Source: Shouchella oshimensis (GTDB lineage: Bacteria > Bacillota > Bacilli > Bacillales > Bacillaceae_D). From it: DNA of 64,000 nucleotides. Under the pieces are notes generated by a model. That model searched no databases. It worked only from the letters and a program-made list of their open reading frames with translations, and was not told the origin of the DNA. The position numbers and the translations under genes are program-made. Shown piece by piece: positions 1-64,000 of the stretch (position 1 is the first letter of the stretch; the number at the start of each line of letters is the position of its first letter). The stretch spans positions 203,849-267,848 of the forward strand of contig NZ_KV917380.1 of the NCBI RefSeq assembly GCF_002019765.1, given 5' to 3'.

Positions 1-660
1 CGAGCACTTTTTGAAGAAATAAAACAGCAGTTGCAACAGTGGAATTTCCATGTCTATGGTATTGAGAATTGGGAAGAAGTGATGGAGACATTTATTCACA
101 TAAAACCAGAGCTCATCTTAATTGATATTCAACTACCAAAGTATGATGGCTTTTATTGGTGTCGAATGATTCGAGCGCAGTCTACTGTTCCTATTTTATT
201 CCTATCGTCACGTGAACATCCAACGGATCACGTGATGTCCATGCAGTTAGGGGCAGATGATTATATTCAAAAACCATTTCACTTGGATGTGCTCGTTGCG
301 AAAGTTCAAGCTACATTACGTCGTGTTTATAATTATAATCATGAAGAACAGAGAACAACGCTGACGTGGCAAGGCGCAATCATTAATGTTGAAAACAATA
401 CCGTAACGTCTAACGATGGGAAAGTAGAATTAACAAAAAACGAGATGTTTATCCTGAAAAATTTACTTAGTAAGAGAAACCACATTGTTAGTCGAGATGA
501 ATTAATTAAAGAGTTGTGGGACGATAAGCGCTTTATAAGTGATAATACACTGACGGTTAATGTGAATCGTTTACGAAAACAATTAGAAGTCATCGGTCTA
601 GGAACCTTTATTGAAACAAAGGTTGGACAAGGTTACATGGCTGTTGATGAAGGTGTATGA
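1..660 (+). CDS. bceR: BceR-type response regulator (5' end cut by window)
   Basis: OmpR-family response regulator of the Bce module that senses cell-wall-active peptide antibiotics such as bacitracin. The frame is open from base 1, so the start and the first acidic residues lie outside the window; 219 residues are visible. The phosphoacceptor Asp sits in LILIDIQLPKYDG, followed by the receiver Lys in QKPFH and a C-terminal winged helix ending TKVGQGYMA. Its last codons overlap the start of bceS (ATGA), so the two are translationally coupled. The likely DNA target is the inverted repeat at 1657-1680. Assignment rests on close resemblance to B. subtilis BceR, including the SMQLGADDYIQKPF block. 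Confidence 0.93.
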   Translation, partial: RALFEEIKQQLQQWNFHVYGIENWEEVMETFIHIKPELILIDIQLPKYDGFYWCRMIRAQSTVPILFLSSREHPTDHVMSMQLGADDYIQKPFHLDVLVAKVQATLRRVYNYNHEEQRTTLTWQGAIINVENNTVTSNDGKVELTKNEMFILKNLLSKRNHIVSRDELIKELWDDKRFISDNTLTVNVNRLRKQLEVIGLGTFIETKVGQGYMAVDEGV

Positions 661-1664
661 TGATAAGACGGTATCTTAAAGAGAGAGGCGCATGGATTAG
701 CTTTATTTTGTTTGTACATGGATTAATTTTGTTTATTGCTTATTTGGATCAAAGCTTGTCTTTGGAGCAAGTAGGCTATCCTTTATTAATGACCGTTATC
801 CTTTTTTGTGGATTTCTTATTTACCGTTATTATAAGGAGACATCTTTTTATAAGCAGTTGGAGCAGTACGATCAGTATGAACAACTATCAGATTTACCTG
901 ATGGTGAAACTCCATTTGAAGAAGTAGTCGAGACAGCTTTTGAAGAACAGCGTAGTCATCTTTCGCAGAAATATATTGAACATCGTCGTCAAGTCGACCA
1001 TGATAAAGATGAGATGATGGCTTGGATTCATGAAGTGAAAACCCCCTTAACGACGATGAGTTTGGTCATTGATCGACTTGATGACAAGGAAACAAAGACG
1101 GCGTTGCAAAACGAGTGGCTACGTATACATTTGCTACTGGATCAACAATTGTACCAAAAACGAATGGAATTTATAGAAAATGATCTATATATGGAAAAAG
1201 TTGAGTTAGAGCGCTTACTGTATGAAGAAATTCGAACCTTTCAAAATTGGTGTATGCAAAAAGGCATAGGCATTGAGCTTGAACTACATGAATTAATGGT
1301 GCAAAGCGATGGTAAGTGGCTTTCCTTTCTCGTTAGACAGCTATTGTCAAATGCGATAAAGTACACTCACTCTGGAAATATTTACATTCGGTCTTATGTT
1401 AAAAATGAGCAGACCGTGCTTGAAATTAGAGATGAGGGTAAAGGAATTGCCGAACAAGATTTGCCTCGCATCTTTGAAAAAGGCTTTACATCCACAACGC
1501 TCCATAACGAACAATCCGCTACCGGTATGGGTCTTTATTTAGCACAAAAAGTAGCGGATGGGTTGTCGATTAGGCTTTGCATCCGTTCTACGTTAAATGA
1601 AGGAACGACAGCTCAGCTACTCTTCCCACGTAGAAATTCTTTCATTGAGTTGACTAGCATGTGA
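657..1664 (+). CDS. bceS: BceS-type intramembrane-sensing histidine kinase
   Basis: Sensor kinase of 335 residues that phosphorylates BceR. Two N-terminal membrane segments (about residues 14-31 and 40-58) flank a very short external loop, the hallmark of intramembrane-sensing kinases that have no ligand domain and read flux through their BceAB transporter. The H box IHEVKTPL carries the phospho-His at 125; the N box is LLSNAIKYT, G1 is DEGKGI and G2 is GMGLYL. The start ATG overlaps the bceR stop. The stop codon lies inside the operator palindrome that precedes bceA, so the kinase gene and the bceAB control region are fused. Confidence 0.93.
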   Translation: MMIRRYLKERGAWISFILFVHGLILFIAYLDQSLSLEQVGYPLLMTVILFCGFLIYRYYKETSFYKQLEQYDQYEQLSDLPDGETPFEEVVETAFEEQRSHLSQKYIEHRRQVDHDKDEMMAWIHEVKTPLTTMSLVIDRLDDKETKTALQNEWLRIHLLLDQQLYQKRMEFIENDLYMEKVELERLLYEEIRTFQNWCMQKGIGIELELHELMVQSDGKWLSFLVRQLLSNAIKYTHSGNIYIRSYVKNEQTVLEIRDEGKGIAEQDLPRIFEKGFTSTTLHNEQSATGMGLYLAQKVADGLSIRLCIRSTLNEGTTAQLLFPRRNSFIELTSM

Positions 1665-1680
1665 CAAAACTGTCACATGC
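1657..1680 (+). promoter_or_regulatory. BceR-type operator (perfect inverted repeat)
   Basis: A perfect 10-bp inverted repeat (1657-1666 and 1671-1680) with a 4-nt centre contains TGACA-N4-TGTCA, which fits the TnACA-N4-TGTnA core reported for BceR-like regulators. It lies about 48 nt upstream of a possible -10 (TATACT, 1729-1734) that has no good -35, as expected of an activated promoter. The short T stretch after it could also make it a weak terminator for bceRS. Confidence 0.75.
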
Positions 1681-1767
1681 TTTTGTATATTGTTCGCCAA
1701 TTCGCAGGAATCTTAAAGAGGAAGCTCCTATACTTAAGGTACAAGTAAAGACAGAAGGAGTGTTACG

Positions 1768-2526
1768 ATGGACATTTTACAGGCAAGCAAATTAACAAAA
1801 AACTATGGAAGTAAATGGAATAAACAAGAAGTATTAAAAAACATTGACTTAAAAATTAAACAAGGTGAATTTGTCTCCATTATGGGTGCTTCTGGTTCTG
1901 GTAAAACGACGCTATTAAACGTCTTGTCTACGATTGATCAAGCAAGCGGTGGTTCTATTTTAGTTAACGGGATGGAGCTAACTCATTTGAAAGAAAAGCA
2001 TCTTGCGGAGTTTAGAAAAAAGGAATTAGGGTTTATTTTTCAAGAATACAACTTACTTGATTCATTAACGGTTAAAGAAAATATATTGCTTCCTTTAACG
2101 GTACAGAAAATCAGTAAAAAAGAAGCAACAACAAGGTTTGAAACAATTGCAACCCAGCTTGGAATTGAGGAGTTAGCCCACAAATACCCAAACGAATTAT
2201 CTGGTGGGCAAAAGCAACGTACTTCCGCTGCAAGAGCTTTCATTCACGAACCAAGTATTATTTTTGCTGATGAACCAACTGGAGCACTTGATTCAAAAGC
2301 AGCATCAGGTTTACTAGAAACGTTAAGCGACTTAAATGAAAAACGGCATGCAACGATCATGATGGTGACCCATGATCCGACTGCCGCAAGCTATGGGAGT
2401 AGCGTTGTTTTTATTAAAGATGGTCAAATTTATACAAGGCTGACACGAGGCGGGCAGTCAAGGCAGGCGTTTTTTAAAGATATTATCCAAACGCAAGCGG
2501 TTTTAGGTGGCGTTCACGATGAGTAA
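1768..2526 (+). CDS. bceA: BceA-type ABC transporter ATP-binding protein
   Basis: ATPase of 252 residues energising the BceAB transporter, which frees lipid II-cycle intermediates from peptide antibiotics. It has Walker [10 protein letters not shown] (about residues 40-48), a Q-loop in FIFQEYN, signature LSGGQKQR, Walker B IIFADEP and the H-loop MVTHD. The signature is followed by TSAARAF, where most relatives have a VAIARAL-like sequence. The start ATG follows AGAAGGAG at 5-7 nt. It overlaps bceB by 8 nt and is expected to be induced by phosphorylated BceR. Confidence 0.95.
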
Positions 2527-4447
2527 TACATTAGCACTAAAAAATTTAAAAAAGCATGCGCGGACGTATGGGATTTACTTTTTTTCTATTAGCTTTAGTG
2601 TAGCGTTGTATTTCGCATTTGTCACATTGCGTTATGCACCTGCAATGGAAGCTGTAGAAGAATCGACGCGGGGTTCTGCTGGTATTGGAACGGCATCGGT
2701 TTTACTATTTTTCATTCTGGCTTTTTTCCTGCTGTACGCCAATAATCTTATGATTAAGCGTAGAAGTCAGGAGCTTGGATTACTTCAATTAATTGGTATG
2801 ACAAAAAGTCGCGTATTTCAGTTGATTAGTATTGAAATTATGTATTTATACCTCGTTTCTCTTATGATTGGTATCATTGCAGGGTTTCTTTTAGCAAAGC
2901 TCGTCACAATGATGTTATTAAACATTATTGGTGTAGAAGAAATCGTTTCTCTTTATTTTTCAAGTACAGCGTTGTTCCAAACGGTACTCGTTTTCCTTGG
3001 AATTTATCTTATTGTCGTAGTAGCGAATGCTTTGTTCCTAAAGCGACATACAGTTCTTCAACTGTTTCATTTTCGTAAGCGTACTGAGATTGTTGTCAAA
3101 AAGCTAAGTGGTTGGGAAATCATCACTGGAATAGTAGGAATCGCATTAATCGTTAGTGGCTACTACGTATCAACCATTTTGTTAAGTGACACCTTTGGTG
3201 GATCGCCGAGTGTTCTCTTTCTTGGCATGGGCTATACATTAGGTTCCGTTATCATAGGAACGTACTTATCCTATAGAGGGTCAGTGTCGTTGCTGGCTAA
3301 GATCGTACGGAAGAAACAAGCAGGATATATGTCTGTTGTGAAAGTTCTGTCCCTTTCGTCAATTATGTTTCGAATGAAATCCAGTGCTCTGTTGTTAACG
3401 ATTATAACGACCGTTTCTGCATTAGCTATCGGTTTATTGTCATTAAGCTACATTTCCTATTACTCAGCGAATCAAAATGCTGCGTTTAATGCGCCAAACC
3501 ATTTTGGCTTCTTGGAAGAACAGGATCGAAATGAGATGATCACGTTTCTTGATGAAGAAGGCCTGACCTATTCACTTCACGATATAGAAGTGAAGGGGTT
3601 ATATGTAGATTTGGAAGATTTATTAGAATATGAGAGAGATGACCTTTACGTTAATCCTCGAGAAATGTTCTTACCTGTAGTAAGCGATGAAGATGTAGAT
3701 GGCGTGACTGTCCAAGCGGGAGATGTCTTTTTAACACCAATGGCTCCTATGCTGGAAGTTTTCATGCAGTTTAAGGATACTGGGGACATCACCATTTTTA
3801 ATGATGATGATCACTATAACCTTAAGTATATTGGTAAGAAAGAAGAGCCTGTCGTGAACTATATTTTATCTATTGGTGGTTTGTCTACGTTAATTGTAGC
3901 GGATGAGGTCTATCAAGAGCTTAATAGCGTTGAAGATATACGTACTGAGTTTGCTATTAATATTGAAGATGATGCGGATTTAGAGGCAGCCAACGATTGG
4001 TTTATGGACCATAACGAGAGCTTTCGTGGGTTGGCAATCGGCCAACTTGCCAGTGAACAGGAACAAAAGCAACAAATGGGCTTAGTTATGTTTATTGTTG
4101 GCTTTCTTGGATTTGCGTTTCTTTTCACATCAGGTTGTATTCTGTACATTAAACAAATGGATGAGAGTGAAGCAGATCGCCCTGACTATACGATCCTTCG
4201 AAAGCTTGGTTTTACGAATCAAGACTTGCTTAAAGGAATTAAAGTTCGTCAGCTTTACAATTTTGGCATTCCATTGTTGATTGGCTTACTGCATAGTTAC
4301 TTTGCTGTTCGTTCTGGCTGGTTTATTTTTGGGAATGAGATGCACATCCCAATGCTTATTGTGATGACCCTTTACACAGTACTGTACTCAGTATTTGGCA
4401 TTCTATCAGTCAGCCATTCTAAGAAAATTATTCGCGATTCATTATAA
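2519..4447 (+). CDS. bceB: BceB-type ABC transporter permease
   Basis: Permease of 642 residues with the BceB plan: about ten membrane segments and a large extracellular domain (roughly residues 320-510, rich in Asp and Glu) between segments 7 and 8. This domain contacts the antibiotic-bound lipid target and signals to BceS. An in-frame GTG at 2507 exists, but ATG 2519 is preferred because AGGTGG at 2505-2510 gives normal spacing and the 8-nt overlap with bceA is typical of coupling. Cysteines are few and the membrane segments are intact, so it looks functional. Confidence 0.94.
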
Positions 4448-4455
4448 TGAGTGTT

Positions 4456-4501
4456 AAAGCTTGTTCATCAGTCTCCCACTGGGAGGCTTTTGACAAGCTT
4501 T
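4456..4501. terminator. Bidirectional terminator between bceB and lipoprotein gene
   Basis: Nested hairpin: an outer 9-bp stem (4456-4464 with 4493-4501, AAAGCTTGT/ACAAGCTTT) encloses an inner stem TCTCCC/GGGAGG. It separates the convergent genes bceB and the 4502-4894 minus-strand gene and can serve both. Confidence 0.7.
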
Positions 4502-4894
4502 TTAACGTTCTAAATACATTTGTGCATTTTCCTTTTTATCGCCTATTAAAGTAAAGGTGTAGATCTGATCCTCATAGGGTTCTAATGAAAAGGTGCCTTT
4601 AACAGGGTGTGCCTTTTCTTCACTATCTGTTTTCACAAAAAAGGTGATGTTTCCGTGATAATCATCACCCTTTGTAAACGTAAAGTCTAAAGAATCACCT
4701 TTTTCTACTAGTGAACCATCTGCATAAGATGTACCTGAATATTCATTTTCATAGGCTATTTCAAAACCATAAACAGGAAATGATGCCATGTTTGTGACAG
4801 TGATCATTGCAAGACCTTCCTCTTCAACCGTTTCGTTAAAACAACCGGTTAAGATAAGCACGGAGGTATATAGTCCAATTAATTTTGTTCTCAT
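4502..4894 (-). CDS. Small lipoprotein of unknown function
   Basis: 130-residue protein with a lipoprotein signal: short basic start (MRTK), hydrophobic stretch and lipobox LTGC with the lipidated Cys at 18. The mature part is acidic, starts with ETVEEEG and looks like a single beta-rich domain (alternating hydrophobics in ITVTNMASFPVYGFEIAY and FTFTLIGD). No family is recognised. It is convergent with bceB and divergent from the UbiD gene, so it is probably monocistronic. The neighbourhood with a Bce module suggests an envelope role, but nothing in the sequence shows it. Confidence 0.75.
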   Translation of the reverse strand: MRTKLIGLYTSVLILTGCFNETVEEEGLAMITVTNMASFPVYGFEIAYENEYSGTSYADGSLVEKGDSLDFTFTKGDDYHGNITFFVKTDSEEKAHPVKGTFSLEPYEDQIYTFTLIGDKKENAQMYLER

Positions 4895-5011
4895 GATGAA
4901 ACCTCATCTCTATTTTTTTCCTATTTTCTATTATTATTTATTGATTGTCAATAAATATTTATTCTTTTTCGATTTAATTATTCGTAGTAGTGTCTTTCTT
5001 AGTGGTAAGGT

Positions 5012-5041
5012 TTGACTCTTTTTTCATCCTGCAAGCATAAT
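5012..5041 (+). promoter_or_regulatory. Sigma-A-type promoter for the UbiD-like gene
   Basis: TTGACT (5012-5017), 18-nt spacer, CATAAT (5036-5041). It lies 34 nt upstream of the preferred start at 5075, which leaves room for a short leader and the ribosome binding site. Confidence 0.55.
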
Positions 5042-5074
5042 AGAAAGAGAAGATTGTTTGTAGGGGGTAAGGAA

Positions 5075-6916
5075 ATGTATCAAAGTTTAGAGGAATGTGT
5101 GCTTGATCTAGAAAAGCACGGTCATCTTGTCCGTATTAAAGAGGAGGTAGACCCTTATCTAGAGATGGCTTCCATTCAACGAAGAGCCTATAAAGAAGGG
5201 GCACCAGCGATCCTATTTGAAAACGTAAAAGGATCAAAATACCCGGCTGTTGCGAACTTATTTGGTTCCATTGAACGTAGCAAATTCATGTTTCGCAATA
5301 ACTGGGACAAGGTACAAGACATTATCGCCCTTCGTGATGATCCAATGAAAGCCATAAAGAATCCTTTTCGAAATATCGGAAATGGTGTCTCAGCTTTAAC
5401 AGCCTTGCCCATGCGGAAATCAGGCTTAAATGGCTCTAAGTTAGAAGAAATTGACTTAACCGATATACCTTTTATTCAGTCGTGGCCAGACGATGGAGGG
5501 GCGTTTATTACGCTTCCACAAGTCTATTCAGAGGACCCTGACAAGTCAGGCATCATGTCGGCAAATGTAGGGATGTATCGTGTTCAGCTTGATGGAAATG
5601 ATTATCAAGTTGGGAAAGAGGTTGGCTTACATTATCAAATTCAGCGGGGAATCGGTGTTCATCAAACAAAGGCTGTTAAACGCGGTGAGCCGTTAAAAGT
5701 TAGTATTTTTATTGGCGGTCCACCAGCACACACATTAGCCGCTGTGATGCCTTTGCCGGAAGGGTTAAGTGAGATGTTGTTTGCTGGTTTACTTGCAAAT
5801 CGTCGCTTTCGCTATGGCTATGAAGATGGTTACTGTATTAGCCATGATGCTGATTTTGTCATTACAGGAGACATTTATCCAAATGATACAAAGCCAGAGG
5901 GTCCTTTTGGAGATCATTTAGGCTATTACAGTTTAACCCATGAGTTTCCAGTCTTAAAAGTTCATAAAGTGTATGGAAGAAAAGGAGCGATCTATCCATT
6001 TACAGTGGTTGGTCGACCACCTCAAGAGGATACAAGCTTTGGTGCTCTAATTCATGAGATCACAGGAGATGCAGTAACGCAAGAACTACCAGGTGTTAAG
6101 GCTGTGCACGCTGTTGATGCTGCTGGTGTGCATCCGCTTCTTTTTGCCATAGGGAGTGAGCGTTACACGCCGTTTGAAAAAGTGGATCAGCCAACAGAGT
6201 TATTGACGATAGCCAACCGTATTTTAGGTTTCGGCCAGCTAAGCTTAGCAAAATATTTGTTTTTAACGGCCGAAGAAGAAGACTCCATTGATATTCATGA
6301 CGAAGCAGCGTTTATTCAACATATTTTAGAGCGGATGGATTTAAGACGTGATCTCCATTTTCAAACGAACGCAACAATAGATACGCTAGATTACAGCGGA
6401 ACAGGTTTGAATCGAGGTAGTAAGGTAACGTTTGCAGCTTATGGAAATAAAAAGCGTGAGCTATGTAAGCAAGTCCCTAACGGAATGAGACAAGTAAACG
6501 GAATTAAAGATGCTAGCCTTGTTATGCCAGGAGTTGTAGCTGTCCAACTTGAAAATGAGTTTACAAATTATGAAGCCGTAGAAGAGGAAATGAACCAATT
6601 TACGAAAAGGTTAGGAGAGGTGAATATGGAACGGTGTCCTCTCATTGTTCTATGTGATGATAGTGAGTTTTTAAGTGGCGCGCTTGAGAATTTTCTTTGG
6701 GCGACCTTTACAAGAAGCAACCCTTCTCATGATATTCACGGCGTTAATGCCTCTGTGAAGCATAAACATTGGGGATGTGACGCCATCATTATTGATGCAC
6801 GGCTTAAGCCACATCATGCACCACCACTTATAGAAGACGAAGAGGTAGAAAGCCGGGTAGCTCAATTTTTTCAAGAAAATGGCGTGCTCGCATCAAAAAG
6901 AGAAGAAGAAAATTAG
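5075..6916 (+). CDS. UbiD family (prenyl-FMN) decarboxylase, long form
   Basis: 613-residue member of the UbiD family, enzymes that decarboxylate aromatic or alpha,beta-unsaturated acids with prenylated FMN. The family block EGPFGDHLGYYS is at about residues 275-286 and is followed by GRPPQEDTSFG. At 613 residues it is clearly longer than B. subtilis BsdC/YclC (about 470) and resembles the roughly 600-residue UbiD class. ATG 5075 is chosen because AGGGGGTAAGGA precedes it; the frame extends upstream to 5012 without a ribosome site. No UbiX (flavin prenyltransferase) gene is in the window, so the cofactor must be made elsewhere. Substrate unknown; the next gene acts on aromatic ring compounds, which hints at phenolic metabolism. 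Confidence 0.85.
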   Translation: MYQSLEECVLDLEKHGHLVRIKEEVDPYLEMASIQRRAYKEGAPAILFENVKGSKYPAVANLFGSIERSKFMFRNNWDKVQDIIALRDDPMKAIKNPFRNIGNGVSALTALPMRKSGLNGSKLEEIDLTDIPFIQSWPDDGGAFITLPQVYSEDPDKSGIMSANVGMYRVQLDGNDYQVGKEVGLHYQIQRGIGVHQTKAVKRGEPLKVSIFIGGPPAHTLAAVMPLPEGLSEMLFAGLLANRRFRYGYEDGYCISHDADFVITGDIYPNDTKPEGPFGDHLGYYSLTHEFPVLKVHKVYGRKGAIYPFTVVGRPPQEDTSFGALIHEITGDAVTQELPGVKAVHAVDAAGVHPLLFAIGSERYTPFEKVDQPTELLTIANRILGFGQLSLAKYLFLTAEEEDSIDIHDEAAFIQHILERMDLRRDLHFQTNATIDTLDYSGTGLNRGSKVTFAAYGNKKRELCKQVPNGMRQVNGIKDASLVMPGVVAVQLENEFTNYEAVEEEMNQFTKRLGEVNMERCPLIVLCDDSEFLSGALENFLWATFTRSNPSHDIHGVNASVKHKHWGCDAIIIDARLKPHHAPPLIEDEEVESRVAQFFQENGVLASKREEEN

Positions 6917-7027
6917 ACCTAAATGGAAAAATGAACGCGCATGACGTCGAAAAGGCAATCTTGATGACCAATAAACGACTGTTAAGCGCGTTTTTTCTAA
7001 ATGATTTAATCGTGAACAGTCTCATTG

Positions 7028-7070
7028 TTGACATTTATCTCGAATTAGTTATAATTGAATTAGAGATAAA
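7028..7070 (+). promoter_or_regulatory. Consensus promoter covered by two MhqR-like boxes
   Basis: TTGACA (7028-7033), 16-nt spacer, TATAAT (7050-7055). An inverted repeat (7034-7048 with 7056-7070, 12 of 15 positions paired) sits on the spacer and -10. Compared with the B. subtilis MhqR consensus TATCTCGAATTCGAGATA, box A at 7036-7053 matches 15 of 18 and box B at 7051-7068 matches 12 of 18. This suggests quinone/electrophile-responsive repression of the dioxygenase gene. Confidence 0.75.
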
Positions 7071-7100
7071 AGGAAAGTTAGATTCTTAGGAGGTCCTAGC

Positions 7101-8084
7101 ATGAATCAATTAAAAGGAATTCACCACGTAACTGCCATTACAAGTAGTGCGGAAAAAAATTATGAATTTTTTACGTATACACTTGGCATGCGATTGGTGA
7201 AAAAAACAGTTAACCAAGACGATATTCAGACGTACCATCTATTCTTTGCCGACGATAAAGGGAATGCCGGAACAGACATGACGTTCTTTGACTTTCCAGG
7301 AATTCAAAAAGGATCACACGGTACAGATGAAATTTTTAAAACGGCTTTCCGCGTACCGACTGATGAAGCGATTCAATACTGGGAAAAACGGTTTAACCGT
7401 CTAAATGTTAAACATTCAGGCGTTAAAGAGGAGTTTGGTAAGAAAACACTCTCTTTTGTCGATTTTGATGATCAACAGTATCAGCTCGTTTCCGATGAGA
7501 CTAATCAAGGTGTAGAGGCTGGCATTCCTTGGCAGGACGGCCCTATCCCATTAGAATTTGCTATAACAGGTCTTGGTCCTATTTATGTAAGAGTTGCAAA
7601 TGTCGATTTCTTTAAACAAGTATTGGAACACGCTCTACAGTTTAAAGAAGTTGCCCATGAAGGATCTCGCTATTTATACGAAGTAGGGGAAGGTGGAAAT
7701 GGTGCACAGATTGTAGTGGAGCATAATGCCATTTTACCACGTGCTCGACAAGGCTATGGAACTGTCCATCATGCTGCGTTTAGAGTAGAAGATCGTGCTG
7801 TTTTAGATGAGTGGACGAAGCATCTTGAGTCACTTGGCTTCCAAACATCTGGCTATGTGAACCGACACTTCTTTGAATCTCTTTATGCTAGAGTCTCACC
7901 ACAAATTCTTTTTGAGTTTGCAACAGACGGTCCTGGGTTTATGGGTGACGAGCCTTATGAAACTCTTGGTGAGAAGCTTTCACTTCCACCGTTTCTTGAG
8001 CCACAACGTGAACAAATTGAAAGCGCGGTTCGTCCAATTGATACAACAAGAAGTACGAAAACATTTGAAAAAGAATACGAATAA
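7101..8084 (+). CDS. mhqO: Ring-cleaving dioxygenase, MhqO/MhqA type (glyoxalase fold)
   Basis: 327-residue vicinal-oxygen-chelate protein with two tandem glyoxalase/dioxygenase halves (about 1-135 and 150-300). It opens with LKGIHHVTAITSSAEKNYEFF, the signature start of the YdfO/YkcA group that detoxifies quinones and catechols in Bacillus. Likely metal ligands include His in GIHHVT, His in GTVHHAAF and Glu in ILFEFATDGPGF. AGGAGG precedes the ATG at 7 nt. The MhqR-like boxes upstream support assignment to the Mhq regulon. MhqO, MhqA and MhqE are paralogues, so the exact symbol is provisional; no azoreductase or hydrolase partner (MhqD, MhqN or MhqP) is adjacent. Confidence 0.85.
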   Translation: MNQLKGIHHVTAITSSAEKNYEFFTYTLGMRLVKKTVNQDDIQTYHLFFADDKGNAGTDMTFFDFPGIQKGSHGTDEIFKTAFRVPTDEAIQYWEKRFNRLNVKHSGVKEEFGKKTLSFVDFDDQQYQLVSDETNQGVEAGIPWQDGPIPLEFAITGLGPIYVRVANVDFFKQVLEHALQFKEVAHEGSRYLYEVGEGGNGAQIVVEHNAILPRARQGYGTVHHAAFRVEDRAVLDEWTKHLESLGFQTSGYVNRHFFESLYARVSPQILFEFATDGPGFMGDEPYETLGEKLSLPPFLEPQREQIESAVRPIDTTRSTKTFEKEYE

Positions 8085-8094
8085 CGGTATCGTG

Positions 8095-8125
8095 CTCCCC
8101 TTCGACAATTGAAGGGGAGTTTTTT
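8095..8125 (+). terminator. Rho-independent terminator after the dioxygenase gene
   Basis: 9-bp stem CTCCCCTTC/GAAGGGGAG (8095-8103 and 8111-8119) with a 7-nt loop, followed directly by T6. Confidence 0.9.
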
Positions 8126-8248
8126 GCTTGACCAGCACAGAAATCTTTGCGATTTGCGCTGAGTTTGTCTATGATGATGTAGTAAGTATTGTAATGGAAA
8201 TGGTCATTATTCACATAATAAGTGAAACGAATAAGGAGTTGTTAAGAT

Positions 8249-8962
8249 ATGTCAGAAGTAAAACAAACCGCCCATATTAATCCAACTGGTGAGATTGCAG
8301 AAACGGTTCTTCTTCCAGGTGATCCATTAAGAGCAAAGTTTATCGCAGAAACATTTTTAGAAGACGTTGAACAATTTAACAGTGTTCGTAATATGCTGGG
8401 CTTCACAGGCACGTATAAAGGAAAAAAAATCTCTGTAATGGGAACAGGAATGGGTATGCCATCAATGGGAATCTATTCTTGGGAACTAATCCATATCTAT
8501 GGTGTGAAGAATTTAATACGTATCGGCTCTTGTGGTGCTCTTCAAGACAATTTAGATTTATACGATATTATTATTGGAATGGGCGCTTCATCTAATTCAA
8601 ATTACGTAAGTCAGTACCATATCCCAGGTCATTATGCACCAGTCGCTTCGTATTCTTTACTTGAAAAAGCTAAACACATTGCTGATGAGAAAGGATACCC
8701 TGTGCACGTTGGTAACATTCTTTCAAGTGATACGTTCTACAGTGCCGATAAAGAAGCAAATGATAAATGGCGCAAGATGGGGATCCTTGGTATTGAAATG
8801 GAAGCAGCGGCATTATACATGAATGCAGCCGAAGCTGGTGTGAACGCATTATGTATCTTAACAGTAAGCGATCATATTTATAAACAAGAAGAAACAACAG
8901 CGGAAGAGCGTCAAACATCGTTTACAAAAATGATGGAGATTGCACTTGAGTTAGGTGAATAA
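8249..8962 (+). CDS. deoD: Purine-nucleoside phosphorylase, DeoD type
   Basis: 237-residue hexameric-type purine nucleoside phosphorylase that splits (deoxy)nucleosides with phosphate into base and (deoxy)ribose-1-phosphate for salvage. Visible family marks are [16 protein letters not shown] at the phosphate site, [24 protein letters not shown], and [10 protein letters not shown] with the ribose-binding Glu, then SDHIY with the catalytic Asp. Length equals that of B. subtilis DeoD (about 233). AAGGAG precedes the start. It is flanked by terminators on both sides and is therefore monocistronic. Confidence 0.96.
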
Positions 8963-8970
8963 TTTTTCGT

Positions 8971-9000
8971 AAAAGGTTTGGCTGATGCCAAACCTTTTTT
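8971..9000 (+). terminator. Rho-independent terminator after deoD
   Basis: 12-bp stem AAAAGGTTTGGC/GCCAAACCTTTT (8971-8982 and 8987-8998) with a TGAT loop, continuing into a run of T. Confidence 0.92.
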
Positions 9001-9037
9001 TGTCTTCGAAAAAAGTCGTACGTTTTTTAAAAAAGGG

Positions 9038-9062
9038 GTTTTATATATGTATAAATGGGTAT
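9038..9062 (+). promoter_or_regulatory. Sigma-B-type promoter
   Basis: GTTTTA (9038-9043), 13-nt spacer, GGGTAT (9057-9062) matches the general-stress consensus GTTTAA-N12-14-GGGTAT. It lies about 58 nt upstream of the GAF-STAS gene and just after the deoD terminator, so it can only serve that gene. Confidence 0.75.
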
Positions 9063-9120
9063 GGAGGAAGAGCGCTTAAAAACAGACATCCCAGCTTAGG
9101 TAATAAAAGGAGCAGAATAT

Positions 9121-9984
9121 ATGGACGAAACGATCGGTCATTCAAACTACGATTCCGTAATAGAAGTCTCAAACAAGCTATTCAAGCTTGTTTCAAATAA
9201 ATTAGGTGTAAACACTGCCTATATTGCTAGAAAAGAAAATGAGCAAATAAAGATTGTGAATGCGTTTAACGAGAAGGAGACGATTCTTTCTAAAGATGCA
9301 GAGATTGATTATTATGAATCAAGCTGTAAGAAAGTATTTGAAAGTGATCAAGAGTATACAACCGTTGAGAACTTAATGACAAACCCAACGACACAAGATC
9401 AAGTTGCCTCAAGAGAATGGCATGTTCGTGGTTTTATGGGCGTAAAACTAAAAAGCATGAATGGGGACATTTTCGGCACATTATGCGTCATGGATTATGC
9501 AGAAAAGCACTTTAGTGAAGAAGATGTTGAGTTCTTGAAAACAATAGCGGAAGTCTTGTCATATATTATTGAGCTTGACGAAACCTTTGCGGATATCGAA
9601 CTGTTAAGTGTGCCAATTATACCGATTCGTTCAGGCTTAGCGATTTTGGCTTTGCAAGGGAATATTAATAAAAGCCGGGGTAAGAAAATTTTAGAAGATA
9701 CATTAAACTATGCATTAGATCAACGTATTAATTATTTTGTTATCGATTTATCTCAAATAAAGTATAGCGATACAAATTTTGCTGTATTGCTCCATTCATT
9801 AATATCTGCATTAAGACTGATGGGTGTAAAAGTCATGTTATCAGGCGTGCCCGTCCAGCTTGCTCATGAGCATTTAATACGCGATCAACTGGTAAAGCTT
9901 GATGTCGCCTATGTAAAAACCATTGAAGCAGCTTTAATGAAAATAGGCTATGTTTTAAAAGACGTAAGTGCGGATAAAGAATAA
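9121..9984 (+). CDS. GAF-STAS protein, stressosome (RsbR)-like sensor
   Basis: 287-residue cytoplasmic protein. An N-terminal GAF-like sensor (about residues 12-155; GVKLKSMNGDIFGTLCVMD) is joined to a C-terminal STAS domain (about 160-275; FVIDLSQIKYSDT). This is the layout of RsbR paralogues, which sense stress in the stressosome and release sigma-B. By ungapped comparison with the RsbRA STAS domain as I recall it, the Thr171-type site is kept (Thr218) while the Thr205-type site is Glu250. The sigma-B-type promoter in front supports a general-stress role and would give positive feedback. GGAG lies upstream of the start at 9121. No rsb genes lie nearby. Confidence 0.8.
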   Translation: MDETIGHSNYDSVIEVSNKLFKLVSNKLGVNTAYIARKENEQIKIVNAFNEKETILSKDAEIDYYESSCKKVFESDQEYTTVENLMTNPTTQDQVASREWHVRGFMGVKLKSMNGDIFGTLCVMDYAEKHFSEEDVEFLKTIAEVLSYIIELDETFADIELLSVPIIPIRSGLAILALQGNINKSRGKKILEDTLNYALDQRINYFVIDLSQIKYSDTNFAVLLHSLISALRLMGVKVMLSGVPVQLAHEHLIRDQLVKLDVAYVKTIEAALMKIGYVLKDVSADKE

Positions 9985-10012
9985 GTGATGCTATTTATTC
10001 TAGGAGGTTTCT

Positions 10013-10867
10013 ATGTTTGATGATTTATGGAACTCCACGTATGCGCTCTTATCGGATACGGAGTTTTGGCTTGCCGTTGTAAGTACCCTTGTAAAAGTTA
10101 TTGTTATTTTAGTATTGGCGCGAATTTTACTAGGGGTATTAAAGCGAGTAATTACCCAGATTTTACAAAAGCGTGAAGGAAAGTACGTCAATGTATCTGA
10201 ACAACGAAGTAAAACCTTAACGTCATTGCTACATAGTGTTGTTGCCAATGTTGTTTATTTTATTGCCATTTTACTTGTACTAGACGAATTAGGATTTAAC
10301 CTTGCATCTGTACTCGTTGGTGCAGGTGTGCTAGGTCTTGCAATTGGCTTTGGCGCTCAAAACGTTGTCCGAGATGTGATTACAGGGTTCTTTATATTAT
10401 ATGAAGACCAGTTTTCCGTTGGAGATTACATTACAACTGGTCAGTACACAGGGACGGTCATTGATTTTGGCCTTAGGGTGACAAAAATTCAAGATTGGAC
10501 AGGCGAAGTGAACATTATTCCAAATGGCCATATTGAGGATTTAAAAAACTATTCAAAAGAAAATTCATATGCGGTAGTCGATATGCGTGTGTCGTATGGA
10601 CACGACCTTGAGAAGTTACAGCAACTTATTATGGATGCCAGCCTGGTTGTTTATCATAGTAACGAGAACATGATTGAAAAGCCTGACATGCTAGGCATAC
10701 AAGAAATAAGTGAATCTGGCGCTGTTATTCGTGTTATTGCTTTATGTAAGCCGGTCATGCAGTGGAGCGTAGAGCGGGAAATTCGACGTGCCATCTTAGA
10801 TTCCTTTGCTGAAAAAGGAATTGATGTGCCTTATCAACAAGTAACGGTACACCAAAAAGAAGCCTAA
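10013..10867 (+). CDS. Small-conductance mechanosensitive channel, MscS family
   Basis: 284-residue MscS-type channel that opens on membrane stretch to release solutes during hypo-osmotic shock. It has three membrane segments (about residues 17-40, 75-95 and 100-125), the pore helix being VLVGAGVLGLAIGFGAQNVVRDVITGFFILYEDQFSVGD, quoted here as the blocks GAGVLGLAIGFGAQ and EDQFSVGD. The rest is the cytoplasmic MscS beta domain and a cage with IPNGHI. Length and sequence resemble B. subtilis YkuT. TAGGAGG precedes the start. It begins 28 nt after the GAF-STAS gene with no terminator between, so sigma-B control may extend to it. Confidence 0.92.
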   Translation: MFDDLWNSTYALLSDTEFWLAVVSTLVKVIVILVLARILLGVLKRVITQILQKREGKYVNVSEQRSKTLTSLLHSVVANVVYFIAILLVLDELGFNLASVLVGAGVLGLAIGFGAQNVVRDVITGFFILYEDQFSVGDYITTGQYTGTVIDFGLRVTKIQDWTGEVNIIPNGHIEDLKNYSKENSYAVVDMRVSYGHDLEKLQQLIMDASLVVYHSNENMIEKPDMLGIQEISESGAVIRVIALCKPVMQWSVEREIRRAILDSFAEKGIDVPYQQVTVHQKEA

Positions 10868-10876
10868 ATAAGTTTC

Positions 10877-10911
10877 ATCCTTGCAGTGAGAAGCTGCAAG
10901 GATTTTTTTTT
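10877..10911 (+). terminator. Rho-independent terminator after the MscS gene
   Basis: 10-bp perfect stem ATCCTTGCAG/CTGCAAGGAT (10877-10886 and 10894-10903), 7-nt loop, then T8. Confidence 0.93.
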
Positions 10912-10939
10912 GCAACCTTTTGGCCTTTTACTTGGTCTA
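10911..10939 (+). promoter_or_regulatory. ECF-type autoregulatory promoter
   Basis: TGCAAC followed by CTTTT (-35 region, 10911-10921) and GGTCTA (10934-10939), spacer 17 nt counted from TGCAAC. The AAC core, T tract and GTC form the usual pattern of ECF promoters in Bacillus, and the site lies directly before an ECF sigma gene, which suggests autoregulation. Confidence 0.6.
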
Positions 10940-10974
10940 ATAAGTGTAAGATAAAAGCGAGCAAGGGGGATTGT

Positions 10975-11516
10975 ATGGAGAAGTTGGTGAAAAGAGCAAA
11001 AAAAGGTGACGGAGAGGCGTTTGTCCTACTCGTTAAACAATATGAAGAGGTGCTGTATAAAACAGCAAAACGCATTGTAAATGAGGATGAAGATGTAGCG
11101 GATGTGCTACAAGACACGATGATGACGGCGTTCGAGAAACTACATAAATTGAAAAAAAACGAATTTTTTCATACATGGCTTTTCGAATATTATTGAACAA
11201 ATGTGCTAGTTTAACAAAGAAAAAACAAACTAAAGCGGCAATAGACTTAAATGATTATCTTATGAAGCCGGATGATAAGCAGTATTCAGACATTGAATTT
11301 AGAGATGCAGTGAATAGTCTTAGAGAAGAACAGCGCAACATCTTTACCTTGTATTACGCAGTTGGTTACACGACAAAAGAAATTAGTCAATTATTAAACC
11401 AATCAGAAGGAACCATTAAATCTCACTTATCCAGAGGAAGAGCCGAATTAAAGAAGCATTATTATGAGATAGGGAAGGGAGTGCAGAATCATGGACAAAT
11501 TACCAAAAGTTGTTAG
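10975..11516 (+). pseudogene. ECF sigma factor, split by a one-base deletion
   Basis: Two overlapping frames together encode one ECF sigma factor of about 180 residues. The first (10975-11196) carries region 2 with EDVADVLQDTMMTAFEKL and ends with a stop right after HTWLFEYY. The second, in the -1 frame, continues FRILLNKCASL and carries region 4 (EEQRNIFTLYYAVGYTTKEISQ, then GTIKSHLSRGRAELKK). One extra T in the T4 run at 11180-11183 restores HTWLFRILLNKC, the usual family sequence. This is either a real frameshift, a base-calling error in a homopolymer, or -1 slippage. The second frame has no ribosome site of its own. The 3' end overlaps the anti-sigma gene by 26 nt. Confidence 0.85.
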
Positions 11517-12495
11517 TGAGTCGTTGAACCAAGCCTATCGTGATATTCAAGTACGTGGGAAGAAAAAAAGACGTTTTCGTGTTTGGAAACAGGTGTCTCT
11601 TACAGCCGTTGGTCTGTTGGTAATTGGTATGGCGACAAATGAAGATGTACAGGCATCCATTAAAGATCTATTTTATAGCAATGACCCAGGGGTAGAAAAG
11701 GCAGTAGCAAATGGATACGGTACTGCAGAGGAGAGTATTGCACGTGATAAAGACATCACCCTTACTTTAGCCCATCATTTTATTGATGAGCGTAAAATGG
11801 GGACTCATTTCACTATCCAATTTGATGATAAGACAGTACTAGAAGATGTAACAGATGTCAGTATTGATTTTCGGATCAAAAATGGAGACGATGAGTACGT
11901 GGTTGAACAAATACCGGACACTAAACCATTACGTGGAACAGAAGCTAGTTATGAAAGCAGTGGGAATACAAGTAGTGAAGTATTAACCAAACAAGGGTTA
12001 GCAGAAGTTGAATACCTATTTGAGAATGTAACAGACCGTCCGTTTCCGCAATTAGAAAATGCTCTATTGTCGGTGGAGTCGATTAATCTATTCCAAGGAA
12101 ATGAATTAAAGAAGATTGATGGTGAATGGTTATTTAATCTTGAGAACACAGAAAGAAAGCAACTTCTTGAATATCGACCTGTAGAAAAGCCTGCTAGCGT
12201 TGAATTCGTGACTACAGAAGTATCGGCTACAAACTTAGATTTAGCGTTTGTGTTTAAACCAGACGTTCAGCAACAATTAGAAGAAAATGAGTGGGATGTT
12301 CCTGAAGTGCATGTTCGTATCCCAGATGGGCAAACCATTACGGACGCTGCTTACTCAATAACAACAGAAGGGAATAACGTTCAATATCGAGGGAATTTTC
12401 CGTTATCGTCTTTCGCAGAAGGAACAACATTCATTGTAGAATTCTTCGGTCCAAATGGATTGATTGAAGAGGTAGAGATGGAGACAGAGAGGTAA
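11491..12495 (+). CDS. DUF4179-type membrane-anchored anti-sigma protein
   Basis: 334-residue single-pass membrane protein: a short basic cytoplasmic head (about residues 1-32, GKKKRRFRVWK), one membrane segment (about 33-49) and a large extracytoplasmic domain of beta character. Position directly after, and overlapping, an ECF sigma gene is that of DUF4179 proteins, which act as or resemble anti-sigma factors. The cytoplasmic head is short for binding sigma, as in other members. The gene is fully open although its partner sigma gene is frameshifted. GGGAAGGGAG precedes the ATG. The signal sensed is unknown. Confidence 0.75.
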   Translation: MDKLPKVVSESLNQAYRDIQVRGKKKRRFRVWKQVSLTAVGLLVIGMATNEDVQASIKDLFYSNDPGVEKAVANGYGTAEESIARDKDITLTLAHHFIDERKMGTHFTIQFDDKTVLEDVTDVSIDFRIKNGDDEYVVEQIPDTKPLRGTEASYESSGNTSSEVLTKQGLAEVEYLFENVTDRPFPQLENALLSVESINLFQGNELKKIDGEWLFNLENTERKQLLEYRPVEKPASVEFVTTEVSATNLDLAFVFKPDVQQQLEENEWDVPEVHVRIPDGQTITDAAYSITTEGNNVQYRGNFPLSSFAEGTTFIVEFFGPNGLIEEVEMETER

Positions 12496-12500
12496 AAGAG

Positions 12501-12769
12501 GCTGGGACATAACGAAAAGTAGTAGTTGAAAAGACGAATAGTCTAAAATATGCTGAGTAGCACCGCTACAGGAGAATCCTTCGCTTTCCGGGGACACGGC
12601 CTCAGCCTCCTCCGTGGAAAACCGCCACTCCAGAGTCTTCAGACACGTGCTGATCCCCCAGGAGTCTTCGGATTCTCCTTCCACTCATTTTCATATAAAA
12701 CAAACGACGAACGTTCCTATTTTCAGGAATGTTCGTCATTTTGGTCTGTCTATCTACTTTTGTCCCAGC
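12501..12769. repeat. Dispersed Bacillaceae intergenic repeat (about 270 bp)
   Basis: Non-coding element bounded by perfect 9-bp inverted ends, GCTGGGACA (12501-12509) and TGTCCCAGC (12761-12769). Inside are a 10-bp inverted pair AGGAGAATCC/GGATTCTCCT (12570-12579 and 12671-12680) and a 13-bp hairpin (12707-12719 with 12725-12737, one G-T mismatch). The internal stretch with CTTTCCGGGGACACGGC is one I recognise from intergenic repeats in many Bacillus relatives, often miscalled as short ORFs. It has MITE-like form but no visible target duplication. It fills most of the 325-nt gap between the anti-sigma gene and tagO. Confidence 0.75.
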
Positions 12770-12820
12770 ATCTTTTTCGACCTCGTAAGTGTTCCACCAC
12801 TTAATGGAGGGTAGACCGCT

Positions 12821-13921
12821 TCACTTACTTCGCAGGACTATTTTTGGGTTTTTTCGTTTGAATCGACGCTTTATTAAGTTTAATAATGGTTGGCGTTGCG
12901 CTCCGATTAAGCCGATGACTTCTGCGAAAAGCTGGATCAACACAGTGACGATCAATAGCAGCAAAAGGGAAAGCCATAAATTAGACATGGACATTAAAAG
13001 TGCGGCGCAAGCAAAGAGGATGCTAACCCCATAAATCGTTAAAACGACTTGCCGATGGCCGTATCCTTTTTTTAATAAGCAATGGTGAAGGTGCCCTTTG
13101 TCAGGAGAACCGATATTTTGCTTGTTAAGCTTTCTGCGTATAATCGCAAAGAACGTATCCATAATGGGAACACCAAGAATGAGAAGTGGGATGATCAGAC
13201 TAATCATCGTCACACTTTTAAACAACCCGACAATTGATAGAACAGCAATCATATAGCCGAGAAACAAAGAGCCAGTATCCCCCATAAATAGTTTTGCAGG
13301 ATGAAAGTTATAGAAAAGAAAACCACTGACGCTACCGATTAAGGGCACGCCGAATGCAAAGACTAAACCATAAGCAGCAGGATTGCCTGTCGCTAAAACA
13401 AGCATTGTTGCTAAGGCAATAATGCTTACACCAGCTGCTAGCCCGTCAAGTCCATCAATCAAGTTAATTGAATTCATAATGGCTACGAGCCAAAAAACGG
13501 TGAAGCCAGTGCTAAGAATACCAAAGTCTAGCTCTTTGCCAAATGGAATGGAGATAAAGTCAATCGTTAAACCAGAGCTAACAACGATTAGTGCAGTTAG
13601 TAATTGCGCTACAAGTTTATACCTTGCTTTTAGAATAAAGCGATCGTCTAGTAAGCCAACGATTAGTAACGGAACAGAGCCAAGTAGAATAAAGAATGTA
13701 GTGCGAACATCAGCTTCCAAAAGATCCGTTAAAAAGAGCATGCCAGCAAGTGTACCGATGATGAAAGCAACACCACCGATACGTGGCATGGCAGTACGAT
13801 GAACTTTTCGTTCGTTTGGTTTATCGACAAAACCGAATCTGTGGGCAAACCGTATCATGAAGGGTGTAACAAAAATAGTGGAAAAAAAGCTAATTAGGGA
13901 TGCAATAATGAACGAGTCCAT
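12821..13921 (-). CDS. tagO: Undecaprenyl-phosphate GlcNAc-1-phosphate transferase (TagO/WecA type)
   Basis: 366-residue polytopic enzyme (about 11 membrane segments) of the MraY/WecA family that starts wall polymer synthesis by moving a sugar-1-phosphate, usually GlcNAc-1-P, onto undecaprenyl phosphate. Family motifs: KPNERKVH near the N-terminus, GLLDDR, NSINLIDGLDGLAAG with the catalytic Asp pair, FLFYNFHPAKLFMGDTGS, and the cytoplasmic PDKGHLHH loop. It is the last gene of a minus-strand run with a GT2, UDP-glucose dehydrogenase and a polymerase, with AAGGAG before its start. This context suggests it primes the polymer made by these genes in addition to, or instead of, ordinary teichoic acid. 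Confidence 0.93.
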   Translation of the reverse strand: MDSFIIASLISFFSTIFVTPFMIRFAHRFGFVDKPNERKVHRTAMPRIGGVAFIIGTLAGMLFLTDLLEADVRTTFFILLGSVPLLIVGLLDDRFILKARYKLVAQLLTALIVVSSGLTIDFISIPFGKELDFGILSTGFTVFWLVAIMNSINLIDGLDGLAAGVSIIALATMLVLATGNPAAYGLVFAFGVPLIGSVSGFLFYNFHPAKLFMGDTGSLFLGYMIAVLSIVGLFKSVTMISLIIPLLILGVPIMDTFFAIIRRKLNKQNIGSPDKGHLHHCLLKKGYGHRQVVLTIYGVSILFACAALLMSMSNLWLSLLLLLIVTVLIQLFAEVIGLIGAQRQPLLNLIKRRFKRKNPKIVLRSK

Positions 13922-13961
13922 GTTGTTCTCCTTACTTTGCTATGTCTAGTGTGATGATTGG

Positions 13962-14711
13962 TTAAAGTTTTTTTACACCGTTCCACGCGTAGCTGCAAAA
14001 GACAAAACAGCATTTAAGAAGTGGCAATGCTTCATAGTTGCGGTATATGTGCCAGTTTTGTTTTGCTGCCTTCCATTTATTACTAGAAATTGATCCGCCA
14101 ACTTTACGGTAGGCGGCAAGTTCTTCGTTTATGCCATAGGCTATATGACCTTTTTTAAGTATCGATAGCCATAACATAAGATCTTGCCTTGTACGGATAG
14201 TCGGCATTTGTAGCTTTCCTAGCGCTTCTTGATTCATCATGACGGTTAAACAACCGATAATGGTGTTTGATAAAAGTTTGTCATACGTTACTTGTGCAGG
14301 AGCAGGTACTACCTTTTGTCGCTCACGGCCATTTTCGCGAATGATACGATAGCTTGTAAACGTAAAGAGATAGTTGTTTTCCTCCATAAAGTGTACTTGA
14401 CGAGCTAATTTTTGTGGTTTCCACAGATCATCTCCATCAAGGAATGCAACATATTTTCCTGTAGCACGTGTTAAGCCTAAATTACGCGCGACAGCCGCGC
14501 CGCTATTACTAGACAAGTGAAAAAGGTAAATCCGATTATCTTTAGATTGATAGTGCTCGGCTATCTCGCTACTTTCGTCTTGTGAAGCGTCATTAATGAG
14601 TAATAATTCCCAATTTTCGTACGTTTGACTTAGTATGGACTCAATTGTATCTGCTAAATAAAACTCACAGTTATAGACGGGGGTAATAATGGATACGAGT
14701 GGTTCCTTCAA
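13962..14711 (-). CDS. tuaG: Family 2 glycosyltransferase, TuaG-like
   Basis: 249-residue inverting GT2 (GT-A fold). LVSIITPVYNCEFYLADTIES opens the nucleotide-binding domain, and FLDGDDLW is the metal-binding DxD-type motif. Length and order after UDP-glucose dehydrogenase match TuaG of the B. subtilis teichuronic acid operon. TTG 14711 is preferred over ATG 14747: GGAGG lies 11 nt upstream and the TTG overlaps the stop of the preceding gene (TTGA), giving coupling, whereas the ATG would overlap it by 40 nt with no ribosome site. Donor and acceptor cannot be read from sequence. Confidence 0.83.
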   Translation of the reverse strand: MKEPLVSIITPVYNCEFYLADTIESILSQTYENWELLLINDASQDESSEIAEHYQSKDNRIYLFHLSSNSGAAVARNLGLTRATGKYVAFLDGDDLWKPQKLARQVHFMEENNYLFTFTSYRIIRENGRERQKVVPAPAQVTYDKLLSNTIIGCLTVMMNQEALGKLQMPTIRTRQDLMLWLSILKKGHIAYGINEELAAYRKVGGSISSNKWKAAKQNWHIYRNYEALPLLKCCFVFCSYAWNGVKKL

Positions 14712-15088
14712 TCTAACTGCACCTCCGAAACGGATGTAATGTACCAACGATTTGATCTGTTTTCATAATGTACATCGATAGTTGACCACTGTAAGCTGAC
14801 GGTATGATGGGGCTGTGTTGCAATTACTGGTTCCATTGAATGATCAATGGAGCGAAATAAAAGCAGTTCTTCTTCGGATAACTCACGTGAGAAATGTTGA
14901 TTAAACTGCGTTATTTCATTTTCGTTGATAACAAATGCAGCTGCACGATGATGGCGAATAATCTCTTCAACTACCTGCTGGTTCATAGGTTCTTCTTTTT
15001 CCCGGTAAGGGTCGGCATTGTTGCTATCGAGGAAAAAGAATCCACTTAAAAACAATAAAGCAAGGGCGCTTAATCCAATTTGTCGCAT
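14708..15088 (-). CDS. Small membrane-anchored protein of the wall polymer operon
   Basis: 126-residue protein with one N-terminal hydrophobic segment (about residues 4-19, IGLSALALLFLSGFFF) and a short extracytoplasmic domain. No family is recognised. Start ATG 15088 follows GGAGG; the frame continues upstream into the dehydrogenase gene but has no start signal there. It sits where B. subtilis tuaF lies, between the dehydrogenase and GT2 genes, but is about half that length and shows no chain-length regulator motif. Overlap with the next gene shows that it is part of the operon. Confidence 0.7.
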   Translation of the reverse strand: MRQIGLSALALLFLSGFFFLDSNNADPYREKEEPMNQQVVEEIIRHHRAAAFVINENEITQFNQHFSRELSEEELLLFRSIDHSMEPVIATQPHHTVSLQWSTIDVHYENRSNRWYITSVSEVQLD

Positions 15089-15104
15089 TACATAACTGCC
15101 TCCT

Positions 15105-16463
15105 CTAATGGGTTCCGGTTTGAACCGTAAACGAAGGTGGTCGTGCTTTCTGTTTAGAGGCACGTCCATCAACTTGTGTTCGGCCGATAGAATCATAATA
15201 AAACCCTCGTTGTTTCATTTCTTCTGGATTAAATACATTTCGTCCATCGATCACTACAGAATCACGCATGAGCACCTTTAATTCTTCTAAATCGATGGTT
15301 TTGAATTCATTCCAATCGGTTAGAATTAAAACGGCATCTGCCTTTCTAACAGCTTCTTGCCACGAAGAAGCAAGAATGACATCTGGTAGCAAGCGCTTCG
15401 CCTGCTCTGATGCAATGGGATCATAAGCAATGGCACTACTTTGCTCGTTTAATAGAGTCTGGATAATATCGAGTGCAGGAGCAGCTCTCATATCATCGGT
15501 ATGTGGTTTAAATGCTAGACCTAAAATAGCAATTCGCTTTCCAGCCAGTGTGTGGTAGCATTTTTTAAGTTTCGTTAAAAGGCGGTAACGTTGTTCATGG
15601 TTAACGCGTTCGACAGCAGGAACAATTTGGAGGGAATAATTTGCTTCTTCGGCGATCCGAATAAATGCCTGTGTATCTTTTGGGAAGCAAGACCCACCAT
15701 AGCCTACCCCGGCTTGTAAAAAAGACGTACCGATCCTGTGATCAAGTCCCATCACTTGTGCAAGTGCTTCTACGTCAGCACCGACGTTTTCACAAACATT
15801 AGCTACCTCATTAATGAAGCTAATTTTCGTTGCTAAAAAAGCATTTGCAGCATATTTTGCTGTTTCAGCTGTTTCAATTGTCGTCACAACAATGGTTGGA
15901 CGGATGGGCTTATGCAAAGCTCGTAAAGCAAGTTCAGCTTGAGCATCCTCTACACCAAAGACAGCACGCTCCATCTCTAAAGTGTCCTTTATGGCATTGC
16001 CTTCTCGTAAAAATTCAGGGCAAGATGCAATCGAAAACTGTTGATGACCACTACTGAATGAGACCCATTGCTTTATTTTTTTATTTGTACCAACTGGTAC
16101 TGTACTTTTCGTTACGATGGTCATCCCTGGTTTAATGTATTGACCAATTTCTAATGCTACCTGCTTGATATATGTTAAGTTGGCGGAACCATCTTTATTG
16201 GCAGGTGTCCCTACAGCGATTAATAGGATCGTCGCTTCGTTCATTCCCTCTTCTAAATCGTTAGTAAAAACAAGTTTTTTTGCCTTTGTGCTTTTAGTCA
16301 TAAGCTCTTTTAAACCAGGCTCATAAATCGGCACAACACCATTTCTTAAGCTGTTAATTTTATTAAGATCGTGGTCAACGCAGACAACGTTGTGACCGAG
16401 AGAGCTAAAGCATACACCTGTAACAAGGCCAACATAGCCTGTTCCAATTACACATACATTCAT
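15105..16463 (-). CDS. tuaD: UDP-glucose 6-dehydrogenase (TuaD/Ugd)
   Basis: 452-residue NAD-dependent enzyme that oxidises UDP-glucose to UDP-glucuronate in two steps. It has the N-terminal Rossmann motif GTGYVG (residues 7-12), the ESTVPVGT-type loop KSTVPVGTNKK, and the catalytic Cys259 in GYGGSCFPKDT, followed by the C-terminal UDP-binding half (LGLAFKPHTDDMR). Its start overlaps the polymerase stop (ATGA). Glucuronate is the acidic sugar of teichuronic acid, so this enzyme sets the chemistry of the locus: an anionic, phosphate-free envelope polymer. Such polymers are made under phosphate limitation and are prominent in alkaliphiles. Confidence 0.95.
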   Translation of the reverse strand: MNVCVIGTGYVGLVTGVCFSSLGHNVVCVDHDLNKINSLRNGVVPIYEPGLKELMTKSTKAKKLVFTNDLEEGMNEATILLIAVGTPANKDGSANLTYIKQVALEIGQYIKPGMTIVTKSTVPVGTNKKIKQWVSFSSGHQQFSIASCPEFLREGNAIKDTLEMERAVFGVEDAQAELALRALHKPIRPTIVVTTIETAETAKYAANAFLATKISFINEVANVCENVGADVEALAQVMGLDHRIGTSFLQAGVGYGGSCFPKDTQAFIRIAEEANYSLQIVPAVERVNHEQRYRLLTKLKKCYHTLAGKRIAILGLAFKPHTDDMRAAPALDIIQTLLNEQSSAIAYDPIASEQAKRLLPDVILASSWQEAVRKADAVLILTDWNEFKTIDLEELKVLMRDSVVIDGRNVFNPEEMKQRGFYYDSIGRTQVDGRASKQKARPPSFTVQTGTH

Positions 16464-17848
16464 AAAGACGTCACCTTCTCTTTCTGAAAAATGTTCGGTA
16501 CATGATCTGGCAAAGATCGTTTCTGTTTAGCTAGTTCTATTAAACCAACAACAATCATGACGATGAGCCAAAAACGAGGAGAAGCAAAATCAGCTCGATA
16601 TAGGCTAGTCACACTTAAGTGAATCCATAAAATCAATGCGACGCTGTAGTAAAGATGGGTGTTACGCTTTTTCAACAAATAAATAGCAATTGCAAGGAAG
16701 ATCGCTGCAATTAGAAACCCTCCTAATAAGCCGTGTTCAAAGAGAAGATCAACGAATACATTGTTGGACGTCCCACTAACAGCCCCTTGATGACTTAGAA
16801 ATTTCGTTCGTGCAAGGAAATCGTAACTTCCAGGACCAAAGCCGAAGAGTGTATTTATGAATGAATAGTCAAAGAGCCATATGAATGGAAAGACGAGCAT
16901 ATAAAGCCTGCTATGGTGTGTGACATCAAAGAGACCATCAAGTCGACCAAGAATCGGCATGAATAAAGTCGTAAAGGCTTGTGGCAGTAAAAGATAAAAG
17001 GTCGTAATGAGTAAAAACAAACCGCCTATTATGGTCAGAATTATTTTCTTAGGTATGGTTTTTCTAGTTAACAGCAAAAGCATGACTGCAAGTCCGAGAA
17101 CAACTAGATTCAAATAACCGCTGATTGAAAAAGTGAGTAGTAAAACGAGAATGGATAAGCTTGCAAACAATGCGTATGTTTTTCTAGTCATGATGAGTGT
17201 TCCAATAATGAGTCCATCCATTAAGAAAGGAACAAGAAAGCTTGGTTCATCTGTAATAGAAGTTAGCCTGAAATTAAACAGCACATCTTGGTTAACACTA
17301 TGTACATAAGCCCGTGTTTCAAATAGGGGCATGGGGTAGCCAATGGCAAAATGTAAGAACTGCCAAATACCTCCGAGTGTGAGAAGAAACGTTCCAATTG
17401 TATAGCCTTTTAGGAGGGACGCATTTGTTTGTTGGGCATCTCGACGAATATAAGTAAGAACAATTAGTACCAGCACAGTGTATAAAGAAAGATTAATCAG
17501 CCTGTTAAGTAAAGAGTGGTGCACGTACGCTGTATATTCAACAGATTGAATGGATATTAAGGCAAAGGCGGCACCAATTAGTGAAGCAATAGCTGGTAAC
17601 GCAATGGCGCCACATATCAGAAGTCCCAGCCTGTTTAACTCTGTCATGGGAACGGCTTGTCGTTCTGAAACTAACGCGAATAGAAACAGGGCTATGGCTA
17701 GAAAGGTAAGCAGAACAGAACTAGGGATTGGTAAGAGATGCTGCACTAGACTCGTTACTGCAACCGGCGCGGAAGCGGCATAGAGCGTCATAGCACTATA
17801 AACAGGTAAAGCTCTTCTTTGGGTTAGTGGATAGTTAAGTGAGTGCAT
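16460..17848 (-). CDS. tuaE: O-antigen ligase/polymerase-like membrane protein (TuaE-like)
   Basis: 462-residue polytopic protein with about 11-12 membrane segments and a large loop before the C-terminal segments (about residues 290-370). That loop holds GFGPGSYDFLARTKF and SNNVFVDLLFEHGLLGG, the blocks found in O-antigen ligase and Wzy polymerases. Position before the UDP-glucose dehydrogenase gene matches TuaE, the presumed teichuronic acid polymerase. It is the first gene of the five-gene minus-strand run ending with tagO; the region 17849-18110 upstream must hold its promoter, but I see no clear one on that strand. Confidence 0.8.
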   Translation of the reverse strand: MHSLNYPLTQRRALPVYSAMTLYAASAPVAVTSLVQHLLPIPSSVLLTFLAIALFLFALVSERQAVPMTELNRLGLLICGAIALPAIASLIGAAFALISIQSVEYTAYVHHSLLNRLINLSLYTVLVLIVLTYIRRDAQQTNASLLKGYTIGTFLLTLGGIWQFLHFAIGYPMPLFETRAYVHSVNQDVLFNFRLTSITDEPSFLVPFLMDGLIIGTLIMTRKTYALFASLSILVLLLTFSISGYLNLVVLGLAVMLLLLTRKTIPKKIILTIIGGLFLLITTFYLLLPQAFTTLFMPILGRLDGLFDVTHHSRLYMLVFPFIWLFDYSFINTLFGFGPGSYDFLARTKFLSHQGAVSGTSNNVFVDLLFEHGLLGGFLIAAIFLAIAIYLLKKRNTHLYYSVALILWIHLSVTSLYRADFASPRFWLIVMIVVGLIELAKQKRSLPDHVPNIFQKEKVTSL

Positions 17849-18006
17849 CGTCTGAATCCTTTCACGTTTGAACTGTCGTCATCGTAACACGGTAAGAAAC
17901 GTTATTTATAAAGGCTTCTTAAAGATAAAATGAAGATTCTGAGCCAAGGACATTTACAGATTTAACGAAAATAGACGCATGTGCTGATAAAAGAGGATTC
18001 TGGTTC

Positions 18007-18034
18007 TTGAAATGTCTAAAACCGTCTTTACAAT
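18007..18034 (+). promoter_or_regulatory. Sigma-A-type promoter for the small lipoprotein gene
   Basis: TTGAAA (18007-18012), 16-nt spacer, TACAAT (18029-18034), about 76 nt before the ATG at 18111. It is the only good promoter seen in the 262-nt divergent gap. Confidence 0.5.
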
Positions 18035-18110
18035 TGAAAATGAGTCTTCTTTATTCCTTTAATGATTCGAGATATAGTAAGGAAAACGGATTGTTGGAGG
18101 CTGAGATGTA

Positions 18111-18449
18111 ATGAAAAAGTGGATAGTCGTTCTAGCGTTTCTGTTTCTAGTAGGCTGTGGCGAGCAAACACTAACCGTTCGCTCAACATTAGAGGGGGAT
18201 AGTTACTTGCGAAACAATCTCCATACATTAACCGAAGAGCAATTTCTATCTTTTGCAAGTGATAATAGTCACTTAGGTACTGACACGTATGATGCGTTGA
18301 AGCAAAAGCTACTTGAACATGAACAAACACGTTATCTCTTGGTAGGTGAACGGATTTACCGTTATTCAGTACAGGACGAGCTTCTTTATGTGGCTGATTG
18401 GGTAGAGGAAAACAATGTTCATAAGCTTGATGCGGTTGTTTTCCCTTAA
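18111..18449 (+). CDS. Small lipoprotein inside the wall polymer locus
   Basis: 112-residue predicted lipoprotein: MKKW start, hydrophobic core and lipobox LVGC with Cys at 16. The mature domain of about 95 residues is acidic and mixed alpha/beta, with no family recognised. TTGGAGG lies 12 nt upstream of the ATG. It is transcribed opposite to the flanking teichuronic-type genes and has its own promoter and terminator, so it is an independent insertion between the flippase/GT part and the polymerase/dehydrogenase part of the locus. Confidence 0.7.
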   Translation: MKKWIVVLAFLFLVGCGEQTLTVRSTLEGDSYLRNNLHTLTEEQFLSFASDNSHLGTDTYDALKQKLLEHEQTRYLLVGERIYRYSVQDELLYVADWVEENNVHKLDAVVFP

Positions 18450-18463
18450 AAGTAAAACGGGAA

Positions 18464-18490
18464 AGGGTGGTGCTTATTAAGCGCCACCCT
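18464..18490. terminator. Hairpin between convergent lipoprotein and GT4 genes
   Basis: 12-bp stem (18464-18475 with 18479-18490, one G-T pair) closing a 3-nt loop. The downstream tract is only moderately T-rich on either strand (GTCTCCTTTATT on plus; TTTCCCGTTTT on minus), so efficiency may be modest. Confidence 0.6.
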
Positions 18491-18501
18491 GTCTCCTTTA
18501 T

Positions 18502-19584
18502 TTAAAGCCAAAGTTTTTCATAGTGGTGTGCACACGTATCAACTGAATAAGCATGTGCTTGGCGAATTAAGGATTCTTTAGGGAAAGGGCTTAAGAGCGC
18601 ACATTCCATAGCCATCGCTAATTCCTCGTAATGACCAACAGGAACAAGATGACCATACATACCATCTTTCAAAATTTCCTTTGGACCGCTTGGACAATCG
18701 GTTGAGACAATTTGTGTCCCTGCGGCCATTGCTTCTACTAACACATTCCCAAAACCCTCATACAAAGAAGACAGTACAAATACATCTGCTTGTTTCATAT
18801 AAGCATACGGATTGTGCTGGTATCCAACGAAGCTGACGACATCCTCCAGTTTGGCTGTCGCTACGAACGTTTCCAAAGCGCCTCTTTCTTCTCCATCACC
18901 AACAAGAATGAGTGCAGTCTGAGGATTGCGTTTATGAACAAGATCAAAAGCCTGGAGTAAGGTTTCATAATCTTTCTGTTTATGCAGTCTGCCAACGGTT
19001 AGGAAAACATGTTTAGATGAATCTAAAAAAAAGGGATGAGCAACAGGCTGATTCATCTTGTCGCTTAACCCTTTTGTGATAACAGGGTTGTATATCGTAT
19101 GTACAATTGGTAAGCGAGCAATGGCTTGAATATCGGAAGATACCCCACGGGAAACGCCTACAACGTGATCGGCATACCGATAGGTTCGATACACCCATTT
19201 TTTCGTCCGATTTGCAGATGGATCACGCTTCGCTTGCTCACTTAGGTGAACACGGCTAGATACAATCAATGTTCCTTGTGAGCGGCTTATTTTTTTGGCA
19301 AGAATTACGAGCACATTCAGATAATCTTTTGCTGAAAAAATAATGTCTGGTTTTCTCTTACGGAAATAGTAAATCAGTCCGGGCAATGCCGCTCTTGCTT
19401 TCACTTTTGATAAGGGAATGACACCAACTCCTTTTGGAACAGCGTCTTGATATTCCCCAGTTGGATGAATGACCACAAGATCAACCTTGTAACCTCGTTT
19501 CATATAGTTTTCGGCAAGGTGTAGCGTCATCCGTTCAACACCACCAGCATCGAATGAATAGAGTATAAAGGCTATGGTTTTCAT
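18502..19584 (-). CDS. Family 4 glycosyltransferase (TuaC-like)
   Basis: 360-residue retaining GT-B glycosyltransferase. N-terminal half: FDAGGVERMTLHLAENY, typical of GT4. C-terminal donor domain: LTVGRLHKQKDYETLLQAF, then SSLYEGFGNVLVEAMAAGTQIVSTDCPSGPKEIL, of which the E-x7-E pair (EGFGNVLVE) binds the nucleotide-sugar. ATG overlaps the stop of the preceding GT2 (ATGA). It is the last gene of the flippase-GT2-GT4 run; the hairpin at 18464-18490 follows. TuaC of B. subtilis is a GT4 in a matching context, but relatives are numerous, so the symbol is left open. Confidence 0.85.
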   Translation of the reverse strand: MKTIAFILYSFDAGGVERMTLHLAENYMKRGYKVDLVVIHPTGEYQDAVPKGVGVIPLSKVKARAALPGLIYYFRKRKPDIIFSAKDYLNVLVILAKKISRSQGTLIVSSRVHLSEQAKRDPSANRTKKWVYRTYRYADHVVGVSRGVSSDIQAIARLPIVHTIYNPVITKGLSDKMNQPVAHPFFLDSSKHVFLTVGRLHKQKDYETLLQAFDLVHKRNPQTALILVGDGEERGALETFVATAKLEDVVSFVGYQHNPYAYMKQADVFVLSSLYEGFGNVLVEAMAAGTQIVSTDCPSGPKEILKDGMYGHLVPVGHYEELAMAMECALLSPFPKESLIRQAHAYSVDTCAHHYEKLWL

Positions 19585-20387
19585 TTTGTCCCCCTTGCTC
19601 GCTGCTTGTTAAAGGAAAGCAAAGCTTTTATCGCTTTTGTATAACTGTATATTGGTTGCTCGATAGAACTTGCTTTTTTAATAAATAACGCAGTGAGGAA
19701 GAGTAGTCCAATGGGTGTGTTATACATAGCTTTAAATAAAGGACCTTTGCTAATGAGTTGTTTTTCTGATAGCCTCGATTGTTTTGTAGGTTTCTGATGA
19801 AAAACAATAGTTTCAGGATAGTAAGCAAGCCGCTTCTTCAAGCTTGTAAATTGCTGTAAAAATAAATTCTCCTCACCACTTGGGTATGTGCTCCCGAGAC
19901 CAAACGACTCATGAAACCGTAAAGAAGTAAGTGCTTTTGTTTTAAAAAAAAGTTCAATCGAGGATTTTCGAAACAACATTCTTCCTTTGACAGTAGAAGA
20001 TGGTCTGGGTGGATAATGCTTGTAAGTCTTATTTACTTCTGGGTCGAAAATCTGAAAGCAACAACCGTCCTCACCGTTTTTCAAGCGATTATGTACGGTG
20101 GCGACTGCATGTGTCGGATACCAACAATCGTCATCAGAAAACGTAACAAGATCTCCGTTTACATAAGGAAGAGCGGCATTTCGTGCTTTCGATAATCCTT
20201 TTTCCTCTAATCGAATATGTGTATAAGGAATTGAAATAGGTTTTAACCATTCACTCACTGCTTCATGGTGACTTTGTGAGACGACAACCAGTTCAAGTGC
20301 AGGCATCGTTTGCGTTTCAAGACTAGTCAGAAGTCGGTGAAATTCTTGTTTACGTTCTCCTAAGGTAGGGATAATGATCGTTAACAT
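19581..20387 (-). CDS. Family 2 glycosyltransferase
   Basis: 268-residue GT2 protein starting LTIIIPTLGERKQEF, with the metal-binding motif FSDDDCWY at about residues 89-96 and a short hydrophobic segment near the C-terminus (about 225-240, PIGLLFLTALFIKKA) that may anchor it to the membrane. It is coupled at both ends: 7-nt overlap with the flippase and 4-nt overlap with the GT4 gene. The acceptor is presumably the lipid-linked repeat unit of the envelope polymer. No close B. subtilis counterpart is recognised. Confidence 0.8.
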   Translation of the reverse strand: MLTIIIPTLGERKQEFHRLLTSLETQTMPALELVVVSQSHHEAVSEWLKPISIPYTHIRLEEKGLSKARNAALPYVNGDLVTFSDDDCWYPTHAVATVHNRLKNGEDGCCFQIFDPEVNKTYKHYPPRPSSTVKGRMLFRKSSIELFFKTKALTSLRFHESFGLGSTYPSGEENLFLQQFTSLKKRLAYYPETIVFHQKPTKQSRLSEKQLISKGPLFKAMYNTPIGLLFLTALFIKKASSIEQPIYSYTKAIKALLSFNKQRARGTK

Positions 20388-21823
20388 ATACGTTTCTTCC
20401 TCTCGCTTCGATTTTCAATGAACGCTTTTAATTGGTGGTAGTGAAGGGCGACATAAACAAGGCTATAGGAAAAAATGCCAATAAACACGCGAGTAAGAAA
20501 CATTACTAAGCCACTTTCGTCATAAAAAGGTAGTATACTAACGATCATGGTAGCACTTGCTAACAAAACCTTTACAAATTCTTTAAACGGAAAAAAGTAC
20601 GGAATTCGCTGAATAACAAGTAATAGCCAGCTAACGGTAATAGCAATAGCGTAGGCAAGAACTGTTGCTATGGCAGCACCTTCAAGTCCATACGGTGGAA
20701 TCAAGATTATTGTCAAGGCAACATTGACGACAGCCGCAAAAATAACCGGTATGATTTGGAGCTTTGTTTGTTTTGTAAGGTGAAAGACTGTATCGATTGC
20801 GTACAGCTTAATGCCTTTTAGAAAAGCACCAATTGCTATGTAAGGCATAAGGGTACGTGCTGTTTCTTGAAAAGCATGGCCTAAAAAAAAGCTTGTGATA
20901 AAGTCTTTTGTCATAACAAATCCGATGGTGGCTGGCAGTCCGACTGCTAACAGCATCTCCGTATTGCGTTTTATTTGCTGGTGTGCAGCTCGTTCACCTT
21001 TCTGCTCAAAAGCACGTATAGCGAGAGGAAAAGCTGCTAAGTTAATAATGAGCATACATGTGAATATGGTTTGCTCTGTTAAATCATAGGCAATGGCATA
21101 GCTGCCAGTAGCCTCCATTCCCAACATAGCTGTAATAATAAATCGGTCCGATTGATGAATTACAATACCTAAGAGTAGCGTAATGGTTAGTGGCAAGCCA
21201 TAGCTTGCAAACTGTTTCACTAAAGAGATATTACATGCAGACGGTGTCATGTTTAATCCGAAACGCCTAATAGACATTGGAAAGACAGAGAGCAGCAGGC
21301 CGATGATAAATCCGATAACAAGTCCTGTTCCGCCGAAATCAAAATAAATAAGAATGGTTGCGCTTAACAATCCAATGACGGATCGAGCAAAGGCCACTTT
21401 GCCATAGCCAAGAGGATTTAACTCTGATCGTAGTAAAGAAAGATGTAGTTGATACCACGATTGACTCCAAGCTAAAAGCAAAACAGTAAAAACGACGGCA
21501 AGAGTGGCTCCTGCTGCGATGAGCGTTATAACTAGTCCAAATAGTGCACTAATGAGCATCAGTGAAAGAAACGCTAGTTTTATCGTCATAAAGTAAGAGC
21601 TGCCTAATTCTTGTTGTTTTTGAATGCGTAAAACGCTAACCTTTAACCATTCAAACAATACAGCATTTACAATGGCTGCACTCGCAAAGATGAATGCATA
21701 GTAACCGTATTCTTCGGGTGTAAGTAAACGTGAATAAATAGCAATTCCTACAAAGCCCACAATTGCAGGTATACCGTGAGATAACAAATAAGCAAAAGCA
21801 TGTTTCGGTAACAAGCTGTTCAT
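20381..21823 (-). CDS. Lipid-linked oligosaccharide flippase, Wzx/TuaB type
   Basis: 480-residue protein of the polysaccharide transporter (MOP) superfamily with about 12-14 membrane segments; FAYLLSHGIPAIVGFVGIAIYSRLLTPEEYG is represented by the family-typical block RLLTPEEYGYYAF near residues 30-42. It should move undecaprenyl-linked sugar units across the membrane for polymerisation outside. First gene of the flippase-GT2-GT4 run. About 50 nt upstream on the same strand lies a terminator hairpin (21877-21911), so transcription into the operon may be subject to attenuation. Confidence 0.88.
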   Translation of the reverse strand: MNSLLPKHAFAYLLSHGIPAIVGFVGIAIYSRLLTPEEYGYYAFIFASAAIVNAVLFEWLKVSVLRIQKQQELGSSYFMTIKLAFLSLMLISALFGLVITLIAAGATLAVVFTVLLLAWSQSWYQLHLSLLRSELNPLGYGKVAFARSVIGLLSATILIYFDFGGTGLVIGFIIGLLLSVFPMSIRRFGLNMTPSACNISLVKQFASYGLPLTITLLLGIVIHQSDRFIITAMLGMEATGSYAIAYDLTEQTIFTCMLIINLAAFPLAIRAFEQKGERAAHQQIKRNTEMLLAVGLPATIGFVMTKDFITSFFLGHAFQETARTLMPYIAIGAFLKGIKLYAIDTVFHLTKQTKLQIIPVIFAAVVNVALTIILIPPYGLEGAAIATVLAYAIAITVSWLLLVIQRIPYFFPFKEFVKVLLASATMIVSILPFYDESGLVMFLTRVFIGIFSYSLVYVALHYHQLKAFIENRSERKKRIC

Positions 21824-21876
21824 CCCTCTTTTCCTTGCTCTTCAAGAAAGAAGTGTAGCAGACAAAATGAGTTTTG

Positions 21877-21911
21877 AAAAAAAGCGTTCCTTTACAATTG
21901 ATAAAGGAACG
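21877..21911 (-). terminator. Leader terminator/attenuator before the flippase operon
   Basis: Read on the minus strand: 9-bp stem CGTTCCTTT/AAAGGAACG (21911-21903 and 21893-21885) with a 9-nt loop, followed by GC and T7. It ends 54 nt before the flippase start, and no minus-strand gene lies upstream within the divergent gap, so it terminates the operon's own leader. Confidence 0.65.
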
Positions 21912-22021
21912 TTACAAACTTTACAATGTATTCATAGATGAAGATGGTTCTAAAACAACACGAAACCGATTACGTTCATACTTTTTTCTATAGTCGTATA
22001 ATTGCGCTTTTTAAGAGAGCG

Positions 22022-22050
22022 TTTACACTCAGGTGCACGTGTGTCATACT
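22022..22050 (+). promoter_or_regulatory. Sigma-A-type promoter for degV
   Basis: TTTACA (22022-22027), 17-nt spacer, CATACT (22045-22050), with the degV ATG 54 nt further on. A second TATAAT at 21997-22002 lacks a good -35. Confidence 0.5.
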
Positions 22051-22103
22051 ACAATCAACGTATGTTATGCGTTCACAAAATGCCTTATTAAAGGGAGATT
22101 TTA

Positions 22104-22949
22104 ATGACAAAAATCAAAATTGTGACGGATTCCACTTGCGATATAGATGCATCAATCTTACAAGAGTTAGGGGTAACCGTTGTCCCGTTATCAATAAACA
22201 TTAATGGTAAAAGTTATTTAGATGGAGTCGATTTAACGAAGAAAGAGTTTGCGCACATGCTTGTGACAAGCGATGACCTTCCGAAAAGCTCTCAGCCACC
22301 AGTTGGCGAGTTCGTCCGCGTGTATGAGGAACTTTTAAGTGAGCCTGAAACGCACGTTTTATCCATCCATATGACGAGTGCGATGAGCGGAACTGTTGCA
22401 TCTGCACAAATGGCGGCAGATGAGTTTGGTGGGAAAGTGACTGTTGTCGATTCTCGTTTCATTTCAATTGCGTTGTCTTTTCAAGTGACACGAGCTGCTG
22501 AGCTAGCGAACAAAGGGAAAAACCTTGAGGCTATTCTAAGTGAGCTTGAGGATATTCGCTCGAAGACTTCTTTATATATTGTTGTCGATACGCTAGACTA
22601 TTTGGCTAAAGGCGGTCGAATTGGAAAAGGGAAGGCGCTACTTGGTTCATTATTAAAGATAAAGCCGATCGCTTCTTTACAAGATGGTTCTTATACGCCT
22701 GTAGCAACGAAGCGCTCTCAGAAACAGGTGCTTGAATTTCTGACAGACACTTTTACAAAAGAAACAGAAGCGAAGGAGATTAAACATGTCGGTGTAGCCC
22801 ATATTGAAGCCGAAACGTTTAGTGAGCAAGTGTTGGATCGCTTAAGAAAAGTCCGACAGCATTTCTCATCGTCCATACTGGAAACTTCTCCAATCATTAG
22901 CACCCACACAGGGCCTGGAGCCATTGCCCTTATGTATTACACAAACTAA
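22104..22949 (+). CDS. DegV family fatty-acid-binding protein
   Basis: 281-residue DegV-fold protein. Members bind a fatty acid between two domains; FakB forms hand it to the kinase FakA for phosphorylation and use in phospholipid synthesis. Visible family marks: VTDSTCDI at the N-terminus, GVTVVPLSININGKSYLDG, SQPPVGEF, the SGTVASAQMA helix and DTLDYLAKGGRIGKG. GGGAG precedes the ATG. No fakA gene is adjacent. It is monocistronic, with its own promoter and a strong terminator. Confidence 0.92.
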   Translation: MTKIKIVTDSTCDIDASILQELGVTVVPLSININGKSYLDGVDLTKKEFAHMLVTSDDLPKSSQPPVGEFVRVYEELLSEPETHVLSIHMTSAMSGTVASAQMAADEFGGKVTVVDSRFISIALSFQVTRAAELANKGKNLEAILSELEDIRSKTSLYIVVDTLDYLAKGGRIGKGKALLGSLLKIKPIASLQDGSYTPVATKRSQKQVLEFLTDTFTKETEAKEIKHVGVAHIEAETFSEQVLDRLRKVRQHFSSSILETSPIISTHTGPGAIALMYYTN

Positions 22950-22969
22950 CACGTAATCGTATGAATAGT

Positions 22970-23017
22970 CCCTCCAAAGTAGGCACTTTGAAAAAGTGGA
23001 AACAGTGGAGGGCTTTT
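22970..23017. terminator. Terminator after degV
   Basis: Outer stem CCCTCCA/TGGAGGG (22970-22976 and 23006-23012) encloses an inner 6-bp hairpin CACTTT/AAAGTG (22984-22989 and 22993-22998); a CTTTTT tract follows. It sits between convergent degV and the DUF218 gene. Confidence 0.85.
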
Positions 23018-23021
23018 TGGC

Positions 23022-23636
23022 TTACCCATCGCCAATGAAAATGTCTTCATCAACAATGGCCCCTATTTTTGCGTAGCGTACAAGCTTCTGCACTTCTGCT
23101 TCGACTCTTTTTCGACTGTGAGGTGAAAGGAACCAATTCCCTTCTTTTGTGCTCCGATCATCTACAGACGCAAATGAGTAGGTGATCCAGTTCGGCATAT
23201 ACGTACGCATCGTCAACCAAACTCTTAACATATGAATACTAGAGGTAACGATGATGATGTGTTTTACGTGGTGCAAGTAGTAAGCACGATCGAGAACGAG
23301 GAGAGAAGCAAGAACATTTTCTTTTGTGTGTAGCGACTCTTTTTCGATTAAGATCGCTTCTTGCGGAATGCCGCTTTGAAGTGCTCGTTCTTGCATCATC
23401 ACGGCTTCTGGTTTCTTCGAGGCATCCCAAGATACACCTCCTGAAAACAATAATTTATTAGCCCGTCCTTCCTGATAGAGTTGAATTGCTTTCGGGACTT
23501 TATAGTCGACAGCCTTACTACTGCCTGGAACGAAAATGCAATCTCCCTGTTGTCCATCGTCAGAAGTAGAATGATAGAGGAGTTTGGTGATTTGCTTGTC
23601 TGTGAGCTCGGCTGTATTCAATTGAGAGAGATACAT
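23022..23636 (-). CDS. DUF218/YdcF family protein
   Basis: 204-residue protein of the DUF218 family (YdcF, SanA, ElyC), envelope-related proteins whose activity is not settled. Family marks: DCIFVPGSSKAVDYKVPKA, LLFSGG, ERALQSGIPQEAILIEKES, HTKEN and IIIVTSSIHMLRV. Unlike ElyC or SanA it has no N-terminal membrane segment, so it is probably cytoplasmic like E. coli YdcF. It follows the cysteine dioxygenase gene by 11 nt with a GGAGG-type site, and probably forms an operon with it and the EamA gene. Confidence 0.82.
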   Translation of the reverse strand: MYLSQLNTAELTDKQITKLLYHSTSDDGQQGDCIFVPGSSKAVDYKVPKAIQLYQEGRANKLLFSGGVSWDASKKPEAVMMQERALQSGIPQEAILIEKESLHTKENVLASLLVLDRAYYLHHVKHIIIVTSSIHMLRVWLTMRTYMPNWITYSFASVDDRSTKEGNWFLSPHSRKRVEAEVQKLVRYAKIGAIVDEDIFIGDG

Positions 23637-23647
23637 CGAATTCCTCC

Positions 23648-24202
23648 TTATTCCGGTGCTTCATTTAATTGAATAACTTTGAGGCGCTGCTTTTGATCTT
23701 CCGGCCACCAGGCGCCACAATCATCTGATACAACACAGGCGGCACACTTTTTTAAATCATATACTTTCATCCCTGAAATAGGTGGGGCGTATAAGTGGAG
23801 AGTTAACAACCCTTTGTTTCCTTCCATTCGATGCACACTTTTTTTAGGAGCAAAAAAGGTTTTCCCTTGTTTATAATATTTTTCAACAAATAGCTCTGGT
23901 AGTTCATTCGATTGCACTTTGAAGAGTTGATTGGATACATTCCCAGCGATTACTTGAATCCAACCATACGAGTTGCCATGATCATGAGGAGCGCAATCAA
24001 GGCCAGACCAATTCATAAGTAATAGTTCAACGTGTTTAGATTGGAAGAGCAGTTTGCGATAGTAAGGCTTTTCACTGCTTGATTGGATGTAAGGAGCTAA
24101 CTCATCATAGGTTGCGTTCAGCTTTAGCAATGCTTGACGTAATCCTTCAATACTTGGTTTAGTGAGAGGACGCAAACAATTGCTTATATGGTGTTCGAAC
24201 AT
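23648..24202 (-). CDS. Cysteine dioxygenase (cupin)
   Basis: 184-residue type I cysteine dioxygenase, a mononuclear iron cupin that oxidises cysteine to cysteine sulfinate. The iron ligands are visible as His73 and His75 in CAPHDHGNSYG and His124 in KSVHRMEG; LHLYAPP completes the cupin core. Relative to B. subtilis CdoA (about 160 residues) it has a C-terminal extension with Cys153, Cys156 and Cys162 (KKCAACVVSDDCGAWW), which could bind metal or form a disulfide. It lies between EamA and DUF218 genes on the same strand with short gaps. Confidence 0.88.
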   Translation of the reverse strand: MFEHHISNCLRPLTKPSIEGLRQALLKLNATYDELAPYIQSSSEKPYYRKLLFQSKHVELLLMNWSGLDCAPHDHGNSYGWIQVIAGNVSNQLFKVQSNELPELFVEKYYKQGKTFFAPKKSVHRMEGNKGLLTLHLYAPPISGMKVYDLKKCAACVVSDDCGAWWPEDQKQRLKVIQLNEAPE

Positions 24203-24215
24203 AATGATCTCCTTT

Positions 24216-25112
24216 CTATTCCCTGTTTTTCGCCTGAGTTAAACCGTGGTTTGACAATAAGACTCCTCCTATAATTATGACTCCTCCTACAATGCTTAGA
24301 AGTAGAACTTTTTCGTTTAAAAAATAAACAGCTGCGAGAAACGTTACTAATGGTTCGATATAAAGAAAACTAGATACGGTTGATGCTTGTAGTTGAGTTA
24401 ATGCTTTTGCCCAAAGAAAGTAGGCAACAGCTGATACAAACACGCCTAGAAAAAGTAAGTGAGTCCACCCGGTTATTGATAGCGATGTTAATTCCTCTAT
24501 ACTTCTAGTAACGTGTACGATTGGTAGAGAAAGACATGTACCGATTAAGCACATATAAAACGTTATGGACACAGGCGGTAATGGTATACGAAGTCCTTTT
24601 AAAAGTAAGGAATAAACGGCCCAATTGATTGTGCTGAGAAACATAAGGATGTACCCTGGTTGGAAAGCAGATAGGTGAGTAGGGTTCGTAATGAGAAGTA
24701 CACCTACTAGAGCAAGTAGCATGCCAATTCCTTTTTTAAGAGTAAACCGTTCATGAAGAAAAAAACATGCTAAAACACATGTAAAGATTGGTACGAGGGA
24801 AATCATCCAGCCCGCCTCAGAGGCTTGAATCGTTAACAACGACGTTGATTGTAACCATTGATGGATAAATACACCAAGTGTCCCAAGAATAAAGAGGTGA
24901 GGAAGATAGTGTAATGACAGTTTAAGAGGGTAGCGAAATACGATAAGAAATAGAAATAGGAACAAAGAACCGATTGCAAAACGGCTGACTAAGATCGTAC
25001 TAGGCGTAAGTTCTGCTAACAGTGCTTTTGTATTTACAAACGATATTCCCCAAAAAGCGACGGCTAAAAAAGCAAACAAAGCCGCGGTTAAAACAGAACT
25101 AGACCAGCGCAT
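24216..25112 (-). CDS. EamA/DMT family transporter
   Basis: 298-residue protein of ten predicted membrane segments built from two EamA repeats (about residues 8-140 and 150-290), each with the Pro-containing end typical of the drug/metabolite transporter family (GVLLITN and GGVLLSN). Family members export amino acids and metabolites. Being directly upstream of cysteine dioxygenase, it might move cysteine-related compounds, but this is only context. Its leader contains the terminator hairpin at 25193-25222. RBS GGAG lies before the ATG. Confidence 0.88.
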   Translation of the reverse strand: MRWSSSVLTAALFAFLAVAFWGISFVNTKALLAELTPSTILVSRFAIGSLFLFLFLIVFRYPLKLSLHYLPHLFILGTLGVFIHQWLQSTSLLTIQASEAGWMISLVPIFTCVLACFFLHERFTLKKGIGMLLALVGVLLITNPTHLSAFQPGYILMFLSTINWAVYSLLLKGLRIPLPPVSITFYMCLIGTCLSLPIVHVTRSIEELTSLSITGWTHLLFLGVFVSAVAYFLWAKALTQLQASTVSSFLYIEPLVTFLAAVYFLNEKVLLLSIVGGVIIIGGVLLSNHGLTQAKNRE

Positions 25113-25192
25113 GAATTCCTATCTCCTTCAAAAAGCAAAGTAAAACTCTTTTAGAATTGTATGCAAAAGAAAAAGAGACATGTCCAAGCTAT

Positions 25193-25222
25193 AAAAAAAG
25201 CTCCCAACAATTGTTGGGAGCT
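25193..25222 (-). terminator. Leader terminator/attenuator before the EamA operon
   Basis: Perfect 24-nt palindrome at 25199-25222 (AGCTCCCAACAA and its complement). On the minus strand it is followed by T7 (A7 at 25193-25199 on plus). It lies about 80 nt upstream of the EamA start in a divergent gap, with no upstream minus-strand gene, so it ends a leader RNA. On the plus strand there is no T tract. Confidence 0.65.
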
Positions 25223-25354
25223 AAGGGGATAGGGGAATACGCTACTCATTCTTACCGTTTGAATGAAATCTATACATTTTTAAAGAAAAAATTTAAACTA
25301 CGTATAAGATGCGTGGAATGATACTGATAAAATGGCTAGAGGTGGAGTACGGAA

Positions 25355-26935
25355 ATGAAAAAAGAACCACTAACGCTTAGAACCCAAACGATGTTATTAA
25401 GTGCTAGCATTGTCTTAGTAGCTTTGCTATTATTCGGATTATTTAGCGCTTTTCAGCAAGCATCATTAACAAGAGAACAGCTAGCCGATAAAGTACGAAT
25501 TAGTGCAAGTCATTTGCAGGATCATCCAGTGGTTGTATCTGCCTTGGAAGCTGGTCAGACGACGGATGAGCTCATACAACTTGTTGAAGCAATTCGAGAA
25601 GAAAATGAGTTCTTATATATCGTGGTAATGGATACAGATCAAAAACGTTACACCCACCCGGTTAAGGGTCGTATCGGAGAAATGTTTGTAGGTGGGGACG
25701 CGGATCTAGTGTTTGAAGGAGAATCCTATATTTCTGAAGCAGTTGGCTCGTTAGGCCCCTCCGTTCGAGCTTTTGAACCTGTTTATAGTCAAGCAGGCGT
25801 ACTAATCGGTGCTGTTTCAGTTGGAATCTCTACAGATGCAATTAATGAGGCTGAAACCCAGGCCATTCTTACATCATTAGCTGGCGCAATCGGAAGCTTA
25901 CTTATCGGGATGATCGGTGCTTACTTTCTTTCAAACCGAATTAAAAAACAGCTGCACGGTCTTGAACCACAACAGATTGCAAGACTTGTTAATGAACGTG
26001 AAGCCATTTTAGAAGCTGCTGGTGAGGGTGTTATAGCTATTAATGAAGAAGGGAAGATTATTGCCATAAATGGTGCAGCGATAACCTTTTTAAAAGCAAC
26101 CAGCCATGGAGATTCTGTTGAAGGAAAAAAAGTTCACGAGGTGTGGCCAGAGCTCAAACTGGAGGAGGTAATGAATCAGCGTGAAGCAAGCTACGATGTC
26201 GTCTATCAACGAAGTGATTTAGAAGCTGTTGTGACGAAGGTGCCGATCTTTTATCAAGATCTTTGTATTGGAGCACTTGCCACATTCCGAGAAAAGAATC
26301 AGTTAGATGACATTATGAAACGTTTAAGTGGAGTAGAGACCTATGCCAAAAGCTTAAGAAGCGAAACCCACGAGTTCATGAACAAGCTACACATTATTAG
26401 TGCAATGGTTGAAACCGAATCATATAGTGAACTACAAGATTATATTGAGAATCTTTCTTTACGCTATCAGCAAAAGAAGAATAGTCAGTTACCGGATGAA
26501 ATAGGCAAGTTAGTGTCTGACAAAAGTTTAGCGCAATTTTTAGCACGTAAAACAAGTGTGTTAGAAGAGCAAAGTATTAACGTTCTGTTCCAATCTGGTA
26601 CACCTTGGCCAAAGTTATCGTCAGAACTTATTGATGCATGGATTACGATCATTGGAAACACGATGGATAATGCAGCGGAAGCAAGCCTCAATCAAAGAGA
26701 AACGTATATTATTGTCACCATTAAGCAAGTAGGTGGTGTCCTTCGTTATGTAATTGAAGATAACGGCAAAGGATTTTCGCCTAATCAGGAAAGACAATCG
26801 ACAAAAAGCGGGGATCATGGTTACGGGTTAGAGAATGTGAGAAAAGAAGTCTCTCGTTTTCATGGAACGATTGACCTTTTATCAAGAGAAGGTAAAGGCA
26901 CCATTATTACAATCCATATTCCACTAGGAACATGA
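25355..26935 (+). CDS. Sensor histidine kinase of the CitA/DcuS/MalK type
   Basis: 526-residue kinase: membrane segment about residues 13-33, extracytoplasmic Cache/PASC-like sensor (about 34-175) of the carboxylate-binding type, second membrane segment (about 178-200), cytoplasmic PAS (about 215-320), then kinase core. The phospho-His is His339 in RSETHEFMNKLH; N box GNTMDNAAEAS, G1 EDNGKGF, G2 GYGLENV. Proteins of this layout sense citrate, malate, fumarate or succinate outside the cell. A response regulator and a dicarboxylate transporter follow directly, which fits a C4-dicarboxylate signal. Confidence 0.92.
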   Translation: MKKEPLTLRTQTMLLSASIVLVALLLFGLFSAFQQASLTREQLADKVRISASHLQDHPVVVSALEAGQTTDELIQLVEAIREENEFLYIVVMDTDQKRYTHPVKGRIGEMFVGGDADLVFEGESYISEAVGSLGPSVRAFEPVYSQAGVLIGAVSVGISTDAINEAETQAILTSLAGAIGSLLIGMIGAYFLSNRIKKQLHGLEPQQIARLVNEREAILEAAGEGVIAINEEGKIIAINGAAITFLKATSHGDSVEGKKVHEVWPELKLEEVMNQREASYDVVYQRSDLEAVVTKVPIFYQDLCIGALATFREKNQLDDIMKRLSGVETYAKSLRSETHEFMNKLHIISAMVETESYSELQDYIENLSLRYQQKKNSQLPDEIGKLVSDKSLAQFLARKTSVLEEQSINVLFQSGTPWPKLSSELIDAWITIIGNTMDNAAEASLNQRETYIIVTIKQVGGVLRYVIEDNGKGFSPNQERQSTKSGDHGYGLENVRKEVSRFHGTIDLLSREGKGTIITIHIPLGT

Positions 26936-26951
26936 AGGGAGCTAGAACAAG

Positions 26952-27653
26952 TTGATTCGTGTTGCAATGATTGAAGATGAAGAACAAATTGCTTATTTCC
27001 ATAGTCTTTTTCTGAAAAAAGTAGAAGGGTTTACGTTGGTAGCTCAGGCACGAACGTTCGAAGAAGGTTTACAACAAGTGAAAGAACAGAAGCCCGATCT
27101 ATTGTTGCTTGATGTGTATATAGGTGACAGGAATGGATTAGATATTTTAAAGCAAGTGCGCCTAGAGGAAAGAAATGTTGACGTGATTCTTATTACATCC
27201 GCTAATGATGCGTATACAGTTCAAACAGGCTACCGTTTTGGTGTTATTGATTATCTCGTAAAGCCCTTTACGTTTGCGCGTTTTAAAGAAGCCCTTGATC
27301 GCTATCGATTTATGAAACAAGAAACAGAGCAGCCATCATTTGTTCAACAAGAAATAGATAATTTTCTCCAACGAAATGAAACAAACCAAATCGTAGAAAA
27401 AGTACATATGCCAAAAGGCATCACAGAAGTAACGGCGACTCGAGTCTTAGAAGCGCTAGATGATACGAAATGGCAAACAGCAGCCGAATTAGAGGAGCGT
27501 ACCACCATTTCTCATGTTTCACTCCGAAAATATCTACGTTACTTTCATGAACAAGGGTTTATTGAAAAAGATCTTGTCTATTTAACTCATGGAAGACCAT
27601 ACAATCGCTACCGTATTTTGGAAGCAGGTAAGGCGTTTCGATTAAAAAGTTGA
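26952..27653 (+). CDS. Response regulator of the CitT/MalR/DctR type
   Basis: 233-residue regulator: receiver domain (about 1-120) with acidic pair EDE, phospho-Asp in LLLLDVYIGD and the switch Lys in YLVKPF, then a C-terminal DNA-binding part (about 160-225, TAAELEERTTISHVSLRKYLRYF) of the CitB/DcuR kind. The start is TTG 26952 with GGGAG ten nt upstream, 17 nt after the kinase stop. It should activate the downstream DASS transporter gene. Confidence 0.9.
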   Translation: MIRVAMIEDEEQIAYFHSLFLKKVEGFTLVAQARTFEEGLQQVKEQKPDLLLLDVYIGDRNGLDILKQVRLEERNVDVILITSANDAYTVQTGYRFGVIDYLVKPFTFARFKEALDRYRFMKQETEQPSFVQQEIDNFLQRNETNQIVEKVHMPKGITEVTATRVLEALDDTKWQTAAELEERTTISHVSLRKYLRYFHEQGFIEKDLVYLTHGRPYNRYRILEAGKAFRLKS

Positions 27654-27704
27654 TTTCGTTTAATTAAAAAAACTAGACCATTCCCCCATGTTCATGAAAA
27701 AATA

Positions 27705-27718
27705 AGTAAACGCTTTCA
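27705..27718 (+). promoter_or_regulatory. Putative cre (CcpA) site before the dicarboxylate transporter
   Basis: AGTAAACGCTTTCA matches the cre consensus TGWAANCGNTNWCA at 13 of 14 positions (only position 1 differs). It lies directly before the ribosome site, so CcpA would act as a roadblock, consistent with glucose repression of C4-dicarboxylate uptake. Confidence 0.65.
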
Positions 27719-27736
27719 AAGGATGGAGGAATGACT

Positions 27737-29401
27737 ATGAGACTTGTATGGGATCGATTATGGCAACAGTCTGAACGAACGAAAGACCTTTTAAATATCT
27801 TCTCCTATGCAAACAAAGGCTCTGCTGCTTTGCGAAAAGAAGCAGCTGAACATAAAGAAATGAGAGAACGCAAGAACGCAACTCCTGAAAATAATCATAA
27901 AAAGAAGCCTTATTCTAGGGCGCAACTAATTGGTCTATTGCTTGGACCATTACTGTTTGCCTTAACCATGTTGTTTTTTGAACCAGCAGGATTATCTGCT
28001 GATGGGCAAAGAGTGTTAGCAGTTACCCTTTGGATTGCAACATGGTGGATGACTGAAGCAATTCCAATCCCAGCTACTTCGTTAATGCCGCTTATCTTAC
28101 TACCGATAACTGGGGCAATGGAAGGTTCTGATGTCGCGTCTTCTTATGGTAATGACATCATTTTCTTATTTTTAGGTGGTTTCTTTATCGCAACGGCGAT
28201 GGAAAAATGGGATTTACACAAACGAGTGGCATTGTTTATTATTTCTGTCATTGGGACAAGTACTCAACGAATTCTGTTAGGTTTCATGATTGCGACAGGT
28301 TTTCTCTCAATGTGGGTATCTAACACAGCTGCTGTTATGATGATGATACCAATGGCACTCGCTATTACTGCTCAAGTAGCAGCGGCATTGAAAGAAGATC
28401 AACATAAACGTGACTTACCTAAGTTTGAAAAATCACTATTATTTGGTGTAGGGTATGCGGGTACAATTGGTGGGCTTGGTACATTAATTGGGACACCGCC
28501 TAATATCATTCTTGCTGCGCAGCTCGACACTATTTTTGGAATGTCGATTGGTTTTGGCACATGGATGCTCTTTGCCGTACCAGTTGTCATCTTACTTCTT
28601 TTATTCACATGGTTTTATCTCGGGACAGTTAGTTTTAAAACGAGTATTAAGACACTGCCAGGTGGGAAAGCGCTTATTGCTCAAGAGAGACAAAAGCTTG
28701 GCAAAACTGCTTATGAAGAAAAAATTGTTGGTGGAGTCTTCTTATTTGCCGCATTTATGTGGATTTCTCGAGAATTTTTATGGTCTGGCGATGAGGCGCT
28801 ACTTGTTCAGCTTCCTGGAGTTTCAGATGGGATGATTGCCATTATTGCAACGATGCTTTTATTCTTAATCCCTGCAAAAGCTTCTTCTCGTATCTTGGAT
28901 TGGAGTGATTCTAAAGAAATTCCTTGGGGCGTGCTTCTTTTATTTGGTGGAGGGCTAGCGATTGCTTCAGGGTTCCAATCAAGTGGCCTTTCTAGTTGGT
29001 TGGGTGATCAATTAACGATTTTAGACGGTCTTCATATGCTCCTTATTATTGGTGGGGCGACGCTATTAATCATGATGCTAACAGAGATTACATCAAATAC
29101 GGCAACAGCAACCATGATTCTACCTGTTGTGGCGGCACTTGCAGTCGCTCTTGATATTCATCCTTTTGCGCTTATGATTCCATGTGCAATGGCAGCAAAC
29201 TGTGCGTTTATGTTACCAGTTGGAACACCGCCAAATGCCATTATTTTTGGGACAGGGAAACTAAAGATTAGTGATATGGTACGAGCTGGCTTTTGGCTGA
29301 ACGTTTTTGCTACAGCCATTATTGTCCTAGCGGTATATCTCTTAGTTCCACTTGTAATGGGTGTAGATTTGTCAACATTCCCAACTGAATTTCTTAATTA
29401 A
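27737..29401 (+). CDS. DASS (SLC13) family sodium/dicarboxylate symporter
   Basis: 554-residue divalent anion:sodium symporter, the family of bacterial SdcS and VcINDY, which take up succinate, malate or fumarate with sodium. A hydrophilic N-terminus of about 60 residues is followed by about 11 membrane segments. Both SNT substrate motifs are present: WVSNTAAVMMMIP and TSNTATATMILP, each followed by a PxN-type loop (GTPPNIIL and GTPPNAIIF). ATG 27737 is chosen since GGAGG is 7 nt upstream; ATG 27731 is too close. The adjacent CitST-type system and the cre site fit substrate induction and glucose repression. Sodium coupling suits an alkaline habitat. Confidence 0.93.
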   Translation: MRLVWDRLWQQSERTKDLLNIFSYANKGSAALRKEAAEHKEMRERKNATPENNHKKKPYSRAQLIGLLLGPLLFALTMLFFEPAGLSADGQRVLAVTLWIATWWMTEAIPIPATSLMPLILLPITGAMEGSDVASSYGNDIIFLFLGGFFIATAMEKWDLHKRVALFIISVIGTSTQRILLGFMIATGFLSMWVSNTAAVMMMIPMALAITAQVAAALKEDQHKRDLPKFEKSLLFGVGYAGTIGGLGTLIGTPPNIILAAQLDTIFGMSIGFGTWMLFAVPVVILLLLFTWFYLGTVSFKTSIKTLPGGKALIAQERQKLGKTAYEEKIVGGVFLFAAFMWISREFLWSGDEALLVQLPGVSDGMIAIIATMLLFLIPAKASSRILDWSDSKEIPWGVLLLFGGGLAIASGFQSSGLSSWLGDQLTILDGLHMLLIIGGATLLIMMLTEITSNTATATMILPVVAALAVALDIHPFALMIPCAMAANCAFMLPVGTPPNAIIFGTGKLKISDMVRAGFWLNVFATAIIVLAVYLLVPLVMGVDLSTFPTEFLN

Positions 29402-29412
29402 CCTTTTTATAG

Positions 29413-29451
29413 GAGATGCAGAAGAGTTTTAATCGCTGCATCTCTTTTTTT
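29413..29451 (+). terminator. Rho-independent terminator after the DASS gene
   Basis: 9-bp stem GAGATGCAG/CTGCATCTC (29413-29421 and 29436-29444) followed by T7. Confidence 0.9.
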
Positions 29452-29509
29452 GATGCTGATTAAAAAGGGAAAAATTGTTTATATGTAGAAAGAATAGGGA
29501 AAGAACCAT

Positions 29510-29546
29510 TGAATCCGTTTACAAATAAGCTTGTTCATACTATAAT
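29510..29546 (+). promoter_or_regulatory. glpFK promoter with cre overlapping the -35
   Basis: TTTACA (29518-29523), 17-nt spacer, TATAAT (29541-29546). TGAATCCGTTTACA at 29510-29523 fits the cre consensus at 13 of 14 positions and covers the -35, so CcpA binding would block RNA polymerase. This agrees with catabolite repression of glycerol use. Confidence 0.8.
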
Positions 29547-29582
29547 GGCACCATGTTAATAGAAGTGGCTGATGAGTGTATG

Positions 29583-29637
29583 AGAACAGCTTTTTTTGCG
29601 GAACGTAACAGGTCTGTGAAAAAGGCTGTTCTTTTTT
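29583..29637 (+). terminator. glpF leader terminator, expected GlpP antitermination target
   Basis: Stem AGAACAGC/GCTGTTCT (29583-29590 and 29625-29632), extended by T7/A5 pairing, then T6. It lies in the leader between the promoter and glpF. GlpP bound to glycerol-3-phosphate is known to prevent such termination in B. subtilis; glpP lies at the end of this operon group. Confidence 0.8.
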
Positions 29638-29677
29638 GTGTATACGCACTCAGATGAAGTAGAGGAGGAACAAAAAA

Positions 29678-30382
29678 ATGGCTGAAGTCATTGCCGAATT
29701 TGTAGGAACAATGATACTCATTATATTTGGTGCAGGTGTTATTGCAGCAGTTAACTTAAAAGAATCAAAAGCTGAGGGTGCCGGATGGTTAACGATTGCC
29801 ATAGGCTGGGGCTTTGCAGTAGCGTTAGGCGTATACGTTTCAGGAACAATAAGTGAAGCGCACCTAAATCCTGCGGTAACCATTGGATTCGCGGCAATTG
29901 GAGAGTTTCCGTGGAGCCAGGTTCCTGGCTATATTATTGGACAATTACTTGGTGCTATTGCTGGGGCAGTCGTCATCTTTCTACATTACTACCCGCATTG
30001 GAAAAAAACAGACGATCCGGGTGCAAAATTTAGTGTATTCGCGACAGCACCTGCCATTAAGCATACACCATCGAATTTCGGCTCCGAACTAATTGGAACC
30101 GCTGTATTAGTATTTGGATTACTGGCAATCGGTGCAAATACATTCAGTGAGGGCTTAAACCCTCTTGTCGTTGGTGTACTAATTATTGCTATCGGGCTTT
30201 CTCTTGGGGGACCTACAGGGTATGCGATTAATCCAGCCCGTGATCTCGGACCGAGGATTGCCCACGCTTTGTTACCTATTCATAAAAAAGGACCGTCTGA
30301 TTGGGCATACGCTTGGGTTCCTATTTTAGGTCCAATTACAGGTGGTGTCATTGGTGCATTCGCCTATACAATGATATTTTAA
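29678..30382 (+). CDS. glpF: Glycerol uptake facilitator
   Basis: 234-residue aquaglyceroporin (MIP family) with six membrane segments and two half-helix NPA motifs: HLNPAVT (Asn64) and AINPARDLGPR (Asn185). The Asp after the second NPAR (Asp189) is a mark of glycerol-conducting members rather than water channels. It is somewhat shorter than B. subtilis GlpF. AGGAGG lies before the ATG; glpK follows 22 nt later. Expression depends on the leader terminator and cre site upstream. Confidence 0.96.
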   Translation: MAEVIAEFVGTMILIIFGAGVIAAVNLKESKAEGAGWLTIAIGWGFAVALGVYVSGTISEAHLNPAVTIGFAAIGEFPWSQVPGYIIGQLLGAIAGAVVIFLHYYPHWKKTDDPGAKFSVFATAPAIKHTPSNFGSELIGTAVLVFGLLAIGANTFSEGLNPLVVGVLIIAIGLSLGGPTGYAINPARDLGPRIAHALLPIHKKGPSDWAYAWVPILGPITGGVIGAFAYTMIF

Positions 30383-30392
30383 AAAGAGATGA

Positions 30393-31901
<1,509 letters not shown>

Positions 31902-31970
31902 CCCTTTACGAATGAAAAAAAAAGGCGTACACTAAGAGTAACAAGTTAATGATAAAATCTTTGAGACGAT

Positions 31971-32035
31971 GAGGGGATTACAGCACTTAAGTAGGCGAAC
32001 TGCCTACTTAAGAATGTTGTGGTCCCCTCTTTTTT
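31971..32035 (+). terminator. glpD leader terminator, expected GlpP antitermination target
   Basis: Long hairpin between glpK and glpD: outer stem GAGGGGA/TCCCCTC (31971-31977 and 32023-32029), inner perfect 11-bp stem CTTAAGTAGGC/GCCTACTTAAG (31986-31996 and 32002-32012), then T6. A weak -10 (GATAAA, 31951-31956) lies just upstream. Structure and position match GlpP-controlled glpD leaders. Confidence 0.8.
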
Positions 32036-32056
32036 ATTTTCTTAGGAGGGAAAACC

Positions 32057-33709
32057 ATGCCATTTTCAACAGTTACTAGAACAAACACACTTCAAAGCAT
32101 GCAAGGGCAACAGCTAGATTTACTGGTCATCGGTGGGGGAATTACAGGTACAGGAATTGCACTAGATGCACAAACAAGAGGGTTAAGTACAGGATTAATC
32201 GAGATGCAGGATTTTGCTGCAGGAACATCGAGTCGCTCTACGAAATTAATACATGGTGGCTTACGCTATTTAAAACAATTCGAAATTAAGCTAGTTGCAG
32301 AAGTTGGGAAAGAGCGGGCAATTGTTTATGAAAATGCGCCCCATGTAACAGAGCCTGTTCGAATGATGCTTCCTTTCTATAAGGGAGGAACGTTTAACGC
32401 TTTTACAACGTCGCTAGGATTATCTGTATATGATCGCTTAGCCGGAGTGAAGAAAGACGAACGTCGGACGATGATGAACGCGAAAGAAGCATTAAAGAAA
32501 GAAAGTATTTTAGCAAGTGAAGGGCTCAAAGGTGCTGGAATGTACGTTGAATACCGTACAGATGATGCTCGTTTAACAATGGAAGTAGCCAAAAGTGCTG
32601 CAGAGCGCGGTGCAAAACTCATTAACTATGTGAAAGCCGATTCGTTTCTTTACGAAAATGGAAAGCTAGTTGGTGTTCAAGCCACAGATCGTTTGACAGG
32701 TGAAAGCGTAAAAATATATGCAAGAAAAATTATTAACGCAACAGGACCTTGGGTAGATACTTTACGAGAACAAGATCGTTCGAGAGAAGGGAAATCCATT
32801 CATCATACAAAAGGTGTTCACTTAGTTCTCTCAAAAGAGCGCTTGCCTTTAAATCGTGCTGTATATTTTGATACACCTTTTGGTGATGGAAGAATGATGT
32901 TCGCCATTCCTAGAGGGAAGAAAGTGTATGTAGGAACAACAGATACGAACTTCAAAGGCGATCAAACAGAGCCAGGTGTGACAATTGATGACGTTAATTA
33001 TATTCTTGATGCTACGAACCAATTGTTCCCAGGCTATCATTTAACGAAGACAGACGTTGAATCAAGCTGGTCTGGAATTCGCCCGCTTATCCATGAAGAT
33101 GGTAAAGATCCATCCGAGATTTCGAGAAAAGATGAGATTTTCCATTCGAAAAGCGGTCTGATGACCATTGCAGGAGGGAAGCTTACAGGCTATCGAAAAA
33201 TGGCTGATACGATTGTCTCTATCGCTGCTGAAGAACTTTCTAAAGAAACTGGAAAGAGCTATCCAAGCTGTCAGACTAAGGAAATGGCTTTATCAGGCGG
33301 GCATGTTGGTGGTTCAGCGAAATATGAAGCCTTCAAACAAAAGACGATTCGAGACGGAGTAGAAAAAGGCTTAACCCAAGACGAAGCCCAAGAAATTGCA
33401 GAACGCTACGGTTCTAATGCACCAGCAGTGTTTTCCTATCTACAAGAGGACAATCACTACGACTTGCCTAAGGCTCTTTATGCGATGCTTCGTTATGGAA
33501 TAGAGCAAGAAATGACCGTAACAGCCGTTGATTTCTTGATGAGACGGGTTTCGTATCTGCTATTTGACATCGATCAAGTAGATGCGTATAAAGATCGTAT
33601 TTTAAATGCGATGAGCGATTTGCTACAATGGTCAGAAGAAGAGAAACTTCGCTATAGTAAAGAACTAAATGAACAAGTAAATCTAGTTACATTGAGGGGC
33701 TTACAGTAA
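32057..33709 (+). CDS. glpD: Aerobic glycerol-3-phosphate dehydrogenase
   Basis: 550-residue FAD enzyme at the membrane face that oxidises glycerol-3-phosphate to dihydroxyacetone phosphate and passes electrons to the quinone pool. The FAD-binding GxGxxG is at 26-31 (VIGGGITGTG), followed by GTSSRSTKLIHGGLRYL; IRPLIHEDGKDPSEISRKDEIF and ITIAGGKLTGYRKMAD-like TIAGGKLTGYRKMA mark the catalytic domain. GGAGG precedes the start. Its stop overlaps the glpP start by one base (TAATG). Confidence 0.97.
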   Translation: MPFSTVTRTNTLQSMQGQQLDLLVIGGGITGTGIALDAQTRGLSTGLIEMQDFAAGTSSRSTKLIHGGLRYLKQFEIKLVAEVGKERAIVYENAPHVTEPVRMMLPFYKGGTFNAFTTSLGLSVYDRLAGVKKDERRTMMNAKEALKKESILASEGLKGAGMYVEYRTDDARLTMEVAKSAAERGAKLINYVKADSFLYENGKLVGVQATDRLTGESVKIYARKIINATGPWVDTLREQDRSREGKSIHHTKGVHLVLSKERLPLNRAVYFDTPFGDGRMMFAIPRGKKVYVGTTDTNFKGDQTEPGVTIDDVNYILDATNQLFPGYHLTKTDVESSWSGIRPLIHEDGKDPSEISRKDEIFHSKSGLMTIAGGKLTGYRKMADTIVSIAAEELSKETGKSYPSCQTKEMALSGGHVGGSAKYEAFKQKTIRDGVEKGLTQDEAQEIAERYGSNAPAVFSYLQEDNHYDLPKALYAMLRYGIEQEMTVTAVDFLMRRVSYLLFDIDQVDAYKDRILNAMSDLLQWSEEEKLRYSKELNEQVNLVTLRGLQ

Positions 33710-34251
33710 TGTTTGATGGTCAACAATTATTACCTGCAGTAAACAATATGAAAGATTTTGAGCGCGTGATGAAAGAAGAAAGGACTTACTTTGTTGTCCT
33801 TGATGTACATCTGTCGCTGTTGGCAAAAATGAAAAAGCTTTCGAAAGAAGCAGGGAAAAAGATGCTTCTACATGCTGACCTCGTGCAAGGTTTAAAGAGT
33901 GATCGGTATGCTGCAGAGTTTATTTGTCAGACCATTCGTCCTACAGGTGTCATTTCAACTAGAGCAAATATGCTAAAGACCGCAAAAAAAAATAACATTT
34001 TGGCGATCCAACGTATTTTTTTACTTGATACGATGGCGTTGAAAACAAGTTATCAGCAAGTGGAAGAAGTAAAGCCTGACGTTCTTGAGGTGTTACCTGG
34101 TGTCTTGCCAGACTATATCAAAAAAGTTCGACAAGAAACGGGGATAGACGTTATTGCAGGAGGGTTAATTACAACTGCAGACGACATCGAAACCGCGCTT
34201 CAAGCTGGGGCAAGAGCTGTTACAACATCAAGAAAAGAATTATGGATTTAA
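33709..34251 (+). CDS. glpP: Glycerol-3-phosphate-responsive antiterminator
   Basis: 180-residue RNA-binding TIM-barrel-like protein that, when loaded with glycerol-3-phosphate, lets transcription pass the leader terminators of glp genes. Family blocks visible: LLPAVNNMKDFER, HADLVQGLKSDRYAAEFI, ISTRANMLKTAKK, LEVLPGVLPDYI and VIAGGLITTADDI. In B. subtilis glpP precedes glpF; here it is the last gene, coupled to glpD by a one-base overlap, so the antiterminator is made from a transcript it controls itself, a positive loop. Confidence 0.95.
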   Translation: MFDGQQLLPAVNNMKDFERVMKEERTYFVVLDVHLSLLAKMKKLSKEAGKKMLLHADLVQGLKSDRYAAEFICQTIRPTGVISTRANMLKTAKKNNILAIQRIFLLDTMALKTSYQQVEEVKPDVLEVLPGVLPDYIKKVRQETGIDVIAGGLITTADDIETALQAGARAVTTSRKELWI

Positions 34252-34257
34252 TGAAAA

Positions 34258-34289
34258 GCAGGCGCATAGAAGTGCGCCTGCTTTTTTTT
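34258..34289. terminator. Terminator after glpP, usable from both sides
   Basis: 9-bp stem GCAGGCGCA/TGCGCCTGC (34258-34266 and 34273-34281) with T8 on the plus side and A-rich sequence before it, so it can also stop the convergent aldehyde dehydrogenase transcript. Confidence 0.9.
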
Positions 34290-34291
34290 GT

Positions 34292-35719
34292 TTAGGACGG
34301 CATACCGAGTACAGCTTTCACTTCAAGATACTCTTCAATACCAAATTCGCCCCACTCACGTCCAATACCGGATTGTTTGTAACCGCCAAATGGAGCGTTA
34401 AAGTCTGTCTGTGCATTGTTTATCGTAATTTGACCTGCACGGATCCGAGAGGCCACATAGCGTAACTTATCTGGATCTTGTCCAAAGACATAGCCTGCTA
34501 AGCCGTAGACAGTATCATTGGCAATATCAATGGCGTGGTCAACATCGTTGTAATAAATAATGGATAAGACTGGCCCGAAGATTTCTTCTTGTGCAATAAC
34601 CATGTTATTTGAAACGTCTGAGAAGACAGTGGGCTTTGCAAAATAACCGGTATCTAATCCATCAGGCTTTCCAGTACCTCCTACTAATACGGTTGCACCT
34701 TCGTCGATTCCTTTTTGAATGTAAGATTGAACCGTATCCCACTGACCTTTTGAAACAAGTGGTCCAGCTGTATGACCTTCTTCTTTTGGGTTCCCCATTG
34801 AGAAGGAAGCAACTGTATCTTTCATCGCTTTTTCAAATGCGTCTTGTTTTGCTTTGGGAACGAGAATACGTGTGGCAGCCGTACACACTTGCCCAGTATT
34901 AAAGAACATATGTGAAGCGGCTGTCTTAGCAGCATCAATCATATCTGCATCTTCTAAAATAACAAGTGGCGACTTGCCACCTAATTCAAGGGCAACCTTC
35001 TTAATGGTTTTAGAGGCGTTTTGCATGATCTTCTCACCTACAGCCCCAGAGCCAGTGAAAGATACAAAATCTATATCCGGGTGCGAGCTAATCGCATCTC
35101 CTACTACATCACCAGTGCCGTTAACGAGGTTAAAGGCGCCTTTTGGAACACCTGCTTCATGAATAATATCAGCAAGCATCATTGCGGCATAGGGTGTTTT
35201 CTCAGCTGGTTTCAATACGACAGGACTACCTGCTGCAATGGCACCTGCAATTTTTGTAGCTGTTTGATTTGTTGGGAAGTTCCACGGTGTGATTAACCCG
35301 CTTATACCAATGCTTTCTTTTACAAGTGTATGACCGTCCTTTTCTTCTGAAAACGAAAAGGTTTCTAACGCTTCTGCCGCTTGGTTAAAATGAGCTAGGC
35401 CCATTTTAAAATGAACGTCTTCAGAAACCGAAAGTGGTGCACCGAGTTCTTCAGTCATAACATGAATAAGCTCTTTGCTTCGCTTTTTGTAACCTTCAGC
35501 AATTGCTTTTAGCCATTGAATTCGTTCGTCTTTTGTAGAGGTTGAAAACGATGGAAATGCTTGTTTTGCCGCAGAAACGGCTTTATCGACATCTTCTTTA
35601 GTACCTGCAGAAACGTGACCGATTACTTCTTCTGTTGCAGGGTTGATAACGTCAATGGTGTTAGAATCAGTTGAATCAATCCATTCACCGTTAATGAAAT
35701 GTTGAGTTTGGTTACGCAT
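34292..35719 (-). CDS. NAD(P)-dependent aldehyde dehydrogenase
   Basis: 475-residue member of the aldehyde dehydrogenase superfamily that oxidises aldehydes to acids. Catalytic residues are visible: Glu245 in LELGGKSP and Cys279 in NTGQVCTA; ITPWNFPTNQ with its Asn and FTGSGAVG line the cofactor and oxyanion sites; EEIFGPVLS is near the C-terminus. It has the PWNFP form of the general group, resembling B. subtilis DhaS/YfmT-like enzymes, but the substrate cannot be read. Single gene with its own start signal (GGAG) and a 270-nt divergent gap upstream. Confidence 0.93.
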   Translation of the reverse strand: MRNQTQHFINGEWIDSTDSNTIDVINPATEEVIGHVSAGTKEDVDKAVSAAKQAFPSFSTSTKDERIQWLKAIAEGYKKRSKELIHVMTEELGAPLSVSEDVHFKMGLAHFNQAAEALETFSFSEEKDGHTLVKESIGISGLITPWNFPTNQTATKIAGAIAAGSPVVLKPAEKTPYAAMMLADIIHEAGVPKGAFNLVNGTGDVVGDAISSHPDIDFVSFTGSGAVGEKIMQNASKTIKKVALELGGKSPLVILEDADMIDAAKTAASHMFFNTGQVCTAATRILVPKAKQDAFEKAMKDTVASFSMGNPKEEGHTAGPLVSKGQWDTVQSYIQKGIDEGATVLVGGTGKPDGLDTGYFAKPTVFSDVSNNMVIAQEEIFGPVLSIIYYNDVDHAIDIANDTVYGLAGYVFGQDPDKLRYVASRIRAGQITINNAQTDFNAPFGGYKQSGIGREWGEFGIEEYLEVKAVLGMPS

Positions 35720-35921
35720 GAGAATCGCTCCTTCACATTAAGCTAGTCAGTTTTTGGAAAAAGACCCTACAGTTTTGTACCCTCTTAAGAAACAATAAAA
35801 CATGATCGTAACCGACCATATTTTAAGAAGGAAAACTTTTATTGTATTTGTATAAGCATTTTTTCTGTAAAATGGTAGAAGCAAAAAAGTTCCTGAACCG
35901 ATAGAAAAAAGCGCTATAAAC

Positions 35922-35951
35922 TTGACGAGTCAAAAGATTTTTACGTATTCT
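35922..35951 (+). promoter_or_regulatory. Sigma-A-type promoter for the CynX-like transporter
   Basis: TTGACG (35922-35927), 18-nt spacer, TATTCT (35946-35951), 38 nt before the ATG at 35990. The rest of the 35720-35989 gap is AT-rich with no further clear structure. Confidence 0.5.
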
Positions 35952-35989
35952 TTGCAAAGAGAGAAAAAGAAAATGAGGCAGGAGAGACT

Positions 35990-37153
35990 ATGCGTACGTT
36001 TTATTATTTGCTCGCTTTAACTTTGGCTGCATTAAATTTGCGACCAGCCATTACATCGATTTCACCTTTATTAGAATCCATTCAAGATTCACTCGGAATG
36101 AGCGGAGCAACAGCAAGCTTATTAACAACATTGCCTGTTTTATGTATGGGGATTTTTTCGCCTTTTGCAGCTGTTATTAGTAAGAAAATTGGGTTAGAAA
36201 GAGCTATTTTTGTTTCCTTAATTTTTATTACGGTGGCAACCTTAATGCGTGGTGTTGTTGGCTCTGTCGTGCTGCTTGTCGTAACAGCTTTCTTAGCTGG
36301 GATCGGTATTGGTTTAGCTGGCCCACTTCTTTCAGGATTTATAAAGCAACACTTTCCTACAAAACCGGGATTTGTAAGCGTCTATTCTGTATCCCTTGTT
36401 ATCGGTGCAGGAATTGCCACTGGCTTTGCTGTTCCAGTGTACGATGGCTTTTCAGGGAACTGGCAGCTGGCGCTAGCTGTTTGGGGTGCTTTAGGCGTAA
36501 TAGCACTACTAGCGTGGATTGGCTTAATACAAAAGCGACCAACTGCCCTGAAGACAACCAACGCAGCATTACCATTTAGAGATAAACGCGCACTCTTGAT
36601 TACGCTATTCTTTGGGTTTATGGCAACGGTTTTCTATACTGTAACAGCGTGGGCGGCACCGATTGTCATCAGTTTTGGCTATTCTACGGCAATGGCGGCA
36701 GCAGGGGTGACGGTTTTTCAATTTATTCAAATTCCTGTTTCTCTGGTGCTACCGAGCATTGTTTCAAAGTATGGGTATATTACCCCAGCTCTTATCGGGT
36801 GTAGTGCGATTGAATTAGTCGGTGTCATCTGTTTGCTTGTTGGTGTTCACCCTTTACTTGCGTTAGGTCTTATCGGATTTGGTGCAGGGGGGCTGTTTCC
36901 GCTAGCTCTGATGATTCCCATTATTGAAACGGACACAGCTGATAAAGCAAGTGCATTATCGGCGCTAAATCAAGGTGGAGGTTATATTTTTGCTGCCTTA
37001 GGACCGTTGGCGGTTGGAACCCTCTTTGACGTATTTGGAACGTTTAAACCGGCTTTATATGTATTACTCGTCGTTATTATGAGCATGGGAGTCGTTCAGT
37101 ATCTTCTCGGTAGGCCGGCGAAAGTAGAGGAAGTGAAGAACAAGCTCGGGTAG
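35990..37153 (+). CDS. CynX/NimT-family MFS transporter
   Basis: 387-residue major facilitator protein with about 12 membrane segments. It starts with ALNLRPAITSISPLLESIQ, the hallmark of the CynX/NimT (cyanate/2-nitroimidazole transporter) group, and has the cytoplasmic loop after segment 2 with SKKIGLERA. B. subtilis YycB is a relative. The substrate is unknown; the group is named for cyanate but most members are uncharacterised. AGGAGAG precedes the ATG. Monocistronic, with its own promoter. Confidence 0.9.
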   Translation: MRTFYYLLALTLAALNLRPAITSISPLLESIQDSLGMSGATASLLTTLPVLCMGIFSPFAAVISKKIGLERAIFVSLIFITVATLMRGVVGSVVLLVVTAFLAGIGIGLAGPLLSGFIKQHFPTKPGFVSVYSVSLVIGAGIATGFAVPVYDGFSGNWQLALAVWGALGVIALLAWIGLIQKRPTALKTTNAALPFRDKRALLITLFFGFMATVFYTVTAWAAPIVISFGYSTAMAAAGVTVFQFIQIPVSLVLPSIVSKYGYITPALIGCSAIELVGVICLLVGVHPLLALGLIGFGAGGLFPLALMIPIIETDTADKASALSALNQGGGYIFAALGPLAVGTLFDVFGTFKPALYVLLVVIMSMGVVQYLLGRPAKVEEVKNKLG

Positions 37154-37227
37154 AGGTTTCTCTATAGTTCGTATAGATTTCACATTTATATGCTATACTG
37201 ATGCGGAAAAAAGGAGGGAGAAAAGGG

Positions 37228-38193
37228 TTGCTACGTTTCATGACAATTGCTGCCATCATGATGACTTTTCTTTCTGCTTGCCAGAGTGAACAAGTAGATA
37301 TTCCTCAAAAAAGCGGTTCCTATTACATCGTTTCACATGTTAAAGAACCTACGCTTGCTTTTGTTAACAAGGAGGATTTAGAAGTAGAAAAAATGGCAGC
37401 ACTACCATCCGTTTGGGAGCAGTTGATCGCAATCAATGATACAGAATTTGTCTTTTTGTCAAACGAGTCTCGCCTGCTTTCACATTTTTCATTAGAAACT
37501 GGAAAGGTTTCACCTATAGTAGAGTTCGATGAGGCAGTCAGTGATGTGTTGTATGATGCTGAGACGAACTCTTTAGTCATAGCTTACGCCACAATAAACA
37601 AAGTAGAATGGCGGACGTTGGAAGGTGAAGCAATAGAGCATAGGGATCTAGCATGCTCAGCTACAGAATTAATGATTGAAGGAAACACATTGTTTGCTCT
37701 ATGTACAGATGATAACTTAATCGTTACGGTCGATAGGGAATCATTAGATATGAGAGAGACATTTTCTGTATTGGATCGTGCGTCAGGTATGTATGTAGAA
37801 GACAAGAATTTATGGATTGGCGGTCATGGACCAACAGGTAAATTAAATCATCAAATTGACCGTTACCATGTTCAAACAGGTGAAAAGATAGGTACGATTG
37901 ATATTGGTTTAATGCCTATCGCCATTGATGGAGATGGTCGTAATGGAACGATTTATGCCATAGCGCACGGCAATGATCACCTTTATAAGATTGATGCCGA
38001 GTCGGATGAAGTAGTAGCCACTTCAGACGTTGGTCATAATCCTAGTTATATTCATGTAGATGATAAGGTTATCATTGTTAGTAATTTTGATAGTCATTCG
38101 TTGTCTTTTCTATCAAGTGAGACGTTGGAAAAGCGATCAGAGGTGAAAGTCGGTGCAGGTCCATATGTCATTGTGTCAGGGGAGATAAAATGA
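37228..38193 (+). CDS. Beta-propeller lipoprotein coupled to a two-component system
   Basis: About 321 residues. A lipoprotein signal (MLRFMTIAAIMMTFLSAC, lipobox LSAC, Cys at 18) is followed by a repeat-rich beta domain with strand pairs such as EKIGTIDIGLMPIAIDG and DEVVATSDVGHNPSYIHV, typical of YVTN/YncE seven-blade propellers. The frame runs back to ATG 37201, but AGGAGG at 37211-37216 lies inside that frame and serves TTG 37228. The stop overlaps the response regulator start (ATGA), so it is made with the two-component system and may be its extracytoplasmic input or an effector. No ligand is indicated. Confidence 0.78.
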   Translation: MLRFMTIAAIMMTFLSACQSEQVDIPQKSGSYYIVSHVKEPTLAFVNKEDLEVEKMAALPSVWEQLIAINDTEFVFLSNESRLLSHFSLETGKVSPIVEFDEAVSDVLYDAETNSLVIAYATINKVEWRTLEGEAIEHRDLACSATELMIEGNTLFALCTDDNLIVTVDRESLDMRETFSVLDRASGMYVEDKNLWIGGHGPTGKLNHQIDRYHVQTGEKIGTIDIGLMPIAIDGDGRNGTIYAIAHGNDHLYKIDAESDEVVATSDVGHNPSYIHVDDKVIIVSNFDSHSLSFLSSETLEKRSEVKVGAGPYVIVSGEIK

Positions 38194-38873
38194 GTAGAGA
38201 ACCAATCATCCTTATTGTGGATGATGAGCCAGACTTAGTAAAGCTTGTATCGACGTATGTTAAAAAAGAAGGGTACCAATCGTTAGAAGCAGGGAACGGA
38301 ACAGAAGCTCTACGCCTCCTTAAACAACATCACGTTGAACTCGTTATCCTTGATATTATGATGGAAGGAATAGACGGTTTTGAAGTCTGCAAGGCTATAC
38401 GACAACAATATGCAGTACCTGTTATCATGCTCACGGCTCGAAGTCACGAAGAAGACAAGGTGCGAGCATTAAAGCTCGGTGCAGATGATTATATGGAAAA
38501 GCCCTTCAGTCCAAGGGAACTAATGGCTAGAGTAGAAGCAACACTGCGACGCTCCAATCAAATGAATGATCAGCCAAATCGTCTAGTCTTTCATGATCTA
38601 CAGATTGATCGTGGTGCAAGAATGGTATTTGTAGGCACCCATGAAGTACCGTTAACAAGAAGAGAGTTTGATCTACTCGTGTATTTGGCTGAACATAAAA
38701 ATCGCTCGTTCACGCGAGAACAACTGTTTACACAAATTTGGAGTGATCTTAGTACAAGCTCTTTGCGAACCGTCGATACCCATATTAAGACGTTACGCCT
38801 TAAGTTAGGAGAGAACGGAAAAAAAGTTCAAACCGTTTGGGGAATAGGCTATAAGTTTGGAGAGGTTGAATGA
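38190..38873 (+). CDS. OmpR/PhoB-family response regulator
   Basis: 227-residue regulator: receiver (about 1-120) with acidic pair DDE, phospho-Asp in LVILDIMMEG, Thr in MLTAR and Lys in MEKPFSP, then a winged-helix DNA-binding domain (LTRREFDLLVYLAEH, TVDTHIKTLRLKL, VWGIGYKF). Overlaps at both ends (4 nt each) place it in an operon with the propeller lipoprotein and the kinase. Confidence 0.95.
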   Translation: MSREPIILIVDDEPDLVKLVSTYVKKEGYQSLEAGNGTEALRLLKQHHVELVILDIMMEGIDGFEVCKAIRQQYAVPVIMLTARSHEEDKVRALKLGADDYMEKPFSPRELMARVEATLRRSNQMNDQPNRLVFHDLQIDRGARMVFVGTHEVPLTRREFDLLVYLAEHKNRSFTREQLFTQIWSDLSTSSLRTVDTHIKTLRLKLGENGKKVQTVWGIGYKFGEVE

Positions 38874-40264
38874 AGTCCATTTCGATCAAGAAGAAGGTCT
38901 GGACGGGTATAGGGTTAACAGTTCTTGCGGTTATGGTTCTATCAAGTCTGTTGATCTTTTTTCTATATGAACGGCTATATGTGGATCAGCAAATAAACCA
39001 ATTCGAACGTGAGGGACAAGCGCTAGCGGCTCTCTATAAGGATGAAGGATTGACTGAAGGATTTTATGAGTTTCTGCATTGGTCAGAGGAAACATCAGAT
39101 GCTCGTTATGTTGTAACAGAAGATCCGATGGAGCTTGCAGGAGGTGCACCGTTTGAAGATGGTTTTGGTGAAGAGCTGATTTCATTTGATGAGAGGCAAG
39201 TGTTATTGCAAGGGCAATCGGTTTATGTGAGGCGAGAGCACCCTCGGTTCCAACAAGAGTTAATTGGTGTAGCCATTCCATTTATAGGGGAAGAAGGCCG
39301 CCTAGAGGGAGCTGTGTTCATTTCTCAACCACTCACCGACTTATATGAGTTATTTTCAAACGTGGCATGGTGGCTTATTCTCATTGTCACATTAGCAGGT
39401 GGCTTTATTTTATTTATGGGTAGTCGCCTTACAAAACAGCTTGTTGGCCCACTGTTAAAAATGAAACAAGTTGCGGAAAAGATGGAGTCAGGTGATTTTT
39501 CTGCACGTATTCAGCTCGTTCGGTCTGAAGATGAGTTTGTGCTGTTAGCAAATTCGATTAACCAATTAGCTTACTCTTTGGATCAGGTGGAATCAAATCG
39601 TCGAGTGTTTTTAGCAAATGTTGCCCATGAGCTTCGCACACCCCTTAGCTATATGATTGGCTATATGGAGGGGATGGAAGAAGGGGTCATTGATAAGAAA
39701 AAGGGACTAACGGTGCTCACTCAAGAAGCCAATCGACTGAATCGATTAGTCACGGACTTACTTGATCTTGCCCAACTGGAGGGAGATGGCGATACACTGG
39801 ATAGGCATCCGCTTGTGTTTGCTGAGTTAATTCGAGAAGCCGTTGACACCGTTCTCATTCGGGCGGATGAGAAGTGTATACCGATTCAACTAGATTTAGA
39901 TGAAGCAAGTATTGTGGTAGCAGATCGTGATCGAATGAAGCAAGTATTTATAAACGTATTAACAAACGCAATCGCATATAGTGATTGCGGTCATGCTATT
40001 ACAATTACCTTAACCGTAGAGGATGGAAGAGCAAAAGTAGTTGTAAAAGACAGGGGATTTGGTATTCCAGAAAAAGATGTCGCTAAAGTAACAGAACGTT
40101 TTTTCAGGGTAAAGAGAGGAAGAAGCCGTACAGATGGGGGCACTGGATTAGGGCTATCCATTGTTCAAGAAATTATTGCCAAACACAACGGTACATTTCA
40201 ACTAGATTCAATCGAAAACGAAGGAACAACAATCGTCCTTACTTTAGCAGAGTATGACGAATAA
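38870..40264 (+). CDS. Sensor histidine kinase with HAMP domain
   Basis: 464-residue kinase: membrane segment about 12-32, extracytoplasmic domain of about 130 residues, second membrane segment about 165-186, HAMP, and HisKA with His253 in VAHELRTPL; N box NVLTNAIAYS, G1 KDRGFGI, G2 GTGLGLSIV. Asp/Asn use in the G1 box (KDRGFG) is a common variant. It is the partner of the preceding regulator. The external domain has no motif I can name. Confidence 0.93.
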   Translation: MKSISIKKKVWTGIGLTVLAVMVLSSLLIFFLYERLYVDQQINQFEREGQALAALYKDEGLTEGFYEFLHWSEETSDARYVVTEDPMELAGGAPFEDGFGEELISFDERQVLLQGQSVYVRREHPRFQQELIGVAIPFIGEEGRLEGAVFISQPLTDLYELFSNVAWWLILIVTLAGGFILFMGSRLTKQLVGPLLKMKQVAEKMESGDFSARIQLVRSEDEFVLLANSINQLAYSLDQVESNRRVFLANVAHELRTPLSYMIGYMEGMEEGVIDKKKGLTVLTQEANRLNRLVTDLLDLAQLEGDGDTLDRHPLVFAELIREAVDTVLIRADEKCIPIQLDLDEASIVVADRDRMKQVFINVLTNAIAYSDCGHAITITLTVEDGRAKVVVKDRGFGIPEKDVAKVTERFFRVKRGRSRTDGGTGLGLSIVQEIIAKHNGTFQLDSIENEGTTIVLTLAEYDE

Positions 40265-40344
40265 TGAGCTAGGCTTTATTCCATTTGTGATGTTCACAAA
40301 ATTGTCCGAGTAGCCCTATGGCAAATAGGGAAGGAGGCTACGTA

Positions 40345-40734
40345 ATGAACCATTCAAAGCTATTGTTAATTGTGTCGTCTTTATTTGGTCTATGGGGTGT
40401 AATGATGGGGGCACATATGGCAGGAGGCGGGTCTTATGCGTTATCTGCTATTCACGCCCATGTTCTTGTTTTAGGCTGGTTAACCCTTTTTGCTTGGAGT
40501 GTCTTTCATAAGCTCTATAAGCCGAAGCAAAGGCTGCTAGCTAGTTTGCAAACGTGGACAGGCATAATTGGTGCTATTCTTCTTACAGTCGGTATGTGGC
40601 TGTATACGAATGAACCGTTTGCTCTCCCCCCTGCGCTTCAGCTTGGGCTTTATATTGGTGGAGGTATGACCGTGGTTGTTAGCTTCATACTTTTCGCCGT
40701 ACTAGCGTTTTTATCAAGTTCAAAAGAAGAATAG
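40345..40734 (+). CDS. Small four-helix membrane protein with HxH motif
   Basis: 129 residues with four predicted membrane segments (about 5-22, 35-55, 67-85 and 95-120). His24 in MGAHMAGG and His37/His39 in AIHAHVLVLGWL sit in or near the first two helices, a pattern like haem or copper ligands in oxidase subunit I and NnrS-type proteins, though the protein is far too short to be one. ATG 40345 follows GGAGG. It lies 80 nt after the kinase gene and before a terminator, so it is probably part of the same operon. Function unknown. Confidence 0.72.
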   Translation: MNHSKLLLIVSSLFGLWGVMMGAHMAGGGSYALSAIHAHVLVLGWLTLFAWSVFHKLYKPKQRLLASLQTWTGIIGAILLTVGMWLYTNEPFALPPALQLGLYIGGGMTVVVSFILFAVLAFLSSSKEE

Positions 40735-40748
40735 GGTAATAAAAAAAG

Positions 40749-40779
40749 CTGTCCTCTCCTATTTATAGGATGAGGACAG
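40749..40779. terminator. Bidirectional terminator at the end of the two-component operon
   Basis: Stem CTGTCCTC with GAGGACAG (40749-40756 and 40772-40779) extended inward by TCCTA/TAGGA with one mismatch. A7 before it gives a T7 on the minus strand, so it is strongest for the convergent pterin dehydratase gene. Confidence 0.75.
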
Positions 40780-40822
40780 TTCTTTGTTGATAGCTAGATT
40801 GTGTGTGCCAAAACCATTGCTA

Positions 40823-41098
40823 CTAATGGGAGTAGAATTGATCGCAGGCCTTTGCCGCATCAAGATCTTTTTGTGTAAGCTTGCCTTTATCGACCGTTGT
40901 CCATTTAATGGTAATCGTCGTATGGTCAATAATGATATAGGGGTGGTGTTGAGCTCCTTCAGAATAAGCAGAAACATTTTGGACGAAATCAATTCCGGCT
41001 AAGAAGTCATCAAAAGTAAAATGTCTGATTAACGTTTCTCCTTCAACCGTCCAGTGTTCTAATTTCTCGGCTTCTTTTATTAACTGACCCAAAGTCAT
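40823..41098 (-). CDS. Pterin-4a-carbinolamine dehydratase
   Basis: 91-residue protein with the full family signature: HHPYIIIDHTTITIKWTTVDKG is represented here by its blocks AQHHPYIII and KWTTVDKGKLT, the paired His residues being catalytic. The enzyme dehydrates 4a-hydroxytetrahydrobiopterin made by aromatic amino acid hydroxylases. No hydroxylase gene is in the window, and in many bacteria this protein occurs without one, so its true role here is open. GGAGG precedes the start. Monocistronic. Confidence 0.9.
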   Translation of the reverse strand: MTLGQLIKEAEKLEHWTVEGETLIRHFTFDDFLAGIDFVQNVSAYSEGAQHHPYIIIDHTTITIKWTTVDKGKLTQKDLDAAKACDQFYSH

Positions 41099-41231
41099 TC
41101 CTCCTAAAAAAGTATGTCTTTCTTTATACCTGTTTTAGTCACATACTAACCATTTGTTTTGAAGGAAGATTTTACATGAAAATTATATGGACATAATTTG
41201 ACAATATGTGATACAATTCTCAAATGACATA

Positions 41232-41246
41232 ATTAGTCAGATAATT
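41232..41246 (+). promoter_or_regulatory. CodY-like box before brnQ
   Basis: The 15-mer ATTAGTCAGATAATT matches the CodY consensus AATTTTCWGAAAATT at 11 of 15 positions and lies 17 nt before the brnQ start. CodY senses branched-chain amino acids, the substrates of BrnQ, which raises the plausibility of a weak match. Confidence 0.4.
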
Positions 41247-41262
41247 TAAACAGAGAGGTGAC

Positions 41263-42609
41263 ATGATGAACCAATTAAGTGGTATATCAAACAAACAAAC
41301 ACTTTATATTGGGTTGATGCTCTTTTCACTTTTCTTTGGTGCAGGTAATCTTATCTTCCCACCAGAGCTTGGTCAGAGTGCTGGATCAAATGCATGGCCA
41401 GCGATTATTGGTTTCTTAATATCAGGTGTAGGTTTACCTATACTCGGTGTTATGGCAATTACGTACGTAGGAAGTGATGACGCTGAAGGACTAGGGCGTA
41501 GAGTTCATCCCTATTTTGCGATAGGATTTACAGCTTTAACTTTTCTAACAATTGGTCCATTCTTTGCTGTACCTCGTACAGGAACGGTGTCTTATGAAAT
41601 TGGTATCCTTCCATTTATTGAAAGAAGTGAGAGCCTTAATGCATCGAGCCCATTATGGTTGTTTCTTTTCTCACTTGCGTACTTTGCAGTTGTATTTTAT
41701 TTATCACTAAATCCAAGGAAATTTGTAGATCGAATCGGTAAAATTATTACGCCGTTTTTATTACTCGTTATAGCTATTTTACTTGTGACGGTATTATTTA
41801 ATCCTTTAGGAACGTATCTTGAGCCTGTTGACTCATCTTTCAGTGATTATCCATTTTTCCGTGGAATTACGGAAGGTTATCTAACAATGGATACCATTGC
41901 GGCAGTCGTGTTCGGAATTATTGTCGTAAAAGCAATAAAAGATTTTGGCGTGACGGATCAGCGAATTGTTAAGCGAACAGCATGGAAAGCGGGATTGATT
42001 GCTGCTATCTGTTTAGGTACTGTTTATGCCGGTTTGGGTTATCTAGGTGCCGTTAGTGCTTCGGCTATTTCAGCTGATTCAGGAGCAGGAATCCTTGCAA
42101 GTGTTTCATTTGAATACTTCGGCTTAGGCGGCAATATTTTATTAGGGCTAATTATTTTAGCAGCGTGTATTCCGACTGCAACGGGCTTAATATCATCTTG
42201 CTCTATCTATTTTAACAAGCTCTTTCCTCGCTTTTCATACAAAGCGTTTGTTATTATTTTTACACTCTTTAGCTTAGGTATATCAAACTTTGGCTTGAGT
42301 ACAATTATATCTTTCTCCATTCCTGTACTCGTGTTTATTTATCCAATTGCTATTGTACTTATTCTATTAGCATTCCTTGAGCCGTTGTTTAAAAGAAGAC
42401 GCATTGTGTACCAGATGACCATTTTATTTACGGCTATTGTCTCTATTAACGAAGGCGTAACAGCTGCAAATGAATCATGGAACTTCTTAAGCGCAGTTCC
42501 TCTACCTTTTAATGATATTGGTTTTGCATGGGCATTGCCTGCATTCATTGGCTTTGTTATTGGTCTTCTCTTAAGCCCAGTATTTAAAGGAAGCGAGCCT
42601 AAAGCTTGA
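41263..42609 (+). CDS. brnQ: Branched-chain amino acid transporter BrnQ
   Basis: 448-residue LIVCS-family carrier with about 12 membrane segments importing leucine, isoleucine and valine with a cation. Family blocks: GLMLFSLFFGAGNLIFPPELGQ is seen as FFGAGNLIFPP near the N-terminus; GPFFAVPRTGTVSYEIG and AACIPTATGLISSCSIYF follow. AGAGAGGTGAC precedes two consecutive ATG codons; the first is used here. The gene overlaps the next by 4 nt (TTGA). Confidence 0.96.
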   Translation: MMNQLSGISNKQTLYIGLMLFSLFFGAGNLIFPPELGQSAGSNAWPAIIGFLISGVGLPILGVMAITYVGSDDAEGLGRRVHPYFAIGFTALTFLTIGPFFAVPRTGTVSYEIGILPFIERSESLNASSPLWLFLFSLAYFAVVFYLSLNPRKFVDRIGKIITPFLLLVIAILLVTVLFNPLGTYLEPVDSSFSDYPFFRGITEGYLTMDTIAAVVFGIIVVKAIKDFGVTDQRIVKRTAWKAGLIAAICLGTVYAGLGYLGAVSASAISADSGAGILASVSFEYFGLGGNILLGLIILAACIPTATGLISSCSIYFNKLFPRFSYKAFVIIFTLFSLGISNFGLSTIISFSIPVLVFIYPIAIVLILLAFLEPLFKRRRIVYQMTILFTAIVSINEGVTAANESWNFLSAVPLPFNDIGFAWALPAFIGFVIGLLLSPVFKGSEPKA

Positions 42610-42920
42610 CGATCGTAAAGGGAAGAATGGTTGATACAGAGACGCGCTGTGTCCACTATTCGAAGGCGGTTGATGTCGTAGCCATTCAGTTCGAATGTTG
42701 CCGTAATTTTTATCCATGCTACAAATGCCATGATGAAGCGGTCGATCATGAACGAACCCAGTGGCCAAAAGCAGCATTTGATAAACCCGTCATTCTGTGT
42801 GGGGTTTGTAAGCAGCTGTTAACGATCCATCAATACTTGAAAGCCTCACAATGTCCGCATTGTGAGGTGGCTTTTAACCCGAATTGTGTATGGCATAATC
42901 ATCTCTATTTTGACTGTTAA
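42606..42920 (+). CDS. CHY zinc finger protein
   Basis: 104-residue protein of the CHY zinc-finger family: TRCVHY, then FECCRNFYPCYKCHDEAVDH, LCGVCKQ and QCPHCEVAFNPNCVWHNH supply ten or more Cys/His ligands for about three zinc ions. TTG 42606 overlaps the brnQ stop and keeps the usual VxGxxVDxxTRC start of the family; ATG 42627 would remove it. Bacterial members are uncharacterised small zinc proteins; plant and animal CHY domains occur in ubiquitin ligases. It is coupled to brnQ by overlap only. Confidence 0.88.
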   Translation: MTIVKGRMVDTETRCVHYSKAVDVVAIQFECCRNFYPCYKCHDEAVDHERTQWPKAAFDKPVILCGVCKQLLTIHQYLKASQCPHCEVAFNPNCVWHNHLYFDC

Positions 42921-42993
42921 GGGATAAGGAACAAGTATGTTTTGGTACTGCTTCTCATAAAATGGTGTAGGACATTGAGAGAGGGGCAGGTAC

Positions 42994-43926
42994 ATGAAGC
43001 ACTATGTGTTGTTATTCTGTGATCCAGGAATAGATGATGCAATGGCTATTATGTTAGCCATCATGCACCCACAGATTGAATTAGTTGGTATTGTCACTAG
43101 CTATGGAAATGTTACAAAAAAACAGTCAACCATAAATGCAGAATACATTTTAAAAGTAGCAGGGATGTCTCATATACCAGTGATCCCTGCTGCTTTTCGT
43201 TCTTTTTCAGCGTTTGAAGAAGTGTCTTACCCTGAAATCCATGGGGTAGCAGGACTCGGATCGATCGTGCCTGAACATCATTTCCCAGGAAATCGCTTAG
43301 GTTTCGATACCATTCGCTCTATTCTAACGACTTATAATCGACAGCTAACAATAATCGAGTTAGGAAGAATGACGGCATTGGCAAGTGCTTTTAATTTATA
43401 TGAAAACGAGTTTTCTCAGGTGAAAAATGTCTTTATTATGGGTGGGGCTTTCTTCATTCCTGGTAATCGCACACCTGTAGCTGAAGCAAATGTGTACGGT
43501 GATTCTGTCAGTGCTCGGTTTATATTTCGATTTCTGCAAACGACTATTGCACCGTTAAATGTTACATCACAAGCGATAATCACTCCTCCTCTCATTCAAC
43601 GCTTAACCAGTCACCCTACTTTTGGGAGCACCATTCAAGCCATTCTTTCTGTATACATAAAGTACTATCAAGAAAAACACCCTCAACTCTCTGGACCCCC
43701 TATTCACGACATTGTTCCTCTACTCATTATGGTAAATCCCTCTCTAGCTACTTATGTATCTCGTAATATTGAAGTGATTACTACGGGAGAAGCAACTGGT
43801 ATGACAGTTATTGATTTAAGACCGGATAGTCCCATTGGACAACAAAAAATCGCGTGGACGATTAATCAAAAACAACTGCTACATGATTACGAGAAAGCGA
43901 TGTTCGGTTTCTATGCAGGCGGATAA
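42994..43926 (+). CDS. Inosine-uridine-type nucleoside hydrolase
   Basis: 310-residue N-ribohydrolase cleaving nucleosides to base and ribose. The calcium-binding DxDxxxDD-type motif is seen as CDPGIDDAMAI (Asp10, Asp14, Asp15), and the GNVT loop follows. VFIMGGAFFIPGNRTPVAEANVYGD is represented by IMGGAF and EANVYGD, with the ribose-binding Asn, and IHDIVPLL carries the late Asp. Position 1 of the usual DTDPGxDD is FCDPGID here, a mild change. GAGAGGGGCAGG precedes the ATG. Substrate preference cannot be read. Confidence 0.9.
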   Translation: MKHYVLLFCDPGIDDAMAIMLAIMHPQIELVGIVTSYGNVTKKQSTINAEYILKVAGMSHIPVIPAAFRSFSAFEEVSYPEIHGVAGLGSIVPEHHFPGNRLGFDTIRSILTTYNRQLTIIELGRMTALASAFNLYENEFSQVKNVFIMGGAFFIPGNRTPVAEANVYGDSVSARFIFRFLQTTIAPLNVTSQAIITPPLIQRLTSHPTFGSTIQAILSVYIKYYQEKHPQLSGPPIHDIVPLLIMVNPSLATYVSRNIEVITTGEATGMTVIDLRPDSPIGQQKIAWTINQKQLLHDYEKAMFGFYAGG

Positions 43927-44042
43927 AACATTGGTATACTTACGTTATAACTGAGACGGAAGGGTGATGTTTATGAAAACGTATGTAACGTATTTGTATA
44001 TAACAGAAAAAAGACACTATTATAGTAAAAGGAGTTTTGTGA

Positions 44043-44588
44043 TTGATCAAAGGAAACAGAATCGAATTAAGACCTGCATCGAAGAAAGACTTCATAAGGC
44101 AAGTTGAGTGGAGAAATGATGAAAACACTGCTCGTTTAGCTGCGGGGTCGTATGCTGCCCTCTACGGTCATGTGACAATGGAAGAAGTAGAGGCGCTCTA
44201 TGATAAACGAGTCGTAAAAGAAAGGAAAACGGAAAATATTTTTGCTATTTATATAGCTGAAACCAATACGCATATTGGAAACTGTGATTATCGAGATGTT
44301 AATCCTATTGCAAGAAGTGCTGAGGTAGGTATTTCAATAGGTGTTGAGGGTGAGCGTGGCAAAGGTTATGGAACGGAGGCGTTGCAAGCGCTCGTCCAAT
44401 TTTTGTTTGAAGATTTAAATTTGCAGCGTGTTCAGCTAGATACATGGAGTGGAAATGATGCAGCGATACGGACGTACCAAAAGTGTGGTTTTAAAATAGA
44501 AGGAAGATTAAGAAGAGCGGAGTGTGTGAAAGGCGTTTATTATGATCAGCTTATTATGGGTTGTTTGCGAGAGGATCGAGAGCGATAA
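44043..44588 (+). CDS. GNAT acetyltransferase, RimJ/SpeG-like
   Basis: 181-residue GNAT-fold acetyltransferase. Acetyl-CoA-binding motif A is GVEGERGKGYGTEALQALVQF (pyrophosphate loop ERGKGYGTEA); the C-terminal DAAIRTYQKCGFKIEGRLRRA is typical of the RimJ/RimL/SpeG group, which modifies protein N-termini, polyamines or small molecules. TTG 44043 is the start, with AAAGGAG 8 nt upstream. The substrate is not indicated. Confidence 0.88.
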   Translation: MIKGNRIELRPASKKDFIRQVEWRNDENTARLAAGSYAALYGHVTMEEVEALYDKRVVKERKTENIFAIYIAETNTHIGNCDYRDVNPIARSAEVGISIGVEGERGKGYGTEALQALVQFLFEDLNLQRVQLDTWSGNDAAIRTYQKCGFKIEGRLRRAECVKGVYYDQLIMGCLREDRER

Positions 44589-44600
44589 GGCTCTCGACTC
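44576..44600. terminator. Hairpin at the GNAT/NUDIX convergent junction
   Basis: 8-bp stem TCGAGAGC/GCTCTCGA (44576-44583 and 44590-44597) overlapping the GNAT stop codon, followed by CTCCTTTTT. Confidence 0.6.
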
Positions 44601-44604
44601 CTTT

Positions 44605-45234
44605 TTAGGCATGACGCTGTAGCGCGTCTTCTAATGCAATAACTGTTTGCTTTAAGTAAGAGAGGGAATGGGGGACAAGATCATTTAGTGTGATTTCTAA
44701 CTCTAGAGCGATGCGCTGATTCCCCTCTTCTTTATAGCCTGAGGCAACCATTGAGTTGGACAAGCCAAAGCATACCTTTTTGAATTGATAAAAAGGGACA
44801 GCTACCATTCCAGCTACTTCTTCTTTTTGTAGTGTAAACGACTCTATCAATTTGGATGTGAAATGAACGTAAGAAGAAGCGATTTCGTTATCGAGAAATG
44901 ATTCTGTATGAATTTTATCGAGAAATTGACCGATAAAGTAGATGTCTTCTGATGATAGTGTTACACCGAGTTCCTCCTCGACTTCTCGTAAACCGTCTAG
45001 TGTGGTTTCGGTAGATATTAAGTGACCAGCAGCTGTTATATCGAACAAATTCGGAAAATCTTTTTTGGTCGGGCTTCTAAGCTGCAAGTAAATAAGTGGT
45101 TCTTGTATTTTGTCATTTATCATCCACAGATGGAATGTTTCGTGCCATAACCCGTTCTGGTGAATTTGGTCTCGATGGGTCGAACCGAGAGGTTTTTTCG
45201 CATGAGTAAAGTACAAAATTTTTTCATTATTCAT
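44605..45234 (-). CDS. NUDIX hydrolase, isopentenyl-diphosphate-isomerase-like group
   Basis: 209-residue protein with an early GLWHETFHLWMI block, as in NUDIX proteins related to isopentenyl diphosphate isomerase. The Nudix box is AGHLISTETTLDGLREVEEELGV in outline: REVEEELG is canonical but the N-terminal part shifts the first Gly and Glu by one position, so metal binding may differ from the standard box. About 60 C-terminal residues follow the core. Substrate unknown. It is convergent with the GNAT gene and divergent from the ABC pair. Confidence 0.82.
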   Translation of the reverse strand: MNNEKILYFTHAKKPLGSTHRDQIHQNGLWHETFHLWMINDKIQEPLIYLQLRSPTKKDFPNLFDITAAGHLISTETTLDGLREVEEELGVTLSSEDIYFIGQFLDKIHTESFLDNEIASSYVHFTSKLIESFTLQKEEVAGMVAVPFYQFKKVCFGLSNSMVASGYKEEGNQRIALELEITLNDLVPHSLSYLKQTVIALEDALQRHA

Positions 45235-45317
45235 GATTAATCCTCTTTTCTGTACAGTAGCTAGATTTAGTATAGCATAAGAACTAATGAAGGATCATGT
45301 AAGAGAGGAGCATGTGT

Positions 45318-45998
45318 TTGCAGTATGTCCAGGTTAAACAGTTATCAGTAAATGAACGGATTATTTATAGAAAGAGACGGATTTTAGATAACATTAGCTT
45401 TTCCATTCGCCATGGTGAGGCGATTGGACTCTTTGTAGAAAATCGGCAAGAAAGAGAATGGCTGATGGATCTTTTATTAGGAATGAAAAAACCTAATCGT
45501 GGTGAAGTTATAATCGGTCAGCATACGATCACAAATGTAAATGAAGAAGAAGCAGCTCGTATACGCAGAGAGGAAGTTGCCTTTGTATCAAGTCGAACAC
45601 TATTAATGACAGAAGCAACGGTTGAAGCGAATTTACAGGTGAATAAGTGGCTAAATAAAAAGGCTTATGCAAATAAAGCGCATTTAAGACAATTACTTAT
45701 CTACTTTGAGGCTGAATCTCTTTGTCATAAATACGTGAAAGACCTTGACTCTCGTGAAAAGGAACTTGTACGACTTATTCGTGCTCTTTGGATGAGCCCT
45801 TATCTAATCCTAATGGAAGAGCCAGAAGATGCTCGTACGCTAAAAAAACTTATTCAGTATACGTGGTCAATGCAAATTACATTTCTATTTACAACTTCTC
45901 AACTAAAAAAAGCAGAGCTGGCTCACGGCATGTTGTCTATAAAGGGCGGAGTATTAGAGGATCATTCGCGCCTAGAACGAGGAAGGGTGCAAGAGTAG
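45318..45998 (+). CDS. ABC transporter pseudo-ATPase (all catalytic motifs degenerate)
   Basis: 226-residue protein with the length and fold pattern of a MacB/LolD-type ATPase but no working active site. Where Walker A should be (residues 39-48) it has FVENRQEREW, without GxxGxGKS/T. The Q-loop Gln is Ser (VSSR, 90-93), the signature LSGGQ is LDSRE (143-147), Walker B keeps hydrophobics but ends LILMEEP (163-169), and the H-loop His is missing (FTTSQ, 191-195). The frame has no internal stop. TTG 45318 is 7 nt after GAGGAG; ATG 45312 is too close. A large permease begins 3 nt after its stop. It may be a structural or regulatory subunit, or need another ATPase. Confidence 0.8.
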   Translation: MQYVQVKQLSVNERIIYRKRRILDNISFSIRHGEAIGLFVENRQEREWLMDLLLGMKKPNRGEVIIGQHTITNVNEEEAARIRREEVAFVSSRTLLMTEATVEANLQVNKWLNKKAYANKAHLRQLLIYFEAESLCHKYVKDLDSREKELVRLIRALWMSPYLILMEEPEDARTLKKLIQYTWSMQITFLFTTSQLKKAELAHGMLSIKGGVLEDHSRLERGRVQE

Positions 45999-46000
45999 GA

Positions 46001-48019
46001 ATGAAGATGATTTATTTTTTAATGGGCAATCGCACAGCTTTTCAGACAAAGAAAGGATTTCGGTTGTTTTTAGTTTACATACTATTGCTTATAGCGTTAC
46101 TTACGTCGTTGTTTTTTAGTTTGCAAGTTGCCATTCATGCAAATAAGGTTAACCAGCTATCAAGTGATGGAGGGAACTTAGGCCTTTATTCAATTCAGTC
46201 TAAAGTCGATTTAAGTAAGTCAGAAATTGACCGATTCATGGATTTAGATTCCGTTTACCAACCATATGTGAAAAGTAAGCCAGAAGCGTATACATATGAG
46301 GGAGCAACGGTAATCGTCCAAAGGAATAGTGAACCTTATTTTCATGAAAATGGGACGACTCTTCTGATTGGAGAGTGGCCACAGAATGAACATGAATGGG
46401 TTATTAATAGCTATCAATTTTATGCGATCGATGACGATTTTTCACTTGGTGACCAACTTACATTTGAGTCTAGCACAGGCGATCGAAAGGATATTACGAT
46501 TACAGGTGTATATGAAGAGCTGCAAGCTTATCAAGCATCTTATTCAGCGCTAACCGTTGGAGAGGTAGAGGAAGGCTATATTGCTGGATTAGTAGAAATG
46601 GATTCGGTTTCAACTGTTTCTTCTGATTTGAAGGAGACTTTTGACATCACCATACAACGCCAACCGGTTTATCAAAATCCACCTGTTGAGAAGCTTTCGG
46701 AGGGTAGTACCATCATCGTGTTTTATAGTCTACTCCTCTTATTGAATATGATCATCCTAGCATGGCTAGCCGTGCAACTTCTGTCATTGTTTGATTTTCG
46801 TGCTGGATTGTCAACGGCCACGTACTATGGCTTGTCGCCGAAGAAAACAACATTTGCTTGTATCGTATTGTTTAGTATCGTTGCCATGCTTTTAGTCAGC
46901 ATCAGTTATTTTATAGCTTATATCGCCTTCCAGTATGTTGGCGAGAGATGGAGCCACGTAATAGGTGTTTCAATCTTCTATCGTCAAGACCATGTAAATA
47001 ATCAAATGCATATACCTATTGATTACACCTATATGATCATTGCCAGTATCCTTCTTAAAATATGGTTCATTCTTGTTTTCTTTGCAAGTAAACAAATGAA
47101 TAGAACAACAACCCTCATTGTTTCAAGTTTAGTTGGGCTTATTTGTTTAGCTTTAACGATGCCTTTCATTCAATCTGTAGTGGACTATAACCAATTTCAC
47201 AGAGAGAATGAAGTCGGTGATGATATTTATGATTATTATTTAGAAAAACAACCGTATACAAGCGCTCATTTATTAGATAAAAGAGCCATCGATCAGTTTG
47301 ATGATTTAACAAATGCATTGGATCGTGACGGTGTTTCCGCTCTTCATTTAAGGGGGCTTCAAGATTGGTTTGTAAATGGACTAGAAGATGAACAAGATCT
47401 GTTTTTCGCATCGCAAGTTTTAGCCGTTGATGACGATGAATGGTTAACCTTTTTAAAGCAATTAGGCATGGAGGAATTAGCCTCCTCACAACAAGCTGGT
47501 GCACCTCCCATTATTCATTTTCCATGGAAAGAGTCAGCAGATTTTAGTTACCGGGAGCCCGTTTATCTCGAAGGAATGGAAGTAGCACTCCAGCAAATAA
47601 ACTATAAAAATGATGGCAGCTTTGAGTTTGTAACAGATGACGAAACGCTAACATTTCGTGCCTATAGTGTAGAACAAGAGCATTTTTTTACCTATGAAAC
47701 GTTTATACTGCCTCAATCTTATGTTGGTGAAACAAAGGTAGACGAGCAATTGTTCATGCCAGTCTATTTAATCCCGACTGACTTATCCATTAACGAATTT
47801 GAATACGAATTGTTCACGAACTATTTAAACGAGTATCCGTTGCTTAGGTTTATTGAAAATGGGCATCACGCCACATGGTTTGTTGAAACAGAGCGAACAA
47901 GCTTTAGGTTGCTGATGATACAGGTTGTCCCGATTGTACTTGTACTAACAATGATTCTGTTTTCGTTAGGCGCACCTTTGCTTAAGAAAATAAAAGCGAA
48001 AAAACAATGGAGTTCTTAA
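46001..48019 (+). CDS. Large membrane protein, permease partner of the pseudo-ATPase
   Basis: 672 residues. Membrane segments at about 20-43, 233-260, 285-310, 345-363, 370-392 and 638-661; two big extracytoplasmic regions (about 44-230 and 395-635) lie between them. The layout (helix, large external domain, cluster of helices, second external domain, last helix) recalls MacB/FtsX-type permeases but the sequence match is weak and I do not recognise a named family. ATG 46001 is preferred; the frame runs upstream into the ATPase gene without a start signal. A terminator follows. Function unknown; the partner cannot hydrolyse ATP by the usual mechanism. Confidence 0.75.
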   Translation: MKMIYFLMGNRTAFQTKKGFRLFLVYILLLIALLTSLFFSLQVAIHANKVNQLSSDGGNLGLYSIQSKVDLSKSEIDRFMDLDSVYQPYVKSKPEAYTYEGATVIVQRNSEPYFHENGTTLLIGEWPQNEHEWVINSYQFYAIDDDFSLGDQLTFESSTGDRKDITITGVYEELQAYQASYSALTVGEVEEGYIAGLVEMDSVSTVSSDLKETFDITIQRQPVYQNPPVEKLSEGSTIIVFYSLLLLLNMIILAWLAVQLLSLFDFRAGLSTATYYGLSPKKTTFACIVLFSIVAMLLVSISYFIAYIAFQYVGERWSHVIGVSIFYRQDHVNNQMHIPIDYTYMIIASILLKIWFILVFFASKQMNRTTTLIVSSLVGLICLALTMPFIQSVVDYNQFHRENEVGDDIYDYYLEKQPYTSAHLLDKRAIDQFDDLTNALDRDGVSALHLRGLQDWFVNGLEDEQDLFFASQVLAVDDDEWLTFLKQLGMEELASSQQAGAPPIIHFPWKESADFSYREPVYLEGMEVALQQINYKNDGSFEFVTDDETLTFRAYSVEQEHFFTYETFILPQSYVGETKVDEQLFMPVYLIPTDLSINEFEYELFTNYLNEYPLLRFIENGHHATWFVETERTSFRLLMIQVVPIVLVLTMILFSLGAPLLKKIKAKKQWSS

Positions 48020-48026
48020 AAGAGAA

Positions 48027-48067
48027 AACCTAAATGTAGCCATTTAAAGCGCATTTAGGTTTTTTTA
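48027..48067. terminator. Bidirectional terminator between permease and ribD
   Basis: 10-bp stem AACCTAAATG/CATTTAGGTT (48027-48036 and 48052-48061) followed by a T run; it overlaps the ribD stop codon on the other strand. Confidence 0.82.
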
Positions 48068-49158
48068 TTTTCATATTGAGGATAAGCAACAATCTTTAGG
48101 TCAGGTCCTATAACGGAGCTTTCTGCCCACTTCAGTGGAATCGCCTGATCCATTGTTTCGATACCGATTCCTTCAAAAAAGCTTCGTGCATCTCGTCCAC
48201 CAATAAGTTTTGGCGCGATATAAATAATACATTTCTGTACGTGTTGCTGCTCTAGAAAAGCAGCATTTAATGTGCCACCAGCTTCTAGAAGCGTTGAGGT
48301 GATGCCTTTTGAGAATAACGTAGCAAGCATCTCATCTACATCGACCTTCTCCTGATTCGTTGTGTAAAAGATGTGTACACCTTTCTCTTTTAATGCGGCT
48401 TCTTTGGCTCTATGAGCTGGTGCAGCAGAGGTAAAGAGATAGATAGGGGCTTCCCCATCATTGACTACGTTACAGTCTAACGGTATACGCATTTGCGAAT
48501 CAACGATAATGCGAACCGGGTTTCTCCCATTAGGAATACGAGCCGTTAATGAGGGGTTGTCTTTTAAGACGGTCTCAATGCCGACAATAATACCTTGATG
48601 TTCACTTCGAAGTCGATGTACATCTTCCCGTGCAGGAGGGGATGTAATCCATTTGCTGTGAGTCGTTTTCGTAGCAATTTTCCCGTCAAGGGAGACAGCA
48701 GCTTTTAACGTCACGAACGGTCTTTTTTGAACGATAGCAAAGTTAAATACTTCATTTAATTGTGTAGCATCTTCTTCTAATAAGCCAACTTCGACTAAAA
48801 CGCCAGCATCTTTGAGACGTTTTATTCCGTTACCAGCTACTTTAGGGTTGGGATCAAGTGAAGCGACTACGACTTTCTTTACACCGGCTTTCACTAAAGC
48901 ATCTGCGCAAGGACCTGTTTTGCCTGTGTGTGAGCATGGTTCGAGGGTAACATAAGCTGTTGAACCTTTTGCATGCTCTCCCGCCATTTGAAGCGCATGA
49001 ATTTCTGCATGTGGCCCTCCTTCTTTTAAATGAGAACCTATTCCAACCACTCGACTTTCTTTTACAAGTACGCAGCCGACAATAGGGTTTGCCCCTGTTT
49101 GACCTAGCATGGCTTTTGCATTTTCAAGGGCTAGCTTCATATACATTTGATCAGACAT
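48055..49158 (-). CDS. ribD: Riboflavin biosynthesis protein RibD (deaminase/reductase)
   Basis: 367-residue bifunctional enzyme for two early riboflavin steps. The N-terminal deaminase holds the zinc site HAEIHAL, EPCSHTGKTGPCADAL; the C-terminal reductase (from about residue 145) begins RPFVTLKAAVSLDGKIAT and has LLEAGGTLNAAFLE. The frame runs into the upstream gene, but ATG 49158 after AAGGAG is the real start. No ribE, ribBA or ribH is next to it and there is no FMN riboswitch in the 13-nt gap to the SDR gene, so this copy is outside the usual rib operon and may be a second ribD. Confidence 0.92.
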   Translation of the reverse strand: MSDQMYMKLALENAKAMLGQTGANPIVGCVLVKESRVVGIGSHLKEGGPHAEIHALQMAGEHAKGSTAYVTLEPCSHTGKTGPCADALVKAGVKKVVVASLDPNPKVAGNGIKRLKDAGVLVEVGLLEEDATQLNEVFNFAIVQKRPFVTLKAAVSLDGKIATKTTHSKWITSPPAREDVHRLRSEHQGIIVGIETVLKDNPSLTARIPNGRNPVRIIVDSQMRIPLDCNVVNDGEAPIYLFTSAAPAHRAKEAALKEKGVHIFYTTNQEKVDVDEMLATLFSKGITSTLLEAGGTLNAAFLEQQHVQKCIIYIAPKLIGGRDARSFFEGIGIETMDQAIPLKWAESSVIGPDLKIVAYPQYENKKT

Positions 49159-49171
49159 AAGTAAACACTCC

Positions 49172-50035
49172 TTACGATAAATAATAGATGCCGGTTCGTT
49201 TTTCTGAAAGCGACCATAAAGACCCCGCTTGGTGTTTATTAAAAATAGTATCCCCAGTTGTTTGAGGTTTAGGTTTTCCGTACCATTCCCTATAGCCACT
49301 AGGCCCAATCCATTCTCCACCGTTAAGCATGGCATTTGTGGCAGCATAACATGTCGATGCAGCGCCTTGTTCAGCTGATTGAACAAGATAGGGTAAAATG
49401 CTGCGAATCAACCAATGGGCTTTCTTGCCTGAGCCTTTGGAGAGCAAGTTTGAATAAGCTAGCCCAGGGTGGCAAGCGACACTAATAGTGGATTTTTGAT
49501 GTACTTTTAAACGTCGATCCAGCTCTCGAGCAAATAAAAAGTTGGCAAGCTTACTCTGTCGGTAAAAGGTCATTGGATTGTAACCGTAGTCTCCATTGTA
49601 ATTAGCAAACTGAATCGTTCCTTTAATGGCAGCGATACTTGTGATCGTCACAATACGGGATGAAGGAGTAGAAGTTAAGAGTGGCAAAAGGTACCCGGTC
49701 AATGCGAAGTGACCAAGATGATTCGTACCAAACTGTCTTTCAAAACCGTCTACTGTAAGCTCATATGGTGGATTCATAACCCCTGCATTATTGATAAGTA
49801 AATCCAATCTTGAAAATGGTACGCTTTCTGAAAAGGCTTGAATGGAAGAAAGGTTCCCTAAATCGAGGAAAGAAAAAGAGACAGCTCCATAAGAGCGGAG
49901 AAGTCTAACGGTGGCTTCCCCTTTTTCTTTATTTCGACTGGCAATGATTACCCGATAGTTGCTCGCTAGTAAAAACTTGGCTGTTTCAAAGCCAATTCCG
50001 CTTGTTGCACCGGTAATAAGCGCTGTATGCTTCAT
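49172..50035 (-). CDS. Short-chain dehydrogenase, retinol-dehydrogenase-like
   Basis: 287-residue SDR. TGATSGIGFETAKFLL binds NAD(P), with Arg in IIASRNKEK suggesting NADP; LLINNAGVM, the catalytic Ser in TITSIAA, and Tyr/Lys in YRQSKLANF are all present. It resembles the human-RDH/WWOX-like group that reduces lipophilic carbonyls, but the substrate is unknown. ATG 50035 (MKHT) follows AAGGAG at 8 nt; the frame extends to 50056 without a site. It precedes ribD by 13 nt and is probably cotranscribed. Confidence 0.9.
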   Translation of the reverse strand: MKHTALITGATSGIGFETAKFLLASNYRVIIASRNKEKGEATVRLLRSYGAVSFSFLDLGNLSSIQAFSESVPFSRLDLLINNAGVMNPPYELTVDGFERQFGTNHLGHFALTGYLLPLLTSTPSSRIVTITSIAAIKGTIQFANYNGDYGYNPMTFYRQSKLANFLFARELDRRLKVHQKSTISVACHPGLAYSNLLSKGSGKKAHWLIRSILPYLVQSAEQGAASTCYAATNAMLNGGEWIGPSGYREWYGKPKPQTTGDTIFNKHQAGSLWSLSEKRTGIYYLS

Positions 50036-50171
50036 ATCATTTGCTCCTTTAAGCAATCACTGTCTCCATACTACACTAATCTTATGAGGGTTTGCCAAAA
50101 AGAAGGTTGCTAAAGACGTTAGGGGCCATTGGAGGAGGTAGCCGTGTATAGTGCTTTGGCGTGTTAAAAAC

Positions 50172-50202
50172 AAAAAAAGCGAGCAGCGATAAGGATCACT
50201 GC
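50172..50202 (-). terminator. Terminator of the 21-residue peptide gene array
   Basis: On the minus strand: 8-bp stem GCAGTGAT/ATCGCTGC (50202-50195 and 50190-50183, one G-T pair), 4-nt loop, TCGC, then T7. It lies 14 nt after the last peptide gene and before the SDR gene, so it closes the array as a separate transcription unit. Confidence 0.85.
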
Positions 50203-50215
50203 CCGTTCATATTGG

Positions 50216-50281
50216 TTACCCAAGAGTTCCCACGATGCTAGAAACCGATTCAAAAAGTTGTGTAAGTACGTCTGTGAGCAT
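50216..50281 (-). CDS. 21-residue amphipathic peptide, array copy 7 (divergent)
   Basis: Last copy of the array. Peptide reads MLTDVLTQLF then ESVSSIVGTLG. It differs from the other copies at five positions (F2L, I5V, V7T, A9L, I17V), all keeping the hydrophobic or polar class except V7T, while the TD, FESVSSI and GTLG blocks are fixed. CTGGAGGTGGATCAA precedes the ATG. DNA has drifted more than in the other copies, so it is the oldest or most divergent unit, yet the frame and amphipathic pattern are kept. No family is assigned. Confidence 0.85.
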   Translation of the reverse strand: MLTDVLTQLFESVSSIVGTLG

Positions 50282-50318
50282 TTGATCCACCTCCAGTTTG
50301 AAAATAAGGAAAAAAGAA

Positions 50319-50384
50319 TTAGCCAAGAGTGCCGATAATGCTAGAAACTGATTCAAAAGCTTGTACGAGAATATCTGTAAACAT
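50319..50384 (-). CDS. 21-residue amphipathic peptide, array copy 6
   Basis: ATG to TAA in 66 nt. Encodes MFTDILVQAF followed by ESVSSIIGTLG, identical to copies 1-5. Ribosome site CTGGAGGTGGA, 8 nt before the ATG. Start-to-start distance to copy 5 is 104 nt. Uses CTC for Leu6 and GTA for Val7, as copy 1 does. Confidence 0.88.
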   Translation of the reverse strand: MFTDILVQAFESVSSIIGTLG

Positions 50385-50422
50385 AAGGTCCACCTCCAGT
50401 TTGAAAATAAGGAAAAAGAAAA

Positions 50423-50488
50423 TTAACCAAGAGTACCGATAATGCTAGAAACTGATTCAAAAGCTTGAACAAGAATATCTGTAAACAT
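50423..50488 (-). CDS. 21-residue amphipathic peptide, array copy 5
   Basis: Same peptide as copy 6 with synonymous changes (GGT for Gly18 and Gly21). Ribosome site CTGGAGGTGGA is identical. Start-to-start distance to copy 4 is 104 nt. The third-position changes without amino acid change argue that the peptide is selected. Confidence 0.88.
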   Translation of the reverse strand: MFTDILVQAFESVSSIIGTLG

Positions 50489-50526
50489 AAGATCCACCTC
50501 CAGTTTGAAAATAAGGAAAAAGAGAA

Positions 50527-50592
50527 TTACCCAAGAGTGCCGATAATGCTAGAAACTGATTCAAAAGCTTGAACGAGAATATCTGTAAACAT
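50527..50592 (-). CDS. 21-residue amphipathic peptide, array copy 4
   Basis: Same peptide; Leu6 is CTC and Gly21 is GGG. Strong ribosome site as in the other copies. Spacer between this stop and the next start carries the conserved TTTTCCTTATTTTC tract. Confidence 0.88.
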   Translation of the reverse strand: MFTDILVQAFESVSSIIGTLG

Positions 50593-50630
50593 AAGATCCA
50601 CCTCCAGTTTGAAAATAAGGAAAAAGAGAA

Positions 50631-50696
50631 TTACCCAAGAGTGCCGATAATGCTAGAAACTGATTCAAAAGCTTGAACAAGAATATCTGTAAACAT
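50631..50696 (-). CDS. 21-residue amphipathic peptide, array copy 3
   Basis: Same peptide; Leu6 is CTT, Gly21 is GGG. Strong ribosome site; 104 nt from copies 2 and 4. Confidence 0.88.
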   Translation of the reverse strand: MFTDILVQAFESVSSIIGTLG

Positions 50697-50734
50697 AAGG
50701 TCCACCTCCAGTTTGAAAATAAGGAAAAAGAGAA

Positions 50735-50800
50735 TTAGCCAAGAGTGCCGATAATGCTAGAAACTGATTCAAAAGCTTGAACAAGAATATCTGTAAACAT
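50735..50800 (-). CDS. 21-residue amphipathic peptide, array copy 2
   Basis: Same peptide; Gly21 is GGC. Ribosome site CTGGAGGTGGATTTT before the ATG. Start lies 103 nt after the copy 1 start. Confidence 0.88.
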   Translation of the reverse strand: MFTDILVQAFESVSSIIGTLG

Positions 50801-50837
50801 AAAATCCACCTCCAGTTTGAAAATAAGAAAAAAAGAA

Positions 50838-50903
50838 TTAGCCAAGAGTGCCGATAATGCTAGAAACTGATTCAAAAGCTTGTACGAGAATATCTGTAAA
50901 CAT
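50838..50903 (-). CDS. 21-residue amphipathic peptide, array copy 1 (first transcribed)
   Basis: First gene of the array. Encodes MFTDILVQAF followed by ESVSSIIGTLG. Hydrophobic residues at 2, 5, 6, 9, 10, 13, 16, 17 and 20 give one face of a helix; Thr3, Asp4, Gln8, Glu11, Ser12, Ser14, Ser15 and Thr19 give the other. There is no Lys or Arg (net about -2) and no signal peptide. Its ribosome site AAAAGGAGG, 7 nt before the ATG, differs from the CTGGAGGTGGA of the other six, showing that it carries the operon's own leader. Leaderless toxin, biofilm surfactant or signal peptide are the main options. Confidence 0.88.
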   Translation of the reverse strand: MFTDILVQAFESVSSIIGTLG

Positions 50904-51011
50904 GACAGAACCTCCTTTTAAAAAGCTTTATTGTTTTTACTTACCTAGCTAACGCAGGAGAGATCACATTGGATCACTTTTTTTTATAATTTTTTTAAAA
51001 AATGGTTTAAA
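50904..51011 (-). promoter_or_regulatory. Probable control region of the peptide array
   Basis: On the minus strand: an AT-rich promoter-like stretch with TATAAA (50988-50983) and a poor -35 (TTTAAA, 51011-51006), followed by a direct repeat GTGATC-N4-GTGATC (50977-50972 and 50967-50962), 10 bp apart, so both copies are on one helix face. The weak -35 and repeat suggest an activator or repressor site. An untranslated leader of about 70 nt follows. Confidence 0.4.
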
Positions 51012-51085
51012 ATGATGGCCGAGCACATCCGTTGCACTTGTTTACTGATGGGTATATCGTATAAAAAAGAAGGGGTGAATAAAGA

Positions 51086-51769
51086 ATGAAAGTAGAGATT
51101 TGGTCGGATATTGCATGTCCGTTTTGTTATATTGGGAAGAGGAAGTTTGAACAGGCTCTAGACGAATTTGATCAACCTGTTGACGTGACGTTTAAAAGTT
51201 TTCAGCTTGACCCGAATGCACCACACCACTCAACAGAGTCCATGGTTACGGTTCTTGCGAAAAAATACAATATTCCTGTTGAAAAGGCAAAGGAAATGAA
51301 TAGTCAAGTTACTGCTCAGGCGAAAGAAGTAGGTTTAAACTATGATCTAGAGAGTATCCGAGTTGTGAATACAATGGATGCTCATCGCTTAAGTCATTTG
51401 GCGAAAGAAAAAGGGAAAATGGGAGAAGTAATGGAGGCGCTATTAGACGCGCATTTTGTTCAGGGACGCTATGTTGGTGACCGAGAGGAGTTAATCAACA
51501 TTGGGGCAAAGGCTGGTCTATCGAAAGAAGAGGTTAACGCCGTACTAGACAGCGATCAATATAAGGACGTTGTCATGCAAGATCAGGCAGAAGGAAGCCA
51601 AATTGGCGTTCAAGGCGTTCCATTCTTTGTTTTTAATCGAAAATATGCTGTTTCAGGCGCTCAGCCAAAAGAGGCATTTCTTCAAGTATTAGAAAAAGTA
51701 AAAGAAGAAGATCAACCTCAGATTCAAGTCGTGAATCAAGGCGATACCTGCACAGATGAAAGTTGTTAA
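51086..51769 (+). CDS. DsbA-family oxidoreductase, FrnE-like
   Basis: 227-residue thioredoxin-fold protein with the active-site CPFC in SDIACPFCYIGKRKFE (residues about 7-22) and the cis-Pro in GVQGVPFFVF. No signal peptide, so it is cytoplasmic, like FrnE and B. subtilis YwbO. A C-terminal DTCTDESC adds two Cys, recalling the second, C-terminal Cys motif of Deinococcus FrnE. GGGG lies upstream of the ATG. A GTTGCA-N13-GGGTAT stretch (51031-51055) could be a sigma-B promoter. Confidence 0.9.
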   Translation: MKVEIWSDIACPFCYIGKRKFEQALDEFDQPVDVTFKSFQLDPNAPHHSTESMVTVLAKKYNIPVEKAKEMNSQVTAQAKEVGLNYDLESIRVVNTMDAHRLSHLAKEKGKMGEVMEALLDAHFVQGRYVGDREELINIGAKAGLSKEEVNAVLDSDQYKDVVMQDQAEGSQIGVQGVPFFVFNRKYAVSGAQPKEAFLQVLEKVKEEDQPQIQVVNQGDTCTDESC

Positions 51770-51775
51770 ATAAAA

Positions 51776-51810
51776 AAGAGGAATCCAACACTTACTTGGT
51801 TCCTCTTTTT
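51776..51810. terminator. Terminator after the FrnE-like gene
   Basis: Stem AAGAGGAA/TTCCTCTT extended by CCAA/TTGG with one bulged base (51776-51788 and 51796-51807), then T tract; A run before it makes it usable for the convergent lipid kinase gene. Confidence 0.82.
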
Positions 51811-51811
51811 A

Positions 51812-52708
51812 TCATTGATGATGAATAAAGGTCAATGCTTTTTCGTGAACAAGATAGGTTACAGGTGTGTTGTCTATCTTTTCTCCATCGCTATCAATAT
51901 CAAGGACAGGCGAGGTAGTAAGAGAACATTGGCTTACATTAAGCATTTCCAATTGCTCTGGGTCATCGAGCCAGCCTTCGTCCGTGCGTGCTTGATTATA
52001 CATATTCTTTAGCAATGTTGCGCCTGCTTCTTTTACGATAATCATGTGAAGAATGCCATCGTTTAAAGAGATAACGTCTTTAAACAAGCCAACCGTTCCG
52101 ATGTATTGACCGTTCATAGCGACTATCATAACGGCCTCTCCGCTTTTTTTTATTCCTGTATTGGTTGTTACTTCATAGGAAAAAGGTGTCGGTTCTTTTA
52201 GGGAGCGGATGGCGCTAATAATATAGCCTAACTTCCCAAACGATTCCTTAGTGGATTCCTCTATTTCTTTTGATGCTTCTGTAATCAGACCAACCCCAGA
52301 GAAATTACTAAAGTAACGATCGTTTTGGCTAATAATATCAATATCAGTCGTCTGTCCAGCAAGTATAGCATCCACTGCATCTTCTAATTTTGAACAGTTT
52401 AATGAGCGAGATAAGTCGTTGCATGTTCCTGTTGGTAAGATGCCAACGGTAGGACGGCCAGCTTGCTGCATAAGCCCGTTTACGCATTCGTGAACCGTAC
52501 CGTCTCCACCCATAATGAGGATTAAGTCCACTTTGCTTCCATTTTCCACGCATAGAGCTTCCGTGTCCCCTGCTTTTTCGGTTTGGTATAAAGTGAATTC
52601 TTTTATGGAAGGGGCTAATTTAGGAACAATGTCTTTAAGTAAATCTTCTAGTTCACCTTGTCCAGCTGCTTGATTGTAGATGAGCATGGCTTTCGAATAC
52701 ATGGTCAC
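51812..52708 (-). CDS. Diacylglycerol/lipid kinase family protein (BmrU/YerQ-like)
   Basis: 298-residue lipid kinase of the DAGK catalytic family. The nucleotide-binding GGDGT (residues 67-71, LILIMGGDGTVHECVNGL) and GILPTGTCNDLSRSL are present; FSGVGLITEAS and LNDGILHMIIV follow. Members phosphorylate diacylglycerol or related lipids; DgkB recycles lipid for teichoic acid making, while BmrU-like proteins are less well known. GTG 52708 has AGAGGTGA 6 nt upstream; ATG 52702 is the alternative. Probably monocistronic. Confidence 0.9.
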   Translation of the reverse strand: MTMYSKAMLIYNQAAGQGELEDLLKDIVPKLAPSIKEFTLYQTEKAGDTEALCVENGSKVDLILIMGGDGTVHECVNGLMQQAGRPTVGILPTGTCNDLSRSLNCSKLEDAVDAILAGQTTDIDIISQNDRYFSNFSGVGLITEASKEIEESTKESFGKLGYIISAIRSLKEPTPFSYEVTTNTGIKKSGEAVMIVAMNGQYIGTVGLFKDVISLNDGILHMIIVKEAGATLLKNMYNQARTDEGWLDDPEQLEMLNVSQCSLTTSPVLDIDSDGEKIDNTPVTYLVHEKALTFIHHQ

Positions 52709-52752
52709 TTGACTTCACCTCTTCTATACATCTATACCCTTTTTCCTTTATT

Positions 52753-53400
52753 TCAACTACGTGTAATAATCTTTTTTTGAACGGCAAATGTGTTATTAAA
52801 GTAACTACAGTAAAAAACGTGCTCAACGGCGACGATGCCCTTTTTATTTAATTGTTCGTGAACCCATTCTTCAGTTAGATTTAGTATGTTTAAATGATCT
52901 GTTTGCAGTACTCCATCCATAATTAGAGGCAAGGTAAAGGGTGCGTTGTCCCCTTTTTTAAAGATAGATAATGTGCCAGAGGCTTCAAGCATAGCCCAGT
53001 CAACTTCTTGTACATCGGCAATGTTTTTATCCCGAAGCTGCAACATAATATCATCAATATTATAATTCTGATCCGAGAGGTTTTTTTGCAAAAATTGGCC
53101 ATCTTTAATTATGATGACAGGTTCTCCATCAACGAGATCTCGAAACTTTTGATTCTTTACTTGTAAATAAGTAAAGATACGTTGCAATAGAATGAGAAGG
53201 GCAATAGGTGCTAAACCCCTATATAAAGGCAGTTCTGGATCATCAATTAAAACGACAGCTAATTCAGCAATCATTAAGGTAATAATGACATCGAGAACAC
53301 TTACTTCCCCAAGTTCTTTTTTGCCAGTTAAACGAAAGAAAATTAAAACGGCGATAAACATAATAACCGTGCGTATAAGTATGGACAGTAGTTGGTCCAA
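52753..53400 (-). CDS. DUF421 (YetF-type) membrane protein
   Basis: 215-residue protein with three N-terminal membrane segments (about 3-22, 35-52 and 58-75) and a cytoplasmic DUF421 region holding GEPVIIIKDGQFLQKNL, the usual mark of YetF/YrbG proteins, then a second small domain. In Bacillus several paralogues are sporulation or stress linked; function is not fixed. TTG 53400 is chosen because GAGGTGA lies just before it; the frame extends to ATG 53445, which lacks a ribosome site. Confidence 0.85.
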   Translation of the reverse strand: MDQLLSILIRTVIMFIAVLIFFRLTGKKELGEVSVLDVIITLMIAELAVVLIDDPELPLYRGLAPIALLILLQRIFTYLQVKNQKFRDLVDGEPVIIIKDGQFLQKNLSDQNYNIDDIMLQLRDKNIADVQEVDWAMLEASGTLSIFKKGDNAPFTLPLIMDGVLQTDHLNILNLTEEWVHEQLNKKGIVAVEHVFYCSYFNNTFAVQKKIITRS

Positions 53401-53538
53401 GCTGATCACCTCGTTTAAAGTATGAGCGAAAGAATCAAGAAACATGCAATTATTCTAAATCGGCTTGGTAATAGCACCACTTGTAAGGAGCAAAGAGAGT
53501 AAAAAGAGTAAAAAGCTTGTTTGATCATAGCAAAAAAC

Positions 53539-53567
53539 ACCCTCTTCTTACTATAGAGGATGAGGGT
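53539..53567. terminator. Hairpin upstream of the DUF421 gene
   Basis: Stem ACCCTC/GAGGGT (53539-53544 and 53562-53567) with partial inner pairing and A6 before it, so T6 follows on the minus strand. It may back up the 53612-53655 terminator of the opp-peptidase operon. Confidence 0.5.
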
Positions 53568-53611
53568 TTATTATTGGAATAGGTTCGTTAGTGTTCTTTT
53601 TAACTTAATAC

Positions 53612-53655
53612 AAAAAATGCGGCTCCTTTTTCAGTAGGCGTCACCGCATTTTTTT
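53612..53655 (-). terminator. Terminator of the opp-peptidase operon
   Basis: Stem AAAAAATGCGG/CCGCATTTTTT (53612-53622 and 53644-53654). It lies 45 nt beyond the peptidase stop codon and has T runs on both sides. Confidence 0.8.
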
Positions 53656-53699
53656 AAAACGTTTATTGTTAATTTCTGGTCTTAGACAATGATTTGAAT

Positions 53700-54824
53700 T
53701 TAACTGCTTAACCTTTCAATCGTTAATGCAAGCAACTTTGTTCGTTCTACGAGTGAATCAATCTCTAAATATTCCTCGTCATTGTGCTGATTCCCGCCAA
53801 TTGGTCCCATTCCATCAATTGTTGGGATACCGAGTGCAGAAGTGAAAGAAGCATCCGATCCGCCCCCCGTACTTGTTTCTGTTAAATCAATATTTAATGA
53901 TGAAGCAACGTCTTTAATGATTTCATATAGAGCAATGGTTTGCTCGTTTCGCTCCATTGGTGGGCGGGTAATCTCGCCTTCAAGTTCTATTGACGTATCA
54001 GGAACATCAGGCTGAGCGCATATGTTCTCTATAGCTTTTGCTAAAGGCGCCGCTTGGTCTTGAGTGGTAATGCGAATATCAACTTTCCCTTCGGCATAAT
54101 CAGCGACAGTATTGACAGAGGAACCACCATGACTGATACCAACGTTCACACTGATGCCCTCCTCGTGATTAGATAACTGATGTAGCTTAATCGTCTTATG
54201 CGCAAGTTCTTCAATCGCGCTCCGTCCTTTTTCTGGTTCAATACCTGAATGAGCCGCTTTTCCTGTGACTTTCAAGGTATATCTACCGCCACCGCGACGT
54301 GACGTGACGAGGGAACCGTCTTTTCTAGCTGGTTCCATCACAAGCACGGCTTTCTTGCCTGCACCTTGTGCCTCAATCAGCTTCCGCGCTGATGGTGCGC
54401 CGATTTCTTCATCACTCGTTAGCAATACAACAACGTTTTTAGCGGCTTCCTTATTAGCATTTAGAAGTGCTTGTAACGCAGAGAACGTTGTGACATGACT
54501 TGCTTTCATGTCTATGACACCTGGTCCATAAGCGCGATCACCAACAATGTGAAATGGTCGTTCTGCCGCTGTGCCCTCTAAAAAGACGGTATCCATATGC
54601 GCAACAACTAGGATGTCTGGCTCTGTTGCTTCGTGATGCATAAGAACAATATGATTGCCGTATGTGTGTTGTTCATATATGTCTGCATGAAAACCGATTG
54701 TTTGATAAGCGTCGATTAATTGTTGTCCAACTCGGTCAACGCCATCTTTATGATAAGATCCGCTATCAATGTTAACGAGCTTTTCTAGCATGTTTAACAT
54801 CTCTTCTGTTGACGCGATCTTCAT
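53700..54824 (-). CDS. M20 family metallopeptidase (CPG2/ArgE-like)
   Basis: 374-residue di-zinc peptidase. Metal ligands appear in VVAHMDTVF (His, Asp), the bridging Asp in GVIDMKAS, the catalytic Glu pair in TSDEEIGA, and the late His in GGNQHNDEEYL. A dimerisation domain lies at about 175-290 (KAAHSGIEPEKGRSAI). It is closest in feel to glutamate carboxypeptidase CPG2 and acetylornithine deacetylase; the exact substrate is open. ATG 54824 follows AGAGGTG; GTG 54833 is an alternative. It follows oppF by 21 nt and should process what the transporter brings in. Confidence 0.9.
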   Translation of the reverse strand: MKIASTEEMLNMLEKLVNIDSGSYHKDGVDRVGQQLIDAYQTIGFHADIYEQHTYGNHIVLMHHEATEPDILVVAHMDTVFLEGTAAERPFHIVGDRAYGPGVIDMKASHVTTFSALQALLNANKEAAKNVVVLLTSDEEIGAPSARKLIEAQGAGKKAVLVMEPARKDGSLVTSRRGGGRYTLKVTGKAAHSGIEPEKGRSAIEELAHKTIKLHQLSNHEEGISVNVGISHGGSSVNTVADYAEGKVDIRITTQDQAAPLAKAIENICAQPDVPDTSIELEGEITRPPMERNEQTIALYEIIKDVASSLNIDLTETSTGGGSDASFTSALGIPTIDGMGPIGGNQHNDEEYLEIDSLVERTKLLALTIERLSS

Positions 54825-54845
54825 TGTAATCACCTCTTTAACGGA

Positions 54846-55823
54846 TTAATGTAGTGGATAATGACAGGCTACAAAGTGACCTGGTTCTCTTTCAAGAAAC
54901 GCAGGTTCCTCAATCGCACATTTTTCCTGCGCATTTGCGCAGCGTGTATGAAAACGGCAGCCAGATGGGGGATTAACAGGGCTTGGCATATCGCCTTCAA
55001 GAACAATCCGCTCCCTTTGGTTTCGTTGTTTTGGATCAGGCACAGGTACAGCGCTAATTAATCCTTGTGTATAAGGATGCATAGGACGTTCAAATAAATC
55101 CTCTTTAGACGTAAGCTCGACTACTTTTCCTAAATACATCACAGCGATGCGGTCACTAATATGCTTAACGGCAGGTAAGCCATGGGCAATAAATAGAAAA
55201 GTAAGCTGAAATTCCTTTTGCAGTCGTGCCATTAAATTTAAGATTTGTGCTTGAATCGAAACGTCTAAGGCTGAAACAGGTTCATCACATATAATGAGTT
55301 TAGGCTTTAGGGCGATGGCTCGCGCAATGCCAATTCTTTGCCGCTGACCACCACTAAATTCATGAGGATAGCGCTTCGCATACGAGCGATCAAGCCCGAC
55401 GACATCCATCAGCTCATACACTTGATCAAGTATACTTTTTTCTGACTCATTTTTATGCGTTTTAAGAGGCTCTGCAATGACATCTTTTACGCTCATCCGC
55501 GGATTAAGCGAAGAAAATGGGTCTTGGAAAATCATTTGGATATCCGCGCGTTTTTTCCGTAAAGGCTCTCCGCGTAATTGCGAAAAATCGCTTCCCTCGA
55601 ATAAGATTTCCCCGCTCGTTGGTTCAAGCAAGCGCATTAATACATTGCCAAGCGTCGACTTTCCGCAACCAGATTCGCCAACGACACCAAGGGTTTCGCC
55701 AGAATAAATGGTAAGATCGACCCCATCTACTGCTCGGAGCAAGCGTTTATTTCGTTTTAGAAAACCTTCACTGACATCAAAATGCTTTGTTAATCCTTTT
55801 GCTTCAAGTAATACATCTTTCAT
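54846..55823 (-). CDS. oppF: Oligopeptide ABC transporter ATP-binding protein F
   Basis: 325-residue ATPase of the Opp/Dpp family: Walker [11 protein letters not shown]-loop MIFQDPFSSLNP, signature FSGGQRQR, Walker B LIICDEPVSALD. The H-loop reads LFIAHGLPAVKHI, where most relatives have AHDL; the His is kept but Asp is Gly. The C-terminal GCRFHTRCANAQEKC holds the Cys cluster seen in Opp ATPases. Start ATG 55823 overlaps the oppD stop (ATGA), with GAGGAGG upstream; the frame runs further up without a site. Confidence 0.92.
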   Translation of the reverse strand: MKDVLLEAKGLTKHFDVSEGFLKRNKRLLRAVDGVDLTIYSGETLGVVGESGCGKSTLGNVLMRLLEPTSGEILFEGSDFSQLRGEPLRKKRADIQMIFQDPFSSLNPRMSVKDVIAEPLKTHKNESEKSILDQVYELMDVVGLDRSYAKRYPHEFSGGQRQRIGIARAIALKPKLIICDEPVSALDVSIQAQILNLMARLQKEFQLTFLFIAHGLPAVKHISDRIAVMYLGKVVELTSKEDLFERPMHPYTQGLISAVPVPDPKQRNQRERIVLEGDMPSPVNPPSGCRFHTRCANAQEKCAIEEPAFLEREPGHFVACHYPLH

Positions 55824-56809
55824 ACAATTGCTGCCTCCTCTTTGCTGAAAAGCCAACAACGGACATGCTGACCTGCTTCTGCGGAAAACAGTGGTGGTGC
55901 TTCTGTGATACAACGTTCCATTGCATGAGGGCAGCGAGGAGAAAAGCGACATCCAGTTGGCATTGATTCAGGGGTGGGAACTGTTCCTTCTATCGACGTT
56001 AATGTTTCTTCTAGCTCGTTAATTTTTGGTGTGCTAGCAAGTAGTCCCTGTGTATATGGATGTGCTGGTTTCTCAAACAATGTAAATACGTCTGCTTCTT
56101 CAACGACTTGCCCTGCGTACATAACGATGACAGTATCTGCCATTTCTGCTACAACGCCAAGATCGTGAGTAATGAGCATAATCGCTGTATCGTTTTCTTG
56201 AACTAAATCACGCATTAACCCTAAGATTTGTGCTTGGATGGTCACATCTAAAGCTGTAGTAGGTTCGTCAGCAATGAGTAATTTAGGGCTACAAGCAAGT
56301 GCGATAGCAATCATAACACGCTGTCTCATACCGCCACTTAAGGAATGTGGGAAGGAACGGTAGACCTTTTCAGCTCGCGGAATTCCGACTTTTTTAAGCA
56401 TATCAATGCCTTTTTCTTTCGCTTGCTCTTTTGATACGTTTTGGTGCAGTAAGATTACTTCTGCTAACTGATTTCCGATTGTAAATAAAGGATTTAAAGA
56501 GGTGAGTGGCTCTTGAAAAATCATCGATAAGTCATTGCCTCTTAATTTACGATACTGTTTATCGCTAATGCCAATCAAATCTTGACCATTAAACCTAACG
56601 GAACCGCCGACAATTTTTCCTGGGGAGGACACAAGTCCCATTATTGATAAGGAAGTCACGCTTTTACCACAACCCGATTCGCCTACGATTGCAACTGTTT
56701 CCCCGTGTTTAATTGAAAAAGATACACCATTCACAGACGGAACAGCACCATTCTCTGTAAAGAAATGTGTTTGCAGGTTTTCTACTGACAAAAGAACGTC
56801 TTCGCTCAT
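55820..56809 (-). CDS. oppD: Oligopeptide ABC transporter ATP-binding protein D
   Basis: 329-residue ATPase with Walker [11 protein letters not shown]-loop [12 protein letters not shown], signature LSGGMRQR, Walker [13 protein letters not shown] and H-loop LITHDLGVV. The C-terminal region [15 protein letters not shown] carries the conserved Cys cluster. It pairs with OppF as the heterodimeric motor. ATG 56809 has AAGGAGAAGG upstream; the longer frame to 56857 overlaps oppC and has no signal. Confidence 0.94.
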
Positions 56810-56822
56810 GTTTACCTTCTCC

Positions 56823-57746
56823 TTACCGACGGGTTTGGCTACGAGGATCGAGAACATCGCGAAGCCAATCGCCTAAAAAAATTATTCCTAATACTGCTAC
56901 TGTAATGGCTAATCCAGGGAATGTTGCGAGCCACCAGCTTGTTGCCAAATAATCCCGTCCGTCACTTAAAATCCCACCCCAAGAAATATCAGGTGACTGT
57001 ATACCTAAACCAAGGAAGCTTAAAGACGCTTCTAAAATAATGGTGGTTGCGACACTTAAGGTGGAGATAACAATAAAAGAAGAGATGACATTCGGTAATA
57101 AATGACGATACATAATAACCCGATTCTTTACACCGATAGAACGAGCTGCTTTTACAAACTCCCTTTCTTTAATTGAGAGTACTTCCCCTCGAACAAGTCG
57201 CGCGTAATTTACCCAGTTTGTAACCCCAAGAACAAATATGAGCGTCCAGACACTGGGACCAAATACGCTTAAAATAACAAGAGCAAATAAGATATTAGGG
57301 ATGGATAAAAAAGAATCGACTAATCGCATTAAAATGGAATCAATCCATCCCCCGTAAAAGCCAGCTATGATGCCAATTGTGACACCGATGATTCCGGCAA
57401 CAACAACGGAAGCTATTCCGACTAATAAAGAGATTTGGGAACCGTAAATAATTCGGCTCAATATATCCCGTCCAAGATTATCGGTTCCTAGTATATGGCT
57501 GATGGAGCCTCCTTCAATCCACATTGGTGGCTGTAACATATTAATGGGGTTAATTTCATTGGGATCGTGAGGCGCTAATACACTAGCAAAAGCTGCCACT
57601 AAAATGACAGCAACAACGATAAAAAAACCAACTGTCCCTGTCTTACTTCGCCACAACAATTGACTCCAGCGTTTGAGTCGTCCTTTCCTAATAGGTGTAC
57701 TTAGTTGTTGAGAGCCAGGCAGTTGCGGTTCTGGTTGTAAAGCCAT
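56823..57746 (-). CDS. oppC: Oligopeptide ABC transporter permease C
   Basis: 307-residue permease with six membrane segments and the EAA loop in ARSIGVKNRVIMYRHLLPN, which couples to the ATPases. HILGTDNLGRDILSRIIYGSQ near residue 85 is typical of OppC/DppC. It ends DWLRDVLDPRSQTRR, also a family ending. GGAGG precedes the start; oppB lies 14 nt upstream. Confidence 0.95.
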   Translation of the reverse strand: MALQPEPQLPGSQQLSTPIRKGRLKRWSQLLWRSKTGTVGFFIVVAVILVAAFASVLAPHDPNEINPINMLQPPMWIEGGSISHILGTDNLGRDILSRIIYGSQISLLVGIASVVVAGIIGVTIGIIAGFYGGWIDSILMRLVDSFLSIPNILFALVILSVFGPSVWTLIFVLGVTNWVNYARLVRGEVLSIKEREFVKAARSIGVKNRVIMYRHLLPNVISSFIVISTLSVATTIILEASLSFLGLGIQSPDISWGGILSDGRDYLATSWWLATFPGLAITVAVLGIIFLGDWLRDVLDPRSQTRR

Positions 57747-57760
57747 TTAGAAGGCCTCCT

Positions 57761-58678
57761 TTAGTCATATTTAATCCGCGGATCTAACAGCCTGTACAAA
57801 ATGTCAGCAAGCAAATTCATTAAAATTACTAGAATGGCAATGACAAATACGCATGCTTGAACAATAGCCATATCCCTTGTATTTACGGCTTGTATTAACA
57901 ATTGTCCAAGACCAGGCCAAGAAAAGACGGTTTCCGTAATTAACGTCCCACCGACCACCGTTGACGTTTGAAGTGCGGTGATGGTAATTAGGGGGATTAA
58001 TGAATTACGAAATGCGTGTTTGTAAACGACAAAAAGATTGCGAATTCCCTTACTTTTAGCAGTGCGGATATAATCTTGATTTAAAATTTCGATCATATTG
58101 GAGCGTAGCAACCGTGTAATTTCGGCTGCAATACCAGTTGCAAGTGTGATGGCAGGTAAAAGTAAATGAGCAAATGTTCCTCTTCCTGATACAGGTAGCC
58201 ATCCCAACGTGACAGAAAACAGTAAAATGAGCATAATACCTAACCAGAAATTAGGCATGGCTTTTCCAAGTACTGCTCCGCCTGAAGCAAGTAAGTCTAA
58301 CGGTGTATTTTGTTGTGTAGCAGACCAAATACCAAGAGGAATAGCTACCGTAACAGCAATAATCATTGCTGCTATAGCTAACTCCAATGTGGCTGGAAGT
58401 CGTTCGAGTACAAGAGGCAGTGCACTTGTGCTGTATCGAAATGATTCCCCAAAGTCTCCTTGTATCAAGTTAAGTAAATAGTGACCGTACTGGACAATAA
58501 AAGGTTTATCAAGACCGAGAGAAGCGGTTAATTGAGCAATATCTTCTTGAGAGGCATCGTCCGGCAACATAAGCGCCACAGGATTACCGGCTATAAAAAC
58601 AAGTGCAAATACGATAAACGAAATAATAAGTAGAACAGGGATGATTTGCGCAAGGCGTTTCAATAAAAATAAACCCAA
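57761..58678 (-). CDS. oppB: Oligopeptide ABC transporter permease B
   Basis: 305-residue permease with six membrane segments and the EAA loop in RTAKSKGIRNLFVVYKHAFRN. It starts with LLKRLAQIIPVLLIISFIVF and ends LADILYRLLDPRIKYD, both typical of OppB/DppB. AGGAGG precedes the start, and the substrate-binding protein gene lies 52 nt upstream. Confidence 0.95.
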   Translation of the reverse strand: MGLFLLKRLAQIIPVLLIISFIVFALVFIAGNPVALMLPDDASQEDIAQLTASLGLDKPFIVQYGHYLLNLIQGDFGESFRYSTSALPLVLERLPATLELAIAAMIIAVTVAIPLGIWSATQQNTPLDLLASGGAVLGKAMPNFWLGIMLILLFSVTLGWLPVSGRGTFAHLLLPAITLATGIAAEITRLLRSNMIEILNQDYIRTAKSKGIRNLFVVYKHAFRNSLIPLITITALQTSTVVGGTLITETVFSWPGLGQLLIQAVNTRDMAIVQACVFVIAILVILMNLLADILYRLLDPRIKYD

Positions 58679-58730
58679 ATCGTCGCCTCCTTTTTCTTAG
58701 GAAAGGCCAGGATTTCCCTGGCCGTTACAA

Positions 58731-60284
58731 TTAGTTTTTTGAGATGGATGGAACATAAATCATTTCATCCATTGCAGGTGAGAAGTTGACCCGATCATTG
58801 ACTCCATAATTGACAGTTTCTTGGTGAAGCATAATGTGAGGCTGTTCCTCATTAGCGATACGCTGAATTTCCTGAATTTGCTCAGCACGTTCTGCTTCAT
58901 CCATATTGATTGCCGAAGCATCAAGTAATGCATCAATTTCATCGTTTTGATAGTCCGTTTCACCAACGAAACGATCTCCTCGATACCAGTCCACTGCATA
59001 CGCGCCATCAAACATGGAGTTACCTAAACCAATTAAATAAGCATCTTTGTTCGTGCCAGCTTGACGCATTTCCACGAAATTACTCCACTCCATAAATTCA
59101 ACCGTAACATCTACATTTATGGCTTTTAGCATGCCGCCTACAAGTTCTGCGATTTCAGCATCCTGCAAATAGCGTCCACGCGGGGAATGTAGCGTCATTT
59201 CAAATCCATCAGGGTAACCTGCTTCATCCATAAGGGCTTGAGCTTGTTCGACATCATAATCATATGAATCATACAAGGATTCTTCCGCTCCGAAATTGCC
59301 AGGAGCAACTCTCGTTCTTGTTGGTACGCCACCGCCTCGAAGGGCGTTCTCTGTAATAGCTTCATTGTTTATAGCTAGGTTGAGTGCCTGACGAACTCTA
59401 ACATCAGCTGTTGGAAACCCTTCTGTAGCACGGAGAATGAGCATCATCGTTCGGTTAGACGTTTCTGATGCCATCGACGTACCTGCATTTCCATTAACAC
59501 GATCCCAATCTGCAGGAGGTACATTAACGGCAATATCCACACCGCCAGTTAAAAGTTCAGATACGCGTGTGGAATTTTCTGGTATGACACGGAAAATGAC
59601 TTCATCCCATTCATCCACTTCGCCTTCGAAATATTCAGTATACGGCGTCATGACAACTTGTGAGTCGCGTACCCATTCCTCAAACTGGTAAGGTCCTGTT
59701 CCAATCGGATTGGCTAGGAAATGATCCCATCCTTCTTCTTCTATGTACGTTTTTGGTAGAATGCTTGAACCTAATCTCGATAGTCGGTGGAATAGGGAAG
59801 GTTCCTCTTCATGCGTAATGACTCGGAATGTTAAGTCATCCATAATGTCCACTTCTTTTATTTGACGATAGTTAGGATACTCTTGCAATGTGTCATCATT
59901 TGCCACACGTTCAAGTGTAAACTTCACGTCTTCTGACGTTAGTGGATCGCCATTGTGGAAGGTAACTCCTTCTTTTAATGTCATTTCTACCGTTACATCA
60001 TCAATGTGCTCATACGTATCTACAAGTTCTGGTTGTATCTCGTTTTCGCTATCCCGTTTAAATAAATAGTTAAACATGTTGTCGTGCACAGCCTCGGTAG
60101 ACGTATTATTATGGTCATGAATATCAAACGAGACGACATCTGTTCCTAAAGCAATGGTTAATGTTCTGTTCTCTTCATCAATAGAGGCAGCTCCCTCATC
60201 AAGAGACTGAACATCTTCTGTCTCGCCTCCACATGCTGCTAAACATACACTGACCCCTAAAAGTAATGCACTAATCTTTTTCAA
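58731..60284 (-). CDS. oppA: Peptide-binding lipoprotein of the opp system
   Basis: 517-residue family 5 solute-binding protein. Lipoprotein signal MKKISALLLGVSVCLAAC with lipobox LAAC and Cys at 18, then an acidic linker. TLKEGVTFHNGDPLTSEDVKFTLERV is the family signature (seen here as the block VTFHNGDPLTSEDVKFTLE). The binding cleft has no decisive residue set that would tell dipeptides, oligopeptides or other ligands apart. It is the first and presumably most expressed gene, behind a strong promoter, in an operon ending with an M20 peptidase. Confidence 0.93.
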   Translation of the reverse strand: MKKISALLLGVSVCLAACGGETEDVQSLDEGAASIDEENRTLTIALGTDVVSFDIHDHNNTSTEAVHDNMFNYLFKRDSENEIQPELVDTYEHIDDVTVEMTLKEGVTFHNGDPLTSEDVKFTLERVANDDTLQEYPNYRQIKEVDIMDDLTFRVITHEEEPSLFHRLSRLGSSILPKTYIEEEGWDHFLANPIGTGPYQFEEWVRDSQVVMTPYTEYFEGEVDEWDEVIFRVIPENSTRVSELLTGGVDIAVNVPPADWDRVNGNAGTSMASETSNRTMMLILRATEGFPTADVRVRQALNLAINNEAITENALRGGGVPTRTRVAPGNFGAEESLYDSYDYDVEQAQALMDEAGYPDGFEMTLHSPRGRYLQDAEIAELVGGMLKAINVDVTVEFMEWSNFVEMRQAGTNKDAYLIGLGNSMFDGAYAVDWYRGDRFVGETDYQNDEIDALLDASAINMDEAERAEQIQEIQRIANEEQPHIMLHQETVNYGVNDRVNFSPAMDEMIYVPSISKN

Positions 60285-60400
60285 AAACGTTTCCCCCTTC
60301 TCGCATAAGTTGCAATTCTTGCAGTAACAGTTTCATCTTTAGCTTCATCATTTAAAAAAAGTGTTAGAAAAAATGAAAAAAGATGAGAAAGTTAATCCAG

Positions 60401-60429
60401 AGTATAACGACTATATAAAATTCAGTCAA
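60401..60429 (-). promoter_or_regulatory. Sigma-A promoter of the opp operon
   Basis: On the minus strand: TTGACT (60429-60424), 17-nt spacer, TATACT (60406-60401), near consensus. It leaves a leader of about 110 nt before oppA. Confidence 0.75.
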
Positions 60430-60944
60430 TTAGCATTTTAAACACAAAAATAGAAAAAAACTTTAGTAGAAAAGTTTATTTCACTAAATTTTCACTTCAT
60501 TTAATTTGAGATTTTGTAAAGCTAGCGTATGAATTTTACGAAGATTGATTTGGAAATAGAATTGAATATTCGTCTCTAAACAGTTGATTGTTAGAAACTA
60601 GAAAAAAGAGCTAGTTTGCGTACGGAAAAAGATCAACAGCGCTTACAAGGTGAACATGACATTTTTTATATACAAATAAAATAAATTCTAATTGGATATA
60701 GAAAGCGAATTTCTTAACAACGTGATGAGGATAAGAGCAATGAAATGGTTGAAGAGAAACAATTGTAAAACAGAGTTGTTGTATAATAAAATAAATCAAA
60801 TAAATATTTTTTAAGAGACAATACGAAGGATTCATTCACTGGAACATACTACCTGTTTAAGGATCATTAGGAAATGCACTGGCTACTATTTTCCTAATCT
60901 ACCAATAACGAGATGGTTAACCTAAGTGAGAAAGGAACTCGTTG
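60430..60944. other. AT-rich intergenic region
   Basis: About 515 nt without a supported gene. It holds a small hairpin AAACTAG/CTAGTTT (around 60597-60618) and an isolated TATAAT (60782-60787), the latter possibly part of a promoter for the flavin reductase gene. A 74-codon minus-strand frame here has no ribosome site. Confidence 0.5.
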
Positions 60945-61565
60945 ATGCATAAAATTAATGTAATGAATTTAACGGCAAAAGAACGCTATAAACTTTTAAG
61001 TGGTACAGTGATACCACGTCCAATTGCGTTTGTGACGACGCGCTCGACTGAAAGCGGAAAGACGAATGCTGCTCCTTTTAGTTTTTTTTCCATGTTGGCA
61101 GGTGACCCGCCGTTGCTTTCAATTGCTGTAGGGAGAAAAAAAGGATTGATGAAAGATACTGCTCGAAATGCGGTTGCCTCGAAGGAACTCGTTATCCATG
61201 TCGTTCATGAGGATCTTGTGTCTGATATGAATCAAACGGCTGCGACGCTAAAGCCTGAGGAAAGTGAAGTGGATTTAACTTCCCTTAGTCTTGTAGAAAG
61301 CACATCCATCCAAGTACCAGGAATTAAAGAGGCTCTAGTACGCTTTGAATGTCAGCTTGAATCTCATCTACCAATTCAAAATGATGAAGGAGAAGTCTCT
61401 TTTGACTTACTTATCGCTAGGGTAATCGTCATTCATCTAGACGAAACCGTTTATAATAAAGAAAAAAACTACGTACTTCCTGACAAATTGAAGCCTGTTG
61501 CTAGGCTATCTGGACCAAACTATGCCGGTTTAGGTGAATTTTTTTCGTTAAAGCGACCCGATTAG
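60945..61565 (+). CDS. Flavin reductase-like FMN-binding protein
   Basis: 206-residue split-barrel flavoprotein of the flavin reductase domain family. GTVIPRPIAFVTTRS and NAAPFSFFSMLAGDPPLLSIAVGRKKG bind FMN, and ELVIHVV and a C-terminal KPVARLSGPNYAGLGEFF complete the fold; this is the group with the PRPIA start rather than the HpaC group. Members reduce flavin or bind it for other reactions; the exact reaction is unknown. ATG 60945 is used, with AAAGGA upstream; TTG 60942 is in frame. Confidence 0.88.
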   Translation: MHKINVMNLTAKERYKLLSGTVIPRPIAFVTTRSTESGKTNAAPFSFFSMLAGDPPLLSIAVGRKKGLMKDTARNAVASKELVIHVVHEDLVSDMNQTAATLKPEESEVDLTSLSLVESTSIQVPGIKEALVRFECQLESHLPIQNDEGEVSFDLLIARVIVIHLDETVYNKEKNYVLPDKLKPVARLSGPNYAGLGEFFSLKRPD

Positions 61566-61654
61566 TTTGGGGATTGTCGAGATTCATTCAACTAAATGTA
61601 GACAACCTTTTTTCGAGTCAAAGTTCCATTCTGTCTGTCATTGAGCTTTAGCTA

Positions 61655-61680
61655 AAACAGAAGTTTGGTCTGTTTTTTTG
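61655..61680 (+). terminator. Terminator after the flavin reductase gene
   Basis: 8-bp stem AAAACAGA/TCTGTTTT (61655-61662 and 61670-61677) with a T tract. The rest of the 61566-61842 gap has no other clear feature. Confidence 0.65.
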
Positions 61681-61842
61681 TATGGTTTTCCTTCATAATA
61701 GGGAAGATACTGTTTACGCCTATCCTGTATAGAATAAAAGGAGGCAAATCGGGCACATTCACCATGACGAATGCATATAGGTACACTAGGCATATCGTTT
61801 AAAAGGTAAGTGAGTGATGACCTTAATTAGAGGACGATGATA

Positions 61843-62778
61843 ATGAACGAATATATAGAACGCTGTGAAGCATTATTAAATGAACTACCGAATGAAGTGG
61901 TACGACAAGATGAACCAATTTACAAGCATACGTACACGCAAATGGGTGGTTTAGCAGATTTATTTATTACGCCAAACACCTACGAAGAAACACAACTCGT
62001 TTTACGATTTGCGCATGCCCATCAAGTTCCGGTTACATTACTCGGGAACGGATCAAATGTCATTGTAAAAGATGGTGGAATTCGAGGGATTACCCTCTGT
62101 CTAAAGCAATTAAATAAGGTTACGATTACAGGAACAAAGATGGTTGCGCAAACAGGTGCGACCATTATTGGTGCATCAAGAGAAGCTCTAACACAATCGT
62201 TAACTGGCCTTGAATTTGCTTGCGGTATTCCAGGAACCGTGGGTGGTGCTTTTTACATGAATGCCGGCGCCTATGGAGGCCAAATTGCCGACGTACTTGA
62301 AAGTGTGCTTGTGCTAACAGAAGAAGGCGATTTTCTCACACTTCAAAAGGATGAGTTTGAGTTTGACTACCGTAAAAGCGTGTTCTCGAAGAAACGTTAT
62401 ATTGCGTTAGAAGGTACGATGTTACTTGAAAAAGGCGATGCTGTTCAAATAAAACAAAAGATGGATGAATTAACGATTGCAAGAGAGACGAAGCAGCCTC
62501 TTGAGTATCCTTCCTGTGGGAGTGTTTTTAAGCGACCACCAGGAATGTTCGCAGGCAAACTCATTCAAGAAAGTGGTTTGCAAGGAACAAGAATAGGCGG
62601 AGCAGAAGTCTCAAAAAAGCATGCTGGTTTTATCGTGAATGTCGATGGTTCTACAGCGACAGACTACATGAACCTCGTTCAATATGTGCGTGAAAAAGTA
62701 CATGAAACGTTTGGGGTTATGCTGGAAACGGAAGTCATTACAATAGGAGAAGATCTTGAAGACCCTGTTAATGATTAA
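61843..62778 (+). CDS. murB: UDP-N-acetylenolpyruvoylglucosamine reductase
   Basis: 311-residue FAD enzyme that reduces UDP-GlcNAc-enolpyruvate to UDP-MurNAc for peptidoglycan. HTYTQMGGLADLFI, GNGSNVIVKDGG (FAD loop), FACGIPGTVGGAFYMNAGAYG, and the catalytic Ser in YPSCGSVFKRPPG are present, with the late Glu in ETEVITIG. This is the type II form without the extra domain. ATG 61843 is preferred over 61837 on ribosome site spacing (AGAGGA). It stands outside any division or wall cluster. Confidence 0.96.
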   Translation: MNEYIERCEALLNELPNEVVRQDEPIYKHTYTQMGGLADLFITPNTYEETQLVLRFAHAHQVPVTLLGNGSNVIVKDGGIRGITLCLKQLNKVTITGTKMVAQTGATIIGASREALTQSLTGLEFACGIPGTVGGAFYMNAGAYGGQIADVLESVLVLTEEGDFLTLQKDEFEFDYRKSVFSKKRYIALEGTMLLEKGDAVQIKQKMDELTIARETKQPLEYPSCGSVFKRPPGMFAGKLIQESGLQGTRIGGAEVSKKHAGFIVNVDGSTATDYMNLVQYVREKVHETFGVMLETEVITIGEDLEDPVND

Positions 62779-62812
62779 TTAACAGGGCTTCTGTGTATGT
62801 AGGAGGAGCGTC

Positions 62813-63628
62813 ATGCCAGAAGGTCCAGAAATAAGAAGAGCCGCATTTGAGGTGGAACAAGCTGTTAAAGGACAAACCTTAGTTGAAGTCTATTTTGCTT
62901 TTCCGCATTTAAAAGAACATGAAGACCATTTAGTAGCTGCCAAAGTAGAGGCGGTACGAACAAAGGGAAAAGCCATGCTTATTCATTTTTCTAATGGATA
63001 TAGCATTTATTCTCATAATCAATTGTATGGCAAATGGATGATCCGAAAAGCGTTCACGTATCCTACAACAAAACGGCAGCTACGTCTGGCGCTCTACACA
63101 GGAAAGAAAGCAGCGCTACTATACAGTGCTTCTGATATTGAAGTTCTTAAAACAGACGAGCTTGTAAACCATCCGTTTATTGCGAAAGCTGGGCCAGATG
63201 TCTTATCTGATTACGTAACCGAATCACTGCTTTTAGAGCGTATGCAATCAAGTACGTTTAAAAACCGGTCGTGGAGTGCGCTTTTACTAGATCAAGGCTT
63301 CGTAGCTGGGAACGGAAACTATTTGCGAAGTGAACTGCTTTATGTAGCAGGTATCTCCCCTGATGCTAAACCTAGTGAATGTTCAGATGAGCAGCAACAT
63401 GCAATGGCAGAAGCACTGATCACGTTGTCAGAGCGCTCTTATGAAACAGAAGGCATAACTGTGAGTCATCCATTGGCGAATGAATTAAGGAATGCAGGGA
63501 AAAAACGCCGGGATTATCGCCACTATGTGTTTAACCGTGAAGGTAAATTATGCTATGCGTGTGGGGAAACGATTGTGAAAGTAACGAAAAATGGACGAAG
63601 ATTGTATTATTGTCCTTATTGTCAGTAA
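62813..63628 (+). CDS. nei: Endonuclease VIII/Fpg-family DNA glycosylase
   Basis: 271-residue base-excision repair enzyme. It starts MPEGPEIRR with catalytic Pro2 and Glu3; KGKAMLIHF gives the phosphate-binding Lys; QGFVAGNGNYLRSELLYVAGI is the helix-two-turn-helix; and the C-terminal zinc finger CYACGE...CPYC closes the protein. GPEIRR and KGKA favour Nei (oxidised pyrimidines) over MutM. AGGAGG precedes the ATG, 34 nt after murB, across a weak hairpin (62763-62787). Confidence 0.93.
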   Translation: MPEGPEIRRAAFEVEQAVKGQTLVEVYFAFPHLKEHEDHLVAAKVEAVRTKGKAMLIHFSNGYSIYSHNQLYGKWMIRKAFTYPTTKRQLRLALYTGKKAALLYSASDIEVLKTDELVNHPFIAKAGPDVLSDYVTESLLLERMQSSTFKNRSWSALLLDQGFVAGNGNYLRSELLYVAGISPDAKPSECSDEQQHAMAEALITLSERSYETEGITVSHPLANELRNAGKKRRDYRHYVFNREGKLCYACGETIVKVTKNGRRLYYCPYCQ

Positions 63629-63704
63629 ATAACCTTTGCATTTTTTGTTTCCTTTCGTTAAATTAAGGAGGGGTCTGCTGATTAGGCAGAGAGAGAGGTA
63701 AATC

Positions 63705-64000
63705 ATGTTAAAACGCTTTTTTGCTTACTACGTACCGCATAAACGCTTGTTTTATGTTGATTTTTTTAGTGCCATCGTAGTAGCAATTTTAGATTTAATT
63801 TTCCCGCTTGTGGTGCAGTGGTTTATTAATACACTATTGCCTGAACAAGAATGGGGAACCGTAGTATGGGTGTCCGGAGGTTTATTGGCTACCTACTTAG
63901 TTAGTGCTTATTTACAGTACAATGTAAACTTTCTTGGGCATAAGTTAGGAATCAATATTGAAACAGACATGCGACAAGATTTATTTGAAAGTGTACAAAG
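63705..64000 (+). CDS. ABC exporter (membrane-ATPase fusion), cut by window end
   Basis: First 98 codons of a type I ABC exporter half-transporter. It starts MLKRFFAYYVPHKRLFYVD, with two membrane segments visible (about 17-42 and 55-80) and LGHKLGINIETDMRQDLFESVQ, the coupling-helix region of the family, shown as ETDMRQDLFESVQ. B. subtilis YgaD has a very similar start. GAGAGAGG precedes the ATG. The ATPase part lies beyond the window. Confidence 0.85.
   Translation, partial: MLKRFFAYYVPHKRLFYVDFFSAIVVAILDLIFPLVVQWFINTLLPEQEWGTVVWVSGGLLATYLVSAYLQYNVNFLGHKLGINIETDMRQDLFESVQ

Follow-up and report, generated by a model that had tools for sequence, protein, structure and literature searches.

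Phenol-soluble modulin genes occur several side by side. SpoVM of Bacillus is likewise a very short, leaderless, amphipathic membrane-binding peptide, encoded by a single-copy gene under sporulation control. In the part of PMC5442197 consulted, alpha-type phenol-soluble modulins are described as leaderless peptides of ∼20 to 25 residues whose primary product carries formyl-Met; the helix of phenol-soluble modulins is amphipathic over virtually the whole peptide, and dedicated ABC exporters secrete them. On the regulatory side, the gene for mycobacterial SigK is, according to the portion of PMC7509140 consulted, cotranscribed with an anti-sigma gene, and SigK controls the antigen genes mpt70 and mpt83.

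The locus of Shouchella oshimensis analyzed here encodes a peptide that appears to be like phenol-soluble modulins in design and not in sequence. As in the staphylococcal alpha-type peptides, the products are short (21 residues), leaderless, and predicted to form an amphipathic helix along their full length. Unlike them, the 21-mers contain no Lys or Arg, lie behind an ECF-type promoter with six identical copies in a row, and belong to a Bacillaceae host. Twelve members of the peptide family gave no match in NCBIfam at an E value of ≤10 and no significant match in Pfam, where the single hit, to PSMbeta, had an E value of 0.11 (12.7 bits versus a cutoff of 25). The 21-mers share with SpoVM their very short length, the absence of a leader, and amphipathicity, while SpoVM is not multicopy, is controlled by sporulation, and has a different sequence. 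For its part, the presumed regulator resembles SigK/RskA in that an ECF sigma factor gene stands beside a gene for an anti-sigma factor with an RskA_C domain. It differs from that pair in the zf-HC2 N terminus of the Bacillales anti-sigma factor, in the promoter (TGATCC-N16-CGTTA), and in its putative targets, here a two-repeat surface protein, a CHRD protein, and the 21-mers.

The window, that is, the whole 64,000-nt stretch of S. oshimensis DNA that was analyzed, contains seven ATG-to-TAA frames of 66 nt on the minus strand between 50216 and 50903. They start at 50903, 50800, 50696, 50592, 50488, 50384, and 50281, with a spacing of 103 to 104 nt, and the seventh terminates at 50216. These coordinates, together with Tandem Repeats Finder (50216 to 50903, period 104, score 1138), bore out the seven regularly spaced frames of the initial annotation. 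Gene 1 (50838 to 50903) encodes MFTDILVQAFESVSSIIGTLG behind the ribosome site AAAAGGAGG. Genes 2 (50735 to 50800), 3 (50631 to 50696), 4 (50527 to 50592), 5 (50423 to 50488), and 6 (50319 to 50384) encode the same peptide with synonymous differences only, and gene 7 (50216 to 50281) encodes the variant MLTDVLTQLFESVSSIVGTLG, which differs from MFTDILVQAFESVSSIIGTLG at five positions; these six genes all carry the ribosome site CTGGAGGTGGA. Both the ribosome sites and the set of six identical peptides plus a seventh with five changes were as first annotated. Upstream of gene 1, also on the minus strand, lies the ECF-type promoter GTGATCC-N16-CGTTA (50950 to 50977), the single TGATC(C/T)-N16-CGT site in the window, with an A/T tract directly upstream (towards 51010). 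At the operon end, the intrinsic terminator previously placed at 50172 to 50202 proved to be real, with a minus-strand stem at 50180 to 50205 (−16.5 kcal/mol, z −4.4). All seven peptide matches in the 4.06-Mb genome belonged to the array, and no further copies were found there. The sole other tandem array in the window (55982 to 56027, score 55) has a 21-nt unit in 2.2 copies and is flanked by oligopeptide ABC transporter genes.

The pattern of substitutions indicates, from sequence comparison, that the frames are genes under selection for the peptide. Among the six main copies, 33 synonymous and 0 nonsynonymous differences were counted over the 15 pairs, a pattern that homogenization of the array may partly explain. 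Across genomes, same-type genes of Shouchella or of the Bacillus pumilus group showed pS values of 0.30 to 0.68 and pN values of 0.00 to 0.04 in the six pairs computed. Thus, gene 1 of S. oshimensis gave a pS of 0.53 against both G004 and S. xiaoxiensis (pN, 0.02 and 0.00, respectively), and its variant gene gave 0.37 and 0.49 (pN, 0.02 and 0.04) against the same two genomes. The peptide gene of G065 gave 0.68 against G394 and 0.30 against B. altitudinis, with a pN of 0.00 in both cases. Linkers and coding parts were 0.73 versus 0.89 identical to those of G004, 0.58 versus 0.91 to those of S. xiaoxiensis, and 0.40 versus 0.85 to those of Alkalicoccobacillus, shuffled linkers averaging 0.56. 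Chance open frames were considered and rejected. A single long repeat protein was also rejected, since each unit carries its own stop and its own ribosome site. Overall, the 66-nt frames are very probably real genes under ECF control.

Homologous peptide genes, in 1 to 8 copies, were found in Shouchella, Alkalicoccobacillus, the B. pumilus group, and Priestia, the DNA having diverged while the peptide was conserved. Profile searches detected the peptide in 6 of 13 Shouchella genomes (E < 1e-8); inspection of a weakly matching locus in G009 (E = 0.001) showed no such array. In an order sample of 397 genomes, 84 matched at E values up to 0.5, and 13 were counted as carriers, namely, 12 with an E of <0.001 plus G357 (E = 0.016), accepted after inspection. 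One locus among the 71 uncounted matches (L068) was inspected and showed no array. Within Bacillus, the genus of G065, the peptide was present in 14 of 44 genomes. A class-wide search of 299 genomes returned S. oshimensis, G065, and 14 weak matches (E = 0.0005 to 0.05), adding no counted member; in 9 of these 14 the best match falls inside a frame of at least 100 residues.

A scan of genome contigs that yielded 12 stretches supplied the species names: Shouchella miscanthi (7 copies), S. xiaoxiensis (6 and 2 copies on two contigs), Alkalicoccobacillus murimartini (6 copies), Bacillus safensis, B. australimaris, B. xiamenensis, B. zhangzhouensis, B. altitudinis, and Bacillus sp. 28A-2 (1 to 3 copies), and Priestia aryabhattai (2 copies). 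Genomes G184, G209, G257, G298, and G357 were taken as Priestia because of the peptides they share and their genus label. The ML-type variant is the last gene in S. oshimensis and in the four other multicopy Shouchella arrays, and the single copy of G005 is of the MF type. In Priestia an MF-type gene is followed by an ML-type gene, and the pumilus group has MF-type genes only. Searches of the open-licence literature with five of the peptides (without Met) and with the string VSSIIGTLG returned no match.

The 21-mers are hydrophobic and amphipathic, with a net charge of −2 or −1; they have no signal peptide and no Lys, Arg, or Cys, and their weakly anionic polar face is rich in Ser, Thr, Asn, and Gly. 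Calculated [M+H]+ values, without and with the formyl group, are 2228.15/2256.15 and 2210.16/2238.16 for Shouchella, 2314.16/2342.16 for the pumilus group, and 2313.16/2341.16 and 2327.18/2355.17 for Priestia. At 100 degrees, the hydrophobic moment exceeded that of composition-matched shuffles on two scales, both for the main peptide (p = 0.0010 to 0.0014) and for the variant (p ≤ 0.0001), and all six family members tested were more amphipathic than their shuffles as predicted helices. The amphipathic helix of the initial annotation is in agreement with these predictions, and its list of hydrophobic positions had omitted V7, which is likewise hydrophobic. Synonymous-only variation, conservation across four genera, copy number amplification, and the hydrophobic moment together back the earlier reading of a leaderless peptide made at high dosage. 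Plasmid searches with the peptide gave no match, PDB sequence searches gave nothing useful, and a PHROGs search gave one weak match of no use.

By promoter sharing, the array appears to belong to the regulon of an ECF-type sigma/anti-sigma pair. TGATC(C/T)-N16-CGT(T/A) precedes the first gene in 23 of 24 loci, its end lying 31 to 46 nt ahead of the first ATG; only G706 departs from this, with an altered promoter spacing and an early stop in the peptide gene. On the second contig of S. xiaoxiensis the promoter stands before each of the two peptide genes. G005, outside these 24, has an anti-sigma gene and one TTG-start copy, and no such promoter was found in the ∼250 nt upstream. The exact GTGATCC-N16-CGTTA element occurs at two sites in the S. 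oshimensis genome (reversed control, 0), one at the array and the other before a surface-protein gene. The latter encodes a 450-residue two-repeat product with a signal-like start and, by eye, an MPQTG tail, and a sortase gene comes next. A one-difference element (CGTTT) precedes the ECF sigma/anti-sigma operon of S. oshimensis, and similar sites were present in G004 and G012. Pfam identified sigma-70 regions 2 and 4 adjoining the RskA_C/zf-HC2 anti-sigma gene in S. oshimensis, and likewise beside an RskA_C anti-sigma gene in G277 (pumilus group) and G209 (Priestia). A further copy of the element, in S. xiaoxiensis, lies ahead of a gene for a CHRD-domain protein with the same tail motif (L107, from about 4575). 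In the four pumilus-group genomes searched for the exact promoter, it was found at the array and, apart from that, just once, in G277, where no A/T tract accompanies it; the sigma operon of this group has its own promoter variant where read. A one-mismatch search of S. oshimensis yielded 16 sites, versus 17 for the reversed control; such sites, being no commoner than the control, were counted only with an A/T tract and a conserved gene. A promoter site of G012 in L117, common to S. oshimensis, failed the A/T filter and was dropped.

The motif was also sought at the 30 best anti-sigma loci. At a spacing of 16 nt it gave 20 matches in 14 loci, versus 0 to 4 at every other spacing between 8 and 25 nt, and permuted motifs matched a mean of 0.74 loci (highest, 11 of 30). 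With the three Shouchella loci removed, 15 matches remained in 11 of 27 loci. The 13 counted carriers include none of these 11 genomes, so the motif accompanies the sigma family independently of the peptide. The anti-sigma family itself was matched in 159 of the 397 order genomes, only 10 of them among the 13 counted carriers. The literature consulted on the sigma factor and promoter motif in these groups, including the part of PMC3171730 covered, contained nothing relevant. The ECF-type promoter and the regulon, both missed by the initial annotation, shift the odds toward a surface or membrane function induced by stress and away from a weapon made constitutively.

Several other features were seen at these loci. 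In S. oshimensis, the region G000:C1:2989646-2995343 (locus L104) holds the genes for the ECF sigma factor, the RskA-like anti-sigma factor, the two-repeat MPQTG-tailed protein, and the sortase. The two-repeat protein had no Pfam match, and similar two-repeat proteins are encoded at many of the anti-sigma loci fetched from the order; a PDB sequence search with it returned nothing significant. In G004 its gene looks interrupted, as adjacent frames of 316 and 122 residues (L105, 5138 to 6480). A palindromic 28-mer, GTGATACTCCCCACAGAGGGGAGCGTTA, was found at G000:C1:2668108, at four sites in G012, and at one in G004, one of the sites being a variant.

Comparison among genomes further indicates that the peptide is lost or decays with the sigma factor. 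In the 44 Bacillus genomes, the peptide was present (1 to 3 copies) in all nine with a full anti-sigma gene, the sigma gene itself being seen in three of the nine (G277, G317, and G692); five genomes had the peptide only and 30 had neither. This association gave a Fisher p of 3e-6, in a test that was chosen after seeing the data and ignores kinship. The sigma orthologue matched at 96 to 97% in G692 and G317 of the pumilus group and at 53 to 57% in four Priestia genomes, and it was absent from seven carriers, whose best match was 27 to 32%. Five sigma-less Bacillus carriers (G065, G394, G694, G703, and G706; sigma match, ≤31%) have one peptide gene each. In G694 the gene has lost its stop, and in G706 it has a stop at codon 3. 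In G065, G394, and G703, gene and promoter are intact, so these genomes may have lost the sigma factor only recently, or a different sigma factor may act at the promoter; G065 has kept the sigma promoter and a 25-residue anti-sigma tail around the deletion. The sigma orthologue is missing and the anti-sigma gene broken in the Priestia genomes G298 and G357, which keep two peptide genes each, with the changes G21E in G298 and D4G and N18S in G357. G184, G209, and G257 all encode the same peptides, and in G681, where the anti-sigma gene is full, one peptide copy carries I16M. Altered or broken peptide genes were thus found in 4 of 7 sigma-less carriers versus 0 of 12 bearing the sigma or anti-sigma gene (p = 0.009), or versus 1 of 12 when I16M is counted (p = 0.038), in a grouping made after seeing the data and ignoring kinship. 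Broken or changed peptides in relatives, which the initial annotation had named beforehand as a sign against its reading, were therefore found only in a few genomes, mostly sigma-less. The pumilus-group and Priestia genomes that lack the sigma factor constitute a natural experiment.

The nearest neighbors of the array are a DSBA-like gene on the plus strand (51086 to 51769) and a short-chain dehydrogenase gene on the minus strand (49172 to 50056). About 2.2 kb beyond the array, at 45312 to 48019, lie two overlapping genes, one for an ABC ATPase (PF00005) and one for a 743-residue protein that has six hydrophobic segments and matched nothing in Pfam. This pair is also near the array in the Shouchella genomes G012 (85 to 91% identity) and, diverged, in G004 (31 to 42%), and the S. 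xiaoxiensis contig has a 34% ATPase match some 8 kb from its array. No TGATC(C/T)-N16-CGT promoter was found at the pair. The pair and the dehydrogenase, DSBA-like, and diacylglycerol-kinase-like genes were all missing from the fetched surroundings of the G213, G277, G209, and G065 arrays; in G277 a 586-residue frame about 2.8 kb from the array looks, by eye, like an ABC exporter. The ABC pair is a candidate exporter in Shouchella and nothing beyond that. Two convergent genes beside the Alkalicoccobacillus array (L250, 10078 to 10981) look like thiol-disulfide genes, one of them DsbB-like by eye; the neighbor in S. oshimensis is the DSBA-like gene, and the 21-mer has no Cys.

We propose that an ECF sigma factor, kept in check by an RskA-like anti-sigma factor, controls the array as one of its operons. 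Envelope perturbation would release the sigma factor, which would then transcribe its own operon, the surface-protein gene, and the array, and the seven strong ribosome sites on each transcript would give a burst of leaderless 21-mer. The initiator Met is retained when residue 2 is bulky, and since this is the case here, the 21-mer would keep it. On contact with a membrane the peptide is predicted to fold into an anionic amphipathic helix, and it would then bind the lipid bilayer en masse in a surface-active manner. This is the simplest function in which dosage, amphipathicity, and envelope control all have a part. Lys or Arg is present in most helices with cytolytic or antimicrobial action; the 21-mer has neither, which counts against a membrane mechanism. 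On balance, we give even chances to the proposal that an envelope-stress sigma factor drives a high dose of a leaderless anionic amphipathic peptide with a membrane mechanism. As for the place of action, we mildly favor a peptide that is exported, as phenol-soluble modulins are, and acts at the surface of the cell's own envelope over one that acts at the cytoplasmic face, a slight tilt given by the surface-protein look of the coregulated proteins.

The peptide might instead stay inside, coating the inner face of the cytoplasmic membrane and filling lipid-packing defects under envelope stress. The ALPS motif is an amphipathic membrane-binding helix with a polar face of Ser, Thr, Gly, and Asn, and the weakly anionic polar face of the 21-mer, rich in the same residues, is ALPS-like. 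The lack of a signal peptide and a promoter-defined regulon without an exporter point the same way, whereas the other sigma targets seen, the two-repeat and CHRD proteins, look secreted; we consider this alternative rather unlikely. It is improbable that the peptide is a weapon against competitors, whether a leaderless bacteriocin or a cytolysin. Such a weapon would also be leaderless, amphipathic, and made at high dosage, and the ABC gene pair ∼2.2 kb away, near the array in two relatives as well, could export it. However, no immunity gene was recognized in the neighborhoods read, none of the S. oshimensis neighbors tested recurs at the G213, G277, G209, and G065 arrays, Lys and Arg are missing, the promoter is common to surface proteins, and the peptide is very conserved for an arms-race weapon.

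A role in feedback, in which the peptide tunes the sigma factor by binding to the RskA-like anti-sigma factor or to the membrane around it, is also doubtful, and we judge it about as improbable as the bacteriocin. In the four pumilus-group genomes the exact promoter is almost confined to the array and the sigma operon has its own variant, as such tuning might have it, but multicopy amplification suggests a stoichiometric rather than a regulatory dosage, and most genomes with the anti-sigma gene have no counted peptide. The regular repeats could also suggest a conserved RNA or leader-peptide device in which the peptide is incidental. This was rejected as very improbable: differences are synonymous, linkers diverge around fixed peptides, the window gave no match in Rfam, and the S. 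oshimensis neighbor genes are not near the arrays of the other genera tested.

Massed membrane binding under envelope-stress control thus remains the preferred reading. Taken further, it would describe a phenol-soluble-modulin-like system outside the staphylococci, in which the ECF envelope-stress output of four Bacillaceae genera is a massed, leaderless, anionic helical surfactant peptide, amplified by tandem duplication to an extent that varies by species, with MF- and ML-type forms perhaps in a mixed assembly; this wider picture is put forward tentatively, as something less than probable. The family of 21-residue genes is linked to an ECF sigma factor for which we found no effector described in these groups, and this link gives the peptide a switch usable at the bench. 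If sigma control is true, the array would represent an undescribed small-peptide stress response, a hint that peptides of this leaderless, surface-active kind may not be confined to staphylococci.
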